From Alloalcanivorax xenomutans (GTDB lineage: Bacteria; Pseudomonadota; Gammaproteobacteria; Pseudomonadales; Alcanivoracaceae), in NCBI RefSeq assembly GCF_900217905.1, contig NZ_OBMO01000012.1, forward strand, positions 62,001-126,000: 64,000 nucleotides of DNA, given 5' to 3'. The number at the start of each line of letters is the position of its first letter. The first letter of the stretch is position 1. This document shows positions 1-64,000 of the stretch, piece after piece. The position numbers and the translations under genes are program-made. The notes beneath the pieces are model-generated. The model saw only the letters and a program-made list of their open reading frames with translations. It was not told the DNA's origin and searched no databases.

Positions 1-380
1 TGCGCCCCGCCATGGGCGCCACTCTGGATCCGGAGTCCCGGCCACGCCTGTGGCTGCACACGCTGGACCGTTTTTTCCGCTGGGTGTGGGGTTGCGTGGC
101 GGTGCTGCTGATCACCGGCCTGTGGATGGTGTTCGGTGTCTATGGCGGCATGGGTTCCACTGGCGCCTATGTGCATACCATGCTGGCGCTGGGCCTGGTA
201 ATGATGGCGCTGTTCGCCCACGTCTACTTTGCGCCCTTTCGCCGCCTGCGCCAGGCGGTAACGGTCCGCCATAACGCCGACGCCGCGTTTCAGATCGGAC
301 AGATCCGGCGCATTGTCGGCATCAACCTGCTGCTGGGTCTGCTGGTGATCAGCATCGCCGCCGCCGGCCCCTATTTCTAA
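1..380 (+). CDS. CopD-family membrane protein, C-terminal part (cut by window edge)
   Basis: The frame is open to the left edge of the window, and the residues before the first ATG (position 12) read on into the protein, so the true start lies outside. The visible 122 or so residues hold three hydrophobic segments (about residues 28-48, 55-75 and 98-118 from the first ATG) with the motifs RFFRWVWGCVAVLL, GLWMVF and FAHVYFAPFRRLR. These resemble the CopD-like integral membrane proteins often annotated near copper or redox genes. The C-terminal end is complete (TAA). Role in metal handling is family knowledge only; nothing around it confirms it. Confidence 0.75.
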   Translation, partial: RPAMGATLDPESRPRLWLHTLDRFFRWVWGCVAVLLITGLWMVFGVYGGMGSTGAYVHTMLALGLVMMALFAHVYFAPFRRLRQAVTVRHNADAAFQIGQIRRIVGINLLLGLLVISIAAAGPYF

Positions 381-496
381 GAGTCTGTTTCGGATCCAGC
401 GATGCCACGGCCTGGGCCGTGGCCGGTGAAGCCGCCATGCCGCCGTGCTAGAATCCGCATCGCCGTGCAATGCGGCCCCACACTTGTAGCGGAGTT

Positions 497-1465
497 ATGG
501 CCCTTCCCAGTTCGACCAAATCGGATCTTCTGCTGGTCTGCGTGACCTTGCTGGCGGCGGTCAGTTGGATGTTCTCCAAGGAGGCGGTGTTACTGATGCC
601 GCCTCTTCTATTCATGTGTCTGCGTTTCCTGCTGGCCGGCCTGATTCTGGCGTTGGTGGGTCATCGGCAATTGCGCCGCATGAACCGGGACAAATATTGG
701 CGCAGCGTCCAGGTAGGCATGGTGTTCGGCACCGCCATGAGTTTCTGGATCATGGGATTGCACTACGGCAATCACGTCGGTGAAGGCGCTTTCATCACCA
801 GCCTTGGCGTGGTGCTGGTCCCGGTCATGGCGCGCCTGGTGTTCAAGGAGCAGCCGCCGCTGAGTACCTGGCTGGCCCTGCCGGTGGCGGTGTGCGGGCT
901 GGCGCTACTGTCGCTGGATGGCGGTTTCCAGGCTGAACTGGGGCAATTGTTCTTCCTTGCCTCGGCGATGATTTTCGCCCTGTTTTTCACCCTCAATACC
1001 CGCGCCGCCAATAACGCCACCATCACCGGCAGCGGCGGCCGGATCACCACCCGGGAACGGGTACCGGCACTGGCGCTGACCTCGGTGGTGCTGGTTACCG
1101 TGGGCCTGGTCACCGGCACCGCGTCCCTGTTGCTGGAGCCTTGGCGCCCCACTTTCCAGTCCGGCGAACTGGGGCTGGTGATCGCCGCCTGGGTGATCGC
1201 CAGCGCCACCCTGGGCACCGCCGCGCGTTTCTTTCTGCAGACCTACGCGCAGAGCTTGTCCATGCACAGTCATGGCGTGGTAATCATGATCCTGGAGCCG
1301 ATGTGGACCGCGCTGCTGGCCGCCCTCTGGTTCGGTGAGACCATGAGCGCCACCCAACTGGGCGGCTGCGCGATGATCTTCCTGGCGCTGCTGGTCAACC
1401 GCTGGGGCGCGATACGGCGAGTGCTAAAGCGCTGGATCGATCAGCGCCGGGCCGCCCGCGCATGA
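497..1465 (+). CDS. EamA/DMT-superfamily transporter
   Basis: This 322-residue inner-membrane protein has the ten-helix, two-repeat pattern of drug/metabolite exporters (EamA). The first repeat carries FMCLRFLLAGLIL and GLHYGNHVGEGAFITSLGVVLVP; the second ends with HSHGVVIMILEPMWTALLAALWFGE, followed by a final helix and a basic tail. I chose the ATG at 497 over the in-frame ATG at 470 because GGAG lies just before it and the extra nine residues are not family-like; the spacing is short, so the choice is only moderately secure. The substrate cannot be told from sequence. Its stop overlaps the next start by four bases (ATGA), so the two genes are likely co-translated. Confidence 0.88.
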   Translation: MALPSSTKSDLLLVCVTLLAAVSWMFSKEAVLLMPPLLFMCLRFLLAGLILALVGHRQLRRMNRDKYWRSVQVGMVFGTAMSFWIMGLHYGNHVGEGAFITSLGVVLVPVMARLVFKEQPPLSTWLALPVAVCGLALLSLDGGFQAELGQLFFLASAMIFALFFTLNTRAANNATITGSGGRITTRERVPALALTSVVLVTVGLVTGTASLLLEPWRPTFQSGELGLVIAAWVIASATLGTAARFFLQTYAQSLSMHSHGVVIMILEPMWTALLAALWFGETMSATQLGGCAMIFLALLVNRWGAIRRVLKRWIDQRRAARA

Positions 1466-1707
1466 TCCAACCGGACCGTGGCGGCCCGCTACTGGTACTG
1501 GCAGTGGTCAGCCTGTTGTTGTTCGCCCCATTGGGACCGGTGGTCTGGTGGTGGGCACACCGGGATCTGCGGGCCATGGCCGAAGGTCGCATGGATCCCA
1601 CGGGCCGGCCCTCGACCTTATGGGCCCGGGGCCTGTCCATGGCGGCTACCTTGCTTTTAGCCATGATGTTGATTGGAGTCCTGATTGCTTTAATTTCAAT
1701 GATATAG
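1462..1707 (+). CDS. small two-helix membrane protein
   Basis: An 81-residue protein with two hydrophobic helices (about residues 9-31 and 55-80) separated by the polar stretch HRDLRAMAEGRMDPTGR. That arrangement resembles DUF4190-type small membrane proteins, in which a D/R-rich loop with GRMDP joins two helices. It overlaps the upstream transporter gene by four bases and is probably translated with it. No function is known to me; it could be an accessory subunit of the transporter, which is inference from the overlap alone. Confidence 0.7.
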   Translation: MIQPDRGGPLLVLAVVSLLLFAPLGPVVWWWAHRDLRAMAEGRMDPTGRPSTLWARGLSMAATLLLAMMLIGVLIALISMI

Positions 1708-1880
1708 GCAATCTTATTAAGGCCAATTCTATATCACGATTTCGATTTTCCACTGCGCTCATTGAAGTCGATCCTCGCCGCCCCCATTTGATCGCGCTAC
1801 CATCCACTATTGTCCAGCAGTAGCCTGGATCAAGCCGGTTCAACCTGGCGACCTGAGTTCACCACCACCGGATATTCGAT

Positions 1881-2264
1881 TTGGCCGTACCGCCGTCCCG
1901 CAGCCTTCGCTCCCACCGCCGTGCCCCGGCGGGGAGCCTGCTCGCCCATCTGCTATGGGTGCTGATGCTGCTTGCCGCGCCGCATTCCGGCCAGGCATTG
2001 GACACCCGCGAAGGCGGACCGCATACCCGGCCCCTGGACGGTGCCGCTCAACTTGCTTTGCCCTCCGGGTATCAGGTCCGTTGCGAGGCTTTCGCCGCTG
2101 ATCACCACGACGACAACGCGGCTCCGTTACCGTGGCTGCCGTCGGCGGCGCCGTCACCGTCGCGCCCCGGCCCGTCTCCCCTGAACCGTCCCCTGGTGGC
2201 GGCGGTTGTCGAGCACCATCGGCCACAGGATCCCCGCGCCCCACCCGCGTTCTCCACGCTCTAA
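1881..2264 (+). CDS. hypothetical small secreted protein upstream of secDF
   Basis: A possible 127-residue protein from a TTG start. Residues about 18-38 (LLAHLLWVLMLLAAPHSG) look like a signal peptide after an Arg-rich n-region. The rest is Pro/Ala-rich with one Cys and two His pairs (HH in DHHDD and EHHRP) and no domain I recognise. The start codon has no convincing ribosome binding site. A competing antisense frame exists, but lacks any signal or domain. The position directly before secDF, same strand, suggests co-transcription. Real coding status is uncertain. Confidence 0.42.
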   Translation: MAVPPSRSLRSHRRAPAGSLLAHLLWVLMLLAAPHSGQALDTREGGPHTRPLDGAAQLALPSGYQVRCEAFAADHHDDNAAPLPWLPSAAPSPSRPGPSPLNRPLVAAVVEHHRPQDPRAPPAFSTL

Positions 2265-2275
2265 CCCCAACAACA

Positions 2276-2302
2276 CCGCCACATGGCGGCGCCTTCGGGC
2301 GC
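2276..2302 (+). other. paired GC hairpins before secDF
   Basis: Two short stem-loops follow each other between the small ORF and secDF: CCGCC-ACAT-GGCGG at 2276-2289 and GCGCC-TTCG-GGCGC, a UUCG tetraloop stem, at 2289-2302. No T-run follows, so this is more likely an attenuating or RNA-stabilising element than a terminator. The secDF ribosome binding site lies 26 bases further on. Confidence 0.4.
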
Positions 2303-2338
2303 GCGCCCGGCGGAGAGTGGTTTTAATGGAGAACGAAC

Positions 2339-4822
2339 TTGAACCGATTTCGCTTACGGGCGGCGGCCTATGCCATCGTCATTCTGCTCGGTGTGCTCGC
2401 CGCACTGCCGAGTATCCTGCCACCGGCATCGTTGCAACGGGCGCCGGAATGGTACCGCCAACACCATCTGTCCCTGGGGCTGGATCTCCAGGGCGGCTCC
2501 CATGTGCTGCTGAAAGTCGAACAAGGACCACTGCTGGCGGAGAAAACCCGCAAGATCGCACAGGAGCTGGGTCAGCGCCTGGACCGCAACGGCATTCAGC
2601 ACGGCCGCCCGGTGGTCGATGGCGATCAAGTGCGCCTGGCCATCCGCCCGGCTGCCGCCATGGAAGCTGCCCTGCGGCTTGCCTCGGACATCCGGGATGA
2701 TCAGGGCCGCCGCCAGCTCTCCGTCACCCACGACGGTCCGTCCCTGGTATTGCGGCCCTCTTCCAGTTTGTCGCAACAAGTGATCAGCGATGCGGTGGAA
2801 CGCAGCCTGGATGTGGTGCGCCGCCGCATTGATGAAACCGGCGTGGTGGAACCCCGTGTCACCCGCCAGGGCAACGATGCCATTCTGGTGCAACTGCCCG
2901 GCGTCACCGATCCGGAGCGCATCACCGCCCTGCTTGGCCGCACCGCGCGATTGACCTTCCATCTGGTCGCCGATGGCAGCAGCCCGGACCGTTCCCTGGT
3001 ACTGCCCGGCGCGGAAGACGGCCGGCGTTACCAGGTCGAATCCACGCCGTTGCTGGACGGCGGCCAGTTGGCCGACGCCCGTCTGGGCTTCGACAGCCGC
3101 ACCCATCAGCCGGTGGTGAATTTCACTCTGGACAGCGACGGTGCCCGCCTGTTCGGCGACATCACCACCCACAATGTGGGCCGGCCCTTCGCGGTGGTGC
3201 TGGACGGCGAGGTCATCACCGCGCCGGTGATCCGTACCCCGATCACCGCTGGCCGTGGCGAGATCAGCGGCAACTTTACCCCGCGGCAGGCCGGAGACCT
3301 GGCCATGTTGTTACGCGCCGGCTCCTTGCCCGCCCCGCTGCAAGTGGTGGAACAGCGAACGGTGGGCGCGGAACTCGGAGGTGACACCATTCGCATGGGC
3401 GTGCTCAGCGGTGCCCTCGGCGCGGCCCTGGTGCTGGTGTTCATGATCTCGATCTACCGCCGCTGGGGCGTGATCGCCAATACCGCTCTGGCCATCAATG
3501 TTCTGCTGGTACTGGGTTTGCTGGCCAGTTTCGGCGCGACACTGACACTGCCGGGCATCGCCGGTCTGATTCTTGGCGTCGGCATGGCGGTGGATGCCAA
3601 TATTCTGATCAATGAACGTATCCGCGAGGAAGCGGAGAAAGGCAAGAATGCCATGGCGGCGCTGCGCGCCGGTTTCCAGCGTGCCTTTGCCACCATCGTC
3701 GACGCCAACATCACCACGCTGATCGCCGTGGGCCTGTTGTTCGGGTTCGGCAGCGGTCCGGTGCGCGGCTTCGCCGTGACCATGGCGGTGGGGCTGCTGG
3801 TCTCCATGTTCACCTCGGTGTCGGTGACCCGGTTACTGATGGAATGGCGGCTGCGACGGCGGCAGCGGCAACCGCTGGCCCTGCCAGAGGTACCCGGGTT
3901 TCAGCGGCTGCGGCAACGGCAACGGCCGATCCAGTTCATGCGCGTGAAGGCGTTGGGCATCGTGCTGTCGGTGCTGTTATCGGTCCTGTCCCTGGGCTCA
4001 CTGGCCTGGCCGGGATTGAACCAGGGCATCGATTTCCTCGGCGGCACCGCCATGGAAGTTCAGGTGCCGGCGTCGCTGTCGGAGAACGCTCTACGGCAGG
4101 CATTGCGGGACGCCGGCCTCGCCGACGCGGCGTTGCAGCCGTTCGCCGATGACGGCCACTTCCTGGTGCGGATGCCCGCCAGCGAGAACGGCAACGCGGC
4201 GGTCGAAACAGCGAAGACGGCGATCAGCGGTCTGCACGCCGACAGCCGTTTCCCACGGGTGGATATGGTCGGTCCGGCGGTCAGCGGCGGCTTCGTTGAA
4301 GCCAGTATTCTGGCGGTGCTGCTGGCCGGGGCGGGCATGTTCGCCTACCTGCGGCTGCGCTTCGAACGGCATTTCGCCTGGGCGGCACTGATTACCCTGC
4401 TGCTGGATGTGAGCAAGACACTGGGGTTCTTCGTGCTCACCGGCGTGGAATTCAATCTCACCGCCATCGCCGCCTTGCTGACGCTGATCGGTTACTCGGT
4501 GAACGACAAAGTGGTGGTCTTCGATCGTATCCGTGAAAACCAGAAGCTCAATCCGGATCAGCCGTTGGAGACACTGATCAACGTCAGTCTGACCCAGGTG
4601 CTGACCCGCACTTTGTTCACCTCCGCCACCACCTTCCTGGCCCTGCTGCCGATGGGGTTGCTGGGCGGCGGAGCGGTGGCCAGCTTCGCCCTGCCGGTGC
4701 TGTTCGGCATTGTTGTCGGCACCACCTCGTCCATGTACATCGCCGCGCCCATGGCCCTGTTCCTGGCGCGCTGGCGGCCGACGCAACGGGCAGACACGGA
4801 GGCGCTGGCGGAACGGCCCTGA
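2339..4822 (+). CDS. secDF: fused protein translocase subunit SecDF
   Basis: An 827-residue fusion of SecD and SecF, the proton-driven RND-type partners that help SecYEG complete export across the inner membrane. The SecD half (about 1-530) has an N-terminal helix, LGLDLQGGSHVLLKV, the P1 periplasmic region with RRIDETGVVEP, and the membrane block with GMAVDANILINERIREE. The SecF half (about 540-827) has QGIDFLGGTAMEVQV and VNDKVVVFDRIREN. Twelve helices are expected. The TTG start at 2339 is supported by GGAGA six bases upstream and by the N-terminal helix beginning there. Most gammaproteobacteria carry separate secD and secF beside yajC; neither yajC nor tgt is here, so this may be a second, stand-alone translocase. 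Confidence 0.93.
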   Translation: MNRFRLRAAAYAIVILLGVLAALPSILPPASLQRAPEWYRQHHLSLGLDLQGGSHVLLKVEQGPLLAEKTRKIAQELGQRLDRNGIQHGRPVVDGDQVRLAIRPAAAMEAALRLASDIRDDQGRRQLSVTHDGPSLVLRPSSSLSQQVISDAVERSLDVVRRRIDETGVVEPRVTRQGNDAILVQLPGVTDPERITALLGRTARLTFHLVADGSSPDRSLVLPGAEDGRRYQVESTPLLDGGQLADARLGFDSRTHQPVVNFTLDSDGARLFGDITTHNVGRPFAVVLDGEVITAPVIRTPITAGRGEISGNFTPRQAGDLAMLLRAGSLPAPLQVVEQRTVGAELGGDTIRMGVLSGALGAALVLVFMISIYRRWGVIANTALAINVLLVLGLLASFGATLTLPGIAGLILGVGMAVDANILINERIREEAEKGKNAMAALRAGFQRAFATIVDANITTLIAVGLLFGFGSGPVRGFAVTMAVGLLVSMFTSVSVTRLLMEWRLRRRQRQPLALPEVPGFQRLRQRQRPIQFMRVKALGIVLSVLLSVLSLGSLAWPGLNQGIDFLGGTAMEVQVPASLSENALRQALRDAGLADAALQPFADDGHFLVRMPASENGNAAVETAKTAISGLHADSRFPRVDMVGPAVSGGFVEASILAVLLAGAGMFAYLRLRFERHFAWAALITLLLDVSKTLGFFVLTGVEFNLTAIAALLTLIGYSVNDKVVVFDRIRENQKLNPDQPLETLINVSLTQVLTRTLFTSATTFLALLPMGLLGGGAVASFALPVLFGIVVGTTSSMYIAAPMALFLARWRPTQRADTEALAERP

Positions 4823-4875
4823 GCCCCTCGCGGTTCGTGGATCAGTGGTGTGCCGGAATTCACAGGCACGCTCCA

Positions 4876-4944
4876 TTCGCGGCCAAGGCCGCTTCCCACT
4901 GAAGGCACTACCAAGCCGCTGCGGGAAGCTGCTTTAGCAGCGAA
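4876..4944. repeat. REP-like palindromic repeat, copy 1
   Basis: Arms TTCGCGGCCAAGGCCGCTTC (4876 on, ending CCCAC at 4899) and GCGGGAAGCTGCTTTAGCAG (4921 on, ending CGAA at 4944) face each other. Each arm contains its own small palindrome (GCGGCCAAGGCCGC; GCTGCTTTAGCAGC). The outer TTCGC and GCTTCCC blocks match the copies at 8268 and 59112. It fills the gap between secDF and the convergent acbp gene. Confidence 0.75.
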
Positions 4945-4990
4945 GGCGGCGGTGGGCTTGCCCACCGACCGCCACGTTGGCGCCCCACTC

Positions 4991-5254
4991 TCAACCGTGA
5001 CTCTTCCGCAACGCTTCCACCTTGCTGATGTAGTTTTGCCGCGCGGTGTCCTGGTCCATCCCCTTGAGCTTGGCCCAGGCGTCGTACTTGGCGCGCCCCA
5101 CCATGTCCAGCATGCCGGGCCGCTTGCCGGTCACGTCACCGACACTGCCCTGCTTGAAATGGGCGTACAGATACAACAGGTCATCGTTGCCCGGCTTGCG
5201 TGACAGGGTCTGTACGTCCTTCCGGGCCTGTTCAAATTGCTCTTCATACGCCAT
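4991..5254 (-). CDS. acyl-CoA-binding protein (ACBP)
   Basis: An 87-residue cytosolic four-helix protein that binds long-chain acyl-CoA esters. The length and the motifs LYLYAHFKQGSVGDV, GKRPGMLDMVGRAKYDAW and the conserved Lys/Tyr positions of the acyl-CoA pocket are those of the ACBP family. ACBP is widespread in eukaryotes but found only in some bacteria, among them lipid- and hydrocarbon-degrading lineages, in line with the many acyl-CoA genes in this window. It stands alone, convergent with secDF across a REP-like repeat. The start ATG has a GAAGG site about eight bases upstream. Confidence 0.93.
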   Translation of the reverse strand: MAYEEQFEQARKDVQTLSRKPGNDDLLYLYAHFKQGSVGDVTGKRPGMLDMVGRAKYDAWAKLKGMDQDTARQNYISKVEALRKSHG

Positions 5255-5410
5255 TATTCGTACCTTCAGGTTGTGTTACCCATTTATCATTAGTCCGTTG
5301 CCCGGCGCGCTATCATGCCCCGGTTCGGCAAATAGTGTCCGCACCCACAAACGGAAGCAACCGGGCAGCGACCACATAATAAGCAGTAACGTCAAAGAAC
5401 GGGGGACTCC

Positions 5411-6646
5411 ATGGCCACTGACAGCACCCAGACGCGACCTCTGGAAGCGGAACAGGAACGCGCTCTGAAGCGCGCGTTAAGCACGCTCTGGGTACGTTTT
5501 CCCGGATCCCTGGAAGACGACTACATCGTCTACGCGGAGCGTCGCGCCACCCAGTTGATCCGGCGCTCGGTGTACATCCTGCTGGCGATTTTCCTGATCG
5601 TGGTGGTGCCGGTATCGCTGCTGGTGAAGGACCCTTCGCTGGGCCGCTGGCAGGCGCTCGGCGTTTATCCCATTGCCTGCTCATTGGCGTTGCTGCTGGC
5701 GGCCATCCATGTTCGCGCGGTACAGCCGCTGGTGGCGACGCTGATCGGGCTGGCACTGATGATCTCGTTGACCGGCACCCTGATCGGCGCGATCCATTTG
5801 CAGGATCATTTCCTCGGCCAGGTGGCGGCGTTTGAAACGGTCTACGTACTGATCATCGGCTTCTCCATTTTGCGGCTGCCTCCCACCCGTACCCTGTTCT
5901 GGTCCCTCGGCGCCCTGATCATCGCCCTGGGCGTGGCGCTTTATCAGGATTGGCGCATCACGCCGATCTCATTGCTGCTGTACTACGGTTTCCCGCTGCT
6001 GGTGTGTGCCCTGAACGGCTACATGCTCGACGCCAGCGCCCGCAGCAACTTCGCCAACATGCTGCTGCGCAACGCCGAATCACAACGGCTGCGGCGCTGG
6101 CGCGACAACGCCGACCGGGAAGCCCGGCGGCAGCGTCTGCTGAATGAATTCACCGCCCACATTGCCGGCAATCCGCGCGTCACCGAATTGCTCGACAAGA
6201 CACTGGCGTTTCTGATCGAGAACACCCTGGCGGTGGCGGGCGCCGGCTACCGGCTGGAGGAAGACGGCCTGCACCTGGAAGCGGCGCGCGGCCTCGGCCA
6301 GGCGGCGCGGGAACAGTCCCATATTGAAAGCGACGGTTTCCTCGCCTCGGCCCTGGAGATTCAGGGCGCCTCGGTGCGCCACGAGGTGCCCGGCGGCTAC
6401 ATGGATCTGGAAACCGGCCACAGCCAGATTCGCCCCGGCGAGGTGCTGTTCCTGCCGATCCGGCAGGGCGAACACACGCTTGGCATCCTGGAGCTGGCAT
6501 CCCTTGAGCCGTTCGACGAACACGTTCGTTCCGCCTGTGACGCCATTGCCACGCCACTGGGTTACGCCATGATTGCGGCCCTCGGCCGGGAGTCCTTCAT
6601 CCGCCGCGCCAGAGAGAAACAACAGCAGCAAAGCACGGTGACATAA
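5411..6646 (+). CDS. six-helix membrane protein with C-terminal GAF-like domain
   Basis: A 411-residue protein. After a soluble N-terminus (1-50) come six hydrophobic helices between about 51 and 206, then an Arg-rich coiled stretch (about 215-250, LRRWRDNADREARRQRLL), then a GAF-like fold (about 255-390) with LFLPIRQGEHTLGILELASL, the typical late-strand pattern of GAF domains. It ends soon after with a basic, Gln-rich tail and has no histidine kinase, GGDEF or other output module. The GGGGGA before the ATG supports the start. The architecture suggests a membrane sensor whose output is missing or supplied by a partner; the ligand is unknown. Confidence 0.75.
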   Translation: MATDSTQTRPLEAEQERALKRALSTLWVRFPGSLEDDYIVYAERRATQLIRRSVYILLAIFLIVVVPVSLLVKDPSLGRWQALGVYPIACSLALLLAAIHVRAVQPLVATLIGLALMISLTGTLIGAIHLQDHFLGQVAAFETVYVLIIGFSILRLPPTRTLFWSLGALIIALGVALYQDWRITPISLLLYYGFPLLVCALNGYMLDASARSNFANMLLRNAESQRLRRWRDNADREARRQRLLNEFTAHIAGNPRVTELLDKTLAFLIENTLAVAGAGYRLEEDGLHLEAARGLGQAAREQSHIESDGFLASALEIQGASVRHEVPGGYMDLETGHSQIRPGEVLFLPIRQGEHTLGILELASLEPFDEHVRSACDAIATPLGYAMIAALGRESFIRRAREKQQQQSTVT

Positions 6647-6688
6647 GAAGCCGCGAAGCCCTTAGCCCCCCTCAGCCCTCGTCTGCGT

Positions 6689-7327
6689 CTACGATTGCCG
6701 GCGGCGCTTGAGCGGCGCCGACAGCCTTTCCGGATGGCGTGGCTCGACGTCGTCCAGCAAGGCGTAGATCGCTTCCAGATCCTTCTCCACATCGCCGGTG
6801 GGCCAGAACGCGTCCAGAATCCGCGCTTCCTTGCGGCGATAGCAGAACGTCACCACGATGATCGGCAATTTCAGCGCCAGCGCGATCCGATAGAAACCGG
6901 TCTTCCATTCCCGCGCCCCGGTGCGAGTGCCTTCCGGCGTGATACCAAGCCAGAACGGATCGCCGGCCGCCAATACTCTTTGCGTTTCCTCCACCAGCCC
7001 GCCGGCGCGGCCCCGATGCACGGGGATGCCGCCGAGCGCCTTGAGCAGTACGCCGGTGGGCCCCCGGAACAAGGTGTGCTTGGCCATGAAACGAATGTCC
7101 AGGCGCAGGCTCTGGATCGCGCTGATGCCCACCAGCCCGTCGTAATTGGAAGTGTGCGGAGCGGCGATCATCACCGCCCGTGGAATATCGGGCAAACGCC
7201 CCACCACTTTCCAGCCGGTGGCGCGCAGAATCCAGCGGCCCAGCAACGCCATCGGCGCACTGCCGCGGCGCGGCACCCGTGCTCCCAGGTCCGCCGGATG
7301 CAGAGGAGGCAGCTCAAGCCCACTCAT
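6689..7327 (-). CDS. PlsC-type phospholipid acyltransferase
   Basis: A 212-residue 1-acyl-glycerol-3-phosphate-acyltransferase-like enzyme. The catalytic HX4D motif is HTSNYDG, followed by the acceptor-binding GIPVHRG and PEGTR blocks in the usual order and spacing. An in-frame start at 7387 would add 20 residues lying inside the upstream gene, so the ATG at 7327 (four bases after the thioesterase stop) is preferred. It is coupled to the thioesterase upstream, so both probably act on acyl-CoA pools. Substrate specificity (lysophosphatidate, wax ester or lysophospholipid) is not evident. Confidence 0.88.
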   Translation of the reverse strand: MSGLELPPLHPADLGARVPRRGSAPMALLGRWILRATGWKVVGRLPDIPRAVMIAAPHTSNYDGLVGISAIQSLRLDIRFMAKHTLFRGPTGVLLKALGGIPVHRGRAGGLVEETQRVLAAGDPFWLGITPEGTRTGAREWKTGFYRIALALKLPIIVVTFCYRRKEARILDAFWPTGDVEKDLEAIYALLDDVEPRHPERLSAPLKRRRQS

Positions 7328-7331
7328 CGAA

Positions 7332-8126
7332 TCAGCCAAACACCACGATGGTCTGGCGACTGAACGCCACTGGACGCCCTTCGCCATCCCAGATCACCGA
7401 GCGATTCTGGCCGTAGCCGTCGGCGAAGCTGTCGGTATGCACGGTGTACAACCAGTGATCGGTCCACGGCAGCTCGGCCGGATCCTCCAGAAATTCCATG
7501 ATCCAGGTCATGGAGCTGGACGGCGCCCGTTTGGTCAGCATCGGAATCACCGACGGCGGCCAGACATCCACCAAACAAGCAAGACTGGCGGCATCCTGGC
7601 GCTCCGGGCGTTCACGGAAGCTCATATAACCTTCGAAGTCCGGCTTGTCGCTGCCGGAGTACGGGAACTGGCCGGCCACCGGGCGCATCTCGAATTCGCG
7701 CAGAAAATCCGGGGAGACGCCCTCCATGAACGGGATGGCGTGGTACTCCTCGGCGGGTTTCCAATCCGGCGCCGCCGGTCCCGGGACCCGGATGGAAGAT
7801 TCACGGGCATGGCCCAGGCTGGCCAGCATGGTGCTCACCACCTGCCCTTCCTGACGGGCGGTGACCTGCATCTGGGTCACGGATTTGCCGCTGCGCAGGA
7901 TTTCCGCGCTCAGCGCCAGCGGCCCCGGAACGGCGGGACCGACAAAAGTCAGGGCAAAAGAACGTAAAGGCGGCGGCTCCGGCAGTTCCCGAGCCAGATA
8001 CGCCTGCATGTGACGGATCAGAATGGCGCCCATCAAACCACCAAAAGTGGCGCGGCCCTGCCCCCAACCTTCGGGCAGAATCATTTCATTGGCTTCGGCC
8101 GCAACCATAATGGAATCAAATTTCAT
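7332..8126 (-). CDS. TesB-like double-hotdog acyl-CoA thioesterase
   Basis: A 264-residue protein with two hotdog repeats: the N-terminal one with GRATFGGLMGAILIRHMQ and FALTFVGPAVPGPL, and the C-terminal one with WIMEFLEDP and VHTDSFADGYGQNRSVIWD, ending GRPVAFSRQTIVVFG. These match TesB-type acyl-CoA hydrolases, which release free acids from acyl-CoA in the cytosol. GGAGG lies nine bases before the ATG. The acyltransferase gene follows by four bases. The REP-like palindrome at 8268 lies upstream, so the pair's promoter must be in the short stretch between it and 8126 or further up. Confidence 0.87.
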   Translation of the reverse strand: MKFDSIMVAAEANEMILPEGWGQGRATFGGLMGAILIRHMQAYLARELPEPPPLRSFALTFVGPAVPGPLALSAEILRSGKSVTQMQVTARQEGQVVSTMLASLGHARESSIRVPGPAAPDWKPAEEYHAIPFMEGVSPDFLREFEMRPVAGQFPYSGSDKPDFEGYMSFRERPERQDAASLACLVDVWPPSVIPMLTKRAPSSSMTWIMEFLEDPAELPWTDHWLYTVHTDSFADGYGQNRSVIWDGEGRPVAFSRQTIVVFG

Positions 8127-8267
8127 ATTTCGCTCCCTCCGAAAGCGGCTATTGATAGCAGAGGGCGTGTTCCAGGGAAAGGGCCGAAACGATCACACTG
8201 CGGGATGCGTGGTCAATCAGGCTAATAGCGACATGGAAGGGACACCGGCGGCACCTCTAATAAGCTG

Positions 8268-8336
8268 TTCGCTGCCCAGGCAGCTTCCCACAGAGAGCAC
8301 TACGGAGCCGCTGTGGGAAGCTGCCTGGGCAGCGAA
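8268..8336. repeat. REP-like palindromic repeat, copy 2 (perfect)
   Basis: A perfect inverted repeat with 26-base arms: 8268-8293, beginning TTCGCTGCCCAGGCAGC and ending TTCCCACAG, and its exact complement at 8311-8336, around a 17-base spacer. The GCTGCCCAGGCAGC inside each arm is itself palindromic, so the element can form a cruciform with side stems. Same architecture as the copies at 4876 and 59112. Confidence 0.88.
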
Positions 8337-8371
8337 TCGGCGCTGTCGGCGGCGTGTCACGCGTAAACGTA

Positions 8372-10870
8372 TTACCCCCGCCCCATGCCTTTCTTGGTCC
8401 GCGCCGTCGCCTCGGCCCGCAGTGGGTCCTCCGGCCATGGGTGTTTGGGATAGCGACCGCGCAGGTCCTTGCGGACCTCGGCGTAACCCTCGCGCCAGAA
8501 ACGGCCGAGATCCCCGGTGATGGCCGCCGGACGTCCGGCCGGGGTCAACAGCGAGGCGGTCAGAGGCAGTTGCCCGTCAGCCAGGGACGGCAGCGCTTCC
8601 ATGCCGAAACACTCCTGCAACTTTACCTCCAGGCGCGGGCCGCCGTCGGGCAAATAATCGATCGGCACCGAACGCCCCGACGCCACCGTGCAGCGTTCCG
8701 GCAACCACTGATCCAGCCACGCCTGCCGTTCGTGGCCAAGCCACAGGGACAACGCCTGCCCCAGCGGCAAAGCACGCAGATCCCGCAAACCACGGTGCCC
8801 GGCCAGGAACGGCAGCAGCCAGGATTCCAGTGTGGCGAGCAGGCTGTCATCGTCCGCCGCCGGCCACTCTTGCGGCCGCAGCCGATGCATCCAGTTCACC
8901 CGTGCTTGCCACTGGCGCCAGCGGGGCTCCCACGGCAGCACCGACAGCCCCCGCTGACGAATACCGGCCAGCAAACCCTGTTCGATCAACGCCGGCGATG
9001 GCGAGGGCAACGGACGCCGCTCAATCACCAGTTGCCCTACAGCGCGTATCTGCTCGGCCACCACCCGCTCGCGGTGCTCGTCCCATCCCACTTGTTCTTT
9101 CCAGGGAGCCCGCTCCAGAACCGTGGCCAGCACTTCCTCGTCCAATCCCCAAGCCAACCGGATCCGGCCCTCCCTGGGATCACCGTCGGTGTCCAACACC
9201 ACCAGCCATTCATGGCCGGCCAGCGCCGAGCCCGGTTGCAGACGGGCGCCAGAGCCATCAGCCAGGACATAACGAGAGCCGTCAGCGAGGACGTAACGAG
9301 CGCCATCAGCGACGCTATGACGACTTGTGCCTTGCTCCCGCCGGCGGGCCAGGCCATCCGGAAAGGCCTCCGCCAGCACCCGCCCTAACAGACTGGCATC
9401 GGCTTCCTGCCGATCCGCCCGCACGCCGCGTAAACGCCGCAACGCTTTACGCAGTAACGGCCAATCCCCGGGGCGGGCTCGATACCGTTGCCAACGCCGT
9501 TGCAAATCCACTTCCCGGTCCAGCCCCGCCGGCGCGTCCTGAATCAGCAACGCCAGTATCGCCGCGCTTTCCGAGCAGCCGTGTTGATGGCCGCGCACCA
9601 CCAAAGCCCCCTGCTCCGGGTCCATTGGCAGTTCCGCCAGCGCCCGGCCCAGTTCGCTGAGCGCGCCCCTGTCATCGAGCGCGCCCAACCGTTCCAGCCG
9701 CGCCCGCGCCGCCCGCCAGGGCCCCGCCGGCGGCGGCGTCAGCCAGAACAATTCACCGGGGTCGCGACACCCCCAACGGGCCAGATCCAGCACCAAACCG
9801 TCCAGCGCCACCTGGCTGGTCTCCGCTTCGATATGACGGGCCAGCACTTCCTCCCGGGACCACAACCGCAGGCACTGGCCCGGCCCAAGCCGCCCGGCGC
9901 GCCCGGCGCGCTGGTCAGCGTTGGCCTGGCTGATACGCCGGGTGGTCAGGCGGCTGCGATGGCGCCGTGGATCGTATTGCGGGCTACGCTGCAAACCGCT
10001 GTCCACCACTGTGGTAACGCCGTCCAACGTCACGCTGGTCTCCGCCACATTGGTGGCCAGCACCACCCGCGGCCCCTGACTGGCGCGCAGGACCCGCTGT
10101 TGCTCATCACCATCGAGGCGACCGTGCAGAACCTCCACCGCGCAGTCGAGTCCGGCCAGGGCCTCGCTCAATCGGCGAATTTCCCCGGCGCCGGGCAAGA
10201 ACACCAGCACCGTGCCCTCCCCCGCCACCTCACGCACGCAGTCGGCACAATGATCCAGCCAATGGCGCTCCCGTCCCGGCGCCCGATAGTGCACCGCCAC
10301 CGGATACTGCCGCCCTTCGCTGCGCACCACCGGCAACGCCAGCCCTTCGCCCAGCGGCTCCGCGTCCAGGGTCGCCGACATCACCAGCAGACGCAGGTCC
10401 TCGCGCAACGCCTGCCGCACTTCCTGCACCAGGGCCAGGCCCAGATCCGCCTGCAGGGAACGCTCGTGAAACTCGTCGAACAGCACCGCCGCATACCGCT
10501 CCAGAGCCGGGTCCTCATGCAGCATGCGGGTGAGCACACCTTCGGTGACCACTTCGATCACCGTGTCCTTGCCCACGCGGCTGTCCAGCCGGGTACGATA
10601 GCCAATTCTCTGCCCCACCGGCTCGCCCAGTTGCGATGCCATATAAGCGGCCACCGAGCGGGCCGCCACCCGGCGCGGCTCCAGCATCAGAATGCGGCGC
10701 TCCTGGCGCCAGCCGGCATCCAGCAGCGCCAGCGGCACACGGGTGGATTTGCCGGCTCCCGGCGGCGCTTCCAGCACGGCGCCGCCGTGCTGTCGCAGGG
10801 CGTCGAGCAGGTCCGGCAGAACCTCGTCCACCGGCAGGGAATCGGAGGGAGAAAACGCATTCGTGGTCAT
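8372..10870 (-). CDS. hrpB: ATP-dependent helicase HrpB
   Basis: An 832-residue DEAH-box helicase. Walker A is APPGAGKST (residues 35-43), Walker B DEFHE (132-136), then SAT (165-167), ATNVAETSVTLDGV and QRAGRAGRLGPGQCLRLW in the second RecA-like lobe, with the HrpB-specific C-terminal region ending in YPKHPWPEDP. Length is normal for HrpB. Its cellular role is poorly known; it is related to DEAH RNA helicases. Around residues 515-538 the C-terminal part carries a duplicated eight-residue unit (ADGSRYVL). The gene follows a LysR gene by 54 bases on the same strand. Confidence 0.95.
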   Translation of the reverse strand: MTTNAFSPSDSLPVDEVLPDLLDALRQHGGAVLEAPPGAGKSTRVPLALLDAGWRQERRILMLEPRRVAARSVAAYMASQLGEPVGQRIGYRTRLDSRVGKDTVIEVVTEGVLTRMLHEDPALERYAAVLFDEFHERSLQADLGLALVQEVRQALREDLRLLVMSATLDAEPLGEGLALPVVRSEGRQYPVAVHYRAPGRERHWLDHCADCVREVAGEGTVLVFLPGAGEIRRLSEALAGLDCAVEVLHGRLDGDEQQRVLRASQGPRVVLATNVAETSVTLDGVTTVVDSGLQRSPQYDPRRHRSRLTTRRISQANADQRAGRAGRLGPGQCLRLWSREEVLARHIEAETSQVALDGLVLDLARWGCRDPGELFWLTPPPAGPWRAARARLERLGALDDRGALSELGRALAELPMDPEQGALVVRGHQHGCSESAAILALLIQDAPAGLDREVDLQRRWQRYRARPGDWPLLRKALRRLRGVRADRQEADASLLGRVLAEAFPDGLARRREQGTSRHSVADGARYVLADGSRYVLADGSGARLQPGSALAGHEWLVVLDTDGDPREGRIRLAWGLDEEVLATVLERAPWKEQVGWDEHRERVVAEQIRAVGQLVIERRPLPSPSPALIEQGLLAGIRQRGLSVLPWEPRWRQWQARVNWMHRLRPQEWPAADDDSLLATLESWLLPFLAGHRGLRDLRALPLGQALSLWLGHERQAWLDQWLPERCTVASGRSVPIDYLPDGGPRLEVKLQECFGMEALPSLADGQLPLTASLLTPAGRPAAITGDLGRFWREGYAEVRKDLRGRYPKHPWPEDPLRAEATARTKKGMGRG
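9254..9325 (-). repeat. 24-bp tandem repeat inside hrpB
   Basis: Three adjacent units at 9254-9277, 9278-9301 and 9302-9325 (the last diverged) share GCCRTCAGCSAGGAC with TAACGAG. They are 24 bases long, so the frame is kept, and encode the repeated peptide ADG[AS]RYVL on the minus strand. This looks like a local in-frame duplication in a tolerant part of the protein. Confidence 0.85.
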
Positions 10871-10924
10871 GGGGCGTCATGATACAGACGCGCTCGCCTG
10901 GCGGGCAGTGGCGCCGAAGCGCTA

Positions 10925-11803
10925 TCAGTGTAATGGCACGCCGCCCACCAGAGCGCTGGCCCTGTTCAGCAAGGGGTCGTCCGCCCGGTCCGCGCGGTGA
11001 GCGAATACCAATCGCACCGGCGGTCCTGCTTCACAGAGCACCGTCACCCCGTCCTGACGCGGTACCTCCTCGGTGCCGTCATCATGCACCAGTCCCAATC
11101 CGGCACCGGCGGCGACCAGATCCCGGGTCATGCTTTCCTTGTCGATCCGGATGATGCGCGGAGGCCGGATGCCGTGCTGCCGGAACAGCGCTTCCGCCGC
11201 CCGGCCGCACCCGGTATCGGCTCCGGGGCATAGCCACGGCAACGCCTCCAGGCGCCGCCAGTCGAGCGGCCCCGGTGCCACCCAATCCGGCGGCGCCACC
11301 AACTGAATATTGAAGCGGGCCAACTCCCAGGCGTTCAGGGCCTCATCCGCCAGCTCGCCGCAGTGATAGAAAGCCGCGTCCAGACCGCCTTCATGAAGCG
11401 CTCTGGCGAGGTCTCGCGAATCACCGTATTCCAGCACCAAGTCCACCTCGGGATGGTGCCGTGCCAATTCGGAAAGCAAACGTTGTAACGGTGCCGGCTG
11501 AATATTATGGCCGGCACCCAGCCGCAACCGGCCCGCCGGCCGGCCGCGCAGGCGGGCGGCCTGCCGCAGCAGATCCTGGCGGGCCGCCAGCACCGCTTCC
11601 GCCTTGGCCAGCAAAGCTTCACCGTCGGCGGTGAGACTCATGCCCCGGGCGGTGCGTCGGAACAGAGTCAGTGACAGGGATTGCTCCAGCGCCTGAACGC
11701 GGGCGCTGATCGCCGGCTGACTCAGACACAGGCGGCGGGAGGCCCGGGTAATGGAGCCTTCCCGGGCCACCGCCACGAATACGGTCAGTTGCTGCAGATC
11801 CAT
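10925..11803 (-). CDS. LysR-family transcriptional regulator
   Basis: A 292-residue regulator with an N-terminal winged helix (about 1-60; FVAVAREGSITRASRRLCLSQPAISARVQALE) and a C-terminal periplasmic-binding-protein-like effector domain (about 90-290). Length is typical. It is not divergent from a clear target: the gene upstream (methyltransferase) and downstream (hrpB) are both on the same strand, so its target cannot be deduced. The effector domain has the run CGRAAEALFRQHG and an intact ligand cleft pattern but no assignable subfamily. Confidence 0.88.
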   Translation of the reverse strand: MDLQQLTVFVAVAREGSITRASRRLCLSQPAISARVQALEQSLSLTLFRRTARGMSLTADGEALLAKAEAVLAARQDLLRQAARLRGRPAGRLRLGAGHNIQPAPLQRLLSELARHHPEVDLVLEYGDSRDLARALHEGGLDAAFYHCGELADEALNAWELARFNIQLVAPPDWVAPGPLDWRRLEALPWLCPGADTGCGRAAEALFRQHGIRPPRIIRIDKESMTRDLVAAGAGLGLVHDDGTEEVPRQDGVTVLCEAGPPVRLVFAHRADRADDPLLNRASALVGGVPLH

Positions 11804-11902
11804 TCGTTTTTTATCCGATCGCTCTTTATCCGACCAATCGGGCTCTCGGCCGGATCCGCATCATCGCCCGAATCGACTCCTGCTGAGAACCCCGCCGGAC
11901 CG

Positions 11903-12739
11903 TCAACGCCGTCCGCTAACCAGATGAACCCGGGCGTCCATCCACACTTCGCCGTTGCTCACATGGGCGCGGAACCGCTCCGTCAGCCGTTCCCGGGCGG
12001 TCTGGCGCTGGGCCTCATCCGCCTCCGCCAGCCGCTCCGAGATGGCGAAACTGGACAAGGCGAAATCCGCCGCCGGTTCCGGCGCCAGTCCGCCCCCCAC
12101 CGGCAACCGCCCGCGCCATTCCTCCACGTGCAGGCCACTGAAACCGGCGGCCGCCAGCAACGCCAGCAACGGATCGGGATCGCCGTACCGAAACGGTCCC
12201 GGCGCTCGCCAGTCCGGCTCCGGCAGATTCATCACCGCGGCCACCTCGCGGCGCGCCCCGTCCATCCACAGGTTATCGTCCGCCGGTCCCCAGACCGCGA
12301 AAGTAAAGCTGCCGCCGGGCGTCAACCAGTCCGCCAGGCGCGCGAACGCCGCCGCTGGCTCGGCGAAGAACATGATGCCGAAACGGGACACCAACTGATC
12401 GAAACGGAGGGATGGAAGATCGGCGACGGTGACGTCGGACTGCTCGAAGATCACCGGAGCGTCCGCGCCAACCGCACGCTCACGGGCACTGGCCACCAGT
12501 TCCGGGGCAATATCGAAACCATATACCTGGCTGCCAGCGGCCGCCCGTGCCGCTATGGCCAGACTGGTGCCGCCCCCGCCGCAGCCGATGTCGGCGATAC
12601 GGCCCGGACGGCTTAGATCCATGGCCGCCAGCAAGGGCGTATCCACCGGTTTGAGCATGGCCTCGATGGCACTCAACTGAGATTGCCACTTACCACCCCG
12701 TCCGTTGGCCCAATCCTGGGACTGCAATGCGTCGCTCAT
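11903..12739 (-). CDS. class I SAM-dependent methyltransferase
   Basis: A 278-residue cytosolic enzyme. The SAM-binding motif I is IADIGCGGGGTSLAIA (about 47-62), followed by the acidic end of strand 2 (VYGFDIAPE) and the motif II/III region LRFDQLVSRFGIMFF and LADWLTPGGSFTFAVWG. This is the UbiE/Methyltransf_25-like pattern found in many small-molecule methyltransferases. The substrate is not evident. A hairpin (12808-12834) separates it from the glutathione transferase gene, so it probably has its own promoter just upstream. Confidence 0.87.
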   Translation of the reverse strand: MSDALQSQDWANGRGGKWQSQLSAIEAMLKPVDTPLLAAMDLSRPGRIADIGCGGGGTSLAIAARAAAGSQVYGFDIAPELVASARERAVGADAPVIFEQSDVTVADLPSLRFDQLVSRFGIMFFAEPAAAFARLADWLTPGGSFTFAVWGPADDNLWMDGARREVAAVMNLPEPDWRAPGPFRYGDPDPLLALLAAAGFSGLHVEEWRGRLPVGGGLAPEPAADFALSSFAISERLAEADEAQRQTARERLTERFRAHVSNGEVWMDARVHLVSGRR

Positions 12740-12807
12740 TCCTTTCCCCTGGTTCGGTCACCTGAAACCCGGGAGTGTGCCGACACCGATGCACGCCATC
12801 CAATCGT

Positions 12808-12834
12808 TTTTGCCGAGGTCTGACCCCGGCAAAA
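12808..12834 (-). terminator. hairpin between gst and methyltransferase genes
   Basis: TTTTGCCG (12808-12815) pairs perfectly with CGGCAAAA (12827-12834) around an 11-base loop. It lies 49 bases after the end of the minus-strand gst gene. The A/T ends of the stem make it a plausible intrinsic terminator, though there is no long T-run beyond the stem. Confidence 0.5.
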
Positions 12835-12882
12835 CAAATACCTTCGTCAGTCTCGGGTCCAGCCGCGTTGGTCATGAACTGG

Positions 12883-13488
12883 CTATGACGCGGCTTCCGC
12901 TCGCAGCGCCGTCCGCACCGCCGGGCGTTCACCAATCCGTTCCTGATGCCGCTGCAACGCCGGCCAGGGATTCAGGTCGATGGCGAAAAGCGGGCACCAG
13001 CGCAACACCGTGAACAAATAAATATCGGCAACGCTATAACCGCTTTCCATCAGGTAGGGTCGTTGCACCAGAATCGGCTGCAGATAACCCAGGCGCCGCT
13101 GAAGCCGCTCGATGAAATGCTCTCTGGCCGCCTCCGGCAAGGCGCTGTTGAACAACGGCGCCAGGCCAGCGTGGATTTCACAGGTGACGAAATTGAGCCA
13201 TTCCTGTAGCCGCACCCGCTCCCAACCGCCCGCCGGAGGGGCGAGCCCCCGTTCGGGTCGCAGATCCGCCAGGTACTGCACGATCACCGCACCTTCGGTC
13301 AGAACCCGGCCATCGTCCAGTTCCAGGGCGGCAACATATCCCTTGGGGTTGATGGTAAGGAAGTCCCGGCCGTCGGCGGTTTTCTTGGTACGGTTATCCA
13401 CCTGAATCCGTTCAAATGGCAGTGCCAGCTCGTGCAATACGATGTGCGGCGACAAGGAACAGGTACGCGGGGCGTCATAGAGTTTCAT
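12883..13488 (-). CDS. glutathione S-transferase, GstA-like
   Basis: A 201-residue cytosolic transferase. The N-terminal thioredoxin-like domain has KLYDAPRTCSLSPHIVL, the bacterial beta-class start with the Cys/Ser pair (CS), the cis-Pro block NPKGYVAAL and the glutathione-binding LTEGAVIVQYLAD; the helical C-terminal domain has YSVADIYLFTVLRW, the usual N-capping SxAD motif. The ATG at 13488 is chosen because GGAG sits six bases before it; the TTG at 13500 would overlap that site. It is divergent from a LysR gene at 13607, which is its likely regulator (inference from arrangement). Confidence 0.93.
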   Translation of the reverse strand: MKLYDAPRTCSLSPHIVLHELALPFERIQVDNRTKKTADGRDFLTINPKGYVAALELDDGRVLTEGAVIVQYLADLRPERGLAPPAGGWERVRLQEWLNFVTCEIHAGLAPLFNSALPEAAREHFIERLQRRLGYLQPILVQRPYLMESGYSVADIYLFTVLRWCPLFAIDLNPWPALQRHQERIGERPAVRTALRAEAAS

Positions 13489-13563
13489 CGGGCTCTCCAA
13501 AGCGTCGGCAAATAAGCATCGGGAAACAGCGCCGGCAGTTTGCGTCCCTCCGATAAAGCTGAG

Positions 13564-13580
13564 AAATTAATATTTAATTT
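13564..13580. promoter_or_regulatory. AT-rich inverted repeat between gst and lysR
   Basis: AAATTAA-TAT-TTAATTT, a perfect palindrome with seven-base arms, stands 27 bases before the LysR start and 75 bases before the gst start. It also contains a T-N11-A spacing typical of LysR-type operators. The strong AT bias in a GC-rich gap fits a divergent promoter/operator. Confidence 0.55.
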
Positions 13581-13606
13581 TCCAATCATTAGCCTGGCTA
13601 CTGACA

Positions 13607-14482
13607 ATGATGAACCTCAGCCATTGGCGCCTGATGGTGGCGGTCGCCGACAGCGGCAACATCACCCGCGCCGCCGAACAGGCGGGCATGACCCAGTCCG
13701 CCGCCAGCCAGGCCATCACCCGGCTGGAATCGACGCTCGGTCTGACGCTTTTCGCTCGCTCCCGGCAGCAGGTACGGGTTACCGCCCTGGGCGAACCGAT
13801 ACTGGAGCATGCCCGCGCCATGCTGGCCCATCTGGACGCGATCCGCGCGCTGGTCGATGACAGCCACGGCTTGCGTCACGGGCGCCTTCGCCTGGGCAGC
13901 TTTCCTTCGGTCATCTCGACACTGTTGCCACCCATGCTGCGTGATTTCCAGCTGCGTCACCCCGGCATCGAGGTGGTTTCCCTGGAAGGCACCGATGAGG
14001 AAGTGGAGGCCTGGTTGGCGGACGGCGCCATTGACCTGGGGGTCGTGTTAAATCCCGCCCGCGGGCGTCAGGCGCTGCTGCTCGGCGGTGATGCCTGGGT
14101 CGCGTTGCTTCCCGGCACCCATGAACTTGCCCGCCGCGCCACCTCGCGGGGCATCACGCTGGCGGAGCTGGCGGCGCAGCCGTTTATTCTCGCCACCGGT
14201 GGCTGCAAGGTGAACGGGCAAAGCCTGGTCCGCCAGGCCGGTCTTGAATTGGACGATGTACGCGTCACCGTGCGGGACTGGGCAAGTGCCTGCGCGTTGG
14301 TCCGCGAAGGCATGGGCGTTTCCCTGGTGCCGGAATCCAGCCTGCCCGATAACCTGCGTGGACTGCGGCATTTCCCCCTGTATCCTGGAATCCGGAGGGA
14401 GTTCGGCCTGGTCTGCTCGGCACGGGGACAAACGTCGCCAGCCGCGCAGGCACTCCGGGAGCATCTGGCCGCCGCGATCTGA
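13607..14482 (+). CDS. LysR-family regulator divergent from gst
   Basis: A 291-residue LysR protein: winged helix about 1-60 (LMVAVADSGNITRAAEQAGM, then QSAASQAITRLE), linker helix, and effector domain about 90-290 with LRLGSFPSVISTLLPPML. The ATG pair at 13607/13610 allows either start; no strong ribosome binding site is visible. Divergence from the gst gene and the palindrome between them make gst the probable target. The C-terminal domain gives no clue to the inducer. Confidence 0.9.
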   Translation: MMNLSHWRLMVAVADSGNITRAAEQAGMTQSAASQAITRLESTLGLTLFARSRQQVRVTALGEPILEHARAMLAHLDAIRALVDDSHGLRHGRLRLGSFPSVISTLLPPMLRDFQLRHPGIEVVSLEGTDEEVEAWLADGAIDLGVVLNPARGRQALLLGGDAWVALLPGTHELARRATSRGITLAELAAQPFILATGGCKVNGQSLVRQAGLELDDVRVTVRDWASACALVREGMGVSLVPESSLPDNLRGLRHFPLYPGIRREFGLVCSARGQTSPAAQALREHLAAAI

Positions 14483-14519
14483 GCCGCGCCGGCGTCATCA
14501 GCGACGGTACGGTGACGCG

Positions 14520-16091
14520 TTAACCCGGCATCCGCGTGGCGGCGTACTCGGCCAGGGCGGCGATGGTCTTGGACGGGTTCAATCCCAGGGCACGGGGCAC
14601 CATGGCGCCATCCACCACATACAGACCGGGATAGTGGAATACCGCGCCGGTGTGGTCCACCACCCCCTGCTTGGGGTCGTCGGCCATGCCGCAGCCTCCC
14701 AGTGGATGGGGGGTCACCAGATTCTTGAACCACTTCCAGGTGGCCGGCGTCATGCCCCGGCCGCCGGTGGCTTCAGTCAACGCCAGGTGGCGGTCGGCCA
14801 GCGCCTGCACCGCTTTTTGCGCCTTGCGGTAATCCCATTTCAGCCGCAGCCGGTCCTTTTTCCAGGGCGCGTACCAGCGCCGGCCCAGCCGGAAGCGGCC
14901 ACCGGGATCGTCCACCGCCTGGCCGAACCACGGCATCATACGCAGGAACGGATTACTGTCCTCGCCATATTCCAGCATCGCCGCGCCAAGGCGGGTGCGG
15001 GCCAGCCGCGGGTGCCGGGCGGTGTGCTCCAACAGGTTGCCGAGCAGATCCGGCAAGCCGCCGTCTTCCACCAGGTAGCGGGCGCCATTGTCGCTGCCAT
15101 CCAGGTAATCGATGGCACTGGTGATGGTGGGGCCTCGGGTCGGCGCGATCTCACGATCGGAATAGAGCGCCGGAGTGAAGAAGTCACCGTTGCAACTCCA
15201 GTTACGTCCCAATGCCCGGCTCAGCTTCGGCAAGGTGCGATACTGATCGCGACAGCGCAACAGCAACTCGGTGGAACCGACACTGCCGGCGGCGACGATC
15301 ACCCGGCCAGCACGGTAGCGGCGCCAGGCCCCGGCCAACAGATCGCGTACCCCCACCTCGTAGCGCCCATCCTCCAGCGCACGAATCCAGCGCACATGAT
15401 GTAACGGGCGGATATCGGCGCCATGCTGCTCGGCCCGCGCCAGATAGTTCAGATCCAGGGTGTTCTTGGCGTTCACCGGGCATCCCAGATCGCAATTGCC
15501 GCAATGCACGCAGGTGCCTTGCTCCCGGCCGTGGGCGTTGGTCCAGGTTTTGCTGTGGCGATAGTCGTAGGCGTCATCGAGGCCGGCATGCCACTCCGGA
15601 TCGAACTGGATCGCTTGCGGCACCACTTTGAAACGGCCACCATGACCAAGCTTTTCCGCCGCTTCGTGCATCAGGCGGGTGCGCGGTGTCCATTGATTGT
15701 CCGGCAGCGATTGCACCCCCATCATTTGACCGACGGTGTGGTAATGGCGGCTCAATTGCGGATAACGAATGGCTTCCGGCCAGCCCTGTTCGAACATCTC
15801 CGGCCGGGCATCCAGGCTGACGTTGGCGTAGATCAGCGACCCGCCACCCACCCCCGCGCCCATGGCGATGCTCATGTCACCGAAGTAGCGGAAGTCGAGC
15901 CAGCCGTTCTGATGTTCGGGCTCGTCCTCATCCCATAGCCAGTTGTCCTGGCTGACACTGGGGTAGTCCCGTGATTGCCAGCGGCGCCCCCGCTCCAGCA
16001 CCACCACCCGTTCCCCGCGTTCCGCCAGCCGGCAGGCCATCACCGACCCGCCGAAACCACTGCCGATAATCAGTGTCGCCACTGTTTCCAT
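14520..16091 (-). CDS. GMC oxidoreductase, cholesterol-oxidase-like
   Basis: A 523-residue FAD enzyme. The dinucleotide motif is GSGFGGS (residues 10-16), then YFGDMSIAMGAGVGGGSLIY in the FAD-binding domain and the C-terminal HPLGGCGM plus GLNPSKTIAALAEYAA, which supply the catalytic His and Asn of the GMC family. It resembles bacterial cholesterol oxidases and related sterol/alcohol oxidoreductases. Between the two halves it has Cys194, 197, 200 and 204 in CVHCGNCDLGCP, a pattern shared with ferredoxin 4Fe-4S sites. No signal peptide, so cytosolic. It stands alone on the minus strand, convergent with the LysR gene. Confidence 0.85.
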   Translation of the reverse strand: METVATLIIGSGFGGSVMACRLAERGERVVVLERGRRWQSRDYPSVSQDNWLWDEDEPEHQNGWLDFRYFGDMSIAMGAGVGGGSLIYANVSLDARPEMFEQGWPEAIRYPQLSRHYHTVGQMMGVQSLPDNQWTPRTRLMHEAAEKLGHGGRFKVVPQAIQFDPEWHAGLDDAYDYRHSKTWTNAHGREQGTCVHCGNCDLGCPVNAKNTLDLNYLARAEQHGADIRPLHHVRWIRALEDGRYEVGVRDLLAGAWRRYRAGRVIVAAGSVGSTELLLRCRDQYRTLPKLSRALGRNWSCNGDFFTPALYSDREIAPTRGPTITSAIDYLDGSDNGARYLVEDGGLPDLLGNLLEHTARHPRLARTRLGAAMLEYGEDSNPFLRMMPWFGQAVDDPGGRFRLGRRWYAPWKKDRLRLKWDYRKAQKAVQALADRHLALTEATGGRGMTPATWKWFKNLVTPHPLGGCGMADDPKQGVVDHTGAVFHYPGLYVVDGAMVPRALGLNPSKTIAALAEYAATRMPG

Positions 16092-16291
16092 GGCGCTTCC
16101 CCCTGCTCCGTTCCCAACCCGGACAGCCGCAAAAGCCGCGCGACCGTGCCGCGCCCCCAGGCAATGACAAATAGTCCGTTTTATTCCCTATGCTTTTCAA
16201 ACACTTGCATGATGGATTGAAAGTAAATTCCTGTCCATCCGCGGCGCTATGTATTATCCTTCGCGCATCTCAGCCCCGCCAGCTTCTCATC

Positions 16292-16516
16292 ATGGAACAG
16301 ATCGATTTCGTCGACCAGCAGCAGCACCTCCCGACCACTCCGAAACGGGCACCGCGCATGCGCCGTACCGGCTCGGTACGGGCGGGTCACCGCCGCCTCA
16401 CCGCCGACATTCCCGCGGATCTGCACAAACGCCTGAAGATGCAGGCCCTGCGCGAGGATCGCTCGGTCACCGATCTGATCGTTCACGCGGCGGAATATTA
16501 TCTGCGCAAGTTGTAG
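16292..16516 (+). CDS. orphan ribbon-helix-helix DNA-binding protein
   Basis: A 74-residue basic protein. Residues about 35-74 (HRRLTADIPADLHKRLKM onward, with DRSVTDLIVHAAEYYL) read as a strand-helix-helix ribbon-helix-helix fold of the ParG/CopG type: alternating residues in the DNA-contacting strand, then two helices. The N-terminal 34 residues are Pro/Arg-rich and probably flexible, as in ParG. The ATG at 16292 has only a weak ribosome binding site. There is no adjacent toxin or ParA gene, so it is neither an obvious antitoxin nor part of a partition pair; it may be a chromosomal regulator. Confidence 0.72.
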   Translation: MEQIDFVDQQQHLPTTPKRAPRMRRTGSVRAGHRRLTADIPADLHKRLKMQALREDRSVTDLIVHAAEYYLRKL

Positions 16517-16610
16517 GCCTCCTCCTTCACCAAACCGTCAATAATCCGTCACTGATCCGTCCCCGCCCCCTCGTAGCCTGCCGTAGAATCGGACAAGCGG
16601 AGGGACAATC

Positions 16611-17723
16611 ATGGACGCGGATCTCTTTGTGCTCGCCCTGGCGGTACTGTTCGCACTGAGCTACCGGATCCTGTTCCGGGTACTGCCACGGGAACGCTGG
16701 CAATTCGTTGCCTGCCTGCCGTTGGCGAAAAACCGTGACGGCACCTGGCGCACGCTCAACCTCACCTATTACGGACTGTTCACCGGTCTGGCCGGCGGCT
16801 TCGGCGTGGCCGCGTTCGTATTGCTTACCGCCGCTTCCGGTGTCCCTCTGGGCATCGCCCTGGGACTCACCGCCGGCATTCTGGCGGTGTGTCTGCCGGC
16901 GGCCAAGCTGATCGCCACGGTGGTGGAAAAGAATCGTCACGGCTTTACCGTCGGCGGCGCCAGTTTCGTCGGCATCCTGCTGGCACCGCTGTTACTGTGG
17001 GGCGCCGATGAATTATCCCGGCAATGGTGGCAAGAGCCGTTGCCGGTGATGCCGCTGCTGGCCGCCATGACCATCGCTTATGTGCTTGGTGAGGGAGTCG
17101 GCCGGCTCGCCTGTATCAGTTTCGGCTGCTGTTACGGCAAATCACTGGAGCAGGCGCCGGCCTGGGCCCGGCGTTGTTTCGCCGGCTTGCACCATGTCTT
17201 TCACGGCTTCACCAAGAAGATCGCCTTCGCCGGGAACATGGAAGCGGTGCGGGTGATTCCGATCCAGGCCCTCACCTGCGTGTTCTACACCCTGCTGGCA
17301 TTGGCGGGCATGGCCTTGTACTTCCACGGACTCTATGCCATCGCCTTCGCTCTGACACTGACCGGCGGACAATTGTGGCGGGTGTACTCGGAGTTTTTAC
17401 GGGCGGATTTCCGTGGCGGCAAGCGCTTTACGGTTTACCAGACCATGGCCAGCCTGGCGGCGCTCTACGGCCTGCTGATCAGCGCGCTGCTACCGGGCGG
17501 CGACACTGTTGTGCCGGTGTTGAGCGCCGGTCTGACCACCCTGTGGCAGCCGGGTATGATTCTCTGCCTGCAGTTAGTGACGGTGGGCATGTTCCTGTTT
17601 TCCGGCACCAGCACCATCACCACCGGGGAGCTGCGCTTCGGGCTGGCGCCGGACTGGCGCGGACAGGCCGGTTGCGATAGCGAGGCCGAGCCGCCGCTGG
17701 CTACACCAGCGCGGCGGCCTTGA
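16611..17723 (+). CDS. Lgt-like multi-spanning membrane protein
   Basis: A 370-residue polytopic protein with about nine hydrophobic helices. The block GEGVGRLACISFGCCYG recalls the signature of prolipoprotein diacylglyceryl transferase relatives (GRxGCFxxGCCYG). The later helices with TLTGGQLWRVYSEFLR match the region where Lgt carries conserved Glu and Arg. The N-terminal third does not look like true Lgt, so it is probably a paralogue with a different substrate. GGAGGGA lies six bases before the ATG. Its 3' end overlaps the convergent modC gene by 23 bases. Confidence 0.7.
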   Translation: MDADLFVLALAVLFALSYRILFRVLPRERWQFVACLPLAKNRDGTWRTLNLTYYGLFTGLAGGFGVAAFVLLTAASGVPLGIALGLTAGILAVCLPAAKLIATVVEKNRHGFTVGGASFVGILLAPLLLWGADELSRQWWQEPLPVMPLLAAMTIAYVLGEGVGRLACISFGCCYGKSLEQAPAWARRCFAGLHHVFHGFTKKIAFAGNMEAVRVIPIQALTCVFYTLLALAGMALYFHGLYAIAFALTLTGGQLWRVYSEFLRADFRGGKRFTVYQTMASLAALYGLLISALLPGGDTVVPVLSAGLTTLWQPGMILCLQLVTVGMFLFSGTSTITTGELRFGLAPDWRGQAGCDSEAEPPLATPARRP

Positions 17724-18747
17724 TCTGGGCATGGACCCGGATTCCCGGGGCCAGCCCCAGCCGGTCCCGGGAATAGCTGGACAGGCGCGCCAACAGCCAT
17801 TGCTGTTCGCACCGCAGCCGCACCAGGCATTGCCCTTGGGGCAGGGAGCGGACGTCGTCAACGACCGCCGGAAGGATATTCAGCACGCTGGAATCCGTGG
17901 CCGGCGACAATGTCAGGCTCACGTCCCGTGCCGCTACCCGCAGACGCGGTGTGTCACCGCCGGGCCCGGAGGCCGGTACTCTCACCTCACAGGCGCCCAG
18001 AGCCAGCACCAGCAAATGATGGTCCTGCTCATAACGCAGATGGCGGGTGCGCAGCACCACCGCCGCATCCCGATGCGCCGCCAGCGGTGAGCCGGGGCCG
18101 GCCAGTACATCATTGACCTCGCCTTGCGCCGCCAGGGCGCCGTCACGCAACCACCAAAGATGCTCCCCCAATGTCAGTACCTCATCCAGATGGTGGCTGA
18201 CATACAACACCGGAATGGTCTTCGCCACCCGGCCGATCACCTCCATCAGCGCCTGGCGCCGGGCCTGATCCAGGGCCGCCAGCGGCTCGTCCAGCAGCAG
18301 CAGTCGCGGCGCGCTCAACAAGGCCCGCCCCAATGCCACACGGCTGGCCTCGCCACCGGAAAGCCCCCGCACCCGGCGCGACAACAAGGGCGTCAACGAC
18401 AGCAGCTCCAGCACTTCTTCCCACCGTTGCGCCGACCCCGGCGCCCGCCGCGCGGCATAGCGGAGATTGCCGGTCACATCCAGATGAGGAAACAACGTCG
18501 GTTTCTGCAGCATCAGGCCCACCGGCCGGCGATGGGCCGGCAGCATTCCGGCACGGCCCTGCCAGCGTTCACCGTCGAATTCAATGCGCCCCTGGCAAGG
18601 CTCAAGACCCGCCACCGCCCGCAGCAGACTGCTTTTGCCAGCCCCGGACTCACCGAACAGGATGGTCACGCCCCGTTCCGGCAACGTTCCCTGCACGGAA
18701 AGCTCAAAAGCGCCGCGACGAAGGACGATATCCAGGGACAGACTCAT
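17701..18747 (-). CDS. modC: molybdate ABC transporter ATP-binding protein ModC
   Basis: A 348-residue ATPase on the cytosolic face of the molybdate importer. Walker A GESGAGKSS, signature LSGGEASRVALGRAL, Walker B LLLLDEPLAALD and the switch His in LYVSHHLDEVL are all present in the first 220 residues. The C-terminal 130 residues contain a TOBE/Mop domain (NILPAVVDDVRSLPQGQCL) that binds oxyanion in ModC. The ATG at 18747 overlaps the modB stop by four bases; the ORF could run up to 18789, but that extension lies inside modB. Confidence 0.93.
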   Translation of the reverse strand: MSLSLDIVLRRGAFELSVQGTLPERGVTILFGESGAGKSSLLRAVAGLEPCQGRIEFDGERWQGRAGMLPAHRRPVGLMLQKPTLFPHLDVTGNLRYAARRAPGSAQRWEEVLELLSLTPLLSRRVRGLSGGEASRVALGRALLSAPRLLLLDEPLAALDQARRQALMEVIGRVAKTIPVLYVSHHLDEVLTLGEHLWWLRDGALAAQGEVNDVLAGPGSPLAAHRDAAVVLRTRHLRYEQDHHLLVLALGACEVRVPASGPGGDTPRLRVAARDVSLTLSPATDSSVLNILPAVVDDVRSLPQGQCLVRLRCEQQWLLARLSSYSRDRLGLAPGIRVHAQIKAAALV

Positions 18748-19424
18748 AGCGGCCCCCGTGCTTTCTTCTGCCAGCGAAACACCGCCCACAGCAGCACCAG
18801 CGACAGCACCACCAGCACCAGCGCCAGGCGCTGGGCACTGGCGTAATCGCCCGCCTCCACATGCTCATACAGCGCCACCGAGGCGACCCGGGTCTCGCCG
18901 GCGATGCTGCCACCGATCATCAGCACCACACCGAACTCCCCCAGGGTATGGGCGAAGCCGAGCACCGCCGCGGACAGATAGCCCGGGCGCGCCAATGGCA
19001 GCACCACGGAGAAGAACCGGTCGAGAGGGCCGGCGCCGGCGGCGGCGGCCATGTCCAGGACATCCTTGTCGATGGCGGCGAAAGCGTTCTTTAACGGCTG
19101 CAGCACGAACGGCAGTGAATAGACCACCGAGCCGATCACCAGACCGGCGAAGGAAAACGCCAGCCCCGGCCGCTCCAGCAGGGAACCCAGCCAGCCGCCG
19201 GGGCCGTCCGGGCCAAGAAACAGCAACAGGTAAAAGCCCAGCACCGTGGGCGGCAGCACCAGCGGCAACGCCAGCAGCGCTTCCAGCAGGGCCTGGCCGG
19301 GCCGGACCCGGCGGGCCAGCCACCAGGCCAGCGGCGTGCACAGCAGCAACAGGATCACGGTGGTGATCAGCGCCAGTTTGACACTCACCCATAACGCCAG
19401 AGTGTCACCGGCCGCCAGCATCAA
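18744..19424 (-). CDS. modB: molybdate ABC transporter permease ModB
   Basis: A 226-residue inner-membrane permease with five to six helices. The EAA loop, which docks on ModC, is AAAAGAGPLDRFFSVVLPLA; the flanking ALLALPLVLPPTVLGFYLLL and GFAHTLGEFGVVLMIGGSIAG are characteristic of ModB. It overlaps modA and modC by four bases on each side, so the three are translated together. Confidence 0.95.
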   Translation of the reverse strand: MMLAAGDTLALWVSVKLALITTVILLLLCTPLAWWLARRVRPGQALLEALLALPLVLPPTVLGFYLLLFLGPDGPGGWLGSLLERPGLAFSFAGLVIGSVVYSLPFVLQPLKNAFAAIDKDVLDMAAAAGAGPLDRFFSVVLPLARPGYLSAAVLGFAHTLGEFGVVLMIGGSIAGETRVASVALYEHVEAGDYASAQRLALVLVVLSLVLLWAVFRWQKKARGPL

Positions 19425-20149
19425 GGCGTCTCCAGCCGATATCCCGCCGCCTCGATCCGTTGGCGGGCGGCGTCACTGAACAGGAAATCATAGAAGGCGC
19501 GGGCCGCCGGCCGGTCATCCAACAGCACCGCCTGTTGGCGAATCGGCGGATAGGATTCCGCCGGTGGCAGCCAGAGGCTGCCGCCGGCTTCGCGCACCTG
19601 GGACAGCGCAACGAACCCGGCCCGAGCGGCGCCGCTTTGGATGAATTGAAAGGTCTGCCCCACATTTTCACCACGCACCAGGGTGACGGACTCCGGCAAC
19701 GCCAGAGTGGCCAGCACCGCTTCGGCGGCGGCGCCGTAGGGCGCGGTGCGGGCATTGGCCAGCGCCAGTGGCGTCAGTTCACCGCCATTCAAAAGCGCCG
19801 CCCCCAGCGCCAGCCCCGGCTCCCGGCTCCACAGAGCCAGCACACCCAGGGCGTAGGTGCGACGGCTACCGGCGACAATCCGCTGCTGCTGCTCCAACTG
19901 ACGCGGGCGGGCCTCATCAGCGGCGAGGAACAGGTCCAGCGGCGCGCCCTGCCGTATCTGCGCATAGAGTTTGCCGGTGGATCCCACGCTGACCGCCACC
20001 TCGGCCCCGTTATGCCGGGACTGGTAATCCGCCACCAGTTGCCGCATGGGGCCGGCGAAATTGGCGGCCACCGCCACCCGCACCGGCGCTTCCGGCCACG
20101 CCAGCAGCGGGAGCGCCATCAGCAAAGCACAGCAGGCGAAGCGGAACAT
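19421..20149 (-). CDS. modA: molybdate-binding periplasmic protein ModA
   Basis: A 242-residue substrate-binding protein with a signal peptide (about 1-21, ending AWPEA). The motifs RVAVAANFAGPM, VSVGSTGKLYAQIRQGAPLD and LFLAADEARPRQLE are the ModA oxyanion-binding loops, including the Ser/Thr residues that contact molybdate. It begins 11 bases after the trhO stop. The gap is too short to hold a Moco riboswitch or ModE site, so the modABC genes probably depend on the upstream bolA-trhO promoter or on an internal promoter within trhO. Confidence 0.94.
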   Translation of the reverse strand: MFRFACCALLMALPLLAWPEAPVRVAVAANFAGPMRQLVADYQSRHNGAEVAVSVGSTGKLYAQIRQGAPLDLFLAADEARPRQLEQQQRIVAGSRRTYALGVLALWSREPGLALGAALLNGGELTPLALANARTAPYGAAAEAVLATLALPESVTLVRGENVGQTFQFIQSGAARAGFVALSQVREAGGSLWLPPAESYPPIRQQAVLLDDRPAARAFYDFLFSDAARQRIEAAGYRLETP

Positions 20150-20160
20150 GCCGGTCTCCG

Positions 20161-21096
20161 TTAGCGTGATCCGGACTCCCGGGGGTTTTGTCCGAGGTGG
20201 GCCTCGCCGCGCTGACGGGACAGTTCGATCTGGCGCTGCCGCTCGGCGAAGCGGGCCTTCTGATCCGCCGTGGACTCATGGTAACAACGCGGGCAGGACA
20301 CACCGGGCTCGTACATGGGCGACAGCTTGTCCTGATCGGAAATCGGCCGGCGGCAGGCATGGCACTGCTGATACTTGCCGGGTTTGAGGTCGTGATCGAC
20401 GGTAACCCGCTCATCGAACACGAAGCATTCACCCTGCCACAATGACTCGTCCTTGGGCACGTCTTCCAGGTATTTGAGGATCCCGCCTTTGAGGTGATAC
20501 ACCTCCTCGAAGCCCTGCTGGCGCAGATAGGCGGTGGATTTTTCACAGCGGATCCCGCCGGTGCAGAACATTGCCACCCGTTTGTGGCGGGCCGGGTCCA
20601 GATTCTCACGCACATAATCCGGAAACTCACGGAACGCCTTGGTGTGCGGATTGATCGCGCCGGCGAAGGTGCCCACTTCGTACTCGTAGTCGTTGCGGGT
20701 GTCGATGACCAGGGTTTCCGGATCGGCGATGACCCGATTCCAGTCCTCCGCCTCCAGGTAGGTGCCACGTTCAGCGTCGGGGTCCAGATCCTCCACGCCC
20801 ATGGTGACGATCTCTTTCTTCAGTTTCACCTTGGTGCGCAGGAACGGCGGCTCGTGGGTATAGGATTCCTTGTACTCCAACCCCTGAAAACGACCGTCCG
20901 CCGCGAGCCAGGCCAGCACCGCGTCGATGCCTTCCCGGCTGCCGGCGATGGTGCCGTTGATGCCTTCGCGGGCCAGCAGCAGGGTGCCGCGCACGCCGGC
21001 TTCGGTCATGCACGCCAGCAATGGCTCACGCAGGTTCTGGTAATCGTCGAGACGGGTAAAGCGGTACAACGCCGCCACCACGATGACATCGTTCAT
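20161..21096 (-). CDS. trhO: tRNA uridine(34) hydroxylase TrhO (rhodanese-family, YceA)
   Basis: A 311-residue cytosolic protein. The N-terminal region (about 1-95) has [20 protein letters not shown]; the rhodanese domain (about 120-225) has [19 protein letters not shown] and the active-site loop [10 protein letters not shown]; the C-terminal Cys-rich region carries CHACRRP and CPRCYHE. This matches TrhO/YceA, which hydroxylates U34 of certain tRNAs with O2 on the way to 5-carboxymethoxyuridine. It overlaps the bolA gene by four bases and is followed by modABC. Confidence 0.93.
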
Positions 21097-21425
21097 CGAC
21101 TGAACTCCGGATCATGTTTGCTGCCGCCACGGCAATCCGGCGAGGCCGCCACCTCGCCATCGCGGGCGTTCCATTCCTCAGGGGTAAACAAATGCAGGGC
21201 CAGTGCATGCACCGGACCGGCCAATTCCTCGGACAACACCGCGTAGATCGCCTGGTGCCGACGCACCGGCATCTTGCCGGCGAACGACTCGGACACCACC
21301 GTCAGTTTGAAGTGGGTTTCCGAGTTGGCCGGCACGTTGTGACGGTGGCTTTCGTTCTCCACCGTGACATGGACGACCGGCATGGCGTCGCGGATTTTGC
21401 GCTCAATGGCTTGAGCCACGCTCAT
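21093..21425 (-). CDS. bolA: BolA-family protein
   Basis: A 110-residue cytosolic protein. The BolA/KH-like fold spans about residues 1-85 with [19 protein letters not shown] (the SHxH region that binds Fe-S with a monothiol glutaredoxin), [17 protein letters not shown] and [14 protein letters not shown] short unique tail (about 88-110) includes one Cys. GGAGAG stands four bases before the ATG. Length is typical of E. coli BolA. First gene of a five-gene run bolA-trhO-modABC. Confidence 0.94.
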
Positions 21426-21476
21426 ACTGCTCTCCGTGGAATCGGGTTTGGGGACGCTATTCTACGGTTTTAGTGA

Positions 21477-23015
21477 TCATTTTGCAGTCTCCGGGCGCGG
21501 AATAACCCTCTCCCACAGGGCTTCGCCTTCCTGGTCCAGCAGCTCGGTTTCACTGTCGCCGGGCCCGAACTGGTGCACCCGGCGGCTTTCGCTCCAGGCG
21601 GCCCAGTCAGCGCCACGGCCGTGGGCAAAGTCGCTCCACACCTGTTGTACCCGGCGGGCCAGCTGTTTCGGCTGTTCGCCGCCACCGGTGAAGTACTGCC
21701 CCACCGGCGTATCGGTAATGCCAAACACGAACGGCACGTCGACCACGTGACAGGCCCCCATGGGGATGCCGAACTGGGTGCTCGGCCAGGTGAACTGGAA
21801 CCCCCAGGTGCGCGGCTGCCGGGCAGCCTGAGCGTCCAGCAAACGCAACGTCGGCACCCGGAAAAGACGGTCGCTCTCCATGGCGGAGAACCAGTCCATG
21901 TTGCTGCGCTGCGGGTGCGGGGTAACGTGGGCGCGGTAGTAGTCGAACAGGCGCTGGCCGTTGCCCGGCGCGGCACGTTCGAAGCGGCGCAGAATCTCGG
22001 CATCGTCCATGGCGCGCATCTGCTCCACCGTTGGGAAGCCGGCCAACGGCCCGGAATATTGAAAGAAGTTCCACTCGTCCCGGCACACCCCGGCGAGCAG
22101 CTCGATATCCGCGCAGGCACCATCGGCCATGGCCTGGACCGGAACCCGCGGCAGCAGGTCACCGTCCACCATCGGCAGGAAATTCATCCCGAACTGGGGA
22201 GTGGAATCCCGCAATCCCCGCGCCACCGACGTACGCAGGGCCTCCCCCTGGGCCGACAGCCAGGCTTCACCGTCGGCCTGCCGCAAACGGTCGGCGACAT
22301 CACCCTCGCCGGGTAGCGCCGCCAGGAACGCCTCGGTGACGCGCCGCGACTCCTCCGGCGATAGCACGAAATCGGCGCCACCGGACTGGATGATGGCGCG
22401 CTGGAACAGTGGCCGCGCCCGTGGCGCCGCCATCAGCGAGGCGACACTGAAACCACCGGCGGATTCACCGAAAATGGTCACCTGGTCAGCCCGGCCGCCG
22501 AACGCCTCGATGTGACGATTCACCCATTCCAGGGCGGCGATTTGATCGCGCAACCCCAGGTTGCTGTCCGCTTCCGGCAGCACCGAGGCGAAATCGGCGA
22601 AACCATGGGCGCCCAGCCGATAGGCGGCGTTGACCACCACCACCTTGCCATTCCGGGCCAGCTCGGCGCCGTTATACAACATCTGCGAAACCGATCCGGC
22701 GGTGTAGCCGCCACCGTGATACCACAGCATCACCGGAAAGGGCCCCTCGCCTTCGGGAACCCAGATATTCAGATACAGGCAATCCTCGCCGGATTCCTCC
22801 ACGCCCATCAGCGGGTTGCGGCGCTGCAAGGAAGGCAGCGGATAGCGATCGGCCCGCTGTACCTGATCACTGTCGGGCAGCGGCTGGGGCGCTTTGAAAC
22901 GGCGCTCGCCCAGCGGTGGCAATGCATAAGGCACGCCGCGGAATTCGTGGACACCCTCCCCCGGTACGCCCTGATAGCGGCCCTGCGACAGGGTCACGGT
23001 CTGTTCATTCGCCAC
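21477..23015 (-). CDS. type-B carboxylesterase
   Basis: A 512-residue alpha/beta hydrolase of the carboxylesterase type B / para-nitrobenzyl esterase family. The nucleophile elbow is GESAGGFSV, the N-terminal FRGVPYALPPLGERRFK and EDCLYLNIWVPEGEGP (with the conserved EDCL disulfide-loop motif) are family landmarks, and the oxyanion hole is YHGGGYTAGS. The catalytic acid and His lie in the C-terminal half (GVCRDEWNFF and ITDTPVGQYF regions). No signal peptide is seen. Start is GTG at 23015 with AAGGAG seven bases before. Substrates are probably short-chain esters; not determinable here. Confidence 0.92.
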   Translation of the reverse strand: MANEQTVTLSQGRYQGVPGEGVHEFRGVPYALPPLGERRFKAPQPLPDSDQVQRADRYPLPSLQRRNPLMGVEESGEDCLYLNIWVPEGEGPFPVMLWYHGGGYTAGSVSQMLYNGAELARNGKVVVVNAAYRLGAHGFADFASVLPEADSNLGLRDQIAALEWVNRHIEAFGGRADQVTIFGESAGGFSVASLMAAPRARPLFQRAIIQSGGADFVLSPEESRRVTEAFLAALPGEGDVADRLRQADGEAWLSAQGEALRTSVARGLRDSTPQFGMNFLPMVDGDLLPRVPVQAMADGACADIELLAGVCRDEWNFFQYSGPLAGFPTVEQMRAMDDAEILRRFERAAPGNGQRLFDYYRAHVTPHPQRSNMDWFSAMESDRLFRVPTLRLLDAQAARQPRTWGFQFTWPSTQFGIPMGACHVVDVPFVFGITDTPVGQYFTGGGEQPKQLARRVQQVWSDFAHGRGADWAAWSESRRVHQFGPGDSETELLDQEGEALWERVIPRPETAK

Positions 23016-23139
23016 CTTGTTCTCCTTAGCATTTGGCTGGTTGTCGAATTGTTCGACAGAAAAAAAGAGCCCCGCATGTACTCAACGTACACTTGTAGCC
23101 GTTATCACGACGCTTACGACTTGGCACAGGAGCCATTCA

Positions 23140-23481
23140 ATGAGTGAACATGACGTAGCAGAAGCCCAAACCGAAGCCACCGGCTTGCGCACGCGCCTGT
23201 CCGCCACAACGGACAAGCTTAACAAAGCCGCCCGGGGAATCGTGAATCGGATTACCGAAAACGGCGAGCGCCTGCTGAATGAGCTGGTGGAAACCGGTGA
23301 AGCGCTGCGCGGCAAGGCTGGCGACAAAGCCAAGGCCGTGGTCCCGCAGGACTGGCGTGCCAATCTGGCCCATGTGCTTGGCCTGCCCACTCGCGACGAA
23401 ATGGACGCGCTGGGCAAAAAGCTGGACCGCATCAGCCGCAAGGTCAACAAAATGGCCCGCGAGCAGAAAGCCGCCGGCTGA
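23140..23481 (+). CDS. phasin-like granule-associated protein
   Basis: A 113-residue charged, mostly helical protein. The middle (LLNELVETGEALRGKAGDKA) and the C-terminal LGLPTRDEMDALGKKLDRIS resemble the phasin-type polyhydroxyalkanoate granule proteins of the PhaI/PhaF group, where the LGxPTRxExxAL motif starts the coiled coil. AGGAG lies seven bases before the ATG at 23140; an upstream in-frame ATG at 23017 overlaps the divergent esterase promoter. No PHA synthase gene is in the window. It is followed by a clear terminator. Confidence 0.72.
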   Translation: MSEHDVAEAQTEATGLRTRLSATTDKLNKAARGIVNRITENGERLLNELVETGEALRGKAGDKAKAVVPQDWRANLAHVLGLPTRDEMDALGKKLDRISRKVNKMAREQKAAG

Positions 23482-23495
23482 TCCACCGGAAAAAG

Positions 23496-23539
23496 CATCG
23501 CGGCCCTTTTCCACGAGGAAGAGGACCGCGATGTCTTTT
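23496..23539 (+). terminator. intrinsic terminator after phasin-like gene
   Basis: CATCGCGGCCC (23496-23506) pairs with GGACCGCGATG (23523-23533), one mismatch, 16-base loop, followed by TCTTTT. It starts 15 bases after the stop codon. Confidence 0.7.
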
Positions 23540-23603
23540 CGCATCGCCCCTTTCTTTGCCTCCCTCTTTTCCTTCCGTCCGTGCGCTTGGCGGCGCGGTC
23601 CTC

Positions 23604-23609
23604 TATAAT
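23604..23609 (+). promoter_or_regulatory. probable -10 element of mdh
   Basis: A perfect TATAAT, 40 bases before the mdh ATG, in an otherwise GC-rich gap. No good -35 hexamer is seen 16-18 bases upstream, so recognition may rely on the -10 and flanking bases. Confidence 0.5.
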
Positions 23610-23648
23610 GCGCGCCGACTTCATCTCCCCACGATCTAGGAGACCTTC

Positions 23649-24629
23649 ATGAAAGCACCTGTACGCGTGGCGGTGACTGGCGCCGCTGGCCAAATCAGCT
23701 ACTCCCTGCTGTTCCGCATCGCTTCCGGCGACATGCTCGGCAAGGATCAGCCGGTAATCCTGCAACTGCTGGAAATCACCCCCGCTCTGGAAGCCCTGAA
23801 AGGGGTGGTGATGGAACTGGAAGACTGCGCCTTCCCGCTGGTGGCCGGTATCGTGCAAACCGACGACGCCAATGTGGCCTTCAAGGACGCCGACTACGCC
23901 CTGCTGGTAGGTGCCCGTCCCCGTGGCCCGGGCATGGAGCGTAAGGACCTGCTGGAAGCCAACGCGGCGATCTTCTCCGCCCAAGGCAAAGCCATCAACG
24001 ACAACGCCAGCAAAGGTATCAAAGTGCTGGTGGTGGGTAACCCGGCCAACACCAACGCTCTGATCGCCCAGCGTAACGCGCCGGACATCGACCCGCGTCA
24101 GTTCACCGCCATGACCCGTCTGGACCACAACCGTGCCATGGCGCAGCTGGCCAACAAACTGGGCAAGACCGTCAACGACGTGAAAAAGATGACCATCTGG
24201 GGCAACCACTCCTCCACCCAGTACCCGGATCTGCATCACTGCGAAGTGGACGGTAAAGTGGCCATCGATCAGATCGAGCAGGACTGGTACGAAGCGGACT
24301 ACATCCCCACCGTGCAGCAGCGTGGCGCCGCCATCATCAAGGCCCGGGGTGCTTCCTCCGCCGCTTCCGCCGCCAACGCCGCCATCGACCACATGCGCTC
24401 CTGGGCGCTGGGCACCGATGAAGGCGACTGGGTTTCCATGGGGATCTACAGCGACGGTTCCTATGGTATCCAGGAAGGCCTGATCTACTCCTTCCCCTGC
24501 ACCTGCAAGGATGGCGACTGGAGCATCGTCCAGGGCCTGGAAAACAACGAGTTCTCCAAAGCCAAGATGCAGGCCACCGAGCAGGAACTGGCCGAAGAGC
24601 GCGACGCGGTAAGCCACCTGCTGCCGTAA
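23649..24629 (+). CDS. mdh: malate dehydrogenase
   Basis: A 326-residue cytosolic NAD-dependent enzyme converting malate to oxaloacetate in the TCA cycle. The NAD-binding loop is [15 protein letters not shown], then [15 protein letters not shown] with the substrate-binding Arg residues, [20 protein letters not shown] and the catalytic [12 protein letters not shown] His. This is the cytosolic-type (group 2) MDH found in Pseudomonas relatives rather than the E. coli form. Codon choice is markedly biased, as expected for a highly expressed gene. GGAG precedes the ATG. A strong hairpin follows the stop. Confidence 0.97.
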
Positions 24630-24641
24630 TCGCCTTCCGGT

Positions 24642-24675
24642 GTTAACCGGACCCGCGCTCGCGGGCCCGGTTAAC
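24642..24675. terminator. strong hairpin after mdh
   Basis: GTTAACCGG-A-CCCGCG (24642-24657) pairs with CGCGGG-C-CCGGTTAAC (24660-24675) apart from one A/C mismatch. It lies 13 bases after mdh and just before the convergent CBS-domain gene, so it may act in both directions; no T-run follows. Confidence 0.6.
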
Positions 24676-24681
24676 CGGTCA

Positions 24682-25101
24682 TCACGCTTCCGACACGATG
24701 CCGTTCTCCGCGGCCATCTCCATCATGGCACGCAGAATATCGTGCCGGCTGATTTGTCCTACGAGTTTTCCGTTCTCCACCACCGGGAGACGGCGCCGAT
24801 GATGGCGCAGGAAAACTTCCATCGCCTCCAATACCGTGGTCTGGGCCGGCAGCACCTGTAATTCACGGCTCATATAATCCGCCACCACACCGATATCGAT
24901 ACCGTGGTAACGGGCTTCGAGCATGCCGCGCAAACAATCGGATTCAGAGAACATCCCCACCAGCCTCCCCCGCTCCACCACCGGCGCCCCGGAAATACGA
25001 TTTTCCAACAGCAGCCCCATGGCATCGAACAGGGAGACACCCGGATCCAGCGTAAGCGGACCCCATTTCATGTAGTCCGTTACTTTCATTGTTTTCCACA
25101 T
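24682..25101 (-). CDS. CBS-domain pair protein
   Basis: A 139-residue protein made almost entirely of two CBS motifs: the first with VTDYMKWGPLTLDPGVSLFD, SGAPVVERGRLVGMFSESD; the second with VADYMSRELQVLPAQTTVLE and LPVVENGKLVGQISRHDIL. Such Bateman modules bind adenine nucleotides (AMP, ATP, SAM) and usually sense energy state. Start at 25101 is preferred over 25152 because the latter's leader is Gly/Arg-rich and non-family; ATG at 25089 is a further option. Stand-alone, so the partner is unknown. Confidence 0.88.
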   Translation of the reverse strand: MWKTMKVTDYMKWGPLTLDPGVSLFDAMGLLLENRISGAPVVERGRLVGMFSESDCLRGMLEARYHGIDIGVVADYMSRELQVLPAQTTVLEAMEVFLRHHRRRLPVVENGKLVGQISRHDILRAMMEMAAENGIVSEA

Positions 25102-25153
25102 GATTTCATTCCCTTGATAAAGACGACCTCCTCCCCCCCTGGGCGGTCTCAAT

Positions 25154-25636
25154 TCACAGCAGTGCTTCGGTGGAACTGATCACGCCATTGGCGTCGGCGT
25201 AGACGAAATCACCAGGACGGAAAGTAACGCCGCCGAAGGTAACATCGATGTTCAACTGACCTTCACCGCGGCGCACCGATTTGATCGGCACACACCCCAG
25301 GGTGACCACGCCGAGGTCCAGTTTGGCCAGTTCCCGCACGTCACGGCAGGCGCCGTAAATGATCACGCCTTCCCAGCCATTGCTCACCGCGTTTTCAGCG
25401 ATCATGTCGCCGATCAGGGCATTGCGCAGGCTGCCGCCGCCGTCCACCACCAGCACCTTGCCTTTACCGTCGGTGGCCAGATGCTCCTTCACACGGGAGT
25501 TATCCTCGAAACACTTTACCGTTACGATCTCGCCGCCAAACGCCTGGCGGCCACCGTAGCTGAACCAGTTGAGCCCGGTGACCACGGACACTTTGTCGGC
25601 ATGCTCGTCACACAGATCGCAGGTTACGAACGTCAT
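25154..25636 (-). CDS. rraA: RraA-family protein (RNase E inhibitor / HMG aldolase fold)
   Basis: A 160-residue protein of the RraA fold. [53 protein letters not shown] and [11 protein letters not shown] (the substrate-contact Arg-Asp) followed by [14 protein letters not shown] match RraA. In E. coli RraA inhibits RNase E; the same fold includes 4-hydroxy-4-methyl-2-oxoglutarate aldolases, so either activity is possible. AAGGAG lies five bases before the ATG at 25636; the GTG at 25642 would overlap it. Confidence 0.9.
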
Positions 25637-25755
25637 ATTCACTCCTTGTCAGGCCCGCGGCGGCGGAACCACCAGCGGGCGAATCAACAATTAACAAGAC
25701 GAGACGCGCGGCCGAAGCCGCGCGTGTTTTACCTTAATTTCCCGCCACTGTAAGG

Positions 25756-26448
25756 TCAGGCCAAAGCCGGGAACTGGCCCTGGAATTTACCGGCGAACAC
25801 CTGAAAATCCCGGTACCGCACCCGGTAGACGCCGGTGTCCGGCCCCATCAGGGCCATGCCCACCATGGCCTGCGCCACCCGTTCCGCCGGCACCGGCAAC
25901 CAATGCGCGTCGGTCCAGCGGGTCACCGGTTCCAGCAGCCGGGAAATCAGGTTGCCCACGTCTTCCGCCAGCCGCTTCTCCCGCCGATAGCCACGCAGCA
26001 AGGACGGCTGAATCAAGGCCAGCAGCGGCAGGCCAAGCGCCTCCAGATCCTGTTCCATGCGCCCTTTTACCCGCGCATAGAAAAACGAGGAGCGGGCATT
26101 GGCGTTGACCGTGGATACCACCATGAAACGCTGCACACCGGCTTGCTTGGCCATGTGCCCGCAGCGCACCACCAATTCATGGTCCACATGTTCAAAGGCT
26201 TCCCGGGAGCCGGCCTCTTTCATTGTGGTGCCCAAACAGCAGAACACGTCATCCACCTTGAAGAAATCGCCTTCCTGCTCCAACTGCTCCGGATCAATGA
26301 CTTTTTCCCGCAGGCGGGGGTGTTCCACCTCCACCTCACGCCGGGTCAGCACCCGCACTTCATCATAGGCCTTGCAGCCCAGCAGCAGCCTCAGACAGTG
26401 CCGGCCCACCAGCCCGGTGGCGCCCAGCACCAGAGCACGTCGGGTCAT
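25756..26448 (-). CDS. TIP30/HTATIP2-like NAD(P)-binding protein
   Basis: A 230-residue short-chain-dehydrogenase-like protein. The N-terminal Rossmann loop ALVLGATGLVGRHCLRLLLG binds NADP, followed by DDVFCCLGTTMKEAGS, FMVVSTVNANARSSFFYARVKG (the Ser and YxxxK positions) and LIQPSLLRGYR. This is the pattern of bacterial homologues of HTATIP2/TIP30, atypical SDRs of unknown substrate. It ends two bases before the start side of the kinase gene, so it lies directly downstream of it in the minus direction... more precisely, the kinase stop (26451) and this start (26448) are two bases apart, indicating one transcript with the kinase first. Confidence 0.85.
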   Translation of the reverse strand: MTRRALVLGATGLVGRHCLRLLLGCKAYDEVRVLTRREVEVEHPRLREKVIDPEQLEQEGDFFKVDDVFCCLGTTMKEAGSREAFEHVDHELVVRCGHMAKQAGVQRFMVVSTVNANARSSFFYARVKGRMEQDLEALGLPLLALIQPSLLRGYRREKRLAEDVGNLISRLLEPVTRWTDAHWLPVPAERVAQAMVGMALMGPDTGVYRVRYRDFQVFAGKFQGQFPALA

Positions 26449-26450
26449 TA

Positions 26451-28679
26451 TTATTCTCCTTCGCCTTCTTCATGATCGTCGCTCGCCGATCCCAGCGGCA
26501 GCCAGCGGCGCAATACCGTTTCCATCTCTTCAAGATGCACCGGTTTGGCGAGAAAGTCATCCATTCCAGCGGCAAGACAGCGGGCCTGAACGCCCTCGGC
26601 GGTGTTGGCGGTAATCGCGATGATCGGCGTGCGCGGACGGCCTTCCTGGCGTTCACTTTCGCGCATCACCCTGGTCGCCTCGAACCCGTCCATGCCCGGC
26701 AACATGCAATCCATCAACACCAGGTCATAGGTCTCGCGTTGCAACAAGGACAACGCCGCCGGTGCGTTGCTGAAGGTCTTTACCTGATATCCCAGCTTCG
26801 CCAGCATGCCCTTGGTGACCAGTTGGTTGACCTCGTTGTCTTCCACCAACAGCAATCGGAAATGTCTGCGGCGCTCCAGAGCTTCCGCGTTTTCCAGCGG
26901 CAGATCCCGTACCGGCACCGCCCTTGGCACTCCCAGCAGACGCTCCAGAGCCCCGCGCAGCACGCTGCGATGCACCGGCTTCACCAGCACCACCAGGCCG
27001 TGGCGCTCCACCAGACGCTGGATCGCTGGCTGGGCCCGTTCCTCGATGGTGCACATCAGAATCAGTTTGACCGGTCTCAGGGCCGGATCCACCAGCACGT
27101 TGTGGCACAAGTTCAGGGCCAGTTCCTGCCGTTCCCGGGTGTCCACCAGTAACAAATGGAATTCGGATTGTTCGCGCTGTCCGGCCCGTAACGCCTGCAA
27201 CGCATGGTCATAATCCCGGGCACCCTGACACTGGCAGCCGAGTGCCTCGAATTCTTCCTGCAAACCGGCCAGCGCACCGCCCGCGCTACCCACCACCAGC
27301 GCCTGCAAACCGTCCATGGCGCTCAGCAGTTTCTGCGGCTCATTCATGTTGGTCTGCATGCCAAGGCGAACCGTGAACCAGAAAGTGGCGCCCTCGCCTT
27401 CCACGCTTTCCGCCCCAATAGAGCCGCCCATGGCCTCGGTGAGCCCCTTGCATACCAGCAAACCGAAACCGATGTGCTTGGCGGCGAAGGCGTCCTGGGC
27501 GCCGTCCAGGAAGTGATCCTGGAACAGGGTGCGCAGCGTATCGGTATCCATGCCTCTGCCCTGGTCGCTGACTCTGACGCGCAGCACGCCTTCATTGTCG
27601 CTTTCTTCGGTGAAATCCACGTCCAGGCGGATCTCGCCTTTGTCGCTGAACTTCACCGCGTTACTGAGCAGGTTGGTCAGCACCTGCATGAAACGGTCAC
27701 GGTCGCCACGGACCCGCCGGGGCAGCATGCGATCCACTACCGCGGACAATTCCAGCCCCTTGCTCTGCGCCATGGGACCGAACGCTTCCAATGCCTGTTC
27801 CAGGGTGCCACGCAGATCGAAATAGTCCGGGCTGAGCACGATGCGGCCGGTGAGGATACGGGAGTAATCCAGCACGTCGTCGATCAGCGCCAGCATCAGT
27901 TTTCCGCTCTGCCCCGCCGCTTGCAGATATTCACGCTGCTCATCGGAAAGTTTGGTTTCTTCCAGCAGCGACATCATGCCCATCACCGAGTTCATCGGTG
28001 TGCGCAACTCATGGGCCAGGCGGTAGACCAGACTCAATTGGATGTCGGTACCGGCATGATGATCCCGCCGCCGGTCATGCTGTTCGCCGCGCCGTTCACG
28101 GGTCACCGCGTGCCAGAACAGTTCATACTGGCCCCGGTAAAGACGGAATAAATAGAAGGTGTAGGCACCGACCAGGACCACCAGCAGCCACTCTTTCATG
28201 CCGCCATAGAAAAACAGTCCGAGCAGGATCGGCACGAACATCAGCACGATATAGAGCTGGCGCACGCGCAATCCCGCCATCCAGGAACTGCCCAGGGCGG
28301 TGGTGACACCAACGTTATAGAGAATAACCACGAAGAAGTTGAAGCCGGCGCCGGTGCGCCACAGCAGCCACACCGGCATCACGCCCCAGACCAGGGCGTG
28401 CAGAATCAGCCCGGCGCCGAACAGCTTGCGCCAGCGCGCCGGACCGGCGCCGTACAGAGCGTCGAACCGGGCGATCAGCCACAATCGGAAGGCCGTGACC
28501 AACACCACAGCGCCGCCGGCGATCAATGTTTCCAGTTCGTAGGCCCGGTATACCCCGCCCCAGGCCGTCACCAGGGCATAAACCAGAAGGGCCGCCAACA
28601 CCCCCATCAGGGAGTTCTTGGCGGCCCCGTAATCCACTCGCTTGAGGACCTTGCGATCTTTTCTGTATATCACCGTCAT
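26451..28679 (-). CDS. hybrid sensor histidine kinase/response regulator, BarA-like layout
   Basis: A 742-residue inner-membrane sensor. Six hydrophobic helices span about 24-185 with no large periplasmic loop. HisKA follows with the phospho-His at 223 (LAHELRTPMNSVMGM), then the ATPase domain with NLLSNAVKFSDKG (N box), DQGRGMD and FGLLVCKGLTEAMGGSIGAES. A first receiver-like domain (about 455-590) keeps an Asp in LLLVDTRE and Lys in LVKPV but lacks the acidic pair at its start. The second receiver (about 605-725) is complete: LLVEDNEVNQ, phospho-Asp657 in DLVLMDCMLPGMDG, and LAKPV. No Hpt domain, so a separate phosphotransfer protein is expected. Signal unknown. Confidence 0.93.
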   Translation of the reverse strand: MTVIYRKDRKVLKRVDYGAAKNSLMGVLAALLVYALVTAWGGVYRAYELETLIAGGAVVLVTAFRLWLIARFDALYGAGPARWRKLFGAGLILHALVWGVMPVWLLWRTGAGFNFFVVILYNVGVTTALGSSWMAGLRVRQLYIVLMFVPILLGLFFYGGMKEWLLVVLVGAYTFYLFRLYRGQYELFWHAVTRERRGEQHDRRRDHHAGTDIQLSLVYRLAHELRTPMNSVMGMMSLLEETKLSDEQREYLQAAGQSGKLMLALIDDVLDYSRILTGRIVLSPDYFDLRGTLEQALEAFGPMAQSKGLELSAVVDRMLPRRVRGDRDRFMQVLTNLLSNAVKFSDKGEIRLDVDFTEESDNEGVLRVRVSDQGRGMDTDTLRTLFQDHFLDGAQDAFAAKHIGFGLLVCKGLTEAMGGSIGAESVEGEGATFWFTVRLGMQTNMNEPQKLLSAMDGLQALVVGSAGGALAGLQEEFEALGCQCQGARDYDHALQALRAGQREQSEFHLLLVDTRERQELALNLCHNVLVDPALRPVKLILMCTIEERAQPAIQRLVERHGLVVLVKPVHRSVLRGALERLLGVPRAVPVRDLPLENAEALERRRHFRLLLVEDNEVNQLVTKGMLAKLGYQVKTFSNAPAALSLLQRETYDLVLMDCMLPGMDGFEATRVMRESERQEGRPRTPIIAITANTAEGVQARCLAAGMDDFLAKPVHLEEMETVLRRWLPLGSASDDHEEGEGE

Positions 28680-28784
28680 TCTGCCGACATACGGATCAGG
28701 CGTAAGTTAGGCCTTGCCGTCATTAAATTCAACCGTAATGACGCGCGCGTCAAAGAAGGTTCGCCATCAGGCACTCACAGCATC

Positions 28785-28800
28785 TTTACGTTTACGTAAA
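28785..28800. promoter_or_regulatory. probable LiuR operator
   Basis: TTTACGT-TT-ACGTAAA, a perfect 16-base inverted repeat ending 19 bases before liuR. Autoregulated liu operons of gammaproteobacteria are controlled by the MerR-type LiuR through a palindrome of ACGT-centred half-sites, and this fits. TTTACG at 28785 can also serve as a -35 with TATGCT at 28808 as -10, putting the palindrome on the promoter. Confidence 0.8.
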
Positions 28801-28819
28801 CTTCCCCTATGCTGCCACC

Positions 28820-29215
28820 ATGACAACACAAAAGACCTACAGCATCGGCGAGTTGGCCCGCGAATTCCAGATCACTACGCGCACCATCCGCTTTTATGAG
28901 GATCAGGGCCTGCTGCACCCACAACGGCGCGGTCAGACCCGGATCTATCTACCTTCCGACCGCGTCGCGCTCAAACTGATTTTGCGCGGGAAGCGTCTGG
29001 GGTTGTCCCTGGCCGAGTCCCGCGAGCTGATCCAGCTGTACATCCCCGCCGGGGACAACCGCCATCAATTACAGGCCCTGCTCGACAAAATCGCCGAAAA
29101 GCGGGCCATGCTCGAGCAGCAACTCAAGGACATCCAGGCCATGCAGCAGGAAATGGATGAGGCTGAACAACGGGCCCGTGAGGCCATGATGCAATTGGAG
29201 AACAATAATGTTTGA
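28820..29215 (+). CDS. liuR: MerR-family regulator LiuR
   Basis: A 131-residue regulator: MerR winged helix about 5-75 ([37 protein letters not shown]) then a long dimerisation coiled coil (about 85-125). It lacks the Cys ligands of metal-sensing MerR proteins. First gene of the leucine-catabolic operon and overlapping liuA by eight bases, exactly the LiuR context. LiuR normally represses the operon until a pathway acyl-CoA accumulates. No ribosome binding site is visible, and the likely transcription start is close to the ATG, so the message may be leaderless. Confidence 0.92.
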
Positions 29216-30371
29216 CGGTGGATTGGACTTTCACTTCGACGAAACCCTGAATGCCCTGCGCGACAGCGTGCGCGCCTTTGCCCGGCGCGAAATCGCGCCC
29301 ATTGCCGCCCAGGTGGACAGCGACAATCTGTTCCCCAATGAACTATGGAAAAAACTCGGTGATCTCGGTGTGCTTGGCATCACTGTTTCCGAGGAGTATG
29401 GCGGTGCCGGCCTGGGTTATCTGGCCCATACCCTGGTGATGGAAGAGATTTCCCGCGCCTCCGCGTCCATTGGCCTGTCCTACGGCGCCCATTCCAATCT
29501 CTGCGTGAACCAGATTTTTCTCAATGGTAACGAAGCGCAAAAAGCCAAATACCTGCCCAAGCTGGTGAGCGGTGAGCATATTGGCGCCCTCGCCATGAGC
29601 GAGCCCGGCGCCGGCTCCGACGTGGTGAGCATGAGCCTGCGCGCGGAGAAGAAAGGTGACCGTTACGTCCTCAACGGCAACAAGATGTGGATCACCAACG
29701 GGCCGGACGCCAACACCTATGTGATCTACGCCAAAACTGATATCAACGCCGGACCGCGCGGCATCACCGCTTTCCTGGTGGAACGGGATTTCCCCGGTTT
29801 CTCACGCGCACAGAAGCTCGACAAGCTGGGCATGCGCGGCTCCAATACCTGCGAGCTGGTGTTCGAGAACTGCGAAGTGCCGGAGGAGAACATCCTCGGC
29901 AAACTGAACGAAGGCGTTCGCGTTTTGATGAGCGGCCTGGATTATGAACGTACCGTGCTCTCCGGCGGTTCCACCGGCATCATGCAGGCCTGTCTGGATG
30001 TGGTGGTACCCTACGTGCATGAACGCAAGCAGTTCGGCAAGGCCATCGGCGAATTCCAGTTGATGCAGGGCAAACTCGCCGACATGTACGTCACCCTCAA
30101 TGCCAGCCGCGCCTATCTTTATCAGGTGGCCCGTTGCTGCGATGCCGGCCAGACCACCCGCAAGGACGCCGCCGGTGTCATTTTGTATTGCGCGGAGAAC
30201 GCCACCAAGATGGCTCTCGACGCCATTCAGTGTCTCGGCGGCAATGGCTATATCAATGAATACCCCACCGGTCGTTTGCTGCGCGATGCCAAGCTTTATG
30301 AAATCGGCGCCGGCACCAGCGAAATCCGCCGCATGTTGATCGGCCGGGAATTGTTCAACGAGAGCGCCTGA
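29208..30371 (+). CDS. liuA: isovaleryl-CoA dehydrogenase
   Basis: A 387-residue FAD-dependent acyl-CoA dehydrogenase oxidising isovaleryl-CoA to 3-methylcrotonyl-CoA. [16 protein letters not shown] and [19 protein letters not shown] bind FAD; the catalytic base is Glu247 in [11 protein letters not shown], the position used by isovaleryl-CoA dehydrogenases rather than the C-terminal Glu of short/medium-chain enzymes. [20 protein letters not shown] and [15 protein letters not shown] complete the family. Electrons pass to ETF. Overlaps liuR; a degenerate REP-like palindrome separates it from liuB. Confidence 0.96.
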
Positions 30372-30372
30372 T

Positions 30373-30432
30373 ATCGCGGCCGCCCGCTCCCACACTGTTC
30401 TTTTACCGCCGGAGCGGCTCACCAGCCGCGAT
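30373..30432. repeat. degenerate REP-like palindrome in the liu operon
   Basis: ATCGCGGCCGCCCGCTCC (30373 on) faces GGAGCGGCTCACCAGCCGCG plus AT (to 30432). The arms pair over most of their length around an AT-richer loop. It resembles the intergenic repeats elsewhere in the window (outer TCGC and CTCCCAC/GCTCC blocks) but is less exact. Confidence 0.5.
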
Positions 30433-30449
30433 TCTTCCGAGGATCGCAT

Positions 30450-32060
30450 ATGCCCAAAATCATCAGTCATCTTAATAAGAGCGCGCCGGAGTTTGACCAA
30501 TACCGCGAGCACAATCTGAAGCTGCGCGGGGAGTTGCGGGAAAAGCTCGCGCACATCGCCCACGGCGGCGGTGAAGCGGCGGAGACTCGATTACGGGAAA
30601 GAGGCAAGCTGCCGGTGCGGGAACGCATCCAGTACTTGCTGGACCCCGGTTCCCCCTTCCTGGAGCTGTCCGCGCTGGCCGCCGACGGGGTTTACCCCGG
30701 TGAGGACGTTCCCGCCGCCGGCTGTGTTGGCGGCATCGGCCGTATCAGCGGCGTGGAATGCATGATCGTCGCCAACGATCCCACCGTGAAAGGGGGTAGC
30801 TATTATCCGCTGACGGTGAAGAAGCACCTGCGCTGTCAGGCCATTGCCGCGGAAAACCGCTTGCCCTGTGTCTATCTGGTGGATTCCGGCGGCGCCAATC
30901 TGCCGCGCCAGGACGAGGTGTTCCCGGACCGGGATCACTTCGGCCGCATCTTCTTCAACATGGCCAACATGTCCGCCAGCGGCATCCCGCAAATCAGCGT
31001 GGTGCTGGGTTCCTGCACCGCCGGCGGCGCCTATGTGCCGGCCATGGCCGACGAAGTGATCATGGTGCGTAATCATTCCACCGTGTTTCTGGCCGGCCCG
31101 CCGCTGGTCAAGGCCGCCACCGGCGAGGTAGTGAGCGCCGAGGAGCTGGGCGGCGCCGCGCTGCACGCCGAGCAATCCGGCGTCGCCGATCACCTGGCCG
31201 AGGACGAACCCCACGCGCTGGATCTGGCGCGGCGTTGCATTGCCCGGCTCAACTGGCGCAAACCGGAGCAACTCGACATTCGCGAAAGCCGCGCGCCGGC
31301 CTATGATCCCCAGGAACTCTACGGACTGATCCCGCCCACCACCCGCTCGCCGATGCCGGCCCGGGAGTTGATCGCGCGCATCGTCGACGGTTCCGAACTG
31401 GACGAGTTCAAGGCCAGCTACGGCACCACTCTGGTCACCGGCTTCGCCCGTATTCATGGCATACCGGTGGGCATTCTCGCCAACGATGGCGTGCTCTATT
31501 CCGAGTCGGCGCTGAAAGGCGCTCACTTCGTCGAGCTGTGCAACCAACGCAAGATTCCGTTGTTGTTTCTGCAGAACATCACCGGCTTCATGGTCGGCAA
31601 GAAATACGAAGCGGAAGGAATCGCCAAGCACGGCGCCAAGATGGTCAATGCGGTGGCCTGCGCCCGGGTACCGAAATTCACCGTGATCACCGGCGGCAGT
31701 TTCGGCGCCGGCAACTACGGCATGTGTGGCCGTGCCTACGACCCACGCTTCATGTTCATGTGGCCCAATGCCCGCATCTCGGTGATGGGCGGCGAACAGG
31801 CCGCCAGCGTGCTTACACAGGTCAAGGTGGCTTCGCTGAAAAAGAAAGGCGAGAGCTGGAGCGAGGAACAGGCGCAAGCCTTCCAGGAAGAGATGACCGC
31901 TCAATATGAGTCCATGGCCACGCCCTGGTACGCCAGCGCCCGGCTCTGGGACGACGGCGTCATCGACCCGGTGGACACCCGCGACGTGTTGGGGCTGGCG
32001 CTGTCCGCCAGCCTCAACGCTCCCATTGAAGACACCCGCTACGGCGTATTCCGGATGTAA
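30450..32060 (+). CDS. liuB: methylcrotonyl-CoA carboxylase carboxyltransferase (beta) subunit
   Basis: A 536-residue carboxyltransferase that moves CO2 from carboxybiotin on LiuD to 3-methylcrotonyl-CoA, giving 3-methylglutaconyl-CoA. The two crotonase-like halves are evident: N-terminal [20 protein letters not shown] and [16 protein letters not shown] with the oxyanion Gly-Gly-Ala; C-terminal [39 protein letters not shown] and [13 protein letters not shown]. Full length. The next gene begins two bases after its stop. Confidence 0.97.
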
Positions 32061-32062
32061 TC

Positions 32063-32842
32063 ATGAGTGTAGAACTGACCCTGCAAGCGCCGGTGGCCCG
32101 CATCACCCTGAACCGGCCGGAAAAAAGCAACGCTTTCGACAACACCGTCATCGAGTCCCTGATCGACGCTTTCGACCGGGCCGGTGCCGACGACCAGGCC
32201 CGAGTCATCGTGCTCGATGCCGCCGGCAAACACTTCTCCGCCGGTGCCGATCTCAATTGGATGCGAGCCATGGGCCAACTGGACCATGAAGAGAATCAGC
32301 GCGATGCGTTAAGGCTGGCAGCGCTGATGGCGCGCATCGATCAGGCCGGCAAGCCGGTCATAGCCCGGGTCCAGGGCGCGGCCTTCGGTGGCGCGCTGGG
32401 ATTGATTTGCGCCGCCGATATGGCGGTGGCGGCGGACAACGCGCGCTTCTGTCTGAGCGAGGTCAAGCTCGGCATTCTGCCCGCGGTAATCGCCCCTTAT
32501 GTGGTACGCGCGCTGGGCCCCCGTCAGGCACGCCGCTACTTCATGACCGCCGAAGTAATCGCCGCGCCGCGCGCCAGGGAACTGGGCATCGTCCATGAAG
32601 TGGTGGCCGAGGATCAGCTCGATACCACCGTGGAGACATTGGTTGACGCCCTCTTGAAAGGTGCTCCGGGAGCTCAGCTGGAGGCCCGCGATCTGGTACG
32701 GCGCAGCGACGAGCAGCCACTGGCCGAGGACTTGATCGGTTACACCGCCGAACTGATCGCCCGCCTGCGCACCGGAGACGAGGGCCAGGAAGGGCTCGCC
32801 GCCTTCCTCGAAAAACGCGCGCCGGCCTGGAGCGCCTCCTGA
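32063..32842 (+). CDS. liuC: methylglutaconyl-CoA hydratase
   Basis: A 259-residue crotonase-fold enzyme adding water to 3-methylglutaconyl-CoA to give HMG-CoA. The oxyanion hole comes from HFSAGADLNWMR and VQGAAFGGALGLICAADMAV; LSEVKLGILPAVIAPYVVRA contains the catalytic-site Glu pattern of hydratases. The position between liuB and liuD sets it apart from the fatty-acid enoyl-CoA hydratase at 62084. An 81-base gap before liuD has no terminator. Confidence 0.95.
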   Translation: MSVELTLQAPVARITLNRPEKSNAFDNTVIESLIDAFDRAGADDQARVIVLDAAGKHFSAGADLNWMRAMGQLDHEENQRDALRLAALMARIDQAGKPVIARVQGAAFGGALGLICAADMAVAADNARFCLSEVKLGILPAVIAPYVVRALGPRQARRYFMTAEVIAAPRARELGIVHEVVAEDQLDTTVETLVDALLKGAPGAQLEARDLVRRSDEQPLAEDLIGYTAELIARLRTGDEGQEGLAAFLEKRAPAWSAS

Positions 32843-32923
32843 TTCGTTGGTGACCACGGAACCCCGGGGGTTGTCGAATCCCGGGAGTGTCATAAACAGA
32901 TCCATGAAAGGGCTGATATAAGA

Positions 32924-34896
32924 ATGACCAACATCACCACACTGCTGATCGCCAACCGCGGAGAGATCGCCCGCCGCATTATCCGAACCTGTCGCGAACA
33001 AGGTATCCGTACCGTGGCGGTCTATTCCGAAGCCGACGCCGAGCTGCCCCATGTCCGTGAAGCGGATCAGTCCGTTTGTCTCGGGCCGGCGCCGGCCCGG
33101 GACAGTTATCTGGATATCGGTAAGGTGATCGACGCCGCCCGCGCCACCGGCGCCCAGGCGGTGCACCCCGGTTACGGCTTTTTGTCGGAGAACACCGGGT
33201 TCGCCGCCGCCTGCGACGAGGCCGGCCTGATCTTCATCGGCCCCGGCGCCAACGCCATCCGGGTGATGGGTGACAAGGCCGCCGCCCGGCAGTTAATGAG
33301 TGAAAACAAAGTGCCGGTGCTGCCCGGATTCGATCAGGAAAGCGCCGACGATGCCACTCTGGCGAGCGAAGCGGAACGGGTCGGTTTCCCATTGCTGATC
33401 AAAGCGGTGGCCGGCGGCGGCGGCAAAGGCATGCGCGTGGTGGAAAGCGCGGATCGCTTCGACGAAGCGCTGGCCTCCGCTCGCCGCGAGGCCAGCGGCG
33501 CCTTCGGCGACGACCGGGTGCTGCTGGAACGCTACCTGCCCACCGCCCGTCACGTGGAAGTGCAGGTGTTCGCCGACCAACACGGCAACGCCGTGCATCT
33601 GTTCGAGCGGGACTGCTCGGTACAGCGCCGTCACCAGAAAATCATCGAGGAGGCTCCCGCCCCGGGGCTGGACGAGGCGCTGCGTGAACGGCTCGGCGAA
33701 GCGGCGGTGCAGGCCGCCCGCGCCATCGACTATGTCGGCGCCGGCACCGTGGAATTTCTGTTGGCGCCCAACGGCGAGTTCTTCTTCATGGAGATGAACA
33801 CCCGCTTGCAAGTGGAGCATCCGGTTACCGAGATGATCACCGGCGAGGATCTGGTGGCCTGGCAGATCGCTGTGGCCGAAGGGCGCGCGCTGCCGAAACG
33901 CCAGGACCAGATCCAGCGGCACGGTGCCGCCATGGAAGTGCGTCTCTACGCGGAAAACCCCTATCAGCATTTCCTGCCTTCTTCCGGCACTCTGCAGCCC
34001 CTGGTGTGGCCGGAAGGCGTGCGGGTGGACGCCGGCTTCGAGGCCGGCGACACGGTCAGTGATCACTATGATCCGATGATCGCCAAGCTGATCTGCCACG
34101 GTGCCGACCGGGAACAGGCCCGCCGCCGTCTGGTGCTCGGCCTGGAAAACCTGATGCTCGGTGGCATTCACCATAACGGTGCCTTTCTGCACCGGGTGCT
34201 GAGCAGCGAGCCGTTCAGCCAGGCGGAGCTGGACACCCGCCTGCTGGAGAAACATCCGGATTTGCTGGAACCGGTGAGCGTGCCGGTACCGGCTCTGGCG
34301 GTGGCCGCCGCGGCGCTGGTGGTACAACGGCCGGCAACCGGCAGCGATCCCTGGCAGGCCTTGAACGGCTGGCGGCCGTTAGGCCGGCGCCAGACTCTGG
34401 TGCCGCTCAAAGTGCTGGACGAGAATCTGATCGTGATCCTTGAGGACAATCAGGCCAGCGTGAACGGCGTCCCTCTGCCCTTCCAGTTCCACAGCGATGG
34501 CGGGCGCTTCCATCTCGGCATCGATGGCGGCACACTCGTTGACGATGTGGCCATTGGCGATATGACCTTTTCCGGACGCTTCGTCGACCAAGGAGAACGG
34601 TTGTGGTTGTTCGTGGCCGGTCAGGACTATGCGGTAGACCTGCATCCGGCGCGGGAAAGCGGGCACGATGCCGGACACGGCGATTTCACCGCCCCCATGA
34701 GCGGCACCATCGTCGCCCTGCATGTGAACCCCGGTGACCGCGTTGCCGCCGGTGACGCGGTGATTACACTGGAAGCCATGAAGATGGAGCACACCCTGCG
34801 CGCCGGCGGCAACGGCATCGTTCATGGTTTCAACGTGGGCGCCGGTGATAGTGTCAGCGAGGGCACCTTGCTGGTGGAGTTTGAAGTGGAGCAAGA

Positions 34897-34900
<4 letters not shown>
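32924..34900 (+). CDS. liuD: methylcrotonyl-CoA carboxylase biotin-carrying (alpha) subunit
   Basis: A 658-residue three-part protein: biotin carboxylase N-terminal domain (LLIANRGEIARRIIRTCREQ), ATP-grasp domain with AVAGGGGKGMRVV and EMNTRLQVEHPVTEMITG, biotin carboxylase C-terminal domain, a BT linker, and the biotinyl domain with the modified Lys620 in EAMKMEHTLRAGG. It carboxylates its own biotin with ATP and bicarbonate and hands CO2 to LiuB. Full length. The stop overlaps the next start by four bases. Confidence 0.97.
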
Positions 34901-36864
<1,964 letters not shown>

Positions 36865-36868
36865 GCCG

Positions 36869-38083
36869 TTGCCAGCCTCCACGCCGTCCGCGTTGCTGTT
36901 TTTATGTGGGCAATGCGGGCGGCGCGGGCTGGCTTGCCTGCTGTTATTTCTTTTCTCCCTTCCCGCCCACGCCGCCCTGCTTACTCTACCCATCGATGAA
37001 CACAGTCCACTGATTGGAGCGGCCCGGGATCAGTTGATGCTGGTCCACTACCGGGACGGCGCTTTTCATGAAGTGCGGCATCAGTGGCTGCCCTGGACCC
37101 TGGGCCATCAACCCTATTTCCAGGAAGATCATGACGCGCGCCGGGATATTCCGGTAGACCGGGTCGCCGCCGGAGACCGTTTGCTGTTGCGCTCCGGGGA
37201 CGCCGGAGAGGTTCATCCCATGCCCTTGCCGGCGGAGGTGCTTGCCACGCTGCCCATTGCCCACGGCGACGGCGTTTTCTATGTCCTGCGAGCCCGGTCC
37301 CGCGCCACTTTCGCCCCGGCGGCCACGCTCGAACACGCGCCCTTGGCGATCAGGGGCGACCGCTTCCGGCTCGCCTTTGTTGACGACAATCTATTCCGCT
37401 GGGGTGATTTCACTTATCAAGGCTGGAACGGTGAAGGCACCTTACTGGATGGCCTGAAGTTGAGACTCAGCGCAGGCCTGTTGTTACGTAACGCGCGGGT
37501 CACTCTGGACAACGACAACCTGGACCCGGTGATCCGGCAGGTCATGACCGGCCCGCTGGCGACGCTGGTATACGCCACCACCCGGGTACGGGTAGCGGGA
37601 TTGCGTGTGCTCACCGTGCATAACTATTTCATCATCGGCGCCGACAGCGTGGTGGTACACAGCCGCTTTACCCTGCCGGCCGTGGCCGCCACCGTGTTGC
37701 GTGAACCCAGCGCCCGCATCACCGTGGACGGCTATCGGTTGCAGGGCGCGCGCCTGCGTACCAGTTGGATGGGAGCACGGGAGGCGGTGGTGGACGGTGT
37801 GCTCAGTGACGCGGAGCAGGCCATGCGTGGCAGCACAGTGCCACGGGACAACACCCTATGGTTTGATACCGGAAAGGGCTTTGCCCTGCGCGCCCGATTA
37901 CGCTTTCTGGACGGTTTCGACACACCGGTACGGTTTATTTACGAGGATGATAGGCAGCGGCCCGATCCGCCGGAACGGTTTCCCGGCCAGGAGCCGGAAG
38001 TGGGCTTTTTACTACAGGATCTGCCCTTCGGGCAGGAATATTACGTCATCGCCGAACTGTGGTTCTCTTCCGCCTCGCCGTGA
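36869..38083 (+). CDS. secreted protein of unknown function behind the liu operon
   Basis: About 404 residues from a probable TTG start four bases after the acetoacetyl-CoA synthetase stop (GGCGGA lies about nine bases before it); TTG at 36893 is another option. A hydrophobic segment (LACLLLFLFSLPAHA) reads as a signal peptide cleaved after AHA. The mature part is beta-rich with many aromatic residues (DNLFRWGDFTYQGWNGEGTL, NYFIIGADSVVVHSRFTLPA) and no domain I know. It could be a periplasmic or outer-surface carbohydrate-binding-like protein; that is a guess. Its placement suggests co-transcription with liu, but no link to leucine is evident. Confidence 0.7.
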   Translation: MPASTPSALLFLCGQCGRRGLACLLLFLFSLPAHAALLTLPIDEHSPLIGAARDQLMLVHYRDGAFHEVRHQWLPWTLGHQPYFQEDHDARRDIPVDRVAAGDRLLLRSGDAGEVHPMPLPAEVLATLPIAHGDGVFYVLRARSRATFAPAATLEHAPLAIRGDRFRLAFVDDNLFRWGDFTYQGWNGEGTLLDGLKLRLSAGLLLRNARVTLDNDNLDPVIRQVMTGPLATLVYATTRVRVAGLRVLTVHNYFIIGADSVVVHSRFTLPAVAATVLREPSARITVDGYRLQGARLRTSWMGAREAVVDGVLSDAEQAMRGSTVPRDNTLWFDTGKGFALRARLRFLDGFDTPVRFIYEDDRQRPDPPERFPGQEPEVGFLLQDLPFGQEYYVIAELWFSSASP

Positions 38084-38104
38084 TACCGGGCCATTCGGGG
38101 ACAA

Positions 38105-38551
38105 TCAGCGCCGCCGTAGCGACAGCAGTTCCTGCGTCCCCCAGTACCCACCAGCCAGGGCCATGCCGACGAACAACAAGATCACCCAGGCCCCATCGTC
38201 ATCGCTGTGCAATATGTAACGCCACAGCGGCGCCGGCGCTGTCGCCGTTCTTGCCCTGGCCACGTCCGGTTCCCTGACCGAATAAAGCACGGTTACCGGC
38301 GTTCCCTCGACCAGTGGTTCAGGCAGATCGAACTGCTTTTTATGGCCCGCGTACTCGACAGTGTGCCGGTGACTTTCGTACCTTTCGAACCGCCCATGCG
38401 TCCACAGCCGATAGTCCATCACCGTGCCCGTCACCTGCCGTCCGTGACGCGACAGTTCAATCCATTCCCCCGTTTGATGAACCACTAACACCACGCATAC
38501 CAGCGCGAACAGCAGCTTGAACAGCGCGCTTCCCAGCTTTCTCGCTCTCAT
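38105..38551 (-). CDS. DUF3592 membrane protein
   Basis: A 148-residue protein with a helix at each end (about 8-27 and 118-138) and a beta-rich middle containing RQVTGTVMDYRLW, HTVEYAGHKKQFDLP and PVTVLYSVREPDVARA, the pattern of DUF3592 domains (short extracytoplasmic barrels). The ATG at 38551 has AAGGA ten bases upstream; a GTG at 38560 would sit on top of that site. Function unknown. Convergent with the secreted protein before it. Confidence 0.8.
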   Translation of the reverse strand: MRARKLGSALFKLLFALVCVVLVVHQTGEWIELSRHGRQVTGTVMDYRLWTHGRFERYESHRHTVEYAGHKKQFDLPEPLVEGTPVTVLYSVREPDVARARTATAPAPLWRYILHSDDDGAWVILLFVGMALAGGYWGTQELLSLRRR

Positions 38552-38731
38552 CAACGTCACATCCTTATCCCGTCAGGCATAATCAAACCCGGTCCATGAA
38601 CCTCTGCTTGCCCCATAATGGCGGATCAGTCCGCTCATTGTGCGATACACTGGCCTACCTGCACGTCCATTCGCTGCCCCCCGGCTCTCCTTCCTTGGCA
38701 AGAGGCTCCCTGCCCCTTCCCGTCCAGCCTC

Positions 38732-39163
38732 TTACGCCAGCTTTTCCAGCGCTTTACGCAGCGGTTCCGGAATCGGCACGGGGCGGCCGCTTTCACGATT
38801 GACGAACACATGCACCACATGGCCCAGGGCCTTGGCCGCGCCCTCGGCGCCGAACACCGCCAGGCCATAACGCACCGAGCTGTTACCCAGTTTGTCCACG
38901 CGCATGCCCACCGCCAGGGACTCCGGATAAGCCGCCGCCTCGAAATACTCACAGCCGGAGCTGACCACATAGGCGATCACATCACCCTGATGAATATCCA
39001 GACCGCCCTGCTCGATCAGGTAGCGGTTGATGGTGGAATCGAAGTAGCTGTAGTAGGTGACGTTATTGACATGGCCGTACAGATCGTTGTCGGACCAACG
39101 GGTATCCAGGGGGCAAAGGTAACCAAAAGCGTCCCGCGGCGGACGTGTGTTCGCGTCAGTCAT
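38732..39163 (-). CDS. 4HBT-type acyl-CoA thioesterase
   Basis: A 143-residue single-hotdog thioesterase. The motif TRWSDNDLYGHVNNVTYYSY carries the catalytic Asp and the GHVNN block of the 4-hydroxybenzoyl-CoA thioesterase/YbgC family; the long helix SYFDSTINRYLIEQGGL follows and the last strands include HVVHVFVNRESGRPVPIP. AGGAG stands six bases before the ATG at 39163; an upstream in-frame start at 39208 is not supported. Acyl substrate unknown. Confidence 0.88.
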   Translation of the reverse strand: MTDANTRPPRDAFGYLCPLDTRWSDNDLYGHVNNVTYYSYFDSTINRYLIEQGGLDIHQGDVIAYVVSSGCEYFEAAAYPESLAVGMRVDKLGNSSVRYGLAVFGAEGAAKALGHVVHVFVNRESGRPVPIPEPLRKALEKLA

Positions 39164-39277
39164 GGTTTCTCCTGTGTGGATTTGCGGCGCGACAGCCGCG
39201 AATGGCAATGATAGCCTAACAGCCCATTCAAGATCTTTACGTCACCGCGTTGTCACGATCATCGCACAGGGAAAGCC

Positions 39278-39799
39278 ATGGAAAGCGCCGCTTCCTCCAC
39301 CGTTCGTTCCGGCCTCCGCATCATCCTGCCGCTGACACTGAGCGCCCTGCTCGGCGCCTGTGTCACCGTTGCCCCCCATACTCCGAAACTGAACACCGCC
39401 CCCGCCCAGACCTGGTTTTATCTCTTGGATATCGAACCGGCGCTGCCGGCCAGCGAGGTGCGGGTGGAAGCCTTGTATGTGCCCAGCAAACCGGAGTGTC
39501 CCCTGCGTCAGGTGGGCACCGATGTGCCGTTGGAACCGCAAGGATTGAATTATCGCATGACGGTCTATCTGGACCGCTTCGATGACCCTTTATGCGGCTG
39601 GCGTTTCAACCAGCTGTGGGTGGGCCTGAATGAGGAAAGCGGTTACGCCACCCGTTTCAGTGTGGTGCCCGGCGGCGGCGACCAGACCCGCTGGTGCCGC
39701 CTCAACCCCCGACATGGCGTGTGCATGCTCCGGGAACAGGACGTTCTCGACTATAAAGTGCCCGGCACCGTGCACCGCGTCAGGCTGATGCAGCAATAG
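39278..39799 (+). CDS. hypothetical lipoprotein
   Basis: A 173-residue protein with a lipoprotein signal: hydrophobic stretch LRIILPLTLSALLGAC, lipid-modified Cys28 in LLGAC. The mature part has four more Cys and a beta-rich pattern (WFYLLDIEPALPASEVRVEA, YRMTVYLDRFDDPLCGWRF). I recognise no family. Its last 20 bases overlap the convergent GMC gene. Good ribosome binding site (AGGGAAAGCC before ATG). Confidence 0.75.
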   Translation: MESAASSTVRSGLRIILPLTLSALLGACVTVAPHTPKLNTAPAQTWFYLLDIEPALPASEVRVEALYVPSKPECPLRQVGTDVPLEPQGLNYRMTVYLDRFDDPLCGWRFNQLWVGLNEESGYATRFSVVPGGGDQTRWCRLNPRHGVCMLREQDVLDYKVPGTVHRVRLMQQ

Positions 39800-41327
39800 C
39801 CTCGGCGATGCGGGTTGCCAGAGCGTAAACCGTGATCTGCGGATTGACGATGATCGAGGTCGGCAGCAGGCTGGCATCGGCGATGTAGAGCCCGGACACT
39901 TCATGGGTTTCTCCACTTTCCGCCACTACGCTGGTAGCAGGATCCGCGCCCATGCGGCAACTGCCCTGGGGGTGATAGCTGACCATGCGCAGATGGTGCG
40001 GCTGGTTCTCCAGGCCCTCCACCATCGGATCGATGTCCGTTTCCCGACGTATTATCAGCGGTTCACTGGTGGGCACATGGACCTGCTCCGCCCCGGCGGC
40101 CAGATGCAGGCGTGCCGCGGCTTTCAGCGCCTTCTTCATGGACGGGAAGTCAATATCGTCCAGTTGGTAATCGATGACCTTATTGTCCCCGTCCCAGTGC
40201 ACCCGGCCCACATTGTGATCGTGAATCAGGGTCACCAGCCCGGCCAGATAACGGGCCTCTCCCATGAAATCCATGAACGGCGCGCCGGTGCCCGGCTCCG
40301 CCGTCATCGACAGTTCCACGATCCCGGCACCACCGTCCTCAAGCACGAAACCGCCGTCCTCCGGGGCCATGAATTGGTCCACGTAGACCCCGAGCATGGC
40401 ACCGCGCCAGGCGTGCACCGGTTGCGGATAACGGGCGCTGACGTACAGCGACGGATGGCAGGCGAAGTGGCGCCCGACCTGATCGGAGCCATTGGCCAAT
40501 TCGCTGCGCAACAACAACAGCGGCGTTTGTACCGCCCCGGCGGCCAGCACCACCCGTGGCGCCGTCACCGTCATCTCTGCCACCGGTTCACCATCGATGC
40601 CGGTGACCTGGGCACGGACGCCGGTGGCGCGACCATTATCGGAGAGAATCCCGGTGACGCGGGTGTCGGAGAAAATGCGCGCGCCGTGGGCCACCGCCCA
40701 GGGCAGATAACTGACCAGCATGGATTGCTTGCGCTCGGTCTTGCAGCCGGACAGGCAGTGCTCGGTGAGCGCGCAATCGCGGATATTGCGCTGGAACGGC
40801 TTCACCGACCAGCCCAGCTTGTCGGCACCGGTCTGGATCAGACGGGCATGGGCGGCAATCTCATGTTCACCGTTTTCATGCACGCCCAGGTGTTTTTCCA
40901 CCCGCTCGAAATAGGGCCTCATGCTGTCGCTGGTGAGACCGGTGAGTCCGAAATCCCGCCGCCAGTCGCGCAGGATGAAGTCCGGGGTACGGAAACAGAC
41001 GCCCGCATTGACCACGGTGGAGCCACCGACGCAGGCCCCCTGCAGGATCAGCAGATCGCCACTGCGATTAGTCTGACCTCCGTGATCCTGATAAAGCTGC
41101 TCCATGGCCTCCGGGAAGCGTTCGCTGAAATCCCGCGACGGCACATAGGGCCCCGCTTCCAGCACCAGTACCCGTTTGCCGCGCCGTGCCAGTTCATAGG
41201 CCACCACGGCACCGCCAGCGCCGGAGCCGACCACCACCACATCCGCCTGCAAATCCATTCGCGGCTCACGGATGTCCTTCGCCTGAGTGACCGCCAGACC
41301 GGAGTCCCGCCAAAGTGCCGTTGTCAT
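39780..41327 (-). CDS. GMC-family oxidoreductase with a subunit-3-type partner
   Basis: A 515-residue FAD enzyme. The FAD loop is VVVVGSGAGGAVVAYELARR, followed by QGACVGGSTVVNAGVCFRTP and, at the C-terminus, HPQGSCRMG with the catalytic His and VNPQITVYALATRIAEAI with the second catalytic residue (Asn). Alcohol or sugar oxidation is typical. The start at 41327 overlaps by four bases the gene upstream, a gluconate-2-dehydrogenase-subunit-3-like protein, so the two probably form a membrane-linked dehydrogenase. No cytochrome subunit follows. Confidence 0.88.
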   Translation of the reverse strand: MTTALWRDSGLAVTQAKDIREPRMDLQADVVVVGSGAGGAVVAYELARRGKRVLVLEAGPYVPSRDFSERFPEAMEQLYQDHGGQTNRSGDLLILQGACVGGSTVVNAGVCFRTPDFILRDWRRDFGLTGLTSDSMRPYFERVEKHLGVHENGEHEIAAHARLIQTGADKLGWSVKPFQRNIRDCALTEHCLSGCKTERKQSMLVSYLPWAVAHGARIFSDTRVTGILSDNGRATGVRAQVTGIDGEPVAEMTVTAPRVVLAAGAVQTPLLLLRSELANGSDQVGRHFACHPSLYVSARYPQPVHAWRGAMLGVYVDQFMAPEDGGFVLEDGGAGIVELSMTAEPGTGAPFMDFMGEARYLAGLVTLIHDHNVGRVHWDGDNKVIDYQLDDIDFPSMKKALKAAARLHLAAGAEQVHVPTSEPLIIRRETDIDPMVEGLENQPHHLRMVSYHPQGSCRMGADPATSVVAESGETHEVSGLYIADASLLPTSIIVNPQITVYALATRIAEAIAASA

Positions 41328-41959
41328 TCCGGTATCCCCGTCTGTACATCCCCATCGTCCTCCGGCATCGGCGCGTTCCCCAGATACGCCAATCCCCAGC
41401 GATCCGAAACCGGACCGTCGAATTCCAGAGCCGGCCAGGTACGTTCGTCGCGCCAATAAGCGCTGTACACCAGTTGCTTGATCACCGTGGCCAGGGTTCG
41501 TTGCAACACCAGCCCCCGCCCCCAGCGATCGAAATAATCCCGCGCCGTTTCGTCGTCGAGATCGACAAAGCGGCGGCCATGGCGGAACACCGCGGCGTTA
41601 TCGAACAATCCCAGTCCCTGCGACAGTTGCTGGCGCGGTGCCGGCGCCAGCAACGACAGTGTGCGCTGCACGTTGGCCACCACCGGCACGGTTTCGGTAT
41701 CCGGCAGGTCCCGCCCTTCGGTGGGCAATAGCACCCGCCGGCAACGATCGAACAGCAGAAATTCCCGAGCACTCAGTTCGCCGGCCCAATCCGGTATCCG
41801 CCGCTGGTCCAGGGGGGAGCGGCGCAACCAGAAAAATCCGCCCGCGGCGACACCCGCCATCACGGCACTGGCGGCCAGCGTCCATTGGAGAAAACGGCGG
41901 CGCGCCAAGCCCTGTTGCAGCCATTCCGGCCCCGGCGGGGCGCTGTATTGTTGTGTCAT
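41324..41959 (-). CDS. gluconate 2-dehydrogenase subunit 3-type protein
   Basis: About 211 residues. The N-terminal RRRFLQWTLAASAVMAGVAA is Tat-like (twin Arg before a hydrophobic helix), followed by SAREFLLFDRCRRVLLPTEG and a helical body ending in WRDERTWPALEFDGPV with the Y/W-rich turn seen in subunit 3 of GMC dehydrogenases. I use the ATG at 41959; a GTG at 41971 is possible. It is translationally coupled to the GMC oxidoreductase and probably carries it across the membrane or anchors it, as the family does. Confidence 0.8.
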   Translation of the reverse strand: MTQQYSAPPGPEWLQQGLARRRFLQWTLAASAVMAGVAAGGFFWLRRSPLDQRRIPDWAGELSAREFLLFDRCRRVLLPTEGRDLPDTETVPVVANVQRTLSLLAPAPRQQLSQGLGLFDNAAVFRHGRRFVDLDDETARDYFDRWGRGLVLQRTLATVIKQLVYSAYWRDERTWPALEFDGPVSDRWGLAYLGNAPMPEDDGDVQTGIPE

Positions 41960-42068
41960 GGTCGCACTCACGGAAGGGAATCAAGCTCCCAACATAGTCA
42001 GCCCCGGAGAGGGAGACAACATGTATACCAAACGGCGGACGGATTGACCCGATCGGCACACCGGGATA

Positions 42069-42084
42069 CTGTACATAAGAACAG
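42069..42084. promoter_or_regulatory. LexA (SOS) box upstream of imuA
   Basis: CTGT-ACATAAGA-ACAG, exactly the gammaproteobacterial LexA consensus CTGT-N8-ACAG, 18 bases before the imuA start. This is what is expected for DNA-damage control of the imuAB-dnaE2 cassette. Confidence 0.9.
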
Positions 42085-42102
42085 TATCCCGAATAGACCT
42101 TC

Positions 42103-42864
42103 ATGGCCGGTTTCAACGAGAATATGGACGCCCTGCAACAACTGCTTCGTCGCCAGGACACCTGGCAAGGCCCCGGCCGGGGAGCGGCCCGCGAAGAACG
42201 CCGGCACACCGGTTTCCCGGCCCTGGACCGCCTGCTCTGGCAAGGTGGCTGGCCCAACCAGGGGCTGGTGGAACTGCTCTGTCCACTGCCCTGTCCGTCA
42301 TTGCTGCACTTGCTGTTGCCCCTGTTGCGTCGCCGAGAGGACGGCGCCCGCATCATTGCCAACCCCCCGGCCCGGCCTTCCGCCACCGCCTTGAAGCGGG
42401 CCGGGTTGCCGCTGGAGCAAATCCTGGTGCTACAGGCCCGGGAACGCTCCACGCTGTTGCGTGCCTGCCTGGAAGCCGCCTCCAGCGATACTCTGGACAG
42501 CCTGGTGTTGTGGGCACCGGGAGGTGCCCTGCCCACCGGGACTCTGCGCCGCCTGCACATGGCCGCGCAGCAGGGCCGTTGTCTGTTTCTGCTGGTGCGC
42601 CCGCGACGGGCCTCGAAACAGCCCAGCCCGGCGCCCCTGCGTCTGTTGCTGGACGTCGATCAGCCCGGCGAACTGAGCGTCACCGTTGGCAAGCAGCCCG
42701 GTGGCCGCCACGGTCAGCAATGCCGGTTGGTGGTGCTGCCCGAGCACCTGCGCCACCCCCCACCGCCCTGCGCCACCATGGCCACCCGGACCCGTCGCCC
42801 GGAGACCGCGACGGCGCCCTCTCCGCTGGCGCTGCCGGCGCCAACATCGGAGGTCCATCCATGA
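42103..42864 (+). CDS. imuA: SOS mutagenesis protein ImuA
   Basis: A 253-residue RecA-like accessory of the ImuB/DnaE2 translesion pathway. HTGFPALDRLLWQGGWPNQGLVELL is the start of the RecA/SulA-like fold (quoted here only in part: HTGFPALDRLLW and NQGLVELL), then RIIANPPARPSATALKRAGL and LDSLVLWAPGGALPTGTLRR. Walker A is not intact, as usual for ImuA. The C-terminal 30 residues are Pro/Thr-rich and probably unstructured. Overlaps imuB by four bases. Confidence 0.93.
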   Translation: MAGFNENMDALQQLLRRQDTWQGPGRGAAREERRHTGFPALDRLLWQGGWPNQGLVELLCPLPCPSLLHLLLPLLRRREDGARIIANPPARPSATALKRAGLPLEQILVLQARERSTLLRACLEAASSDTLDSLVLWAPGGALPTGTLRRLHMAAQQGRCLFLLVRPRRASKQPSPAPLRLLLDVDQPGELSVTVGKQPGGRHGQQCRLVVLPEHLRHPPPPCATMATRTRRPETATAPSPLALPAPTSEVHP

Positions 42865-44285
42865 ATCCCCCTTTGTGGCTGGCCCTGCATTTTCCCTTGC
42901 TGGCTCTGGAAGCCGTGGATGGCCCCAGCCCCGAGCCCCGTGTACTGGTGCGGCAGCAACGGATCACCCTGGCCAATGCCGCCGCCCGTGGCGCCGGAGT
43001 GAGCGCCGGATTACGCCTGGGCACGGCCCGTGCTTTATGCGACGACCTCCAGGTGCAACAAGCCAATCCCCAGCGGGAGGAACGGGCTTTGCTGCGGGAG
43101 GCCCGTCACTTGCTGGCCATGACGCCACAAGTGTGCCTGGCGCCGCCCCATACCCTGCTGCTGGAAGTCGGCGGCTGCCTGAGCCTGTTCGGCGGTTTCA
43201 GTGGATTGCTGTCACGAGTGGACCAATACCGCCTGCACTGCCCGCTAACCAGCCATCTGGGCCTTGGTCCCACGCCGCTGGCGGCGTGGCATCTCACCGA
43301 GCTGCCTACTCTTGAACACCTGCCGGAACGCAGCCGGTTCCAGGCCTGGCTGGCGACCTTGCCGATCGACACCCTGGCCCTGGAAGACGCCGTGAAAGAA
43401 CGTCTGCGGGCCCCTGGCTTTCAGACCCTCGGCGACCTGTTCGCACTGCCGCGGGCCGCGCTCGGCAAACGATTCGGCACTTCCTTTCTGGACTGGCTGC
43501 AACGCCTGCTCGGAGAGAAAGCGGACGTGCGCCGGGCGATTCCCGCCCCAACACCATTCCGGGAACAACAGCAATTCGATGATCCGATAAACGATCAGGC
43601 CCTGCTCAAAATCCCCATGGCGGCGCTGCTTGAACAGATGGAACAACACCTGAGGCGCTATCAGGAGCAGGTGCTGGCGATACGCTGGCATTTGCGTCTG
43701 GACAATCGCGAACGGCACACCCTGCTGGTGCGCCGGGCCCGGCCAGCCCATGACGCCGCCGGCTGGCTCGATCTGAGCCTGCGGCGCCTGGAGCACCAGC
43801 CTCTGGACGGCGCGGTGCTGGGACTGGGTTTGGATACCAGCCGGCCACGGCCATTGAACCCCGGCCTTGCCGCCCTGTTTCCGGAGCCCGGAGCCCGCGC
43901 TCCGCTGAGCGGCCTGCTGGAAAAGCTGGTGGACACTCCGGGGCTGGCGCTTTATCGCCCGGCTCTGGCCGATGACCACCTGCCGGAATACAGCGAATGC
44001 CGTCAGCCGCCGTTCGGCGTGAAACCACGGGAGCCTGAACAGGATCAGGCGGATCAGGACCGCCCCTTGTGGTTATTGGAATCGCCGCTGAGACTGCACC
44101 AGGACAACGGGGTGCCGGTGTGGCGGGGACAGCCTCTGCGGCTGTTTCCGCAACAGGAGCGTTTCAGCCAGCCCTGGCGGGGAACGATGCCCCGCCACTA
44201 TCGGCTGGCGCATCATCCCCAGGGGGAATGTTGCTGGCTGTTCCAGGATGCCCGGCAGCAGTGGTGGCTGCATGGTTTCTTCTGA
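42861..44285 (+). CDS. imuB: Y-family polymerase-like protein ImuB
   Basis: A 474-residue protein with the fold of DinB-type polymerases but without activity: the first acidic residue of the palm (usually in a DxD/FFASVE context) is replaced in WLALHFPLLALEAV, and LLLEVGGCLSLFGGF stands where the catalytic Asp-Glu would be. The rest follows DinB (GVSAGLRLGTARALC; AWLATLPIDTLAL; RLRAPGFQTLGDLFALPRAA). ImuB acts as the hub linking ImuA, DnaE2 and the beta clamp. The longer frame to 42510 overlaps imuA and is a shadow. Confidence 0.94.
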   Translation: MNPPLWLALHFPLLALEAVDGPSPEPRVLVRQQRITLANAAARGAGVSAGLRLGTARALCDDLQVQQANPQREERALLREARHLLAMTPQVCLAPPHTLLLEVGGCLSLFGGFSGLLSRVDQYRLHCPLTSHLGLGPTPLAAWHLTELPTLEHLPERSRFQAWLATLPIDTLALEDAVKERLRAPGFQTLGDLFALPRAALGKRFGTSFLDWLQRLLGEKADVRRAIPAPTPFREQQQFDDPINDQALLKIPMAALLEQMEQHLRRYQEQVLAIRWHLRLDNRERHTLLVRRARPAHDAAGWLDLSLRRLEHQPLDGAVLGLGLDTSRPRPLNPGLAALFPEPGARAPLSGLLEKLVDTPGLALYRPALADDHLPEYSECRQPPFGVKPREPEQDQADQDRPLWLLESPLRLHQDNGVPVWRGQPLRLFPQQERFSQPWRGTMPRHYRLAHHPQGECCWLFQDARQQWWLHGFF

Positions 44286-44298
44286 TGCCCTGTTCCCT

Positions 44299-44883
44299 TT
44301 ATTGCCGTGGCACCCGTCCCATCAGGTAGAACTCCTCGTTGGGCGGTGTTCCGGTGAGATTGACCATGCGATTGGACATGCCGAAAAACGCGGCGATGGC
44401 GCCAATATCCCACATGTCCTCGGTGGTGAAGCCCACTTCCGCCAGGCGGGCCTCCCATTGATCGTTCATCTCCCCCTGTTCCAGCGCCAGATGAAACGCG
44501 AAATCCAGCATCACCCGATGACGCTCGCTGATCGGCGCGGTGCGGTGGTTGATCGCCACTTGATCCGCCACCAACGGATTCTTGCTGTAGATCCGCAGCA
44601 AAGCGCCATGGGCCACCACACAGTACAGACAGTGATTCCGGGCACTGGTGGCGACCACGATCATTTCCTTTTCCGCTTTGCTCAGGGTGTCGGACTCGCG
44701 TTCCATGAGAGCATCGTGATAGGCGAAAAAAGCTCGAAATTCCGCCGGACGGCGGGCCAGCATGAGAAACACGTTGGGCACGAAGCCGGCTTTTTCCTGC
44801 ACGCCAAGAATCACCTCGCGAATGTCTTCCGGCAGGTTGTCCAGACTTTCCGGTATGGGAAAGCGTTTGTTATTCAGAGTCAT
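44299..44883 (-). CDS. AhpD/peroxidase-related enzyme, antisense between imuB and dnaE2
   Basis: A 194-residue carboxymuconolactone decarboxylase-fold protein. VILGVQEKAGFVPNVFLMLA, FAYHDALM and the redox pair in SARNHCLYCVVAHGALLRIY (CLYC, CxxC with the downstream His) are the AhpD/uncharacterised-peroxidase signature. AhpD-type proteins reduce peroxides using lipoyl or thioredoxin partners. The ATG at 44883 is preferred over 44988, whose leader overlaps the dnaE2 promoter. It lies opposite to imuB and dnaE2 and ends 14 bases from the imuB stop. A perfect palindrome sits 40 bases before its start. Confidence 0.88.
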   Translation of the reverse strand: MTLNNKRFPIPESLDNLPEDIREVILGVQEKAGFVPNVFLMLARRPAEFRAFFAYHDALMERESDTLSKAEKEMIVVATSARNHCLYCVVAHGALLRIYSKNPLVADQVAINHRTAPISERHRVMLDFAFHLALEQGEMNDQWEARLAEVGFTTEDMWDIGAIAAFFGMSNRMVNLTGTPPNEEFYLMGRVPRQ

Positions 44884-44922
44884 GGTGGTATCCCAAGGCA
44901 AACGAATGAAACGAGTACTCCA

Positions 44923-44934
44923 GTTAACGTTAAC
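44923..44934. promoter_or_regulatory. GTTAACGTTAAC palindrome in the ahpD-like/dnaE2 gap
   Basis: A perfect 12-base palindrome, extended downstream by GTCAGG, in the 107-base divergent gap. TTAACGTTAACGTCAG matches the liuR operator (TTTACGTTTACGTAAA) at 12 of 16 positions. It may be a MerR/LiuR-type operator for the peroxidase-like gene. Confidence 0.45.
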
Positions 44935-44990
44935 GTCAGGTTGATGTCCATCCCTCGACGGCGGGACCGAGAGGTGCCGGGGAGTCACCC

Positions 44991-47900
44991 ATGACCCCGG
45001 ACGCCCTGCCCTTCGCCGAACTACACTGCACCAGCGCCTTCAGCTTTCTCACCGGCGCCAGCCAGCCGGAAGAATTGGTGCAACGTGCCCACGAACTGGG
45101 CTACCGGGCTCTGGCGATCACCGATGACGCCTCCCTGGCCGGAGTAGTGCGGGCCTGGCGGGCGCACAAGGCATTGCGGGACGGCAGCGGCACCGCCCTG
45201 AAACTGATCATTGGCAGCGCTTTCCACCTGGAAACCGATCAAGGCGCTCTGCATCTGGTATTACTGGCCAGGAACCGGCGTGCCTACGGTGAAATCGCCA
45301 CCTTGATCACCCAGGGACGGCGACGGGCGGAAAAAGGAAAATACCAACTGCACTGGCGGGATCTGACACGGCTGGAGCGCCATGCCCTGTGTCTGTGGTT
45401 CCCCGCCGGCGATGGCCGCGATCCCCATCATGCCTCCTTGCTCCAGGCCCATTTCGGCGATCGCTTCTGGCTTGCCTGCGAACTGCTGCAGGATCGTAAC
45501 GACGCCCTGCACTATCAATATTGTCTGGCCTTGGCGCAACGTTTCGATCTGGCCATGAGCGCCGCCAACGATGTGCATTATCATCGCGCCGAGCGGCAAA
45601 GGCTGCAGGATGTCCTCACCGCTCTGCGGCTGAACACTTCGGTGTACGAGTTGGGCCGTCGCCGGTTCCAGAATGATCAGCGGCACCTGCGTTCGCTGGA
45701 GACCCTGGCCGGTATTTATCCAGAGCCCTTGCTTCGCGAGGCGGCCTGGATCGCCGATCAGTGCGAGTTCAAGCTGGACGACATCCGCTACCAGTATCCG
45801 GAAGAAGTCGTGCCGCCGGGTCAGAACGCCGACGATTATCTGGCCGCCCTCACCCATCAAGGCGCCGCGCGACGTTATCCCGATGGCGTACCCGCCTCCG
45901 TACAGGCCCTGCTGGAGCGGGAGCTGGCGCTGATCCGCGAACTGGAATACGCCCATTACTTTCTCACCGTCCACGACATCGTCGCCTTCGCCCGTGGCCA
46001 GGGCATTCTTTGCCAGGGACGCGGTTCCGCCGCCAATTCCGCGGTGTGTTACTGCCTCGGCGTCACCGAAGTGGACCCCGACCGCAGCCAGCTTCTGTTC
46101 GAGCGCTTCATTTCCAAGGAACGGCGGGAGCCACCGGACATCGACGTGGACTTCGAGCACGAGCGCCGCGAGGAGGTGATGCAGTACCTGTACCGCAAAT
46201 ATGGCCGGGACCGCGCCGCCCTGGCCGCTACCGTGATCCATTACCGCACCCGCTCGGCGGTGCGCGACGTGGGCCGGGCGCTGGGCGTGGATCTGTCGAT
46301 CATCGAGCGGCTCAGCGCCAATCTGGCCTGGTGGGACAAACCCGCCGATCTGCAGGAGCGGTTCCGTGAAGTGGGTCTGGGTGATACCGCCCTGGGACGG
46401 CAGTACCGGGCGCTGGTGTTTGAACTGGTCGGCTTTCCCCGGCATCTGTCCCAGCATGTGGGTGGTTTCGTCATTACCCGCGATCCGGTGCCCACGCTGG
46501 TGCCGGTGGAAAACGCCGCCATGGCCGATCGCACCGTGATTCAATGGGACAAGGACGATCTGGAAGCTCTGGGGCTGATGAAGGTGGACGTACTGGCCCT
46601 GGGCATGCTCACCGCGATCCGCAAAACCCTGGATCTGGTCAGCCACTATCGCGGCCGGCCGCTGATCATGCAGGATATCCCCACCGAGGATCCCGCCACC
46701 TACGACATGCTCTGCAAGGGCAACAGTCTGGGGGTTTTTCAGGTGGAGTCCCGGGCGCAGATGAACATGCTGCCACGGCTGCGGCCACGCAAGTTCTACG
46801 ATCTGGTGATCGAGGTGGCCATCGTCCGCCCCGGCCCGATTCAGGGCGACATGGTGCATCCCTATTTGCGCCGCCGCGATGGCCTGGAAGAACCCGATTA
46901 CCCGGACCCGAAAGTGGAAGCGGTACTGAAACGCACCCTGGGTATCCCCATCTTCCAGGAGCAGGTGATCCAGCTGGTCATGGTGGCGGCGAAATTCTCC
47001 GGCGGCGAGGCGGATCAGTTACGCCGGGCCATGGCCCGCTGGGGCAAGAGCGGCGAACTGATGCAGTTCCAGGACAAGGTGATCCAGGGCATGCGCGCCA
47101 ACGGCTACAGCGAGGACTATGCCCAGCGCCTGTTCGAGCAAATGAAGGGCTTCGGCGGCTACGGTTTTCCGGAATCCCACTCCGCCAGTTTCGCCCTGCT
47201 GGTGTATGTGTCCGCCTGGCTCAAACGCCATCACACCAGCGCCTTTTACTGCGGCTTGCTCAACAGCCTGCCGATGGGCTTTTACAGTCCCTCGCAAATT
47301 CTCCAGGATGCGCGCCGCCACGCCATTGAACTGCGCCCTCTGGACGTACGGCACAGCCACTGGGACCACACTCTGGAAGAGACACAAAGACAAAAGCTCG
47401 GGGTACAGCCAGCCTTGCGGCTGGGATTTCGTCAGTTGAAAGGGTTCAATCCGGAAGCCGCCGAGCGCCTGGTACAAGCCCGCGCCGAACGCCCCTTCAG
47501 CAGCGTGCGTGATCTGTGTCGGCGGGCCCGTCTTAATCAGCGGGAACGGGAAGCGCTGGTGGCCGGTAACGCACTGCGCGCGCTCAGCGGCCACCGCCAC
47601 CAGGGCCACTGGGAAATCCAGGGACTGGAAGCGCCGCGCCCACTGCTTGAAACGGAGCGCGGGGCCGGCAAGGACCATGACGGAGTCTATCTCGACGCCC
47701 CTTCGGAGCACGCTGATCTGCTGCAGGATTACCGTCACCTGGGTCTGACCCTGGGCCGGCATCCCATGGCCCTGGTCCGCCATCTCCCTCGCTTTCGCGG
47801 CTGCCGCCGGGCACGGGACTTGAAGCGGGGCCGGCCGGGACAACTGATCCGGGTCGCCGGGCTGGTGACCAACCGGCAAAGACCCGGCTCCGCCAAAGGC

Positions 47901-48125
47901 GCGCTGTTCATGACACTGGAGGATGAGACCGGCAACACCAACGTGGTGATCTGGAATGCCATTCAGGAACGGTTCCGCAAAACCCTGCTGCGCAGCCCTC
48001 TGGTGATCGTCAAAGGCACTCTGGAAATCAGTCCGGAAGGCATCGTGCACCTGATGGCGGGAGCCTTGATCGACGCCGGTGATGCGCTGCGGGAATTGAA
48101 TATCAAGTCGCGGGATTTTCGCTAA
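44991..48125 (+). CDS. dnaE2: error-prone DNA polymerase DnaE2 (ImuC)
   Basis: A 1044-residue C-family polymerase. PHP domain about 1-200 ([21 protein letters not shown]), palm with [20 protein letters not shown] (catalytic Asp pair) and [20 protein letters not shown], fingers ([15 protein letters not shown]), HhH motif and OB fold near the C-terminus ([34 protein letters not shown]). DnaE2 carries out induced mutagenesis with ImuA/ImuB. Unlike most relatives, it does not directly follow imuB: the antisense ahpD-like gene intervenes, and I see no second LexA box in front. Confidence 0.97.
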   Translation: [1044 protein letters not shown]

Positions 48126-48159
48126 GGAGGCAGCAAGAGTATCCGCCCCAAAGCAAAAA

Positions 48160-48186
48160 CCCCCGCTCAATGAGCGAGGGTTTTTG
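48160..48186. terminator. bidirectional terminator between dnaE2 and tRNA genes
   Basis: CCCCCGCTC (48160-48168) pairs with GAGCGAGGG (48172-48180), one C/A mismatch, with T5 after it on the plus strand and a run of T on the minus strand (complement of AAAAA at 48155). It ends dnaE2 on one side and the gltX/tRNA transcript on the other. Confidence 0.85.
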
Positions 48187-48189
48187 TAG

Positions 48190-48265
48190 TGGCGTCCCCT
48201 AGGGGAGTCGAACCCCTGTTACCGCCGTGAAAGGGCGGTGTCCTAGGCCACTAGACGAAGGGGAC
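48190..48265 (-). tRNA. tRNA-Glu (UUC)
   Basis: The minus strand folds as a 76-nt cloverleaf with encoded CCA: acceptor GTCCCCT/AGGGGAC, anticodon arm CCGCC-CTTTCAC-GGCGG with anticodon TTC, T-arm AGGGG-TTCGACT-CCCCT. D-loop has the extra bases common for tRNA-Glu. Four bases after the tRNA-Ala gene, same strand. Confidence 0.97.
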
Positions 48266-48270
48266 GTGTT

Positions 48271-48346
<76 letters not shown>

Positions 48347-48483
48347 AGATTGTGACCACCGGTATGTGCGTCCCGTGTGGTGCGGCGTATTCTACCCAGG
48401 GGCCCTATCCTGTCAAGCACTTAGCGGCGGTTTTTCACGGTTTTTGCCCCGTCTGTTCATCCCTTGGTCAAATTGCTGCAATC

Positions 48484-49974
48484 TTAATCAGCCCGGCGAA
48501 TCAAGGAGGCGTAGGCCTTCTCCAGCTTCTTGGTTTGCTTCTTGGAAACCCCGCCCAGCACCTCCACCGCGTGACGCAATCGCGCCCGGCTGATATCGGC
48601 GCCCAGCAATGCCATGCTGTCCACCACCGAAAAACTGGCGCTGGTGCCGGCGATGGCCACGAACACCGGGAACAGGAAGTCGCGGATTTTCACATCCAGG
48701 GCATCCGCCAGGGCCTTGGCATCGGCGAACAGATTATCCCGGTTCCAACTGCGCTGAGCCTCACAGGACCAGAGGAAGAACTGCAGCCATTCCTTCATAT
48801 CCTCGGTGCTGTACTGCTTATGCTCGAAATCCTGTTCACTAATGGTGAGCATCCCGGAGAAACAGAAGCCGGCCTTGTCCACCACGTCGCTCAGCGTTTC
48901 CACCCGCTGCTTGATGTGCGGCAGCACCTGCATCACGTAGTCCCGATTGAAAGCCCAGCCCATCAGTTGTTGTAGAAACTGTTCATCGGACAGGTCCCGC
49001 AACCACTGGCCGTTGAGCCAGCTCAGCTTTTCCACATCGAACACCGGCCCGCCCAGGGACACGCGGTTGATGTCGAAAGCCGCTTCCATCTCGCTCAGAG
49101 AGAAACGCTCACGTTCATCGGGCATGGACCAGCCCATGCGACCAAGGTAGTTCACCAGCGCTTCCGGCAGGAAGCCCATGCGGCGATAGAAATTGATACT
49201 GGTGGGGTTCTTGCGCTTGCTGAGTTTGGATTTGTCCGGATTACGCAGCAGCGGCATGTGACACAGCACCGGCATGTCCCAGCCGAAATACTCATACAGC
49301 AGCTTGTGTTTCGGCGCGGAGTTCAGCCATTCCTCACCACGCAGCACATGAGTGATACCCATCAGATGGTCATCCACCACATTGGCCAGATGATAGGTGG
49401 GCAGCCCATCGGATTTCAGCAGAACCTGCGCGTCGGCCAGGGCCCAATCCAGCTCCACGGTGCCGCGCAGCATGTCCTCGATGGCGCAGCGGCCATCCTC
49501 CGGCACCCGCATGCGGATCACATAAGGCGCCCCTTCCGCTTCGCGGCGGGCCTGCTCGGCTTCATCCAGCTCAAGGTCACGGGGTTTCAACGCCCGGTTT
49601 TCACCGCTCTCCTTGATCCGGGCACGTAACGTGTCCAGTTCCTCGGCGCTGCGGTAACACTTGAAGGCGTGGCCGGCCTGAACCAATTGCTCGGCGTACT
49701 GACGGTAGATATCGCCGCGCTCACTTTGACGGTAAGGCGCGTGAGGGCCACCGACGTCCGGCCCTTCGTCCCAATCCAGCCCCAACCAGCGCAGGGAATC
49801 CAGGATCGCCTGCTCCGATTCCGCGGTGGAGCGCACCTGGTCGGTATCCTCGATCCTGAGAATGAACTGACCACCGTGCTGACGGGCAAAACAACGATTG
49901 AACAAGGCAATGTAAGCGGTGCCCACATGGGGATCGCCGGTGGGGGACGGGGCTACCCGGGTACGAACGGTCAT
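48484..49974 (-). CDS. gltX: glutamate-tRNA ligase
   Basis: A 496-residue class I synthetase charging tRNA-Glu. [20 protein letters not shown] holds the HIGH-like motif; the KMSKS-like motif is [10 protein letters not shown]; the Glu-binding and acceptor-stem blocks [20 protein letters not shown] and [15 protein letters not shown] are intact. Start at 49974 rather than 50082 because family proteins begin with this motif within ten residues. The tRNA-Ala and tRNA-Glu genes follow on the same strand, an arrangement known from Pseudomonas relatives; its own tRNA substrate is thus co-encoded. Confidence 0.97.
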
Positions 49975-50190
49975 GACAACTCCACGGCCGGAAAAAGGCG
50001 GCATTATACGGCATTTGCCGGCACGCCGACATGCTATTCGCCCGCCGCGGGCCGGTCGAACAGCGCCTTCCTCATTTGACAAAAAACGGCAACAGGAGGA
50101 CCTTTTTGTATCCGGTCCGTCTGATATTCAATCCATACTGGCCGGCTTTGACGCTGTTACTTTCTTCGCCGTAATCAAGGAGGGCCTGAA

Positions 50191-50607
50191 ATGAAAGTAC
50201 TACTGACCGCCGCGCTGCTGGTGCTGGCACCGTTCGCCACCGCCATCGAGCGCACTCCCGCGCCGCCCGAAGCCGAAGTGTATTTCATCACGCCGCAGGA
50301 CGGTGACACCGTCTCCGGGCCGGTCACCGTGAAATTCGGTCTCAAAGGCATGGGCGTGGCCCCCGCCGGCGTCACCCAGGACAATACCGGGCACCACCAC
50401 CTCCTGGTGGATCTGAAGGAGGCGGTGAACGAGGATCAGCCTCTGCCCAGTAATGACAACGTGCGCCATTTCGGCGGCGGCCAGACCGAAACCACTCTGG
50501 ATCTGCCACCGGGCGAACATACCCTGCAATTGATCATGGGCGATGCCCGCCACGTGCCGTTCGAGCCTTCCATCACCAGCGAGAAAATCACCATCACGGT
50601 GAAGTAA
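50191..50607 (+). CDS. DUF4399 periplasmic protein
   Basis: A 138-residue protein with a signal peptide (about 1-19, LLTAALLVLAPFATA). The mature domain has VYFITPQDGDTVSGPVTVKF, GVTQDNTGHHHLLVD and a C-terminal EHTLQLIMGDARHVPFEP, which define DUF4399, a small Ig-like domain; the HHH cluster suggests metal contact but no function is established. A ribosome binding site AAGGAGG lies about nine bases before the ATG. It is divergent from gltX and followed by a terminator. Confidence 0.88.
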   Translation: MKVLLTAALLVLAPFATAIERTPAPPEAEVYFITPQDGDTVSGPVTVKFGLKGMGVAPAGVTQDNTGHHHLLVDLKEAVNEDQPLPSNDNVRHFGGGQTETTLDLPPGEHTLQLIMGDARHVPFEPSITSEKITITVK

Positions 50608-50616
50608 ACCGCTGCC

Positions 50617-50652
50617 GCGGCGGGGCACTCCACCTCGCCGCTGTTTTCCTTT
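50617..50652 (+). terminator. intrinsic terminator after the DUF4399 gene
   Basis: GCGGCG-GGG (50617 on) pairs with CC-T-CGCCGC (to 50641), then TGTTTTCCTTT. Nine bases after the stop; it also separates this gene from the convergent universal stress protein gene. Confidence 0.65.
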
Positions 50653-50660
50653 CTCCGGGG

Positions 50661-51515
50661 TCAGCGCAACAGCAGGTGCGGCACCCTCGCCTCTCGCAGC
50701 ATTTCATTGGTGGTACTGCCCAGCAGGAATTCCCGGATACGGGAATGGCCGTAAGCGCCCATCACCAACAGCTCGATACCATGCTCCTGCTGATAACGAT
50801 GCAACGCCGGTTCCACCTCACCTTCCAGGATGGCGGTGAAGACCTGATGACCGCCATCGGACAAGCGCTCCCCGGCCCAGGCCAGCTCTTCGTGACGGGC
50901 ATGCTGGCCATCATCGACGGTCACCAGATGACAGTCCAGACCACGGAACAGCGGACTGGCGGCCAGCATTTCCACCCCCTTGCGGCAAGTATCACTGCCA
51001 TCGAAAGCCAGCATGATCACCCCGGGCTCGGAGAACGTCTCGGGCACTACCAGTATCGGCCGGTAGACCGCCCGGACCACCCGCTCCACGTTGTCCCCCA
51101 CTTTGGCGGACGCCCCCTGATGTTCGGTGCCCTGCCGTCCGATCACCAGCAGCCGGGTCTCGTCCTGAAGCGCCAGCAGGCTTTCCAACAGGTCGCCATG
51201 GCGTTGTTGCAACTCCGGATCGTCGATGCCTTTGTCCATCGCCCGGGCCTTGGCCGCGTCCAGCATCAACTTTCCCTGTTCCATGGCCACCCGGTTACGG
51301 CGGGCGTCCAGGTCGGCCAACTCTTCCATCAGATGTTCACGGGCGCCCAGGCTCAAGGACCCGCTCAAGTCCGTGGGCGTGCTCGGATAACGTTGCTGGT
51401 CCAGCACATGCAGCAGCTTCAGCGGCGCGTCCAGGCGCCGACTGGCCCAAACCCCGGCATCGCACACCGCGCTGGCGGCCACTGACCCATCAATACAGGC
51501 AACGACTTTGCTCAT
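50661..51515 (-). CDS. tandem universal stress protein
   Basis: A 284-residue cytosolic protein made of two UspA domains. The first starts KVVACIDGSVAASAVCDAGV and has LLVIGRQGTEHQGASAKVGD; the second starts VIMLAFDGSDTCRKGVEM and ends ELLVMGAYGHSRIREFLLGS, giving the ATP-binding G-x2-G-x9-G[ST] pattern there. AGGAA precedes the ATG at 51515. It follows the SulP transporter gene by ten bases on the same strand, an arrangement seen elsewhere for UspA/SulP pairs and suggesting regulated bicarbonate or sulfate transport (inference). Confidence 0.93.
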   Translation of the reverse strand: MSKVVACIDGSVAASAVCDAGVWASRRLDAPLKLLHVLDQQRYPSTPTDLSGSLSLGAREHLMEELADLDARRNRVAMEQGKLMLDAAKARAMDKGIDDPELQQRHGDLLESLLALQDETRLLVIGRQGTEHQGASAKVGDNVERVVRAVYRPILVVPETFSEPGVIMLAFDGSDTCRKGVEMLAASPLFRGLDCHLVTVDDGQHARHEELAWAGERLSDGGHQVFTAILEGEVEPALHRYQQEHGIELLVMGAYGHSRIREFLLGSTTNEMLREARVPHLLLR

Positions 51516-51525
51516 GTTGTTTTCC

Positions 51526-53004
51526 TCAATGTCCACCCATCAGTTTCTCCACGGCGTCCGGCTTATCGTGTACCGCGTATTTGTCCACCAGAGTGGCGCT
51601 GGCCTCATTAAGGCCGATCAGTTCCACATTGGTGCCTTCGCGGCGGAATTTGATGATCGCCTTGTCCAGTGCGCCAATAGCGGTGATATCCCAAAAATGG
51701 GCCCGATGTACATCGATGACCACTTTTTCCAGTGCCTCACGAAAATCGAAAGCATCCAGGAACTGTTCCGATGAGGTGAAAAATACCTGCCCCACCACAT
51801 GGTAGGTACGTTCGCCGGGAGCGTCCTGTTCCGAACGCACATAAAACACCCGCCCGACTTTATTGGCGTAGAACAGCGCGCTCAGCACCACGCCAACGGC
51901 AACCCCCAGGGCCAGGTTATGAGTGAGCACGGTGACCACCACGGTGGCCAGCATGACGATGGTGCTGCTGGGCGGATGGCGGCGCAGGTTCACCAGCGAT
52001 TCCCAACTGAAAGTACCGATGGACACCATGATCATCACCGCCACCAGCGCGGCCATCGGAATCCGCGACACGTGATCGCCAAGAAACACCACCAGGATCA
52101 GCAACACCACACCGGCCACCAGCGTGGACAAGCGGGTACGGCCACCGGATTTCACATTGATCATGGATTGGCCGATCATCGCGCAGCCGGCCATGCCACC
52201 GAAGAAACCGGCGACGATGTTGGCAATGCCCTGCCCCTTGCACTCGCGATTCTTATTGCTCTCGGTGTCGGTCAGTTCATCGATGATGGCGGCGGTCATC
52301 ATGGACTCCAGCAGCCCCACTATCGCCAGCGTCAGGGACACCGGAAAAATGATCTTCAGGGTTTCCAGGGTCAAAGGGATGTCCGGCAGCAGGAATACCG
52401 GCAGGCTGTCCGGCAGGTCCCCCTTGTCCCCCACGGTGGGGACGTTCCAGCCCATGGCCACGCACAACACGGTAAGACCGATGATGCAAATCAAGGGCGA
52501 AGGCACCGCTTTGGTCAACAACGGAAACAGATAAATAATCCCCAGACCGCCGATCACCAACGGATAGACCAGCCACGGCACGTCCACCAGCTCCTTGAGC
52601 TGGGCCATGAAAATCAGGATCGCCAGGGCGTTGACGAAGCCGGTGATCACCGACCGGGACACGAATCGCATCAATTGTCCCAGCTTCAGAAAGCCGGCAA
52701 CGATTTGCAGCACCCCGGCCAGAATCGTCGCCGCCAGCAGATACTGCAGGCCATGCTCCTTGACCAGAGTCACCATCACCAGCGCCATGGCGCCGGTAGC
52801 GGCGGAAATCATGCCGGGCCGGCCACCGGCGAAGGCGGTGACCACGGCAATACAGAAAGAGGCATACAGTCCCACCTTGGGATCCACCTCGGCGATGATG
52901 GAAAAGGCGATGGCCTCGGGGATCAGCGCCAGTGCCACGACAATGCCGGCGAGCACGTCCGCGCGAACATTGCTGAACCAATGCGCTTTAAGGGAAGCAA
53001 TCAT
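51526..53004 (-). CDS. SulP/SLC26-family anion transporter with STAS domain
   Basis: A 492-residue inner-membrane transporter. The first helix pair has [20 protein letters not shown], a SulP hallmark, followed by about twelve helices with [19 protein letters not shown] and [20 protein letters not shown] (the family signature near helices 8-9). The C-terminal STAS domain (about 385-490) has [20 protein letters not shown]. Its substrate (sulfate, bicarbonate or dicarboxylate) cannot be told. The 387-base gap upstream holds several small inverted repeats. Confidence 0.94.
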
Positions 53005-53391
53005 TAACGGAAAACCCTATGTACGTATGCAAAAAAAGACACCACAAAAGGCGGCAACAAAAATTGCCTGAAGCAATTTGGGCATAAAAACAGGCGATAA
53101 ATCGCGAATACGGGACAACGGTCCCGCGGGAACCAGAAAGTTCCGGGGATGAACACCGTCGGGCCGGCGCGAGAAGCACCTGCCGGGTGTCGGAAGATCC
53201 GCGCGCTAGGGCGGAGTCAGGCCATCAAGGATGGCGGGGGAATACGAATGCAACATGAAAATCAGACATTACCCGTCATGGAAGGCGGCGCAGTCTACCA
53301 GCCCGCGCCGGTTATGCCCACCTCGGATCCGGTTTTGCCTCACACCGGCACCGTGCGATAATGCGCCCCCTGCAGTCGTTGCCACCGTCCC
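53005..53391. other. divergent intergenic region between sulP and dusA
   Basis: No convincing gene. The 70-residue plus-strand frame at 53149 has no ribosome binding site or domain. The left part is comparatively A-rich and holds three inverted repeats: AAATTGC-CTGAA-GCAATTT near 53068, GCGAT-AA-ATCGC near 53094, and GGGAC-AACG-GTCCC near 53113. These would lie in the 5' leader of sulP. The right part is ordinary GC-rich sequence and must contain the dusA promoter. Confidence 0.5.
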
Positions 53392-54381
53392 ATGCCCACA
53401 TCCCAACGCCTTGCCCCCGGTCCCGACCGGCGCCTTTCGGTGGCGCCGATGATGGACTACACCACCCGCGACTACCGTTATCTGGCACGGCTGATCAGCC
53501 GTCATACGCTGCTGTATACGGAAATGGTGGTGGCCCAGGCGGTGATCCATGGCGACCGCGAGCGGCTGCTGGGTTTTGACGACGCCGAGCACCCGGTGGC
53601 GGTGCAGCTCGGCGGCAGCGATCCGGCCCAGTTGGCGGAAGCCGCGCGGATCTGCGCCGACTACGGCTACGACGAGATCAATCTGAACGTGGGCTGTCCC
53701 TCGGACCGGGTGCAGCAAGGCAAGATTGGCGCGGTGCTGATGGCCGAGCCGGATCTGGTGGCCCGCTGCGTGGAGGCCATGGCCCGGGTCAGCCCGGTGC
53801 CGGTCACGGTGAAGACCCGCATTGGTATCGATGATCAGGACGACTATCCGTTCCTGCAACGCTTCGTCGCCCGCATGGACGCCGCCGGCTGCCGCAGCCT
53901 GACCATCCACGCCCGCAAGGCCATCCTCAGCGGCCTGTCGCCGAAGGAAAACCGGGAAATTCCCCCGCTGATCTATGAACGGGCCTATGCCATCAAGCAG
54001 GCCTTCCCACATCTTGAGATCATTCTCAACGGCGGCCTGCGCGATTTGCCTTCCGTGCTGCACCATCTGGATCAGGTGGATGGTCTGATGATAGGCCGGG
54101 AAGCCTACGGCAACCCCTGGTGCCTGGCCGGTCTGGACGCCACCGTGTTCGGTGATCCCGCGCCCCAACCGGATCGTCATCAGGTGGCACGGGCCTTCCT
54201 CTCTTATCTGGAGCAGCGCTACGCGGGAGGCTGTCATCCCAAGCACGTGCTGCGCCACGCCCTGAACCTGTTCCAGGGCCAGCCCGGAGCCCGCGCCTAC
54301 CGCCGTCATCTGAGCGAGAACATGCACCAGGCGGATACCACCCCAAAGGTGTTCGAGGAAGCGCTGGCGCTGGTGGGTTAG
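53392..54381 (+). CDS. dusA: tRNA-dihydrouridine(20/20a) synthase DusA
   Basis: A 329-residue FMN enzyme reducing U20/U20a in tRNA. The FMN site begins SVAPMMDYTTRDYRYLARLI; EINLNVGCPSDRVQQGKIGA contains the catalytic Cys of the CPS motif; TIHARKAILSGLSPKENREI and ILNGGLRDLPSV match DusA and set it apart from DusB/C. The C-terminal helical domain has HPKHVLRHALNLFQG. Length is typical. The first ATG has no clear ribosome binding site. Confidence 0.96.
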   Translation: MPTSQRLAPGPDRRLSVAPMMDYTTRDYRYLARLISRHTLLYTEMVVAQAVIHGDRERLLGFDDAEHPVAVQLGGSDPAQLAEAARICADYGYDEINLNVGCPSDRVQQGKIGAVLMAEPDLVARCVEAMARVSPVPVTVKTRIGIDDQDDYPFLQRFVARMDAAGCRSLTIHARKAILSGLSPKENREIPPLIYERAYAIKQAFPHLEIILNGGLRDLPSVLHHLDQVDGLMIGREAYGNPWCLAGLDATVFGDPAPQPDRHQVARAFLSYLEQRYAGGCHPKHVLRHALNLFQGQPGARAYRRHLSENMHQADTTPKVFEEALALVG

Positions 54382-54489
54382 GTCGGACGCCGGACGTCAG
54401 ACATCGCCCCCTTTTCCCACTGGCAAGAACCTTCCTGGGTTCTTATGCTCTAAGCCTCACTCACTTGTTTTTGGTTAATGGGACGGATC

Positions 54490-55446
54490 ATGGCGAATCA
54501 GCGGCAGCAACTGGAGCAATGGACCACCGTGGTGGCGGACACCGGCGATATGGAGATGATCGCCGCCCTGGCCCCCTGTGACGCCACCACCAACCCCTCT
54601 TTGCTGTTGGCGGCGGCGCGGGACAGCCGCTATCAGTCCCTGCTGACCCAGGCCCGGAGTCTGGCCACGGAGATGGGCCGTGGCCACGACCTGACCTGGT
54701 GCAGTGACGCCTACGCCTGTCTTGCCGGACAAGCGGTGCTGGAGCACGTTCCAGGGCTGGTTTCCACCGAGGTCGACGCCCGCCTGTCCTTTGACACCCG
54801 CGCCACGGTGGAGCGGGCTCGGCGGCTGATGGCGCTGTACCGGGAACTGGATGTGGACCCGGATCGCATCCTGATCAAAATCGCCGCCACCTGGGAAGGC
54901 ATCGAGGCTGCCCGTATCCTCGAAGAGGAAGGTACCCGCTGCAATCTGACCCTGGTGTTCTCCCTGGCCCAGGCCCTGGCCGCCGCCGAAGCCGGCACCA
55001 CGCTGATCTCCCCGTTCGTCGGCCGGATCCAGGACTGGCATGTCAAACGCGGCCTCGACATCCAGCACATCGACGACGATCCCGGCGTGCAGTCGGTATG
55101 CGGCATTTTCCGCACGCTCAAGGCTCGGGGACTGGAAACCATCGTCATGGGCGCCAGCTTCCGCAACGCCGATCAAATCCGCGCCCTGGCCGGCTGTGAC
55201 CGTCTCACCATCAGCCCGGCCCTGCTGGAAACCCTGGCCGCCGACGAGAACCCGTTGACCCAGGCCCTGGACGCCGCCGACGTGGAACCGGACGAAGACT
55301 GGACACCGATCAGCGAGGCGGGCTTCCGCTGGGCGCTGAATCAGGACCCCATGGCCAACGACCTGCTCAGTGACGGCATCCGCCGCTTCGCCGCGGATCA
55401 GGTCGCACTGGAAACTCTGTTAAGCGAAGAGGAACGTGCCGCGTGA
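54490..55446 (+). CDS. tal: transaldolase
   Basis: A 318-residue cytosolic enzyme of the non-oxidative pentose phosphate pathway. ATTNPSLLLAAA opens the barrel; LSFDTRATVERARRLM, and the Schiff-base Lys in RILIKIAATWEGIEAARILE, then FVGRIQDWHVK and VMGASFRNADQIRALAGCD are class I transaldolase motifs. The ATG at 54490 has GGGACGG before it; the one at 54478 has none. Its stop overlaps the next start (GTGA). Confidence 0.96.
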   Translation: MANQRQQLEQWTTVVADTGDMEMIAALAPCDATTNPSLLLAAARDSRYQSLLTQARSLATEMGRGHDLTWCSDAYACLAGQAVLEHVPGLVSTEVDARLSFDTRATVERARRLMALYRELDVDPDRILIKIAATWEGIEAARILEEEGTRCNLTLVFSLAQALAAAEAGTTLISPFVGRIQDWHVKRGLDIQHIDDDPGVQSVCGIFRTLKARGLETIVMGASFRNADQIRALAGCDRLTISPALLETLAADENPLTQALDAADVEPDEDWTPISEAGFRWALNQDPMANDLLSDGIRRFAADQVALETLLSEEERAA

Positions 55447-55880
55447 ATTGGATTGCCCGCCTGTTCGAACCCCAGACCACCCGGGAACCGGTCACGGAAC
55501 TGGATTTGCACCGGGCCGCCGCCGCCCTGCTGCTGGAAGTGGCGCGCACCGACGGCCGCATTGATGATCGCGAAAAACAAAGCCTGTTCAAGGCGGTGCG
55601 CCAACGCTGGCAATTGGACAGCGACGAACTGGAAGAGATTGTCGCCGAGCTGCATGAGCGGGTGGAAGGCGCCACCGATCTGTATGAATTCACCAGTCCG
55701 TTGCGCGAGCATTGGGGCCCGGAACCCCGGGCCCGTCTGATCGAGGACATGTGGGCCGTGGCCGCCGCCGATGGCAAGGTGGACGTGTACGAAGAGCATT
55801 TGATCCGCCGCGTGGCGGACCTGCTCTACGTGTCTCACGGCGATTACATTCGAGCCAAACTCGCTGCCACCGGCGAATAG
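55443..55880 (+). CDS. TerB-like protein
   Basis: A 145-residue all-helical cytosolic protein. Two repeats of the TerB type are seen: LLLEVARTDGRIDDREKQSL and MWAVAAADGKVDVYEEHLI, each with the A(x)DGxxxxxE acidic signature thought to bind metal. GTG start overlaps the transaldolase stop, with GAGGAA about nine bases upstream. Despite the tellurite-resistance name, most such single genes have no tested role. Confidence 0.87.
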   Translation: MNWIARLFEPQTTREPVTELDLHRAAAALLLEVARTDGRIDDREKQSLFKAVRQRWQLDSDELEEIVAELHERVEGATDLYEFTSPLREHWGPEPRARLIEDMWAVAAADGKVDVYEEHLIRRVADLLYVSHGDYIRAKLAATGE

Positions 55881-55893
55881 TGACCCGCGCGGA

Positions 55894-56892
55894 TCACCAT
55901 TGCGGTTCTGATTCCGTCCCCTGTTCCTCCGCCGGCGCCGCTTGCCCTTCGGCCTTCGGCGCCGGTCCCGGCACCCGGCTCAGCCCTTCCCCCTTCATGC
56001 GCTGAGTGATGTAGAAATTGCGAAGGAAGGTGTAGCGGTCGCCGATAATGTTGCGCTCCAGGTCAAGCAGATCGGCGCGTAGATCCACCGCGTAAACCGC
56101 GCTGAAGATGAGACGGTCCGTGGTGTCTTCCAGCAAATAGTGAGACAGCCGCATATAGTCTTCCGGCCAGATAGTGGCGGCGTCCCGGACCGTGGACGGG
56201 CCGAACAGCGGCAATACCAGATAAGGACCGGAGTCCACGCCCCAACGCGCCAGCGTCAAGCCCAGATCGGTCTTGTGTTTCGGAATGTCCAGCTCCGACG
56301 CCACGTCGAACAGGCCGGCCAGCCCCAGCGTGGTATTCACCGAGAAGCGGCCGAAATTATCCCGCGCCTGTCCCCAGCGCCACTGGAGCACATTGTTCAA
56401 GCCGCTGCGGAAATCCTGCAGGTTGGCGAAAAAACGCGTGAAGGTATCGTCCAGCCATTGCGGAGTAATGAATCGATAGCCCTTGGCCGCCGGCTTCAGC
56501 GCGTAACGATCCACGAACTCATTGAAGCCGAACATTTTGCGGTTGAAGCCCTCCCAGGGATCGATCTCCTCCCAGTCCATGGCAGGGCCGGCAAAGGGAT
56601 CATCCAGGTCACCGGAACCGGAGGCGGCCCAGTCATCGCCGCCGTCGCCCCAGCCATCATCCTCGGCCGGAGGGCTTTCCCCCCAATCGTCCCCGCCATC
56701 AACAGCGGTGGCATTGGCGGGCAAGGCGTCCGGAGCGTCATCAACGGTGTTTTCCACGGCGCCTTGTTCGGCATCAGCGGTACTCACCGCCTCCGGCGGC
56801 GCCAACGGCGCCCGGGCTTCGCTGTCATCCCGGGGCGTCTGCGCACACCCAACCACCAGGCCAGCGAAAGCCAGCAGAATCCATTTACGCAC
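55894..56892 (-). CDS. mlaA: MlaA (VacJ) outer-membrane lipoprotein with long acidic linker
   Basis: A 332-residue lipoprotein of the Mla pathway, which removes phospholipids from the outer leaflet of the outer membrane. GTG start at 56892 with AGAGGA before it; lipobox LVVGC gives lipid-modified Cys16. The MlaA domain (about 103-310) has WEGFNRKMFGFNEFVDRYAL, RFFANLQDFRSGLNNVLQW, GRFSVNTTLGLAGLFDVASE and GVDSGPYLVLPLFGPSTVRD. Between Cys16 and the domain lies an unusual linker of about 85 residues, rich in Asp, Gly, Trp and Ala (DDGWGDGGDDWAASGSGD), far longer than in E. coli MlaA. Confidence 0.94.
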   Translation of the reverse strand: MRKWILLAFAGLVVGCAQTPRDDSEARAPLAPPEAVSTADAEQGAVENTVDDAPDALPANATAVDGGDDWGESPPAEDDGWGDGGDDWAASGSGDLDDPFAGPAMDWEEIDPWEGFNRKMFGFNEFVDRYALKPAAKGYRFITPQWLDDTFTRFFANLQDFRSGLNNVLQWRWGQARDNFGRFSVNTTLGLAGLFDVASELDIPKHKTDLGLTLARWGVDSGPYLVLPLFGPSTVRDAATIWPEDYMRLSHYLLEDTTDRLIFSAVYAVDLRADLLDLERNIIGDRYTFLRNFYITQRMKGEGLSRVPGPAPKAEGQAAPAEEQGTESEPQW

Positions 56893-57002
56893 AAGCAATC
56901 CTCTGTTCGTTGGTGAGCGCATTATAGGCACGTCCGTGCTATCACTCCCAGGATCTGATCACAGCCCCTTCACCGGGAAGTCACATCGGCCAGGAGCCCG
57001 AT

Positions 57003-57761
57003 TCAGCGTGCTCCCAGGATCACGTCCTTGCCGCGCAGTTGCTCCAACAACTCAACGGCGAAACCATGCAGCGCACTCTGGTCGGCAAAGTTCAACTCTT
57101 CCGCCAGTCTTGTCAACACAGCCTCGCCCTGCTCTTCAGGGCTGGCCTCAATCAATTGCAGCATGCGGGCGGTGGCGGGGTTCAGTTCGGTGAAGCGGAC
57201 CCGATCGTCCCGATCCCGGTGAATAAGCAGCCACACCGGTTCCGCCAGGGGCCGGTCAGGACGATAATCCGGACCAATCCGGTGGACCGGGAAGCGATAT
57301 CCCTGCAGTACATGCAAAGGATTGAGCACCGGCACCCCGGCGAGCAGATCGCCATCGGGATCATAGCCCCGCTGGGGAATCTCCTCGGTGGCGGTATCGA
57401 GGACCACCTCCATCCACTCGTAATGGGCCAGTTCCGCCAGATAAGGCGGGTCCTGGGGATCGGGCTGATACTCCCCGGCCAGGAAAGCAACGAATTCGCC
57501 GGGGATTTGCAGAAAATAGGGAGAATGGCTGCGGTGGCCATGAAAAAAAGCGCGCACCAGAGCCCGCCAGCGGTCTTCCGGCAAGACGCCGTGCAGGACC
57601 GGAAAGCCCTGGCTCAGGATGCCCTGCACATTATTGAAAAAGAGATCGCGGTATACCGCCAGCCGGCGATCCTCCAACCCCTCCGGTGCCGCGTGCCGGT
57701 CCGGGTCGCGCAGATGGGCGGCAAAACGCCGCTGCACGGCAACAAAATCCGGCTCGCTCAT
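57003..57761 (-). CDS. hvfC: HvfC-type RiPP maturation partner (DUF2063)
   Basis: A 252-residue protein with the DUF2063 N-terminal domain: [60 protein letters not shown] and [23 protein letters not shown]2063 proteins partner the MNIO enzyme, helping it recognise the precursor peptide. The ATG at 57761 overlaps the hvfB stop by four bases. The C-terminal part (about 160-252) is a winged-helix-like region with [17 protein letters not shown]. Last gene of the hvfABC cluster. Confidence 0.9.
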
Positions 57762-58621
57762 GCGGAGCTCCTGTCCGGCTTCCGGGCCTGATCTTCCACC
57801 TGCCGCTGGGTATCGCCGATACGGCTCAACTCCGCGAACAGGGTATCGTTGTCGGGAAAGTTGAAATCCCGCTCCAGCAACGTCGGCAGCACCCCAAAGC
57901 GTCGATAAGCGTGTTCCAGCAATGACCACACCGGCTCGATCACGGCGCTGCCGTGGGTATCCACCTTGAGATCCTCGGCCTCGTCGTAGTGACCGGCGAT
58001 ATGCACATAGCAGATCCGCTCGCCGGGCAGGCCATCAATGAAGCTGTACGGGTCGTAACCGTGGTTGATGCCGTTCACATAGGCGTTGTTGACGTCCAGC
58101 AACAGACCGCAATCGGCCTCCTCGAGCACCGCGCGAATGAACTCCAGCTCGGTCATCTCCGCGGGACCGCCGGGTGGCGTGTAATAACTGACGTGTTCAA
58201 TACCAATGGGGCGTTCAAGAAAGTCCTGCACCCGCCGGATACGATCGGCGACGTAACGCACCGCCTCACCGGTAAACGGTATCGGCATCAGATCATAAAG
58301 ATGGCCGCCGTCACTGCAGTAGCTCAAATGTTCGGTATAACAGCGGATTTGATGTTCATCGAGAAACCGTTTGACTGCGGCCAGCAGCTCGAAATCCAGC
58401 GGATGGGGTCCACCCAGGGACAGGCTCAGACCGTGGCAGACGAACGGGAAGCGTTCGGTGAAACGACGGAATTCCCGGCCCAGGCGACCGCCCATGGGGA
58501 TCCAGTTTTCCGGCGCCACCTCCATGAACTGGAACGGCACGGTCTCGCATTGGGAAAGCGGGCCCATCAGGGCCCGCCGTAATCCCAGACCGGTCCCTTC
58601 GACCGGAGTAAGGGCTTTCAT
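57758..58621 (-). CDS. hvfB: HvfB-type MNIO enzyme (DUF692)
   Basis: A 287-residue TIM-barrel multinuclear non-haem iron oxidase. Metal-ligand motifs are in order: [49 protein letters not shown] and [13 protein letters not shown]. Enzymes of this family oxidise Cys of ribosomal peptides to oxazolone/thioamide or thiooxazole groups that bind copper. ATG at 58621 (a GTG at 58624 is also possible). It lies 30 bases after hvfA and overlaps hvfC. Confidence 0.93.
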
Positions 58622-58651
58622 CACGGCACTCAGTCAGGCAGGGGTTGGAGA

Positions 58652-58981
58652 TCAGGCGGCGCCGCCGCACTTGCCTTCGCCACACTTACCTTCGGCGCCT
58701 TTTTCCTTGTCCTCGCCACACTTGCCTTCGGCTTTCTTGTCACCGCCACAGCTGCCTTCCGCTTTCTTGCCGCCACAGCTGCCCTCGGCTTTTTTACCGC
58801 CGCAACGCCCTTCAGCGCCTTTCTCTCCGTGATTGTCAGCAAGTTGATAGCCGGCTCCGAGATCGGAGGCGGCGAAGGGATTTTCAACCGCCTGCGCGGT
58901 CACCGGCAGGGACATCGCCGATGCGACAAAGGCAGCGCCAACGGTGGCCGCCAAAGGATTGAGTTTATTGGTTTTAGCCAT
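58652..58981 (-). CDS. hvfA: HvfA-like RiPP precursor with six EG[KSR]CG motifs
   Basis: A 109-residue precursor. The signal peptide (about 1-31, AAFVASAMSLPVTAQA) sends it to the periplasm. A short linker with NPFAASDLGAGYQLA follows, a leader-like block kept in the family, then a Lys/Gly/Glu-rich core. All six Cys (60, 69, 78, 88, 100, 105) lie in EGRCG, EGSCG, EGSCG, EGKCG, EGKCG and EGKCG. EGKCG Cys are the known targets of HvfB-type enzymes. Spacings are 9, 9, 10, 12 and 5. GGAG stands about nine bases before the ATG. A copper-buffering role is likely by family analogy. Confidence 0.93.
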   Translation of the reverse strand: MAKTNKLNPLAATVGAAFVASAMSLPVTAQAVENPFAASDLGAGYQLADNHGEKGAEGRCGGKKAEGSCGGKKAEGSCGGDKKAEGKCGEDKEKGAEGKCGEGKCGGAA

Positions 58982-59008
58982 GTCATCTTCTCCTGATTCG
59001 CTGATGGG

Positions 59009-59064
59009 GTCGAAACACCACCGGGACCCGGAATGGTCCGGTTCATGATTTCGACACTATAGTG
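59009..59064 (-). promoter_or_regulatory. inverted repeats upstream of hvfA
   Basis: GTCGAAA (59009-59015) and TTTCGAC (59049-59055) face each other 33 bases apart, followed by the palindrome CACTATAGTG (59055-59064). They lie 28-83 bases before hvfA and are placed as an operator/promoter pair would be. No sigma or regulator assignment is possible by eye. Confidence 0.4.
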
Positions 59065-59111
59065 ATGCACGGCGGGAGTAAACGTTACAGAGGGATATCA
59101 AAAAAGAGACA

Positions 59112-59179
59112 TCGCCGGCAAGTCAGCTTCCCACGGAGGGACTCGCGGAGTCGCTGTGGGAAGCTGGCTTGCCAGCGAA
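59112..59179. repeat. REP-like palindromic repeat, copy 3
   Basis: TCGCCGGCAAGTCAGCTTCC (59112 on, ending CAC at 59134) and GTGGGAAGCTGGCTTGCCAG (59156 on, ending CGAA at 59179) are near-perfect inverted arms around a 21-base loop. The consensus of its right arm, read backwards, is TTCGCTGGCAAGCCAGCTTC, very like Pseudomonas intergenic REP sequences. It separates hvfA from the SDR gene. Confidence 0.8.
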
Positions 59180-59197
59180 TGCAGGACACCGGTGGTC

Positions 59198-59968
59198 TTA
59201 AACCGGATTATTATAACGTCGGTTCAGCTTGCGCATACCACCGATCCAGCGGTCATAGTCCGCGGTTTTGTTGCGCATGTATTCCAGCACTTCCGGGTGC
59301 GGCAGAACCAGGAAGGTCTCCTCCTGGATCGCTTTCAGGCAAGCCCGCGCCACCGGTTCCGGCTCCATCATGCCATTGATACTGGCGACGCCATCTTCCT
59401 TGCCCTTGGTCATGGCGGTGCGCACCGCCTGCGGGCACAGCACCGATACCTTGATGCCGTCATCGCCATAGGTCAGCGCCAGCCATTCGGCCAGCCCCAC
59501 GGCGGCGTGTTTGGTCACCGCGTAGGGAGCGGATCCCACCTGGGACAGCAGCCCGGCGGCGGAAGCGGTGTTTAGCAAATAGCCGCCGCCACGGGCGGTC
59601 ATTCTCGGCACCAGGTGCCGCGCCGCGTAGACGTGGGCCATGACATTGATGTCCCAGATTCTCTGCCATACGTCGTTGCTCACTTCCGGCCCGCCACGGG
59701 TGGAGATGCCAGCGTTGGAGCAGAACAGATCGATCGGCCCTTCGTTGGCTTCCACCTCGTCGATCAATGCCTGGATCTCACTTTCCTCGGCGACATTGAC
59801 CCGCCGGCCGATACCGCCGATGGCGTCGGCGGTGGCCTGGGCGCCTTCGCCGTCCAAGTCGGCGCAGATGACACGCTTGGCGCCGGCCTCGGCGAAACAC
59901 TCCGCCAGCGCGCGGCCGATACCACCGGCGGCGCCGGTGACCACGACTATCCGGTCTTTAATTTCCAT
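59198..59968 (-). CDS. short-chain dehydrogenase/reductase
   Basis: A 256-residue classical SDR. TGAAGGIGRALAECFAEAGA is the cofactor loop, with ADLDGEG at the end of strand 2 indicating NAD preference; NAG is in LFCSNAGIS; the catalytic Ser-Tyr-Lys are in NTASAAGLLSQVGSAPYAVTKHA. The C-terminal region is long (EPEPVARACLKAIQEETFLV). It heads a run of lipid-related genes on the minus strand but is the last one transcribed. Substrate unknown. Confidence 0.9.
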   Translation of the reverse strand: MEIKDRIVVVTGAAGGIGRALAECFAEAGAKRVICADLDGEGAQATADAIGGIGRRVNVAEESEIQALIDEVEANEGPIDLFCSNAGISTRGGPEVSNDVWQRIWDINVMAHVYAARHLVPRMTARGGGYLLNTASAAGLLSQVGSAPYAVTKHAAVGLAEWLALTYGDDGIKVSVLCPQAVRTAMTKGKEDGVASINGMMEPEPVARACLKAIQEETFLVLPHPEVLEYMRNKTADYDRWIGGMRKLNRRYNNPV

Positions 59969-60027
59969 GCCTTTGCTCGCTGTTTGTTATCTGGAAAGGA
60001 CCCGACCGGAATCGGGTCCACTCACCC

Positions 60028-60807
60028 TCAGGCCCACATATGCGTACCGCCACAGACGGTCAACGCCTGCCCCGTCATATAACGGCTGGCATCGGAGGCG
60101 AGGAACACCGACAGACCACTGAAATCCTCCGGCTCACCCAAACGGCGCAGAGGAATTTGCGAATTGGCGCGGGCTTCCGCTTCCGGGTTGTCCCACAGCG
60201 CCTTGGCGAAATCGGTGCGCACCAGGCCCGGACAAATGGCGTTGGCGCGAATACCTTGCGGTCCATATTCCAGCGCCAGGTTACGCACCAGGCCGATCAG
60301 CGCCAGTTTCGAGGTGCCGTACAAACCCAGCGTATCGGAAGGTTTGTAGGCGCCGACGCTGGCGGTGAACATCATCGAACCGCTGCCCTTGGCGACCATG
60401 TCCGGTGCCACCAGACGCGCCAGCCAGAGGTTGGCCTGCACGTTGGTTTTCATGGTTTTTTCGTAGGCGTCGTCGGGAATCTCGGAAATCTTGCCGTAGA
60501 AAATATTGACCCCGGCATTGCCGACCAGAATGTCCACCGGCCCGGCAAGCTGGTGGGTTTTCTCCACCAGCGCTTCCAGTTCTTCCTTGCGGCCGGCGTT
60601 GGCCGCCACCGCGTGCACCCGTTCCGCGCCCACCGCCTGATTGATATCAGCGGCGGCCTGGTCGAGAGTCTCCTGCTTGCGCGCGGAGATCACCACGGTG
60701 GCACCGTGGGCAGCGAGGGCTTGCGCCATCGCCTTGCCCATGCCCTTGGAGGCGCCGGTCATCAGCGCCACCTTGCCGCTCAGGTCGAACAGTGAGGTAT
60801 CGACCAT
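60028..60807 (-). CDS. short-chain dehydrogenase/reductase (FabG-like)
   Basis: A 259-residue SDR. TGASKGMGKAMAQALAAHGA binds cofactor (Arg in ISARKQ suggests NADP); VGNAGVNIFYG, then the catalytic FTASVGAYKPSDTLGLYGTS with Lys following, and PGLVRTDFAKALWDNPEAEA. The C-terminal MTGQALTVCGGTHMW is the usual SDR end. ATG at 60807 with GGGGG before it; it starts four bases after the acyl-CoA dehydrogenase stop, so it is in that operon. Likely a 3-hydroxyacyl or alcohol oxidation step. Confidence 0.91.
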   Translation of the reverse strand: MVDTSLFDLSGKVALMTGASKGMGKAMAQALAAHGATVVISARKQETLDQAAADINQAVGAERVHAVAANAGRKEELEALVEKTHQLAGPVDILVGNAGVNIFYGKISEIPDDAYEKTMKTNVQANLWLARLVAPDMVAKGSGSMMFTASVGAYKPSDTLGLYGTSKLALIGLVRNLALEYGPQGIRANAICPGLVRTDFAKALWDNPEAEARANSQIPLRRLGEPEDFSGLSVFLASDASRYMTGQALTVCGGTHMWA

Positions 60808-60811
60808 GGCA

Positions 60812-62062
60812 TCAACCCCCGGATTGGTTGTAGCGGGTAACCTCGTTACGGGCGATGACGTTGTGATGCACTTCATCCGGGCCATCGGCGAAACGCAGAG
60901 TGCGCTGCTGCATATACATTTCGGACAGCGGAGACCATTGGCTGATACCGGTGGCACCATGGATCTGCATGGCCTGATCGATGATCTGGCAGCATTTCTC
61001 CGGCACCATCGCCTTGGCCATGGATACCCAGATACGCGCTTCCTTGTTACCCATCACGTCCATTGCCTTGGCCGCCTTGAGCACCATCATGCGCATTGCC
61101 TCGATTTCGATGCGGGCGCGGGAAATGGTTTCCATGTTCTTGCCCAGATCGATGATCTTCTTGCCGAACGCCTCGCGGTTCAGGCCACGTTCCATCATCA
61201 GATCCAGGGCCTTCTCCGCCGAACCGATGGAGCGCATGCAGTGGTGGATCCGGCCCGGGCCGAGACGGACCTGGGAGATCTCAAAGCCACGGCCTTCGCC
61301 CCACAGGATGTTTTCCTTCGGCACCCGCACGTTTTCCAGTTTGATGTGCATATGGCCGTGCGGCGCGTGGTCATGGCCGAACACGCACATCGGGCCGACA
61401 ATGTTCACCCCGGGGGTGTCCATGGGCACCAGGATCTGCGACTGCTGACGGAACGTCGGCGCGTCGGGGCTGGTTTTGACCATACAGATCATGATCTTGC
61501 AGCGTGGATCGCCGGCGCCGGAAATGTAGTATTTCTCGCCGTTGATGACCCACTCATCACCGTCCAGCACCGCACTGGTTTCGATGTTGCGGGCATCGGA
61601 AGACGCCACTTTCGGTTCGGTCATGCCGAAACAGGAGCGAATCTCGCCATTGAGCAACGGCTTGAGCCATTTTTCTTTTTGCTCCGGAGTGCCCACGCGC
61701 TCGAGCACTTCCATGTTGCCGGTATCCGGGGCGGAACAGTTCAAAGTCTGGGACGCCAGCGGGTTTTTGCCCAGTTCGAAAGCAATGTAGGCGTAATCCA
61801 GGTTGGACAGGCCTTCCCCGGTTTCCGCGTTCGGCAGGAAGAAGTTCCACAGACCATTGGCCTTGGCCTTGCTTTTCGCTTCTTCCAGCAACTCCAGCTG
61901 CCCCGGCGCATAGCTGAAACGCTCGGCGCGGCCTTCGCCGAGACGGTGGTATTCCTCGGTGATCGGATCAACATTCTCACGAATATGTTTTTTCACCGCG
62001 TCCAGCAGCGGCTGCGCCTCTTCGGACATGGCGAGATTGTTCAGATTGGTATCGTTACCCAT
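60812..62062 (-). CDS. acyl-CoA dehydrogenase (ACAD10/11-like)
   Basis: A 416-residue FAD dehydrogenase. FGMTEPKVASSDARNIETSA and WVINGEKYYISGAGDPRCKI bind FAD; the late IHHCMRSIGSAEKALDLMM and GATGISQWSPLSEMYMQQRT give the alpha-helical end. The TEPxVASSDA wording and the catalytic region are those of the ACAD10/ACAD11-like long-chain group often paired with a phosphotransferase that handles 4-hydroxy fatty acids; no such kinase is next to it here. Length is slightly above average. Confidence 0.92.
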   Translation of the reverse strand: MGNDTNLNNLAMSEEAQPLLDAVKKHIRENVDPITEEYHRLGEGRAERFSYAPGQLELLEEAKSKAKANGLWNFFLPNAETGEGLSNLDYAYIAFELGKNPLASQTLNCSAPDTGNMEVLERVGTPEQKEKWLKPLLNGEIRSCFGMTEPKVASSDARNIETSAVLDGDEWVINGEKYYISGAGDPRCKIMICMVKTSPDAPTFRQQSQILVPMDTPGVNIVGPMCVFGHDHAPHGHMHIKLENVRVPKENILWGEGRGFEISQVRLGPGRIHHCMRSIGSAEKALDLMMERGLNREAFGKKIIDLGKNMETISRARIEIEAMRMMVLKAAKAMDVMGNKEARIWVSMAKAMVPEKCCQIIDQAMQIHGATGISQWSPLSEMYMQQRTLRFADGPDEVHHNVIARNEVTRYNQSGG

Positions 62063-62083
62063 GGTTTTACTCCTCGATGTAAT

Positions 62084-62860
62084 TCAGCGGTTCTTCCACT
62101 GCGGCGGGCGCTTTTCCACGAAGGCGTTGACGCCTTCCTTGAAGTCCTCGGTATGGCGCAAATCCTCGATCACCTCGCGACTGTACGCCAGACTTTCCCG
62201 CAGACGTTCCAGTTCATCCAGATGATTGAGAACCCGTTTGGTCGCCTTCACCGATGACGGCGATACGGCACAGATTTCCTCGGCCTTGGCCAGGGCCGCG
62301 TCCATCAGTTCATTTTGCGGATAGACCGCATTGACGAAGCCCAGCTCCTTGCCCTCGGCGGCGCTCGCCTGACGGCCGGACAGCATCATCTCCACCGCCT
62401 GTTTACGGCCGATCTGCCGACTCAGGCGCTGTACACCGCCGGCGGCGGCGAACAAACCGACCTTGACTTCCGGCAAAGCGAAGCGAGCGGTGTCGGCGGC
62501 AAGCAGAATGTCACAGCACAAGGCGGTTTCGAATCCTCCGCCCATGGCAAACCCGTTCACCGCGGCGATCAGCGGTTTTTCCAGATCGAAGCGCGTCGAC
62601 AGGCCGGCGAACCCCGTGGGCGGTGGCGTGCCCTTGCCGCCCTGGGCGGTGTACTTGAGATCGTTACCGGCGGAAAACGCCTTGTCGCCGGCCCCGGTGA
62701 GTACCGCCACCCACAAATCATCGTCGGCGGCGAAGTCGTCCCATACTCGGGACATCTCATTGTGCATGGGCGCGTGCACGGCGTTATACACTTCCGGCCG
62801 GTTCATGGTGACGATCAGAATCGGGCCCCGGCGTTCGGTTTTGACAAATTCATAAGCCAT
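62084..62860 (-). CDS. enoyl-CoA hydratase/isomerase family protein
   Basis: A 258-residue crotonase. VLTGAGDKAFSAGNDLKYTA and AVNGFAMGGGFETALCCDIL form the oxyanion hole; LPEVKVGLFAAAGGVQRLSR lies at the catalytic site, with the second Glu replaced by Ala (VGLFAAAG). That favours an isomerase, or a hydratase with one catalytic Glu missing, over a classical hydratase. AAGGA precedes the ATG at 62860; the long N-terminal ORF extension to 63049 overlaps the ligase gene and is not real. Confidence 0.9.
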   Translation of the reverse strand: MAYEFVKTERRGPILIVTMNRPEVYNAVHAPMHNEMSRVWDDFAADDDLWVAVLTGAGDKAFSAGNDLKYTAQGGKGTPPPTGFAGLSTRFDLEKPLIAAVNGFAMGGGFETALCCDILLAADTARFALPEVKVGLFAAAGGVQRLSRQIGRKQAVEMMLSGRQASAAEGKELGFVNAVYPQNELMDAALAKAEEICAVSPSSVKATKRVLNHLDELERLRESLAYSREVIEDLRHTEDFKEGVNAFVEKRPPQWKNR

Positions 62861-62861
62861 G

Positions 62862-64000
62862 TCAGTTTCCTTGAGCGGCGGTCGCCGCCGTACTTTTGTT
62901 GGTATCAGACTTATCGGTATCGGAGTGGCCGCTATCCTGCATGGACAGGCAGGCGGCGCGAATCGCGCGCCGGTCGATCTTGTCGGTGGCGCCACGGGCC
63001 AACGGACCGCTCTGCCACCAGAACCGTTCCGGCACCTTGAAATGGGCAAGGTGTTCGGCGACGCAGGCTTTCAATTCCGCCTCGTCCACCGAGCCCTCCT
63101 GTTTCAATACCACCATGGCGCCGACGATCTCGCCCAGGCGCTCGTCCGGTACCGAGAACACGCAGGCTTCGGCGACCTCGGGGTGCTGATACAAGGCGTC
63201 TTCCACTTCCAGGCAGGCGATATTCTCACCGCCGCGAATGATGATGTCTTTTTTGCGGTCGACGATATAGACCAGCCCGTCTTCATTGGCGCGGGCCATG
63301 TCACCGGTGTACAGCCAGCCATCACGCATGGCCGCGGCGGTGGCTTCCGGCTGATTCAGATAACAACGCATGTTGGCGGCGCTGCGTACCAGCAACTCAC
63401 CCACCTCGCCCGGCGGCAGCGGCCGATCCTGCTCATCGACGATGCGCATCTCCTGCAACGGCGGCGTCAGGCGGCCGGCCGCTTCCGGGTTCTCCACATA
63501 GGGGTCACCGGAAATAATGATGCCGAGCGCGTTGGTCTCGGTCATGCCCCAGCCGGAAGCAATGCTGGCCGCGGGAAAAGCACTGGCCAAACGTCCCACC
63601 TGGGCGGCCGGACGTTTGGCGCCACCACCACCGATGAATTCCAGCGACGGCAACGGTTGATTCAGACGCCGGGCGGCCTCCATCAATTCCGCGGACTGGG
63701 TCGGCACGCCGACGAAACGGGTCACCTGCTCGGCGTTGATGATGCGAATCGCCTCCTCGGGATCCCATTTGTACATCAGGTTCAGGGTGGCACCGGCGGC
63801 CAGCCCCTGAATCAGATTCGAATTCAGAGCGGTGACATGGAACAGCGGCGTCACCACCAGGGAACAGGGCGGCCGCGTCGGCACCGGCTGCTCCGGATCC
63901 ATCAACGCCGGCAGTAACCGCAGCATGATCAATGAATAGACCGCCGACACCAGTCCCCGATGAGTCAGCACCACTCCTTTGGGACGGCCGGTGGAACCTG
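62862..64000 (-). CDS. AMP-dependent acyl-CoA synthetase (cut by window edge)
   Basis: The visible 379 residues are the C-terminal two thirds of an ANL-family ligase; the start lies beyond the right edge. The phosphate loop STGRPKGVVLTHRG runs up to the edge. GWGMTETNALG, GWLYTGDMARANEDGLVYIVDR (A8, with the Asp and hinge Arg) and the DKIDRR end with the C-terminal Lys are intact. It ends with a 30-residue Asp/Lys/Thr-rich tail (DSGHSDTDKSDTNKS), unusual for the family. It stops one base before the enoyl-CoA hydratase start. Confidence 0.93.
   Translation of the reverse strand, partial: GSTGRPKGVVLTHRGLVSAVYSLIMLRLLPALMDPEQPVPTRPPCSLVVTPLFHVTALNSNLIQGLAAGATLNLMYKWDPEEAIRIINAEQVTRFVGVPTQSAELMEAARRLNQPLPSLEFIGGGGAKRPAAQVGRLASAFPAASIASGWGMTETNALGIIISGDPYVENPEAAGRLTPPLQEMRIVDEQDRPLPPGEVGELLVRSAANMRCYLNQPEATAAAMRDGWLYTGDMARANEDGLVYIVDRKKDIIIRGGENIACLEVEDALYQHPEVAEACVFSVPDERLGEIVGAMVVLKQEGSVDEAELKACVAEHLAHFKVPERFWWQSGPLARGATDKIDRRAIRAACLSMQDSGHSDTDKSDTNKSTAATAAQGN

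Follow-up and report, generated by a model that had tools for sequence, protein, structure and literature searches.

A captophorin-type hvfABC cluster in Alloalcanivorax xenomutans and an unlinked sigma/anti-sigma/hvfX locus with a similar promoter-like element

The hvfABC locus and its products

The window, i.e. the whole stretch of 64,000 nucleotides of Alloalcanivorax xenomutans DNA that was analysed, carries three adjacent genes, hvfA, hvfB and hvfC (Table 1), of which the last two overlap by 4 nt (ATGA). Profile searches assigned HvfB to the family of model NF003818 (419 bits, cut-off 360) and HvfC to that of NF050145 (306.8 bits, cut-off 142). HvfA matched the HvfA-family domain NF050137 (27.9 bits, cut-off 19.5), and scored 29.5 bits against the HvfA equivalog model NF050188, below its cut-off of 95; it is thus a member of the HvfA family rather than an HvfA equivalog. 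Pfam domains were PF05114 in HvfB (327.5 bits), and PF09836 and PF22106 (NGO1945_C) in HvfC. Furthermore, HvfB resembles PDB entry 3bww (266 bits) and HvfC resembles 3dee (36.9 bits). Coordinates and family models confirmed the original prediction of a signal-peptide precursor with six cysteines, a DUF692 enzyme and a DUF2063 partner, in the order A-B-C with a 4-nt overlap between B and C. The family scores also bore out its assignment to the HvfABC-type RiPP clusters, relatives of which bind copper (PMC12668002, PMC12538549).

Table 1. Coordinates of the genes and other features described in the text. Positions without prefix refer to the window, which lies on contig C30.
Feature	Position	Strand	Contig	Remarks
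MlaA (VacJ) lipoprotein gene	55894-56895	-	C30	PF04333; downstream of hvfC
hvfC	57003..57761	-	C30	DUF2063 + RRE-type partner; 252 aa
hvfB	57758..58624	-	C30	MNIO (DUF692) maturase; 287-288 aa; ATG probably at 58621
hvfA	58652..58981	-	C30	RiPP precursor; 109 aa
Tandem repeat inside hvfA	58706..58801	-	C30	27-30 bp period, about 3 copies
Promoter-like element of hvfA, GTAACGTTTAC-N9-GCATC	59064..59088	-	C30	83 nt before hvfA ATG; conserved before hvfA in relatives
SDR gene	59198-59968	-	C30	upstream of hvfA
ECF sigma gene	L158:5243-5857		C4	204 aa; PF04542, PF08281
Anti-sigma gene (zinc-type, ZAS)	L158:5851-6087		C4	78 aa; PF13490; overlaps sigma gene
hvfX	L158:6158-6853		C4	directly behind anti-sigma gene
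Second MNIO cluster of genome G023	L171:4850-7281	-	G023:C23	bufferin-1 kind: DUF2282 precursor, PF05114, DUF2063, DoxX

HvfC was present in 43 of the 46 genomes of the family Alcanivoracaceae. In all 43 loci hvfB and hvfC lie on one strand and an EGxCG precursor lies upstream, that of L130 being interrupted by N. Hence, the three-gene set does not consist of chance open reading frames. Only a single PF05114 gene, hvfB itself, and a single precursor of the HvfA family (two overlapping matches in one frame) were found in the genome of A. xenomutans. Judged by these sequence features, the locus is a real captophorin (oxazolin-type, EGxCG) cluster hvfABC, of a kind already known. The nearest named relative among the relatives listed is Alloalcanivorax balearicus (L035), with 98% identity in HvfB, which fits the lipid-degrading gammaproteobacterium that had been predicted as host.

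On the downstream side, hvfC is followed by the MlaA (VacJ) gene; a predicted VacJ link of a DUF2063 protein of Alcanivorax borkumensis has been noted before (PMC2954202). The SDR gene upstream of hvfA has an SDR counterpart in genome G029, and many relatives have a gene that by eye is ketoacyl-synthase-like at this place, so that the upstream flank varies within the group.

Scores against other families of the same enzyme superfamily bear on a methanobactin-like or bufferin-1/2 system, which would serve copper uptake or handle other metals. The enzyme scored 29.8 bits against the MbnB model TIGR04159 (cut-off 325) and 239.1 bits against BufB, in both cases under the cut-off, whereas the HvfB and HvfC models were matched above theirs. 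Methanobactin was therefore rejected by the MbnB score and by the identity of the partner protein as HvfC. Bufferin 1 was rejected because the precursor, which has a signal peptide and EGxCG repeats, gave no DUF2282 match at E 1. A system of either kind is very improbable at this locus.

Residues R15, R16, D252 and F253 of HvfB align with R15, R16, D249 and F250 of FonB, for which Arg15, Arg16, Asp249 (the proposed base) and Phe250 have been reported (PMC12668002). The alignment comprised 118 rows, i.e. the window, 77 of 80 named loci and 40 of 43 family loci, leaving out rows with a short automatic translation and including some genomes twice. With these duplicates included, R16, D252 and F253 were conserved in 118 of the 118 rows and R15 in 117. 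Because these positions are conserved, HvfB is placed among the Lys-Cys (EGKCG) MNIOs, where its sequence suggests that it belongs. In the products of the captophorin EGKCG group, Cys is converted to 5-thiooxazole with loss of four hydrogens each and an absorbance at about 305 nm. The 5-thiooxazole structure has been assigned to fontiphorin, gonophorin and oxazolin, with revision of the earlier oxazolin structure (PMC12668002), and a later HvfB paper has the same structure (PMC13419390). The predicted oxazolone/thioamide chemistry is therefore outdated (PMC12668002), while the predicted loss of four hydrogens per Cys stands.

By visual inspection and a Kyte-Doolittle window, HvfA was taken to start with a Sec signal peptide, given its hydrophobic N-terminal stretch and its AQA site. 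The leader is NPFAASDLGAGYQLA; assuming cleavage after AQA, the mature peptide consists of VENPFAASDLGAGYQLADNHGEKG followed by six EGxCG repeats. All six Cys lie within EGxCG, with R, S, S, K, K and K at position x. HvfA thus combines this visually and hydropathically assigned signal peptide with the repeated EGKCG-type motifs of a captophorin precursor. The leader pattern NPF-(3-5)-[LE]xxGY occurred in all 43 family precursors. These contain 243 counted Cys, 240 in EGxCG and three in EAxCG, where the count for L130 is a minimum owing to a run of N. Residue x was K in 173 cases, S in 55, T in eight, R in four, A in two and N in one, and in the genus of the window (g1) Ser exceeded Lys (27 vs 18 of 50). 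These counts are limited to the 43 family loci; the automatic precursor table of the 80 named loci was unreliable, with wrong picks (e.g., other genes at L056, L073 and L083) and 14 loci without a precursor.

The near relatives G018, G019 and G029 (L148, L150, L153) have four Cys in their precursors, compared to six in the HvfA of the window. Together with the tandem repeat inside hvfA, this sequence comparison suggests that the number of Cys rose to six only recently. The hvfA of G023 (L123) has four repeats, all EGSCG, and hence no Lys before Cys; the same genome also carries a second MNIO cluster (Table 1). FonBC takes Ala, Arg and Thr at x but not Phe or Glu (PMC12668002), and the results text of that paper makes no mention of Ser at x. 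The word EGSCG had no match in the main texts of the open-licence literature searched. HvfA offers natural EGSCG and EGRCG substrates for testing the specificity of MNIOs.

hvfX and the sigma/anti-sigma genes

A PF07681 search of the genome found no DoxX gene at the hvfABC locus or elsewhere on contig C30, and the predicted lack of a DoxX gene at the locus was thereby borne out. The three PF07681 genes of the genome are all located on C4 and C14, and a DoxX gene just outside the locus was therefore rejected. The protein encoded on C4 is a full-length HvfX, with 242.1 bits against NF050144 (cut-off 80). The two proteins encoded on C14 scored 28.8 and 49.9 bits when their DoxX-matching parts were compared with the same model, and were rejected as HvfX, being 31.6% and 39.4% identical over some 95 residues. 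HvfX of A. xenomutans is 86-95% identical to that of its three nearest relatives (G019, G018, G029), 75% to that of G028, 59-71% to hvfC-linked copies, and no more than 45% to any other DoxX protein.

The hvfX gene is located beside genes for an ECF sigma factor and an anti-sigma factor, and is preceded by a promoter-like element as found before hvfA. The original prediction that the fourth gene is absent, and the cluster therefore a minimal version, is hence not supported: the gene is missing from the locus and present in the genome. Three-gene loci without DoxX have already been published for fon and mmr (PMC12668002, PMC12538549), so that a DoxX-less locus is not new in itself. The anti-sigma protein scored 65.5 bits against NF052368 (cut-off 50). 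Its residues C4, H31, C35 and C38 form the C4 plus HxxxCxxC arrangement of sigma-E/MseR-type control, and compare with C4, H30, C34 and C37 in meningococcal MseR (published positions only; PMC2893595).

To establish the linkage of hvfX in the family, we compared the places of HvfC, of PF07681 and of matches to the HvfX of A. xenomutans across the 46 genomes, and counted HvfX as 'elsewhere' or 'not found' by matches over or under 200 bits. Among the 43 genomes with HvfC, hvfX was directly behind hvfC in 16 (G002, 3, 5-11, 13, 14, 17, 38-40, 45) and elsewhere in 12 (G000, 16, 18, 19, 25, 28, 29, 34, 35, 42, 43, 44, with linkage unsure in G044, where contigs end). The other 15 had no match over 200 bits (G001, 4, 12, 15, 20-24, 27, 32, 33, 36, 37, 41); in some of these, other DoxX proteins matched weakly, and G041 has a completeness of only 64%. 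In the genus of the window, hvfX was linked in none of the 12 genomes with HvfC, unlinked in six and not found in six. A tree built from 32 DoxX proteins had little resolution, with 15 of 29 inner branches open and three very long rows, and we therefore make no claim on the direction in which hvfX has moved.

A homolog of the sigma factor over 200 bits was present in 37 of the 46 genomes. In all 32 of the sigma loci examined (G001, G004, G012, G015 and G044 were left out), the sigma gene is followed by an open reading frame with HxxxCxxC. In 10 of the 12 genomes with unlinked hvfX, this gene starts no more than 253 nt from the anti-sigma match; the exceptions are G025, with hvfX 2.3 kb downstream, and G044, where the contig ends. 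Across the 43 genomes with HvfC, HvfX was found in 28 of the 36 with the sigma gene and in none of the seven without it. Because eight of the 36 sigma-bearing genomes are without HvfX, this protein is dispensable. One further locus, L170 (G026:C1:982000-998000), holds sigma, anti-sigma, HvfX and MNIO genes within about 11 kb with no HvfC match, and perhaps represents a decayed or differently partnered system.

The promoter-like element before hvfA and hvfX

The sites before hvfA and hvfX read GTAACGTTTACTCCCGCCGTGCATC (59064-59088, minus strand) and GTAACATTCACATCGCCACCGCATC, respectively. Their two blocks are proposed, from sequence, to be the -35 and -10 regions of an ECF-sigma promoter. From these two sites we derived the joint pattern GTAACNTTNAC-N9-GCATC, which they therefore match by construction; it had no third exact match in the 4.35-Mb genome. 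With up to two mismatches there were 21 matches against eight in the reversed control, hardly more than background once the two sites are set aside. The variant GTAAC-N15-GCATC-NN-TA likewise had the same two exact matches only, and seven against three in the control with one mismatch. Over the 46 genomes, GTAACNTTNAC-N9-KCATC gave 30 exact matches in 29 genomes and none in the reversed control. Assigned by coordinates, 28 of these lie before hvfA, one before hvfX (that of A. xenomutans) and one elsewhere (G036:C7). The hvfX sites of G018, G019 and G029 are one base off this long pattern.

The shorter core GTAAC-N15-GCATC was found upstream of 10 of the 12 unlinked hvfX genes, against none of the 16 linked ones (Fisher 5e-6, kinship ignored). 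A recount, in which the anchor skipped G018 and G045 and admitted G026 (no HvfC), gave 9 of 12 and 0 of 15. The unlinked hvfX genes of G028 and G044 had no core upstream, and the linked hvfX of G002 is preceded by a near-match with three mismatches, better than 99% of shuffles.

Before hvfA, the form GTAAC-N15-[GT]CATC, chosen after the sequences had been seen, was present in 35 of the 36 genomes with the sigma gene against one of the seven without it (P 8e-6, kinship ignored). For GTAAC-N15-GCATC this was 30 of 36 against one of seven (P 9e-4, kinship ignored). As all of these P values ignore the kinship of the genomes, they overstate the association. The sigma gene and the element are jointly absent in at least two genera (G020/G021; G032/33/36/37), and perhaps only two or three loss events are involved. 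Exceptions to the association are G027, with a sigma match over residues 5-185 only and a decayed element, and G041 (64% complete), with the element and no sigma gene found.

For 38 of 43 loci, the match in the 300 nt upstream of hvfA was equalled by no more than 1% of mononucleotide-shuffled sequences; G020, G032, G033, G036 and G037 did not pass. As background, 30 of 2,100 tiles (300 nt each) from the 43 loci contained the loose core, true sites included. Among the 80 named loci, 52 had a readable upstream region and six of these had the core, all six from Alcanivorax or Alloalcanivorax by name. Hence, in its core form the element is missing from the more distant relatives examined. The core was not found upstream of the sigma gene in A. 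xenomutans or in the 32 sigma loci examined. In many relatives it lies inside the sigma coding sequence, at about +502 to +511 in the region 4 codons. This is probably a coincidence of the coding sequence, or possibly a start site of the anti-sigma gene within the sigma gene; because of these occurrences, the short core alone is weak evidence.

The two sites could also be operators for another regulator, such as a repressor or an activator that responds to copper or to the redox state. A TATAGT immediately following the hvfA element, which by eye resembles a housekeeping -10, would suit this. However, the presence of the element tracks the sigma gene across genomes. Moreover, the two blocks at fixed spacing, GTAACGTTT-N12-CATC, resemble by eye the neisserial sigma-E promoter, with -35 GTMAGBWTT, a spacer of 12-13 and -10 CGTCTAAH (PMC2893595). 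We consider the operator rather unlikely.

The distribution of the element bears equally on whether hvfABC is self-sufficient, with the unlinked HvfX serving another role and the common element being incidental. Such self-sufficiency would be in line with fon and mmr, where ABC alone yields the modified peptide in E. coli (PMC12668002, PMC12538549), and with the 15 of 43 HvfC-bearing relatives that are without an HvfX match over 200 bits. It fits poorly with a pattern that has no exact copies in the genome other than before hvfA and hvfX, with a core that precedes 10 of 12 unlinked hvfX genes and no linked copy, and with the occurrence of HvfX in sigma-bearing genomes only (28 of 36 vs 0 of 7). 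We therefore regard a self-sufficient cluster as improbable.

A proposed two-locus system and its known counterparts

It is likely, in our view, that the genes form a two-locus captophorin system, consisting of hvfABC and sigma/anti-sigma/hvfX, in which one type of promoter-like element would allow the sigma factor to switch on both loci together. As the same bipartite element precedes hvfABC and hvfX alike, joint switching by the sigma factor encoded on C4 is the most likely explanation. Envelope stress, from copper or oxidation, would release the ECF sigma factor, so that hvfABC and hvfX are transcribed together. The RRE domain of HvfC would hold the leader of HvfA, while HvfB, as an iron enzyme, would oxidise each EGxCG Cys to 5-thiooxazole with loss of four hydrogens. 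The modified HvfA would be exported by Sec, bind copper in the periplasm and thereby presumably protect against copper. HvfX would be the membrane-bound DoxX-type partner, made from the C4 locus and acting in trans.

A more speculative extension, which we hold to be doubtful, is that the captophorin pathway of this family has its own ECF sigma factor with a regulon of essentially two promoters, that hvfX moves in evolution between the operons of this regulon, and that HvfX acts in the sensing circuit, either alongside a role in peptide maturation or in its place. A place in the sensing circuit, for periplasmic copper or thiol state, is suggested by the repeated location of hvfX right behind the sigma and anti-sigma genes.

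EGKCG-type precursors number about 2,000 and occur with MNIO, DUF2063 and DoxX genes in various combinations (PMC12452194). The system is thus of a known and common kind, and by its gene arrangement a trans HvfX behind sigma/anti-sigma genes with a shared element would be a variant of it. In open-licence main texts we found no prior description of this variant in this family, either of the trans HvfX behind sigma/anti-sigma genes or of the shared element; supplementary neighbourhood tables may list it. For gene-neighbourhood surveys of RiPPs this is a trap, since a cluster may seem 'minimal' when its fourth gene is simply encoded at another place, behind seemingly the same promoter. Furthermore, as the genes are already separated in this marine oil-degrading host, it lends itself to testing the role of HvfX and the sigma circuit independently of hvfABC.

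Several known systems share parts of this organisation. Bufferin 1 of Caulobacter has an MNIO, DUF2063 and DoxX proteins, ECF-sigma logic and a GTAAC -35, as here, and is under sigma-F with GTAACC-N16-CGAA (PMC3511200). In contrast to the present system, its precursor belongs to DUF2282 and its sigma regulator to DUF1109. Fontiphorin (fonABC) and mmrABC of Microbulbifer agree with the window in their adjacent A, B and C genes, EGKCG repeats and no DoxX reported at the locus, whereas here hvfX and the sigma genes are present elsewhere in the genome.

The oxazolin system of Haemophilus influenzae, HvfABC plus DoxX, resembles the present one in its A, B, C and DoxX proteins and EGxCG repeats, and its HvfB, HvfC and HvfX family models match the proteins encoded in the A. 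xenomutans genome. Its DoxX cluster is driven by the ECF sigma factor RpoE2 under hypochlorite (PMC7907618). The differences are that here hvfX is unlinked, that HvfA scores under the equivalog cut-off, and that Ser or Arg replaces Lys before Cys in three of the six repeats.

NMB2140-NMB2145 of Neisseria (gonophorin) comprises the same six functions: DoxX, precursor, MNIO, DUF2063, ECF sigma and ZAS anti-sigma. There, a single sigma-E operon contains doxX, three genes that were unknown at the time, rpoE and mseR (PMC3240639, PMC2893595, PMC2954202). This operon is autoregulated, whereas here no core element was found before the sigma gene. Instead of a single operon there are two loci, hvfABC and sigma/anti-sigma/hvfX, with the element before hvfA and before hvfX. 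What in Neisseria is a single sigma-E/DoxX/captophorin operon most likely occurs in A. xenomutans in a form with two loci.
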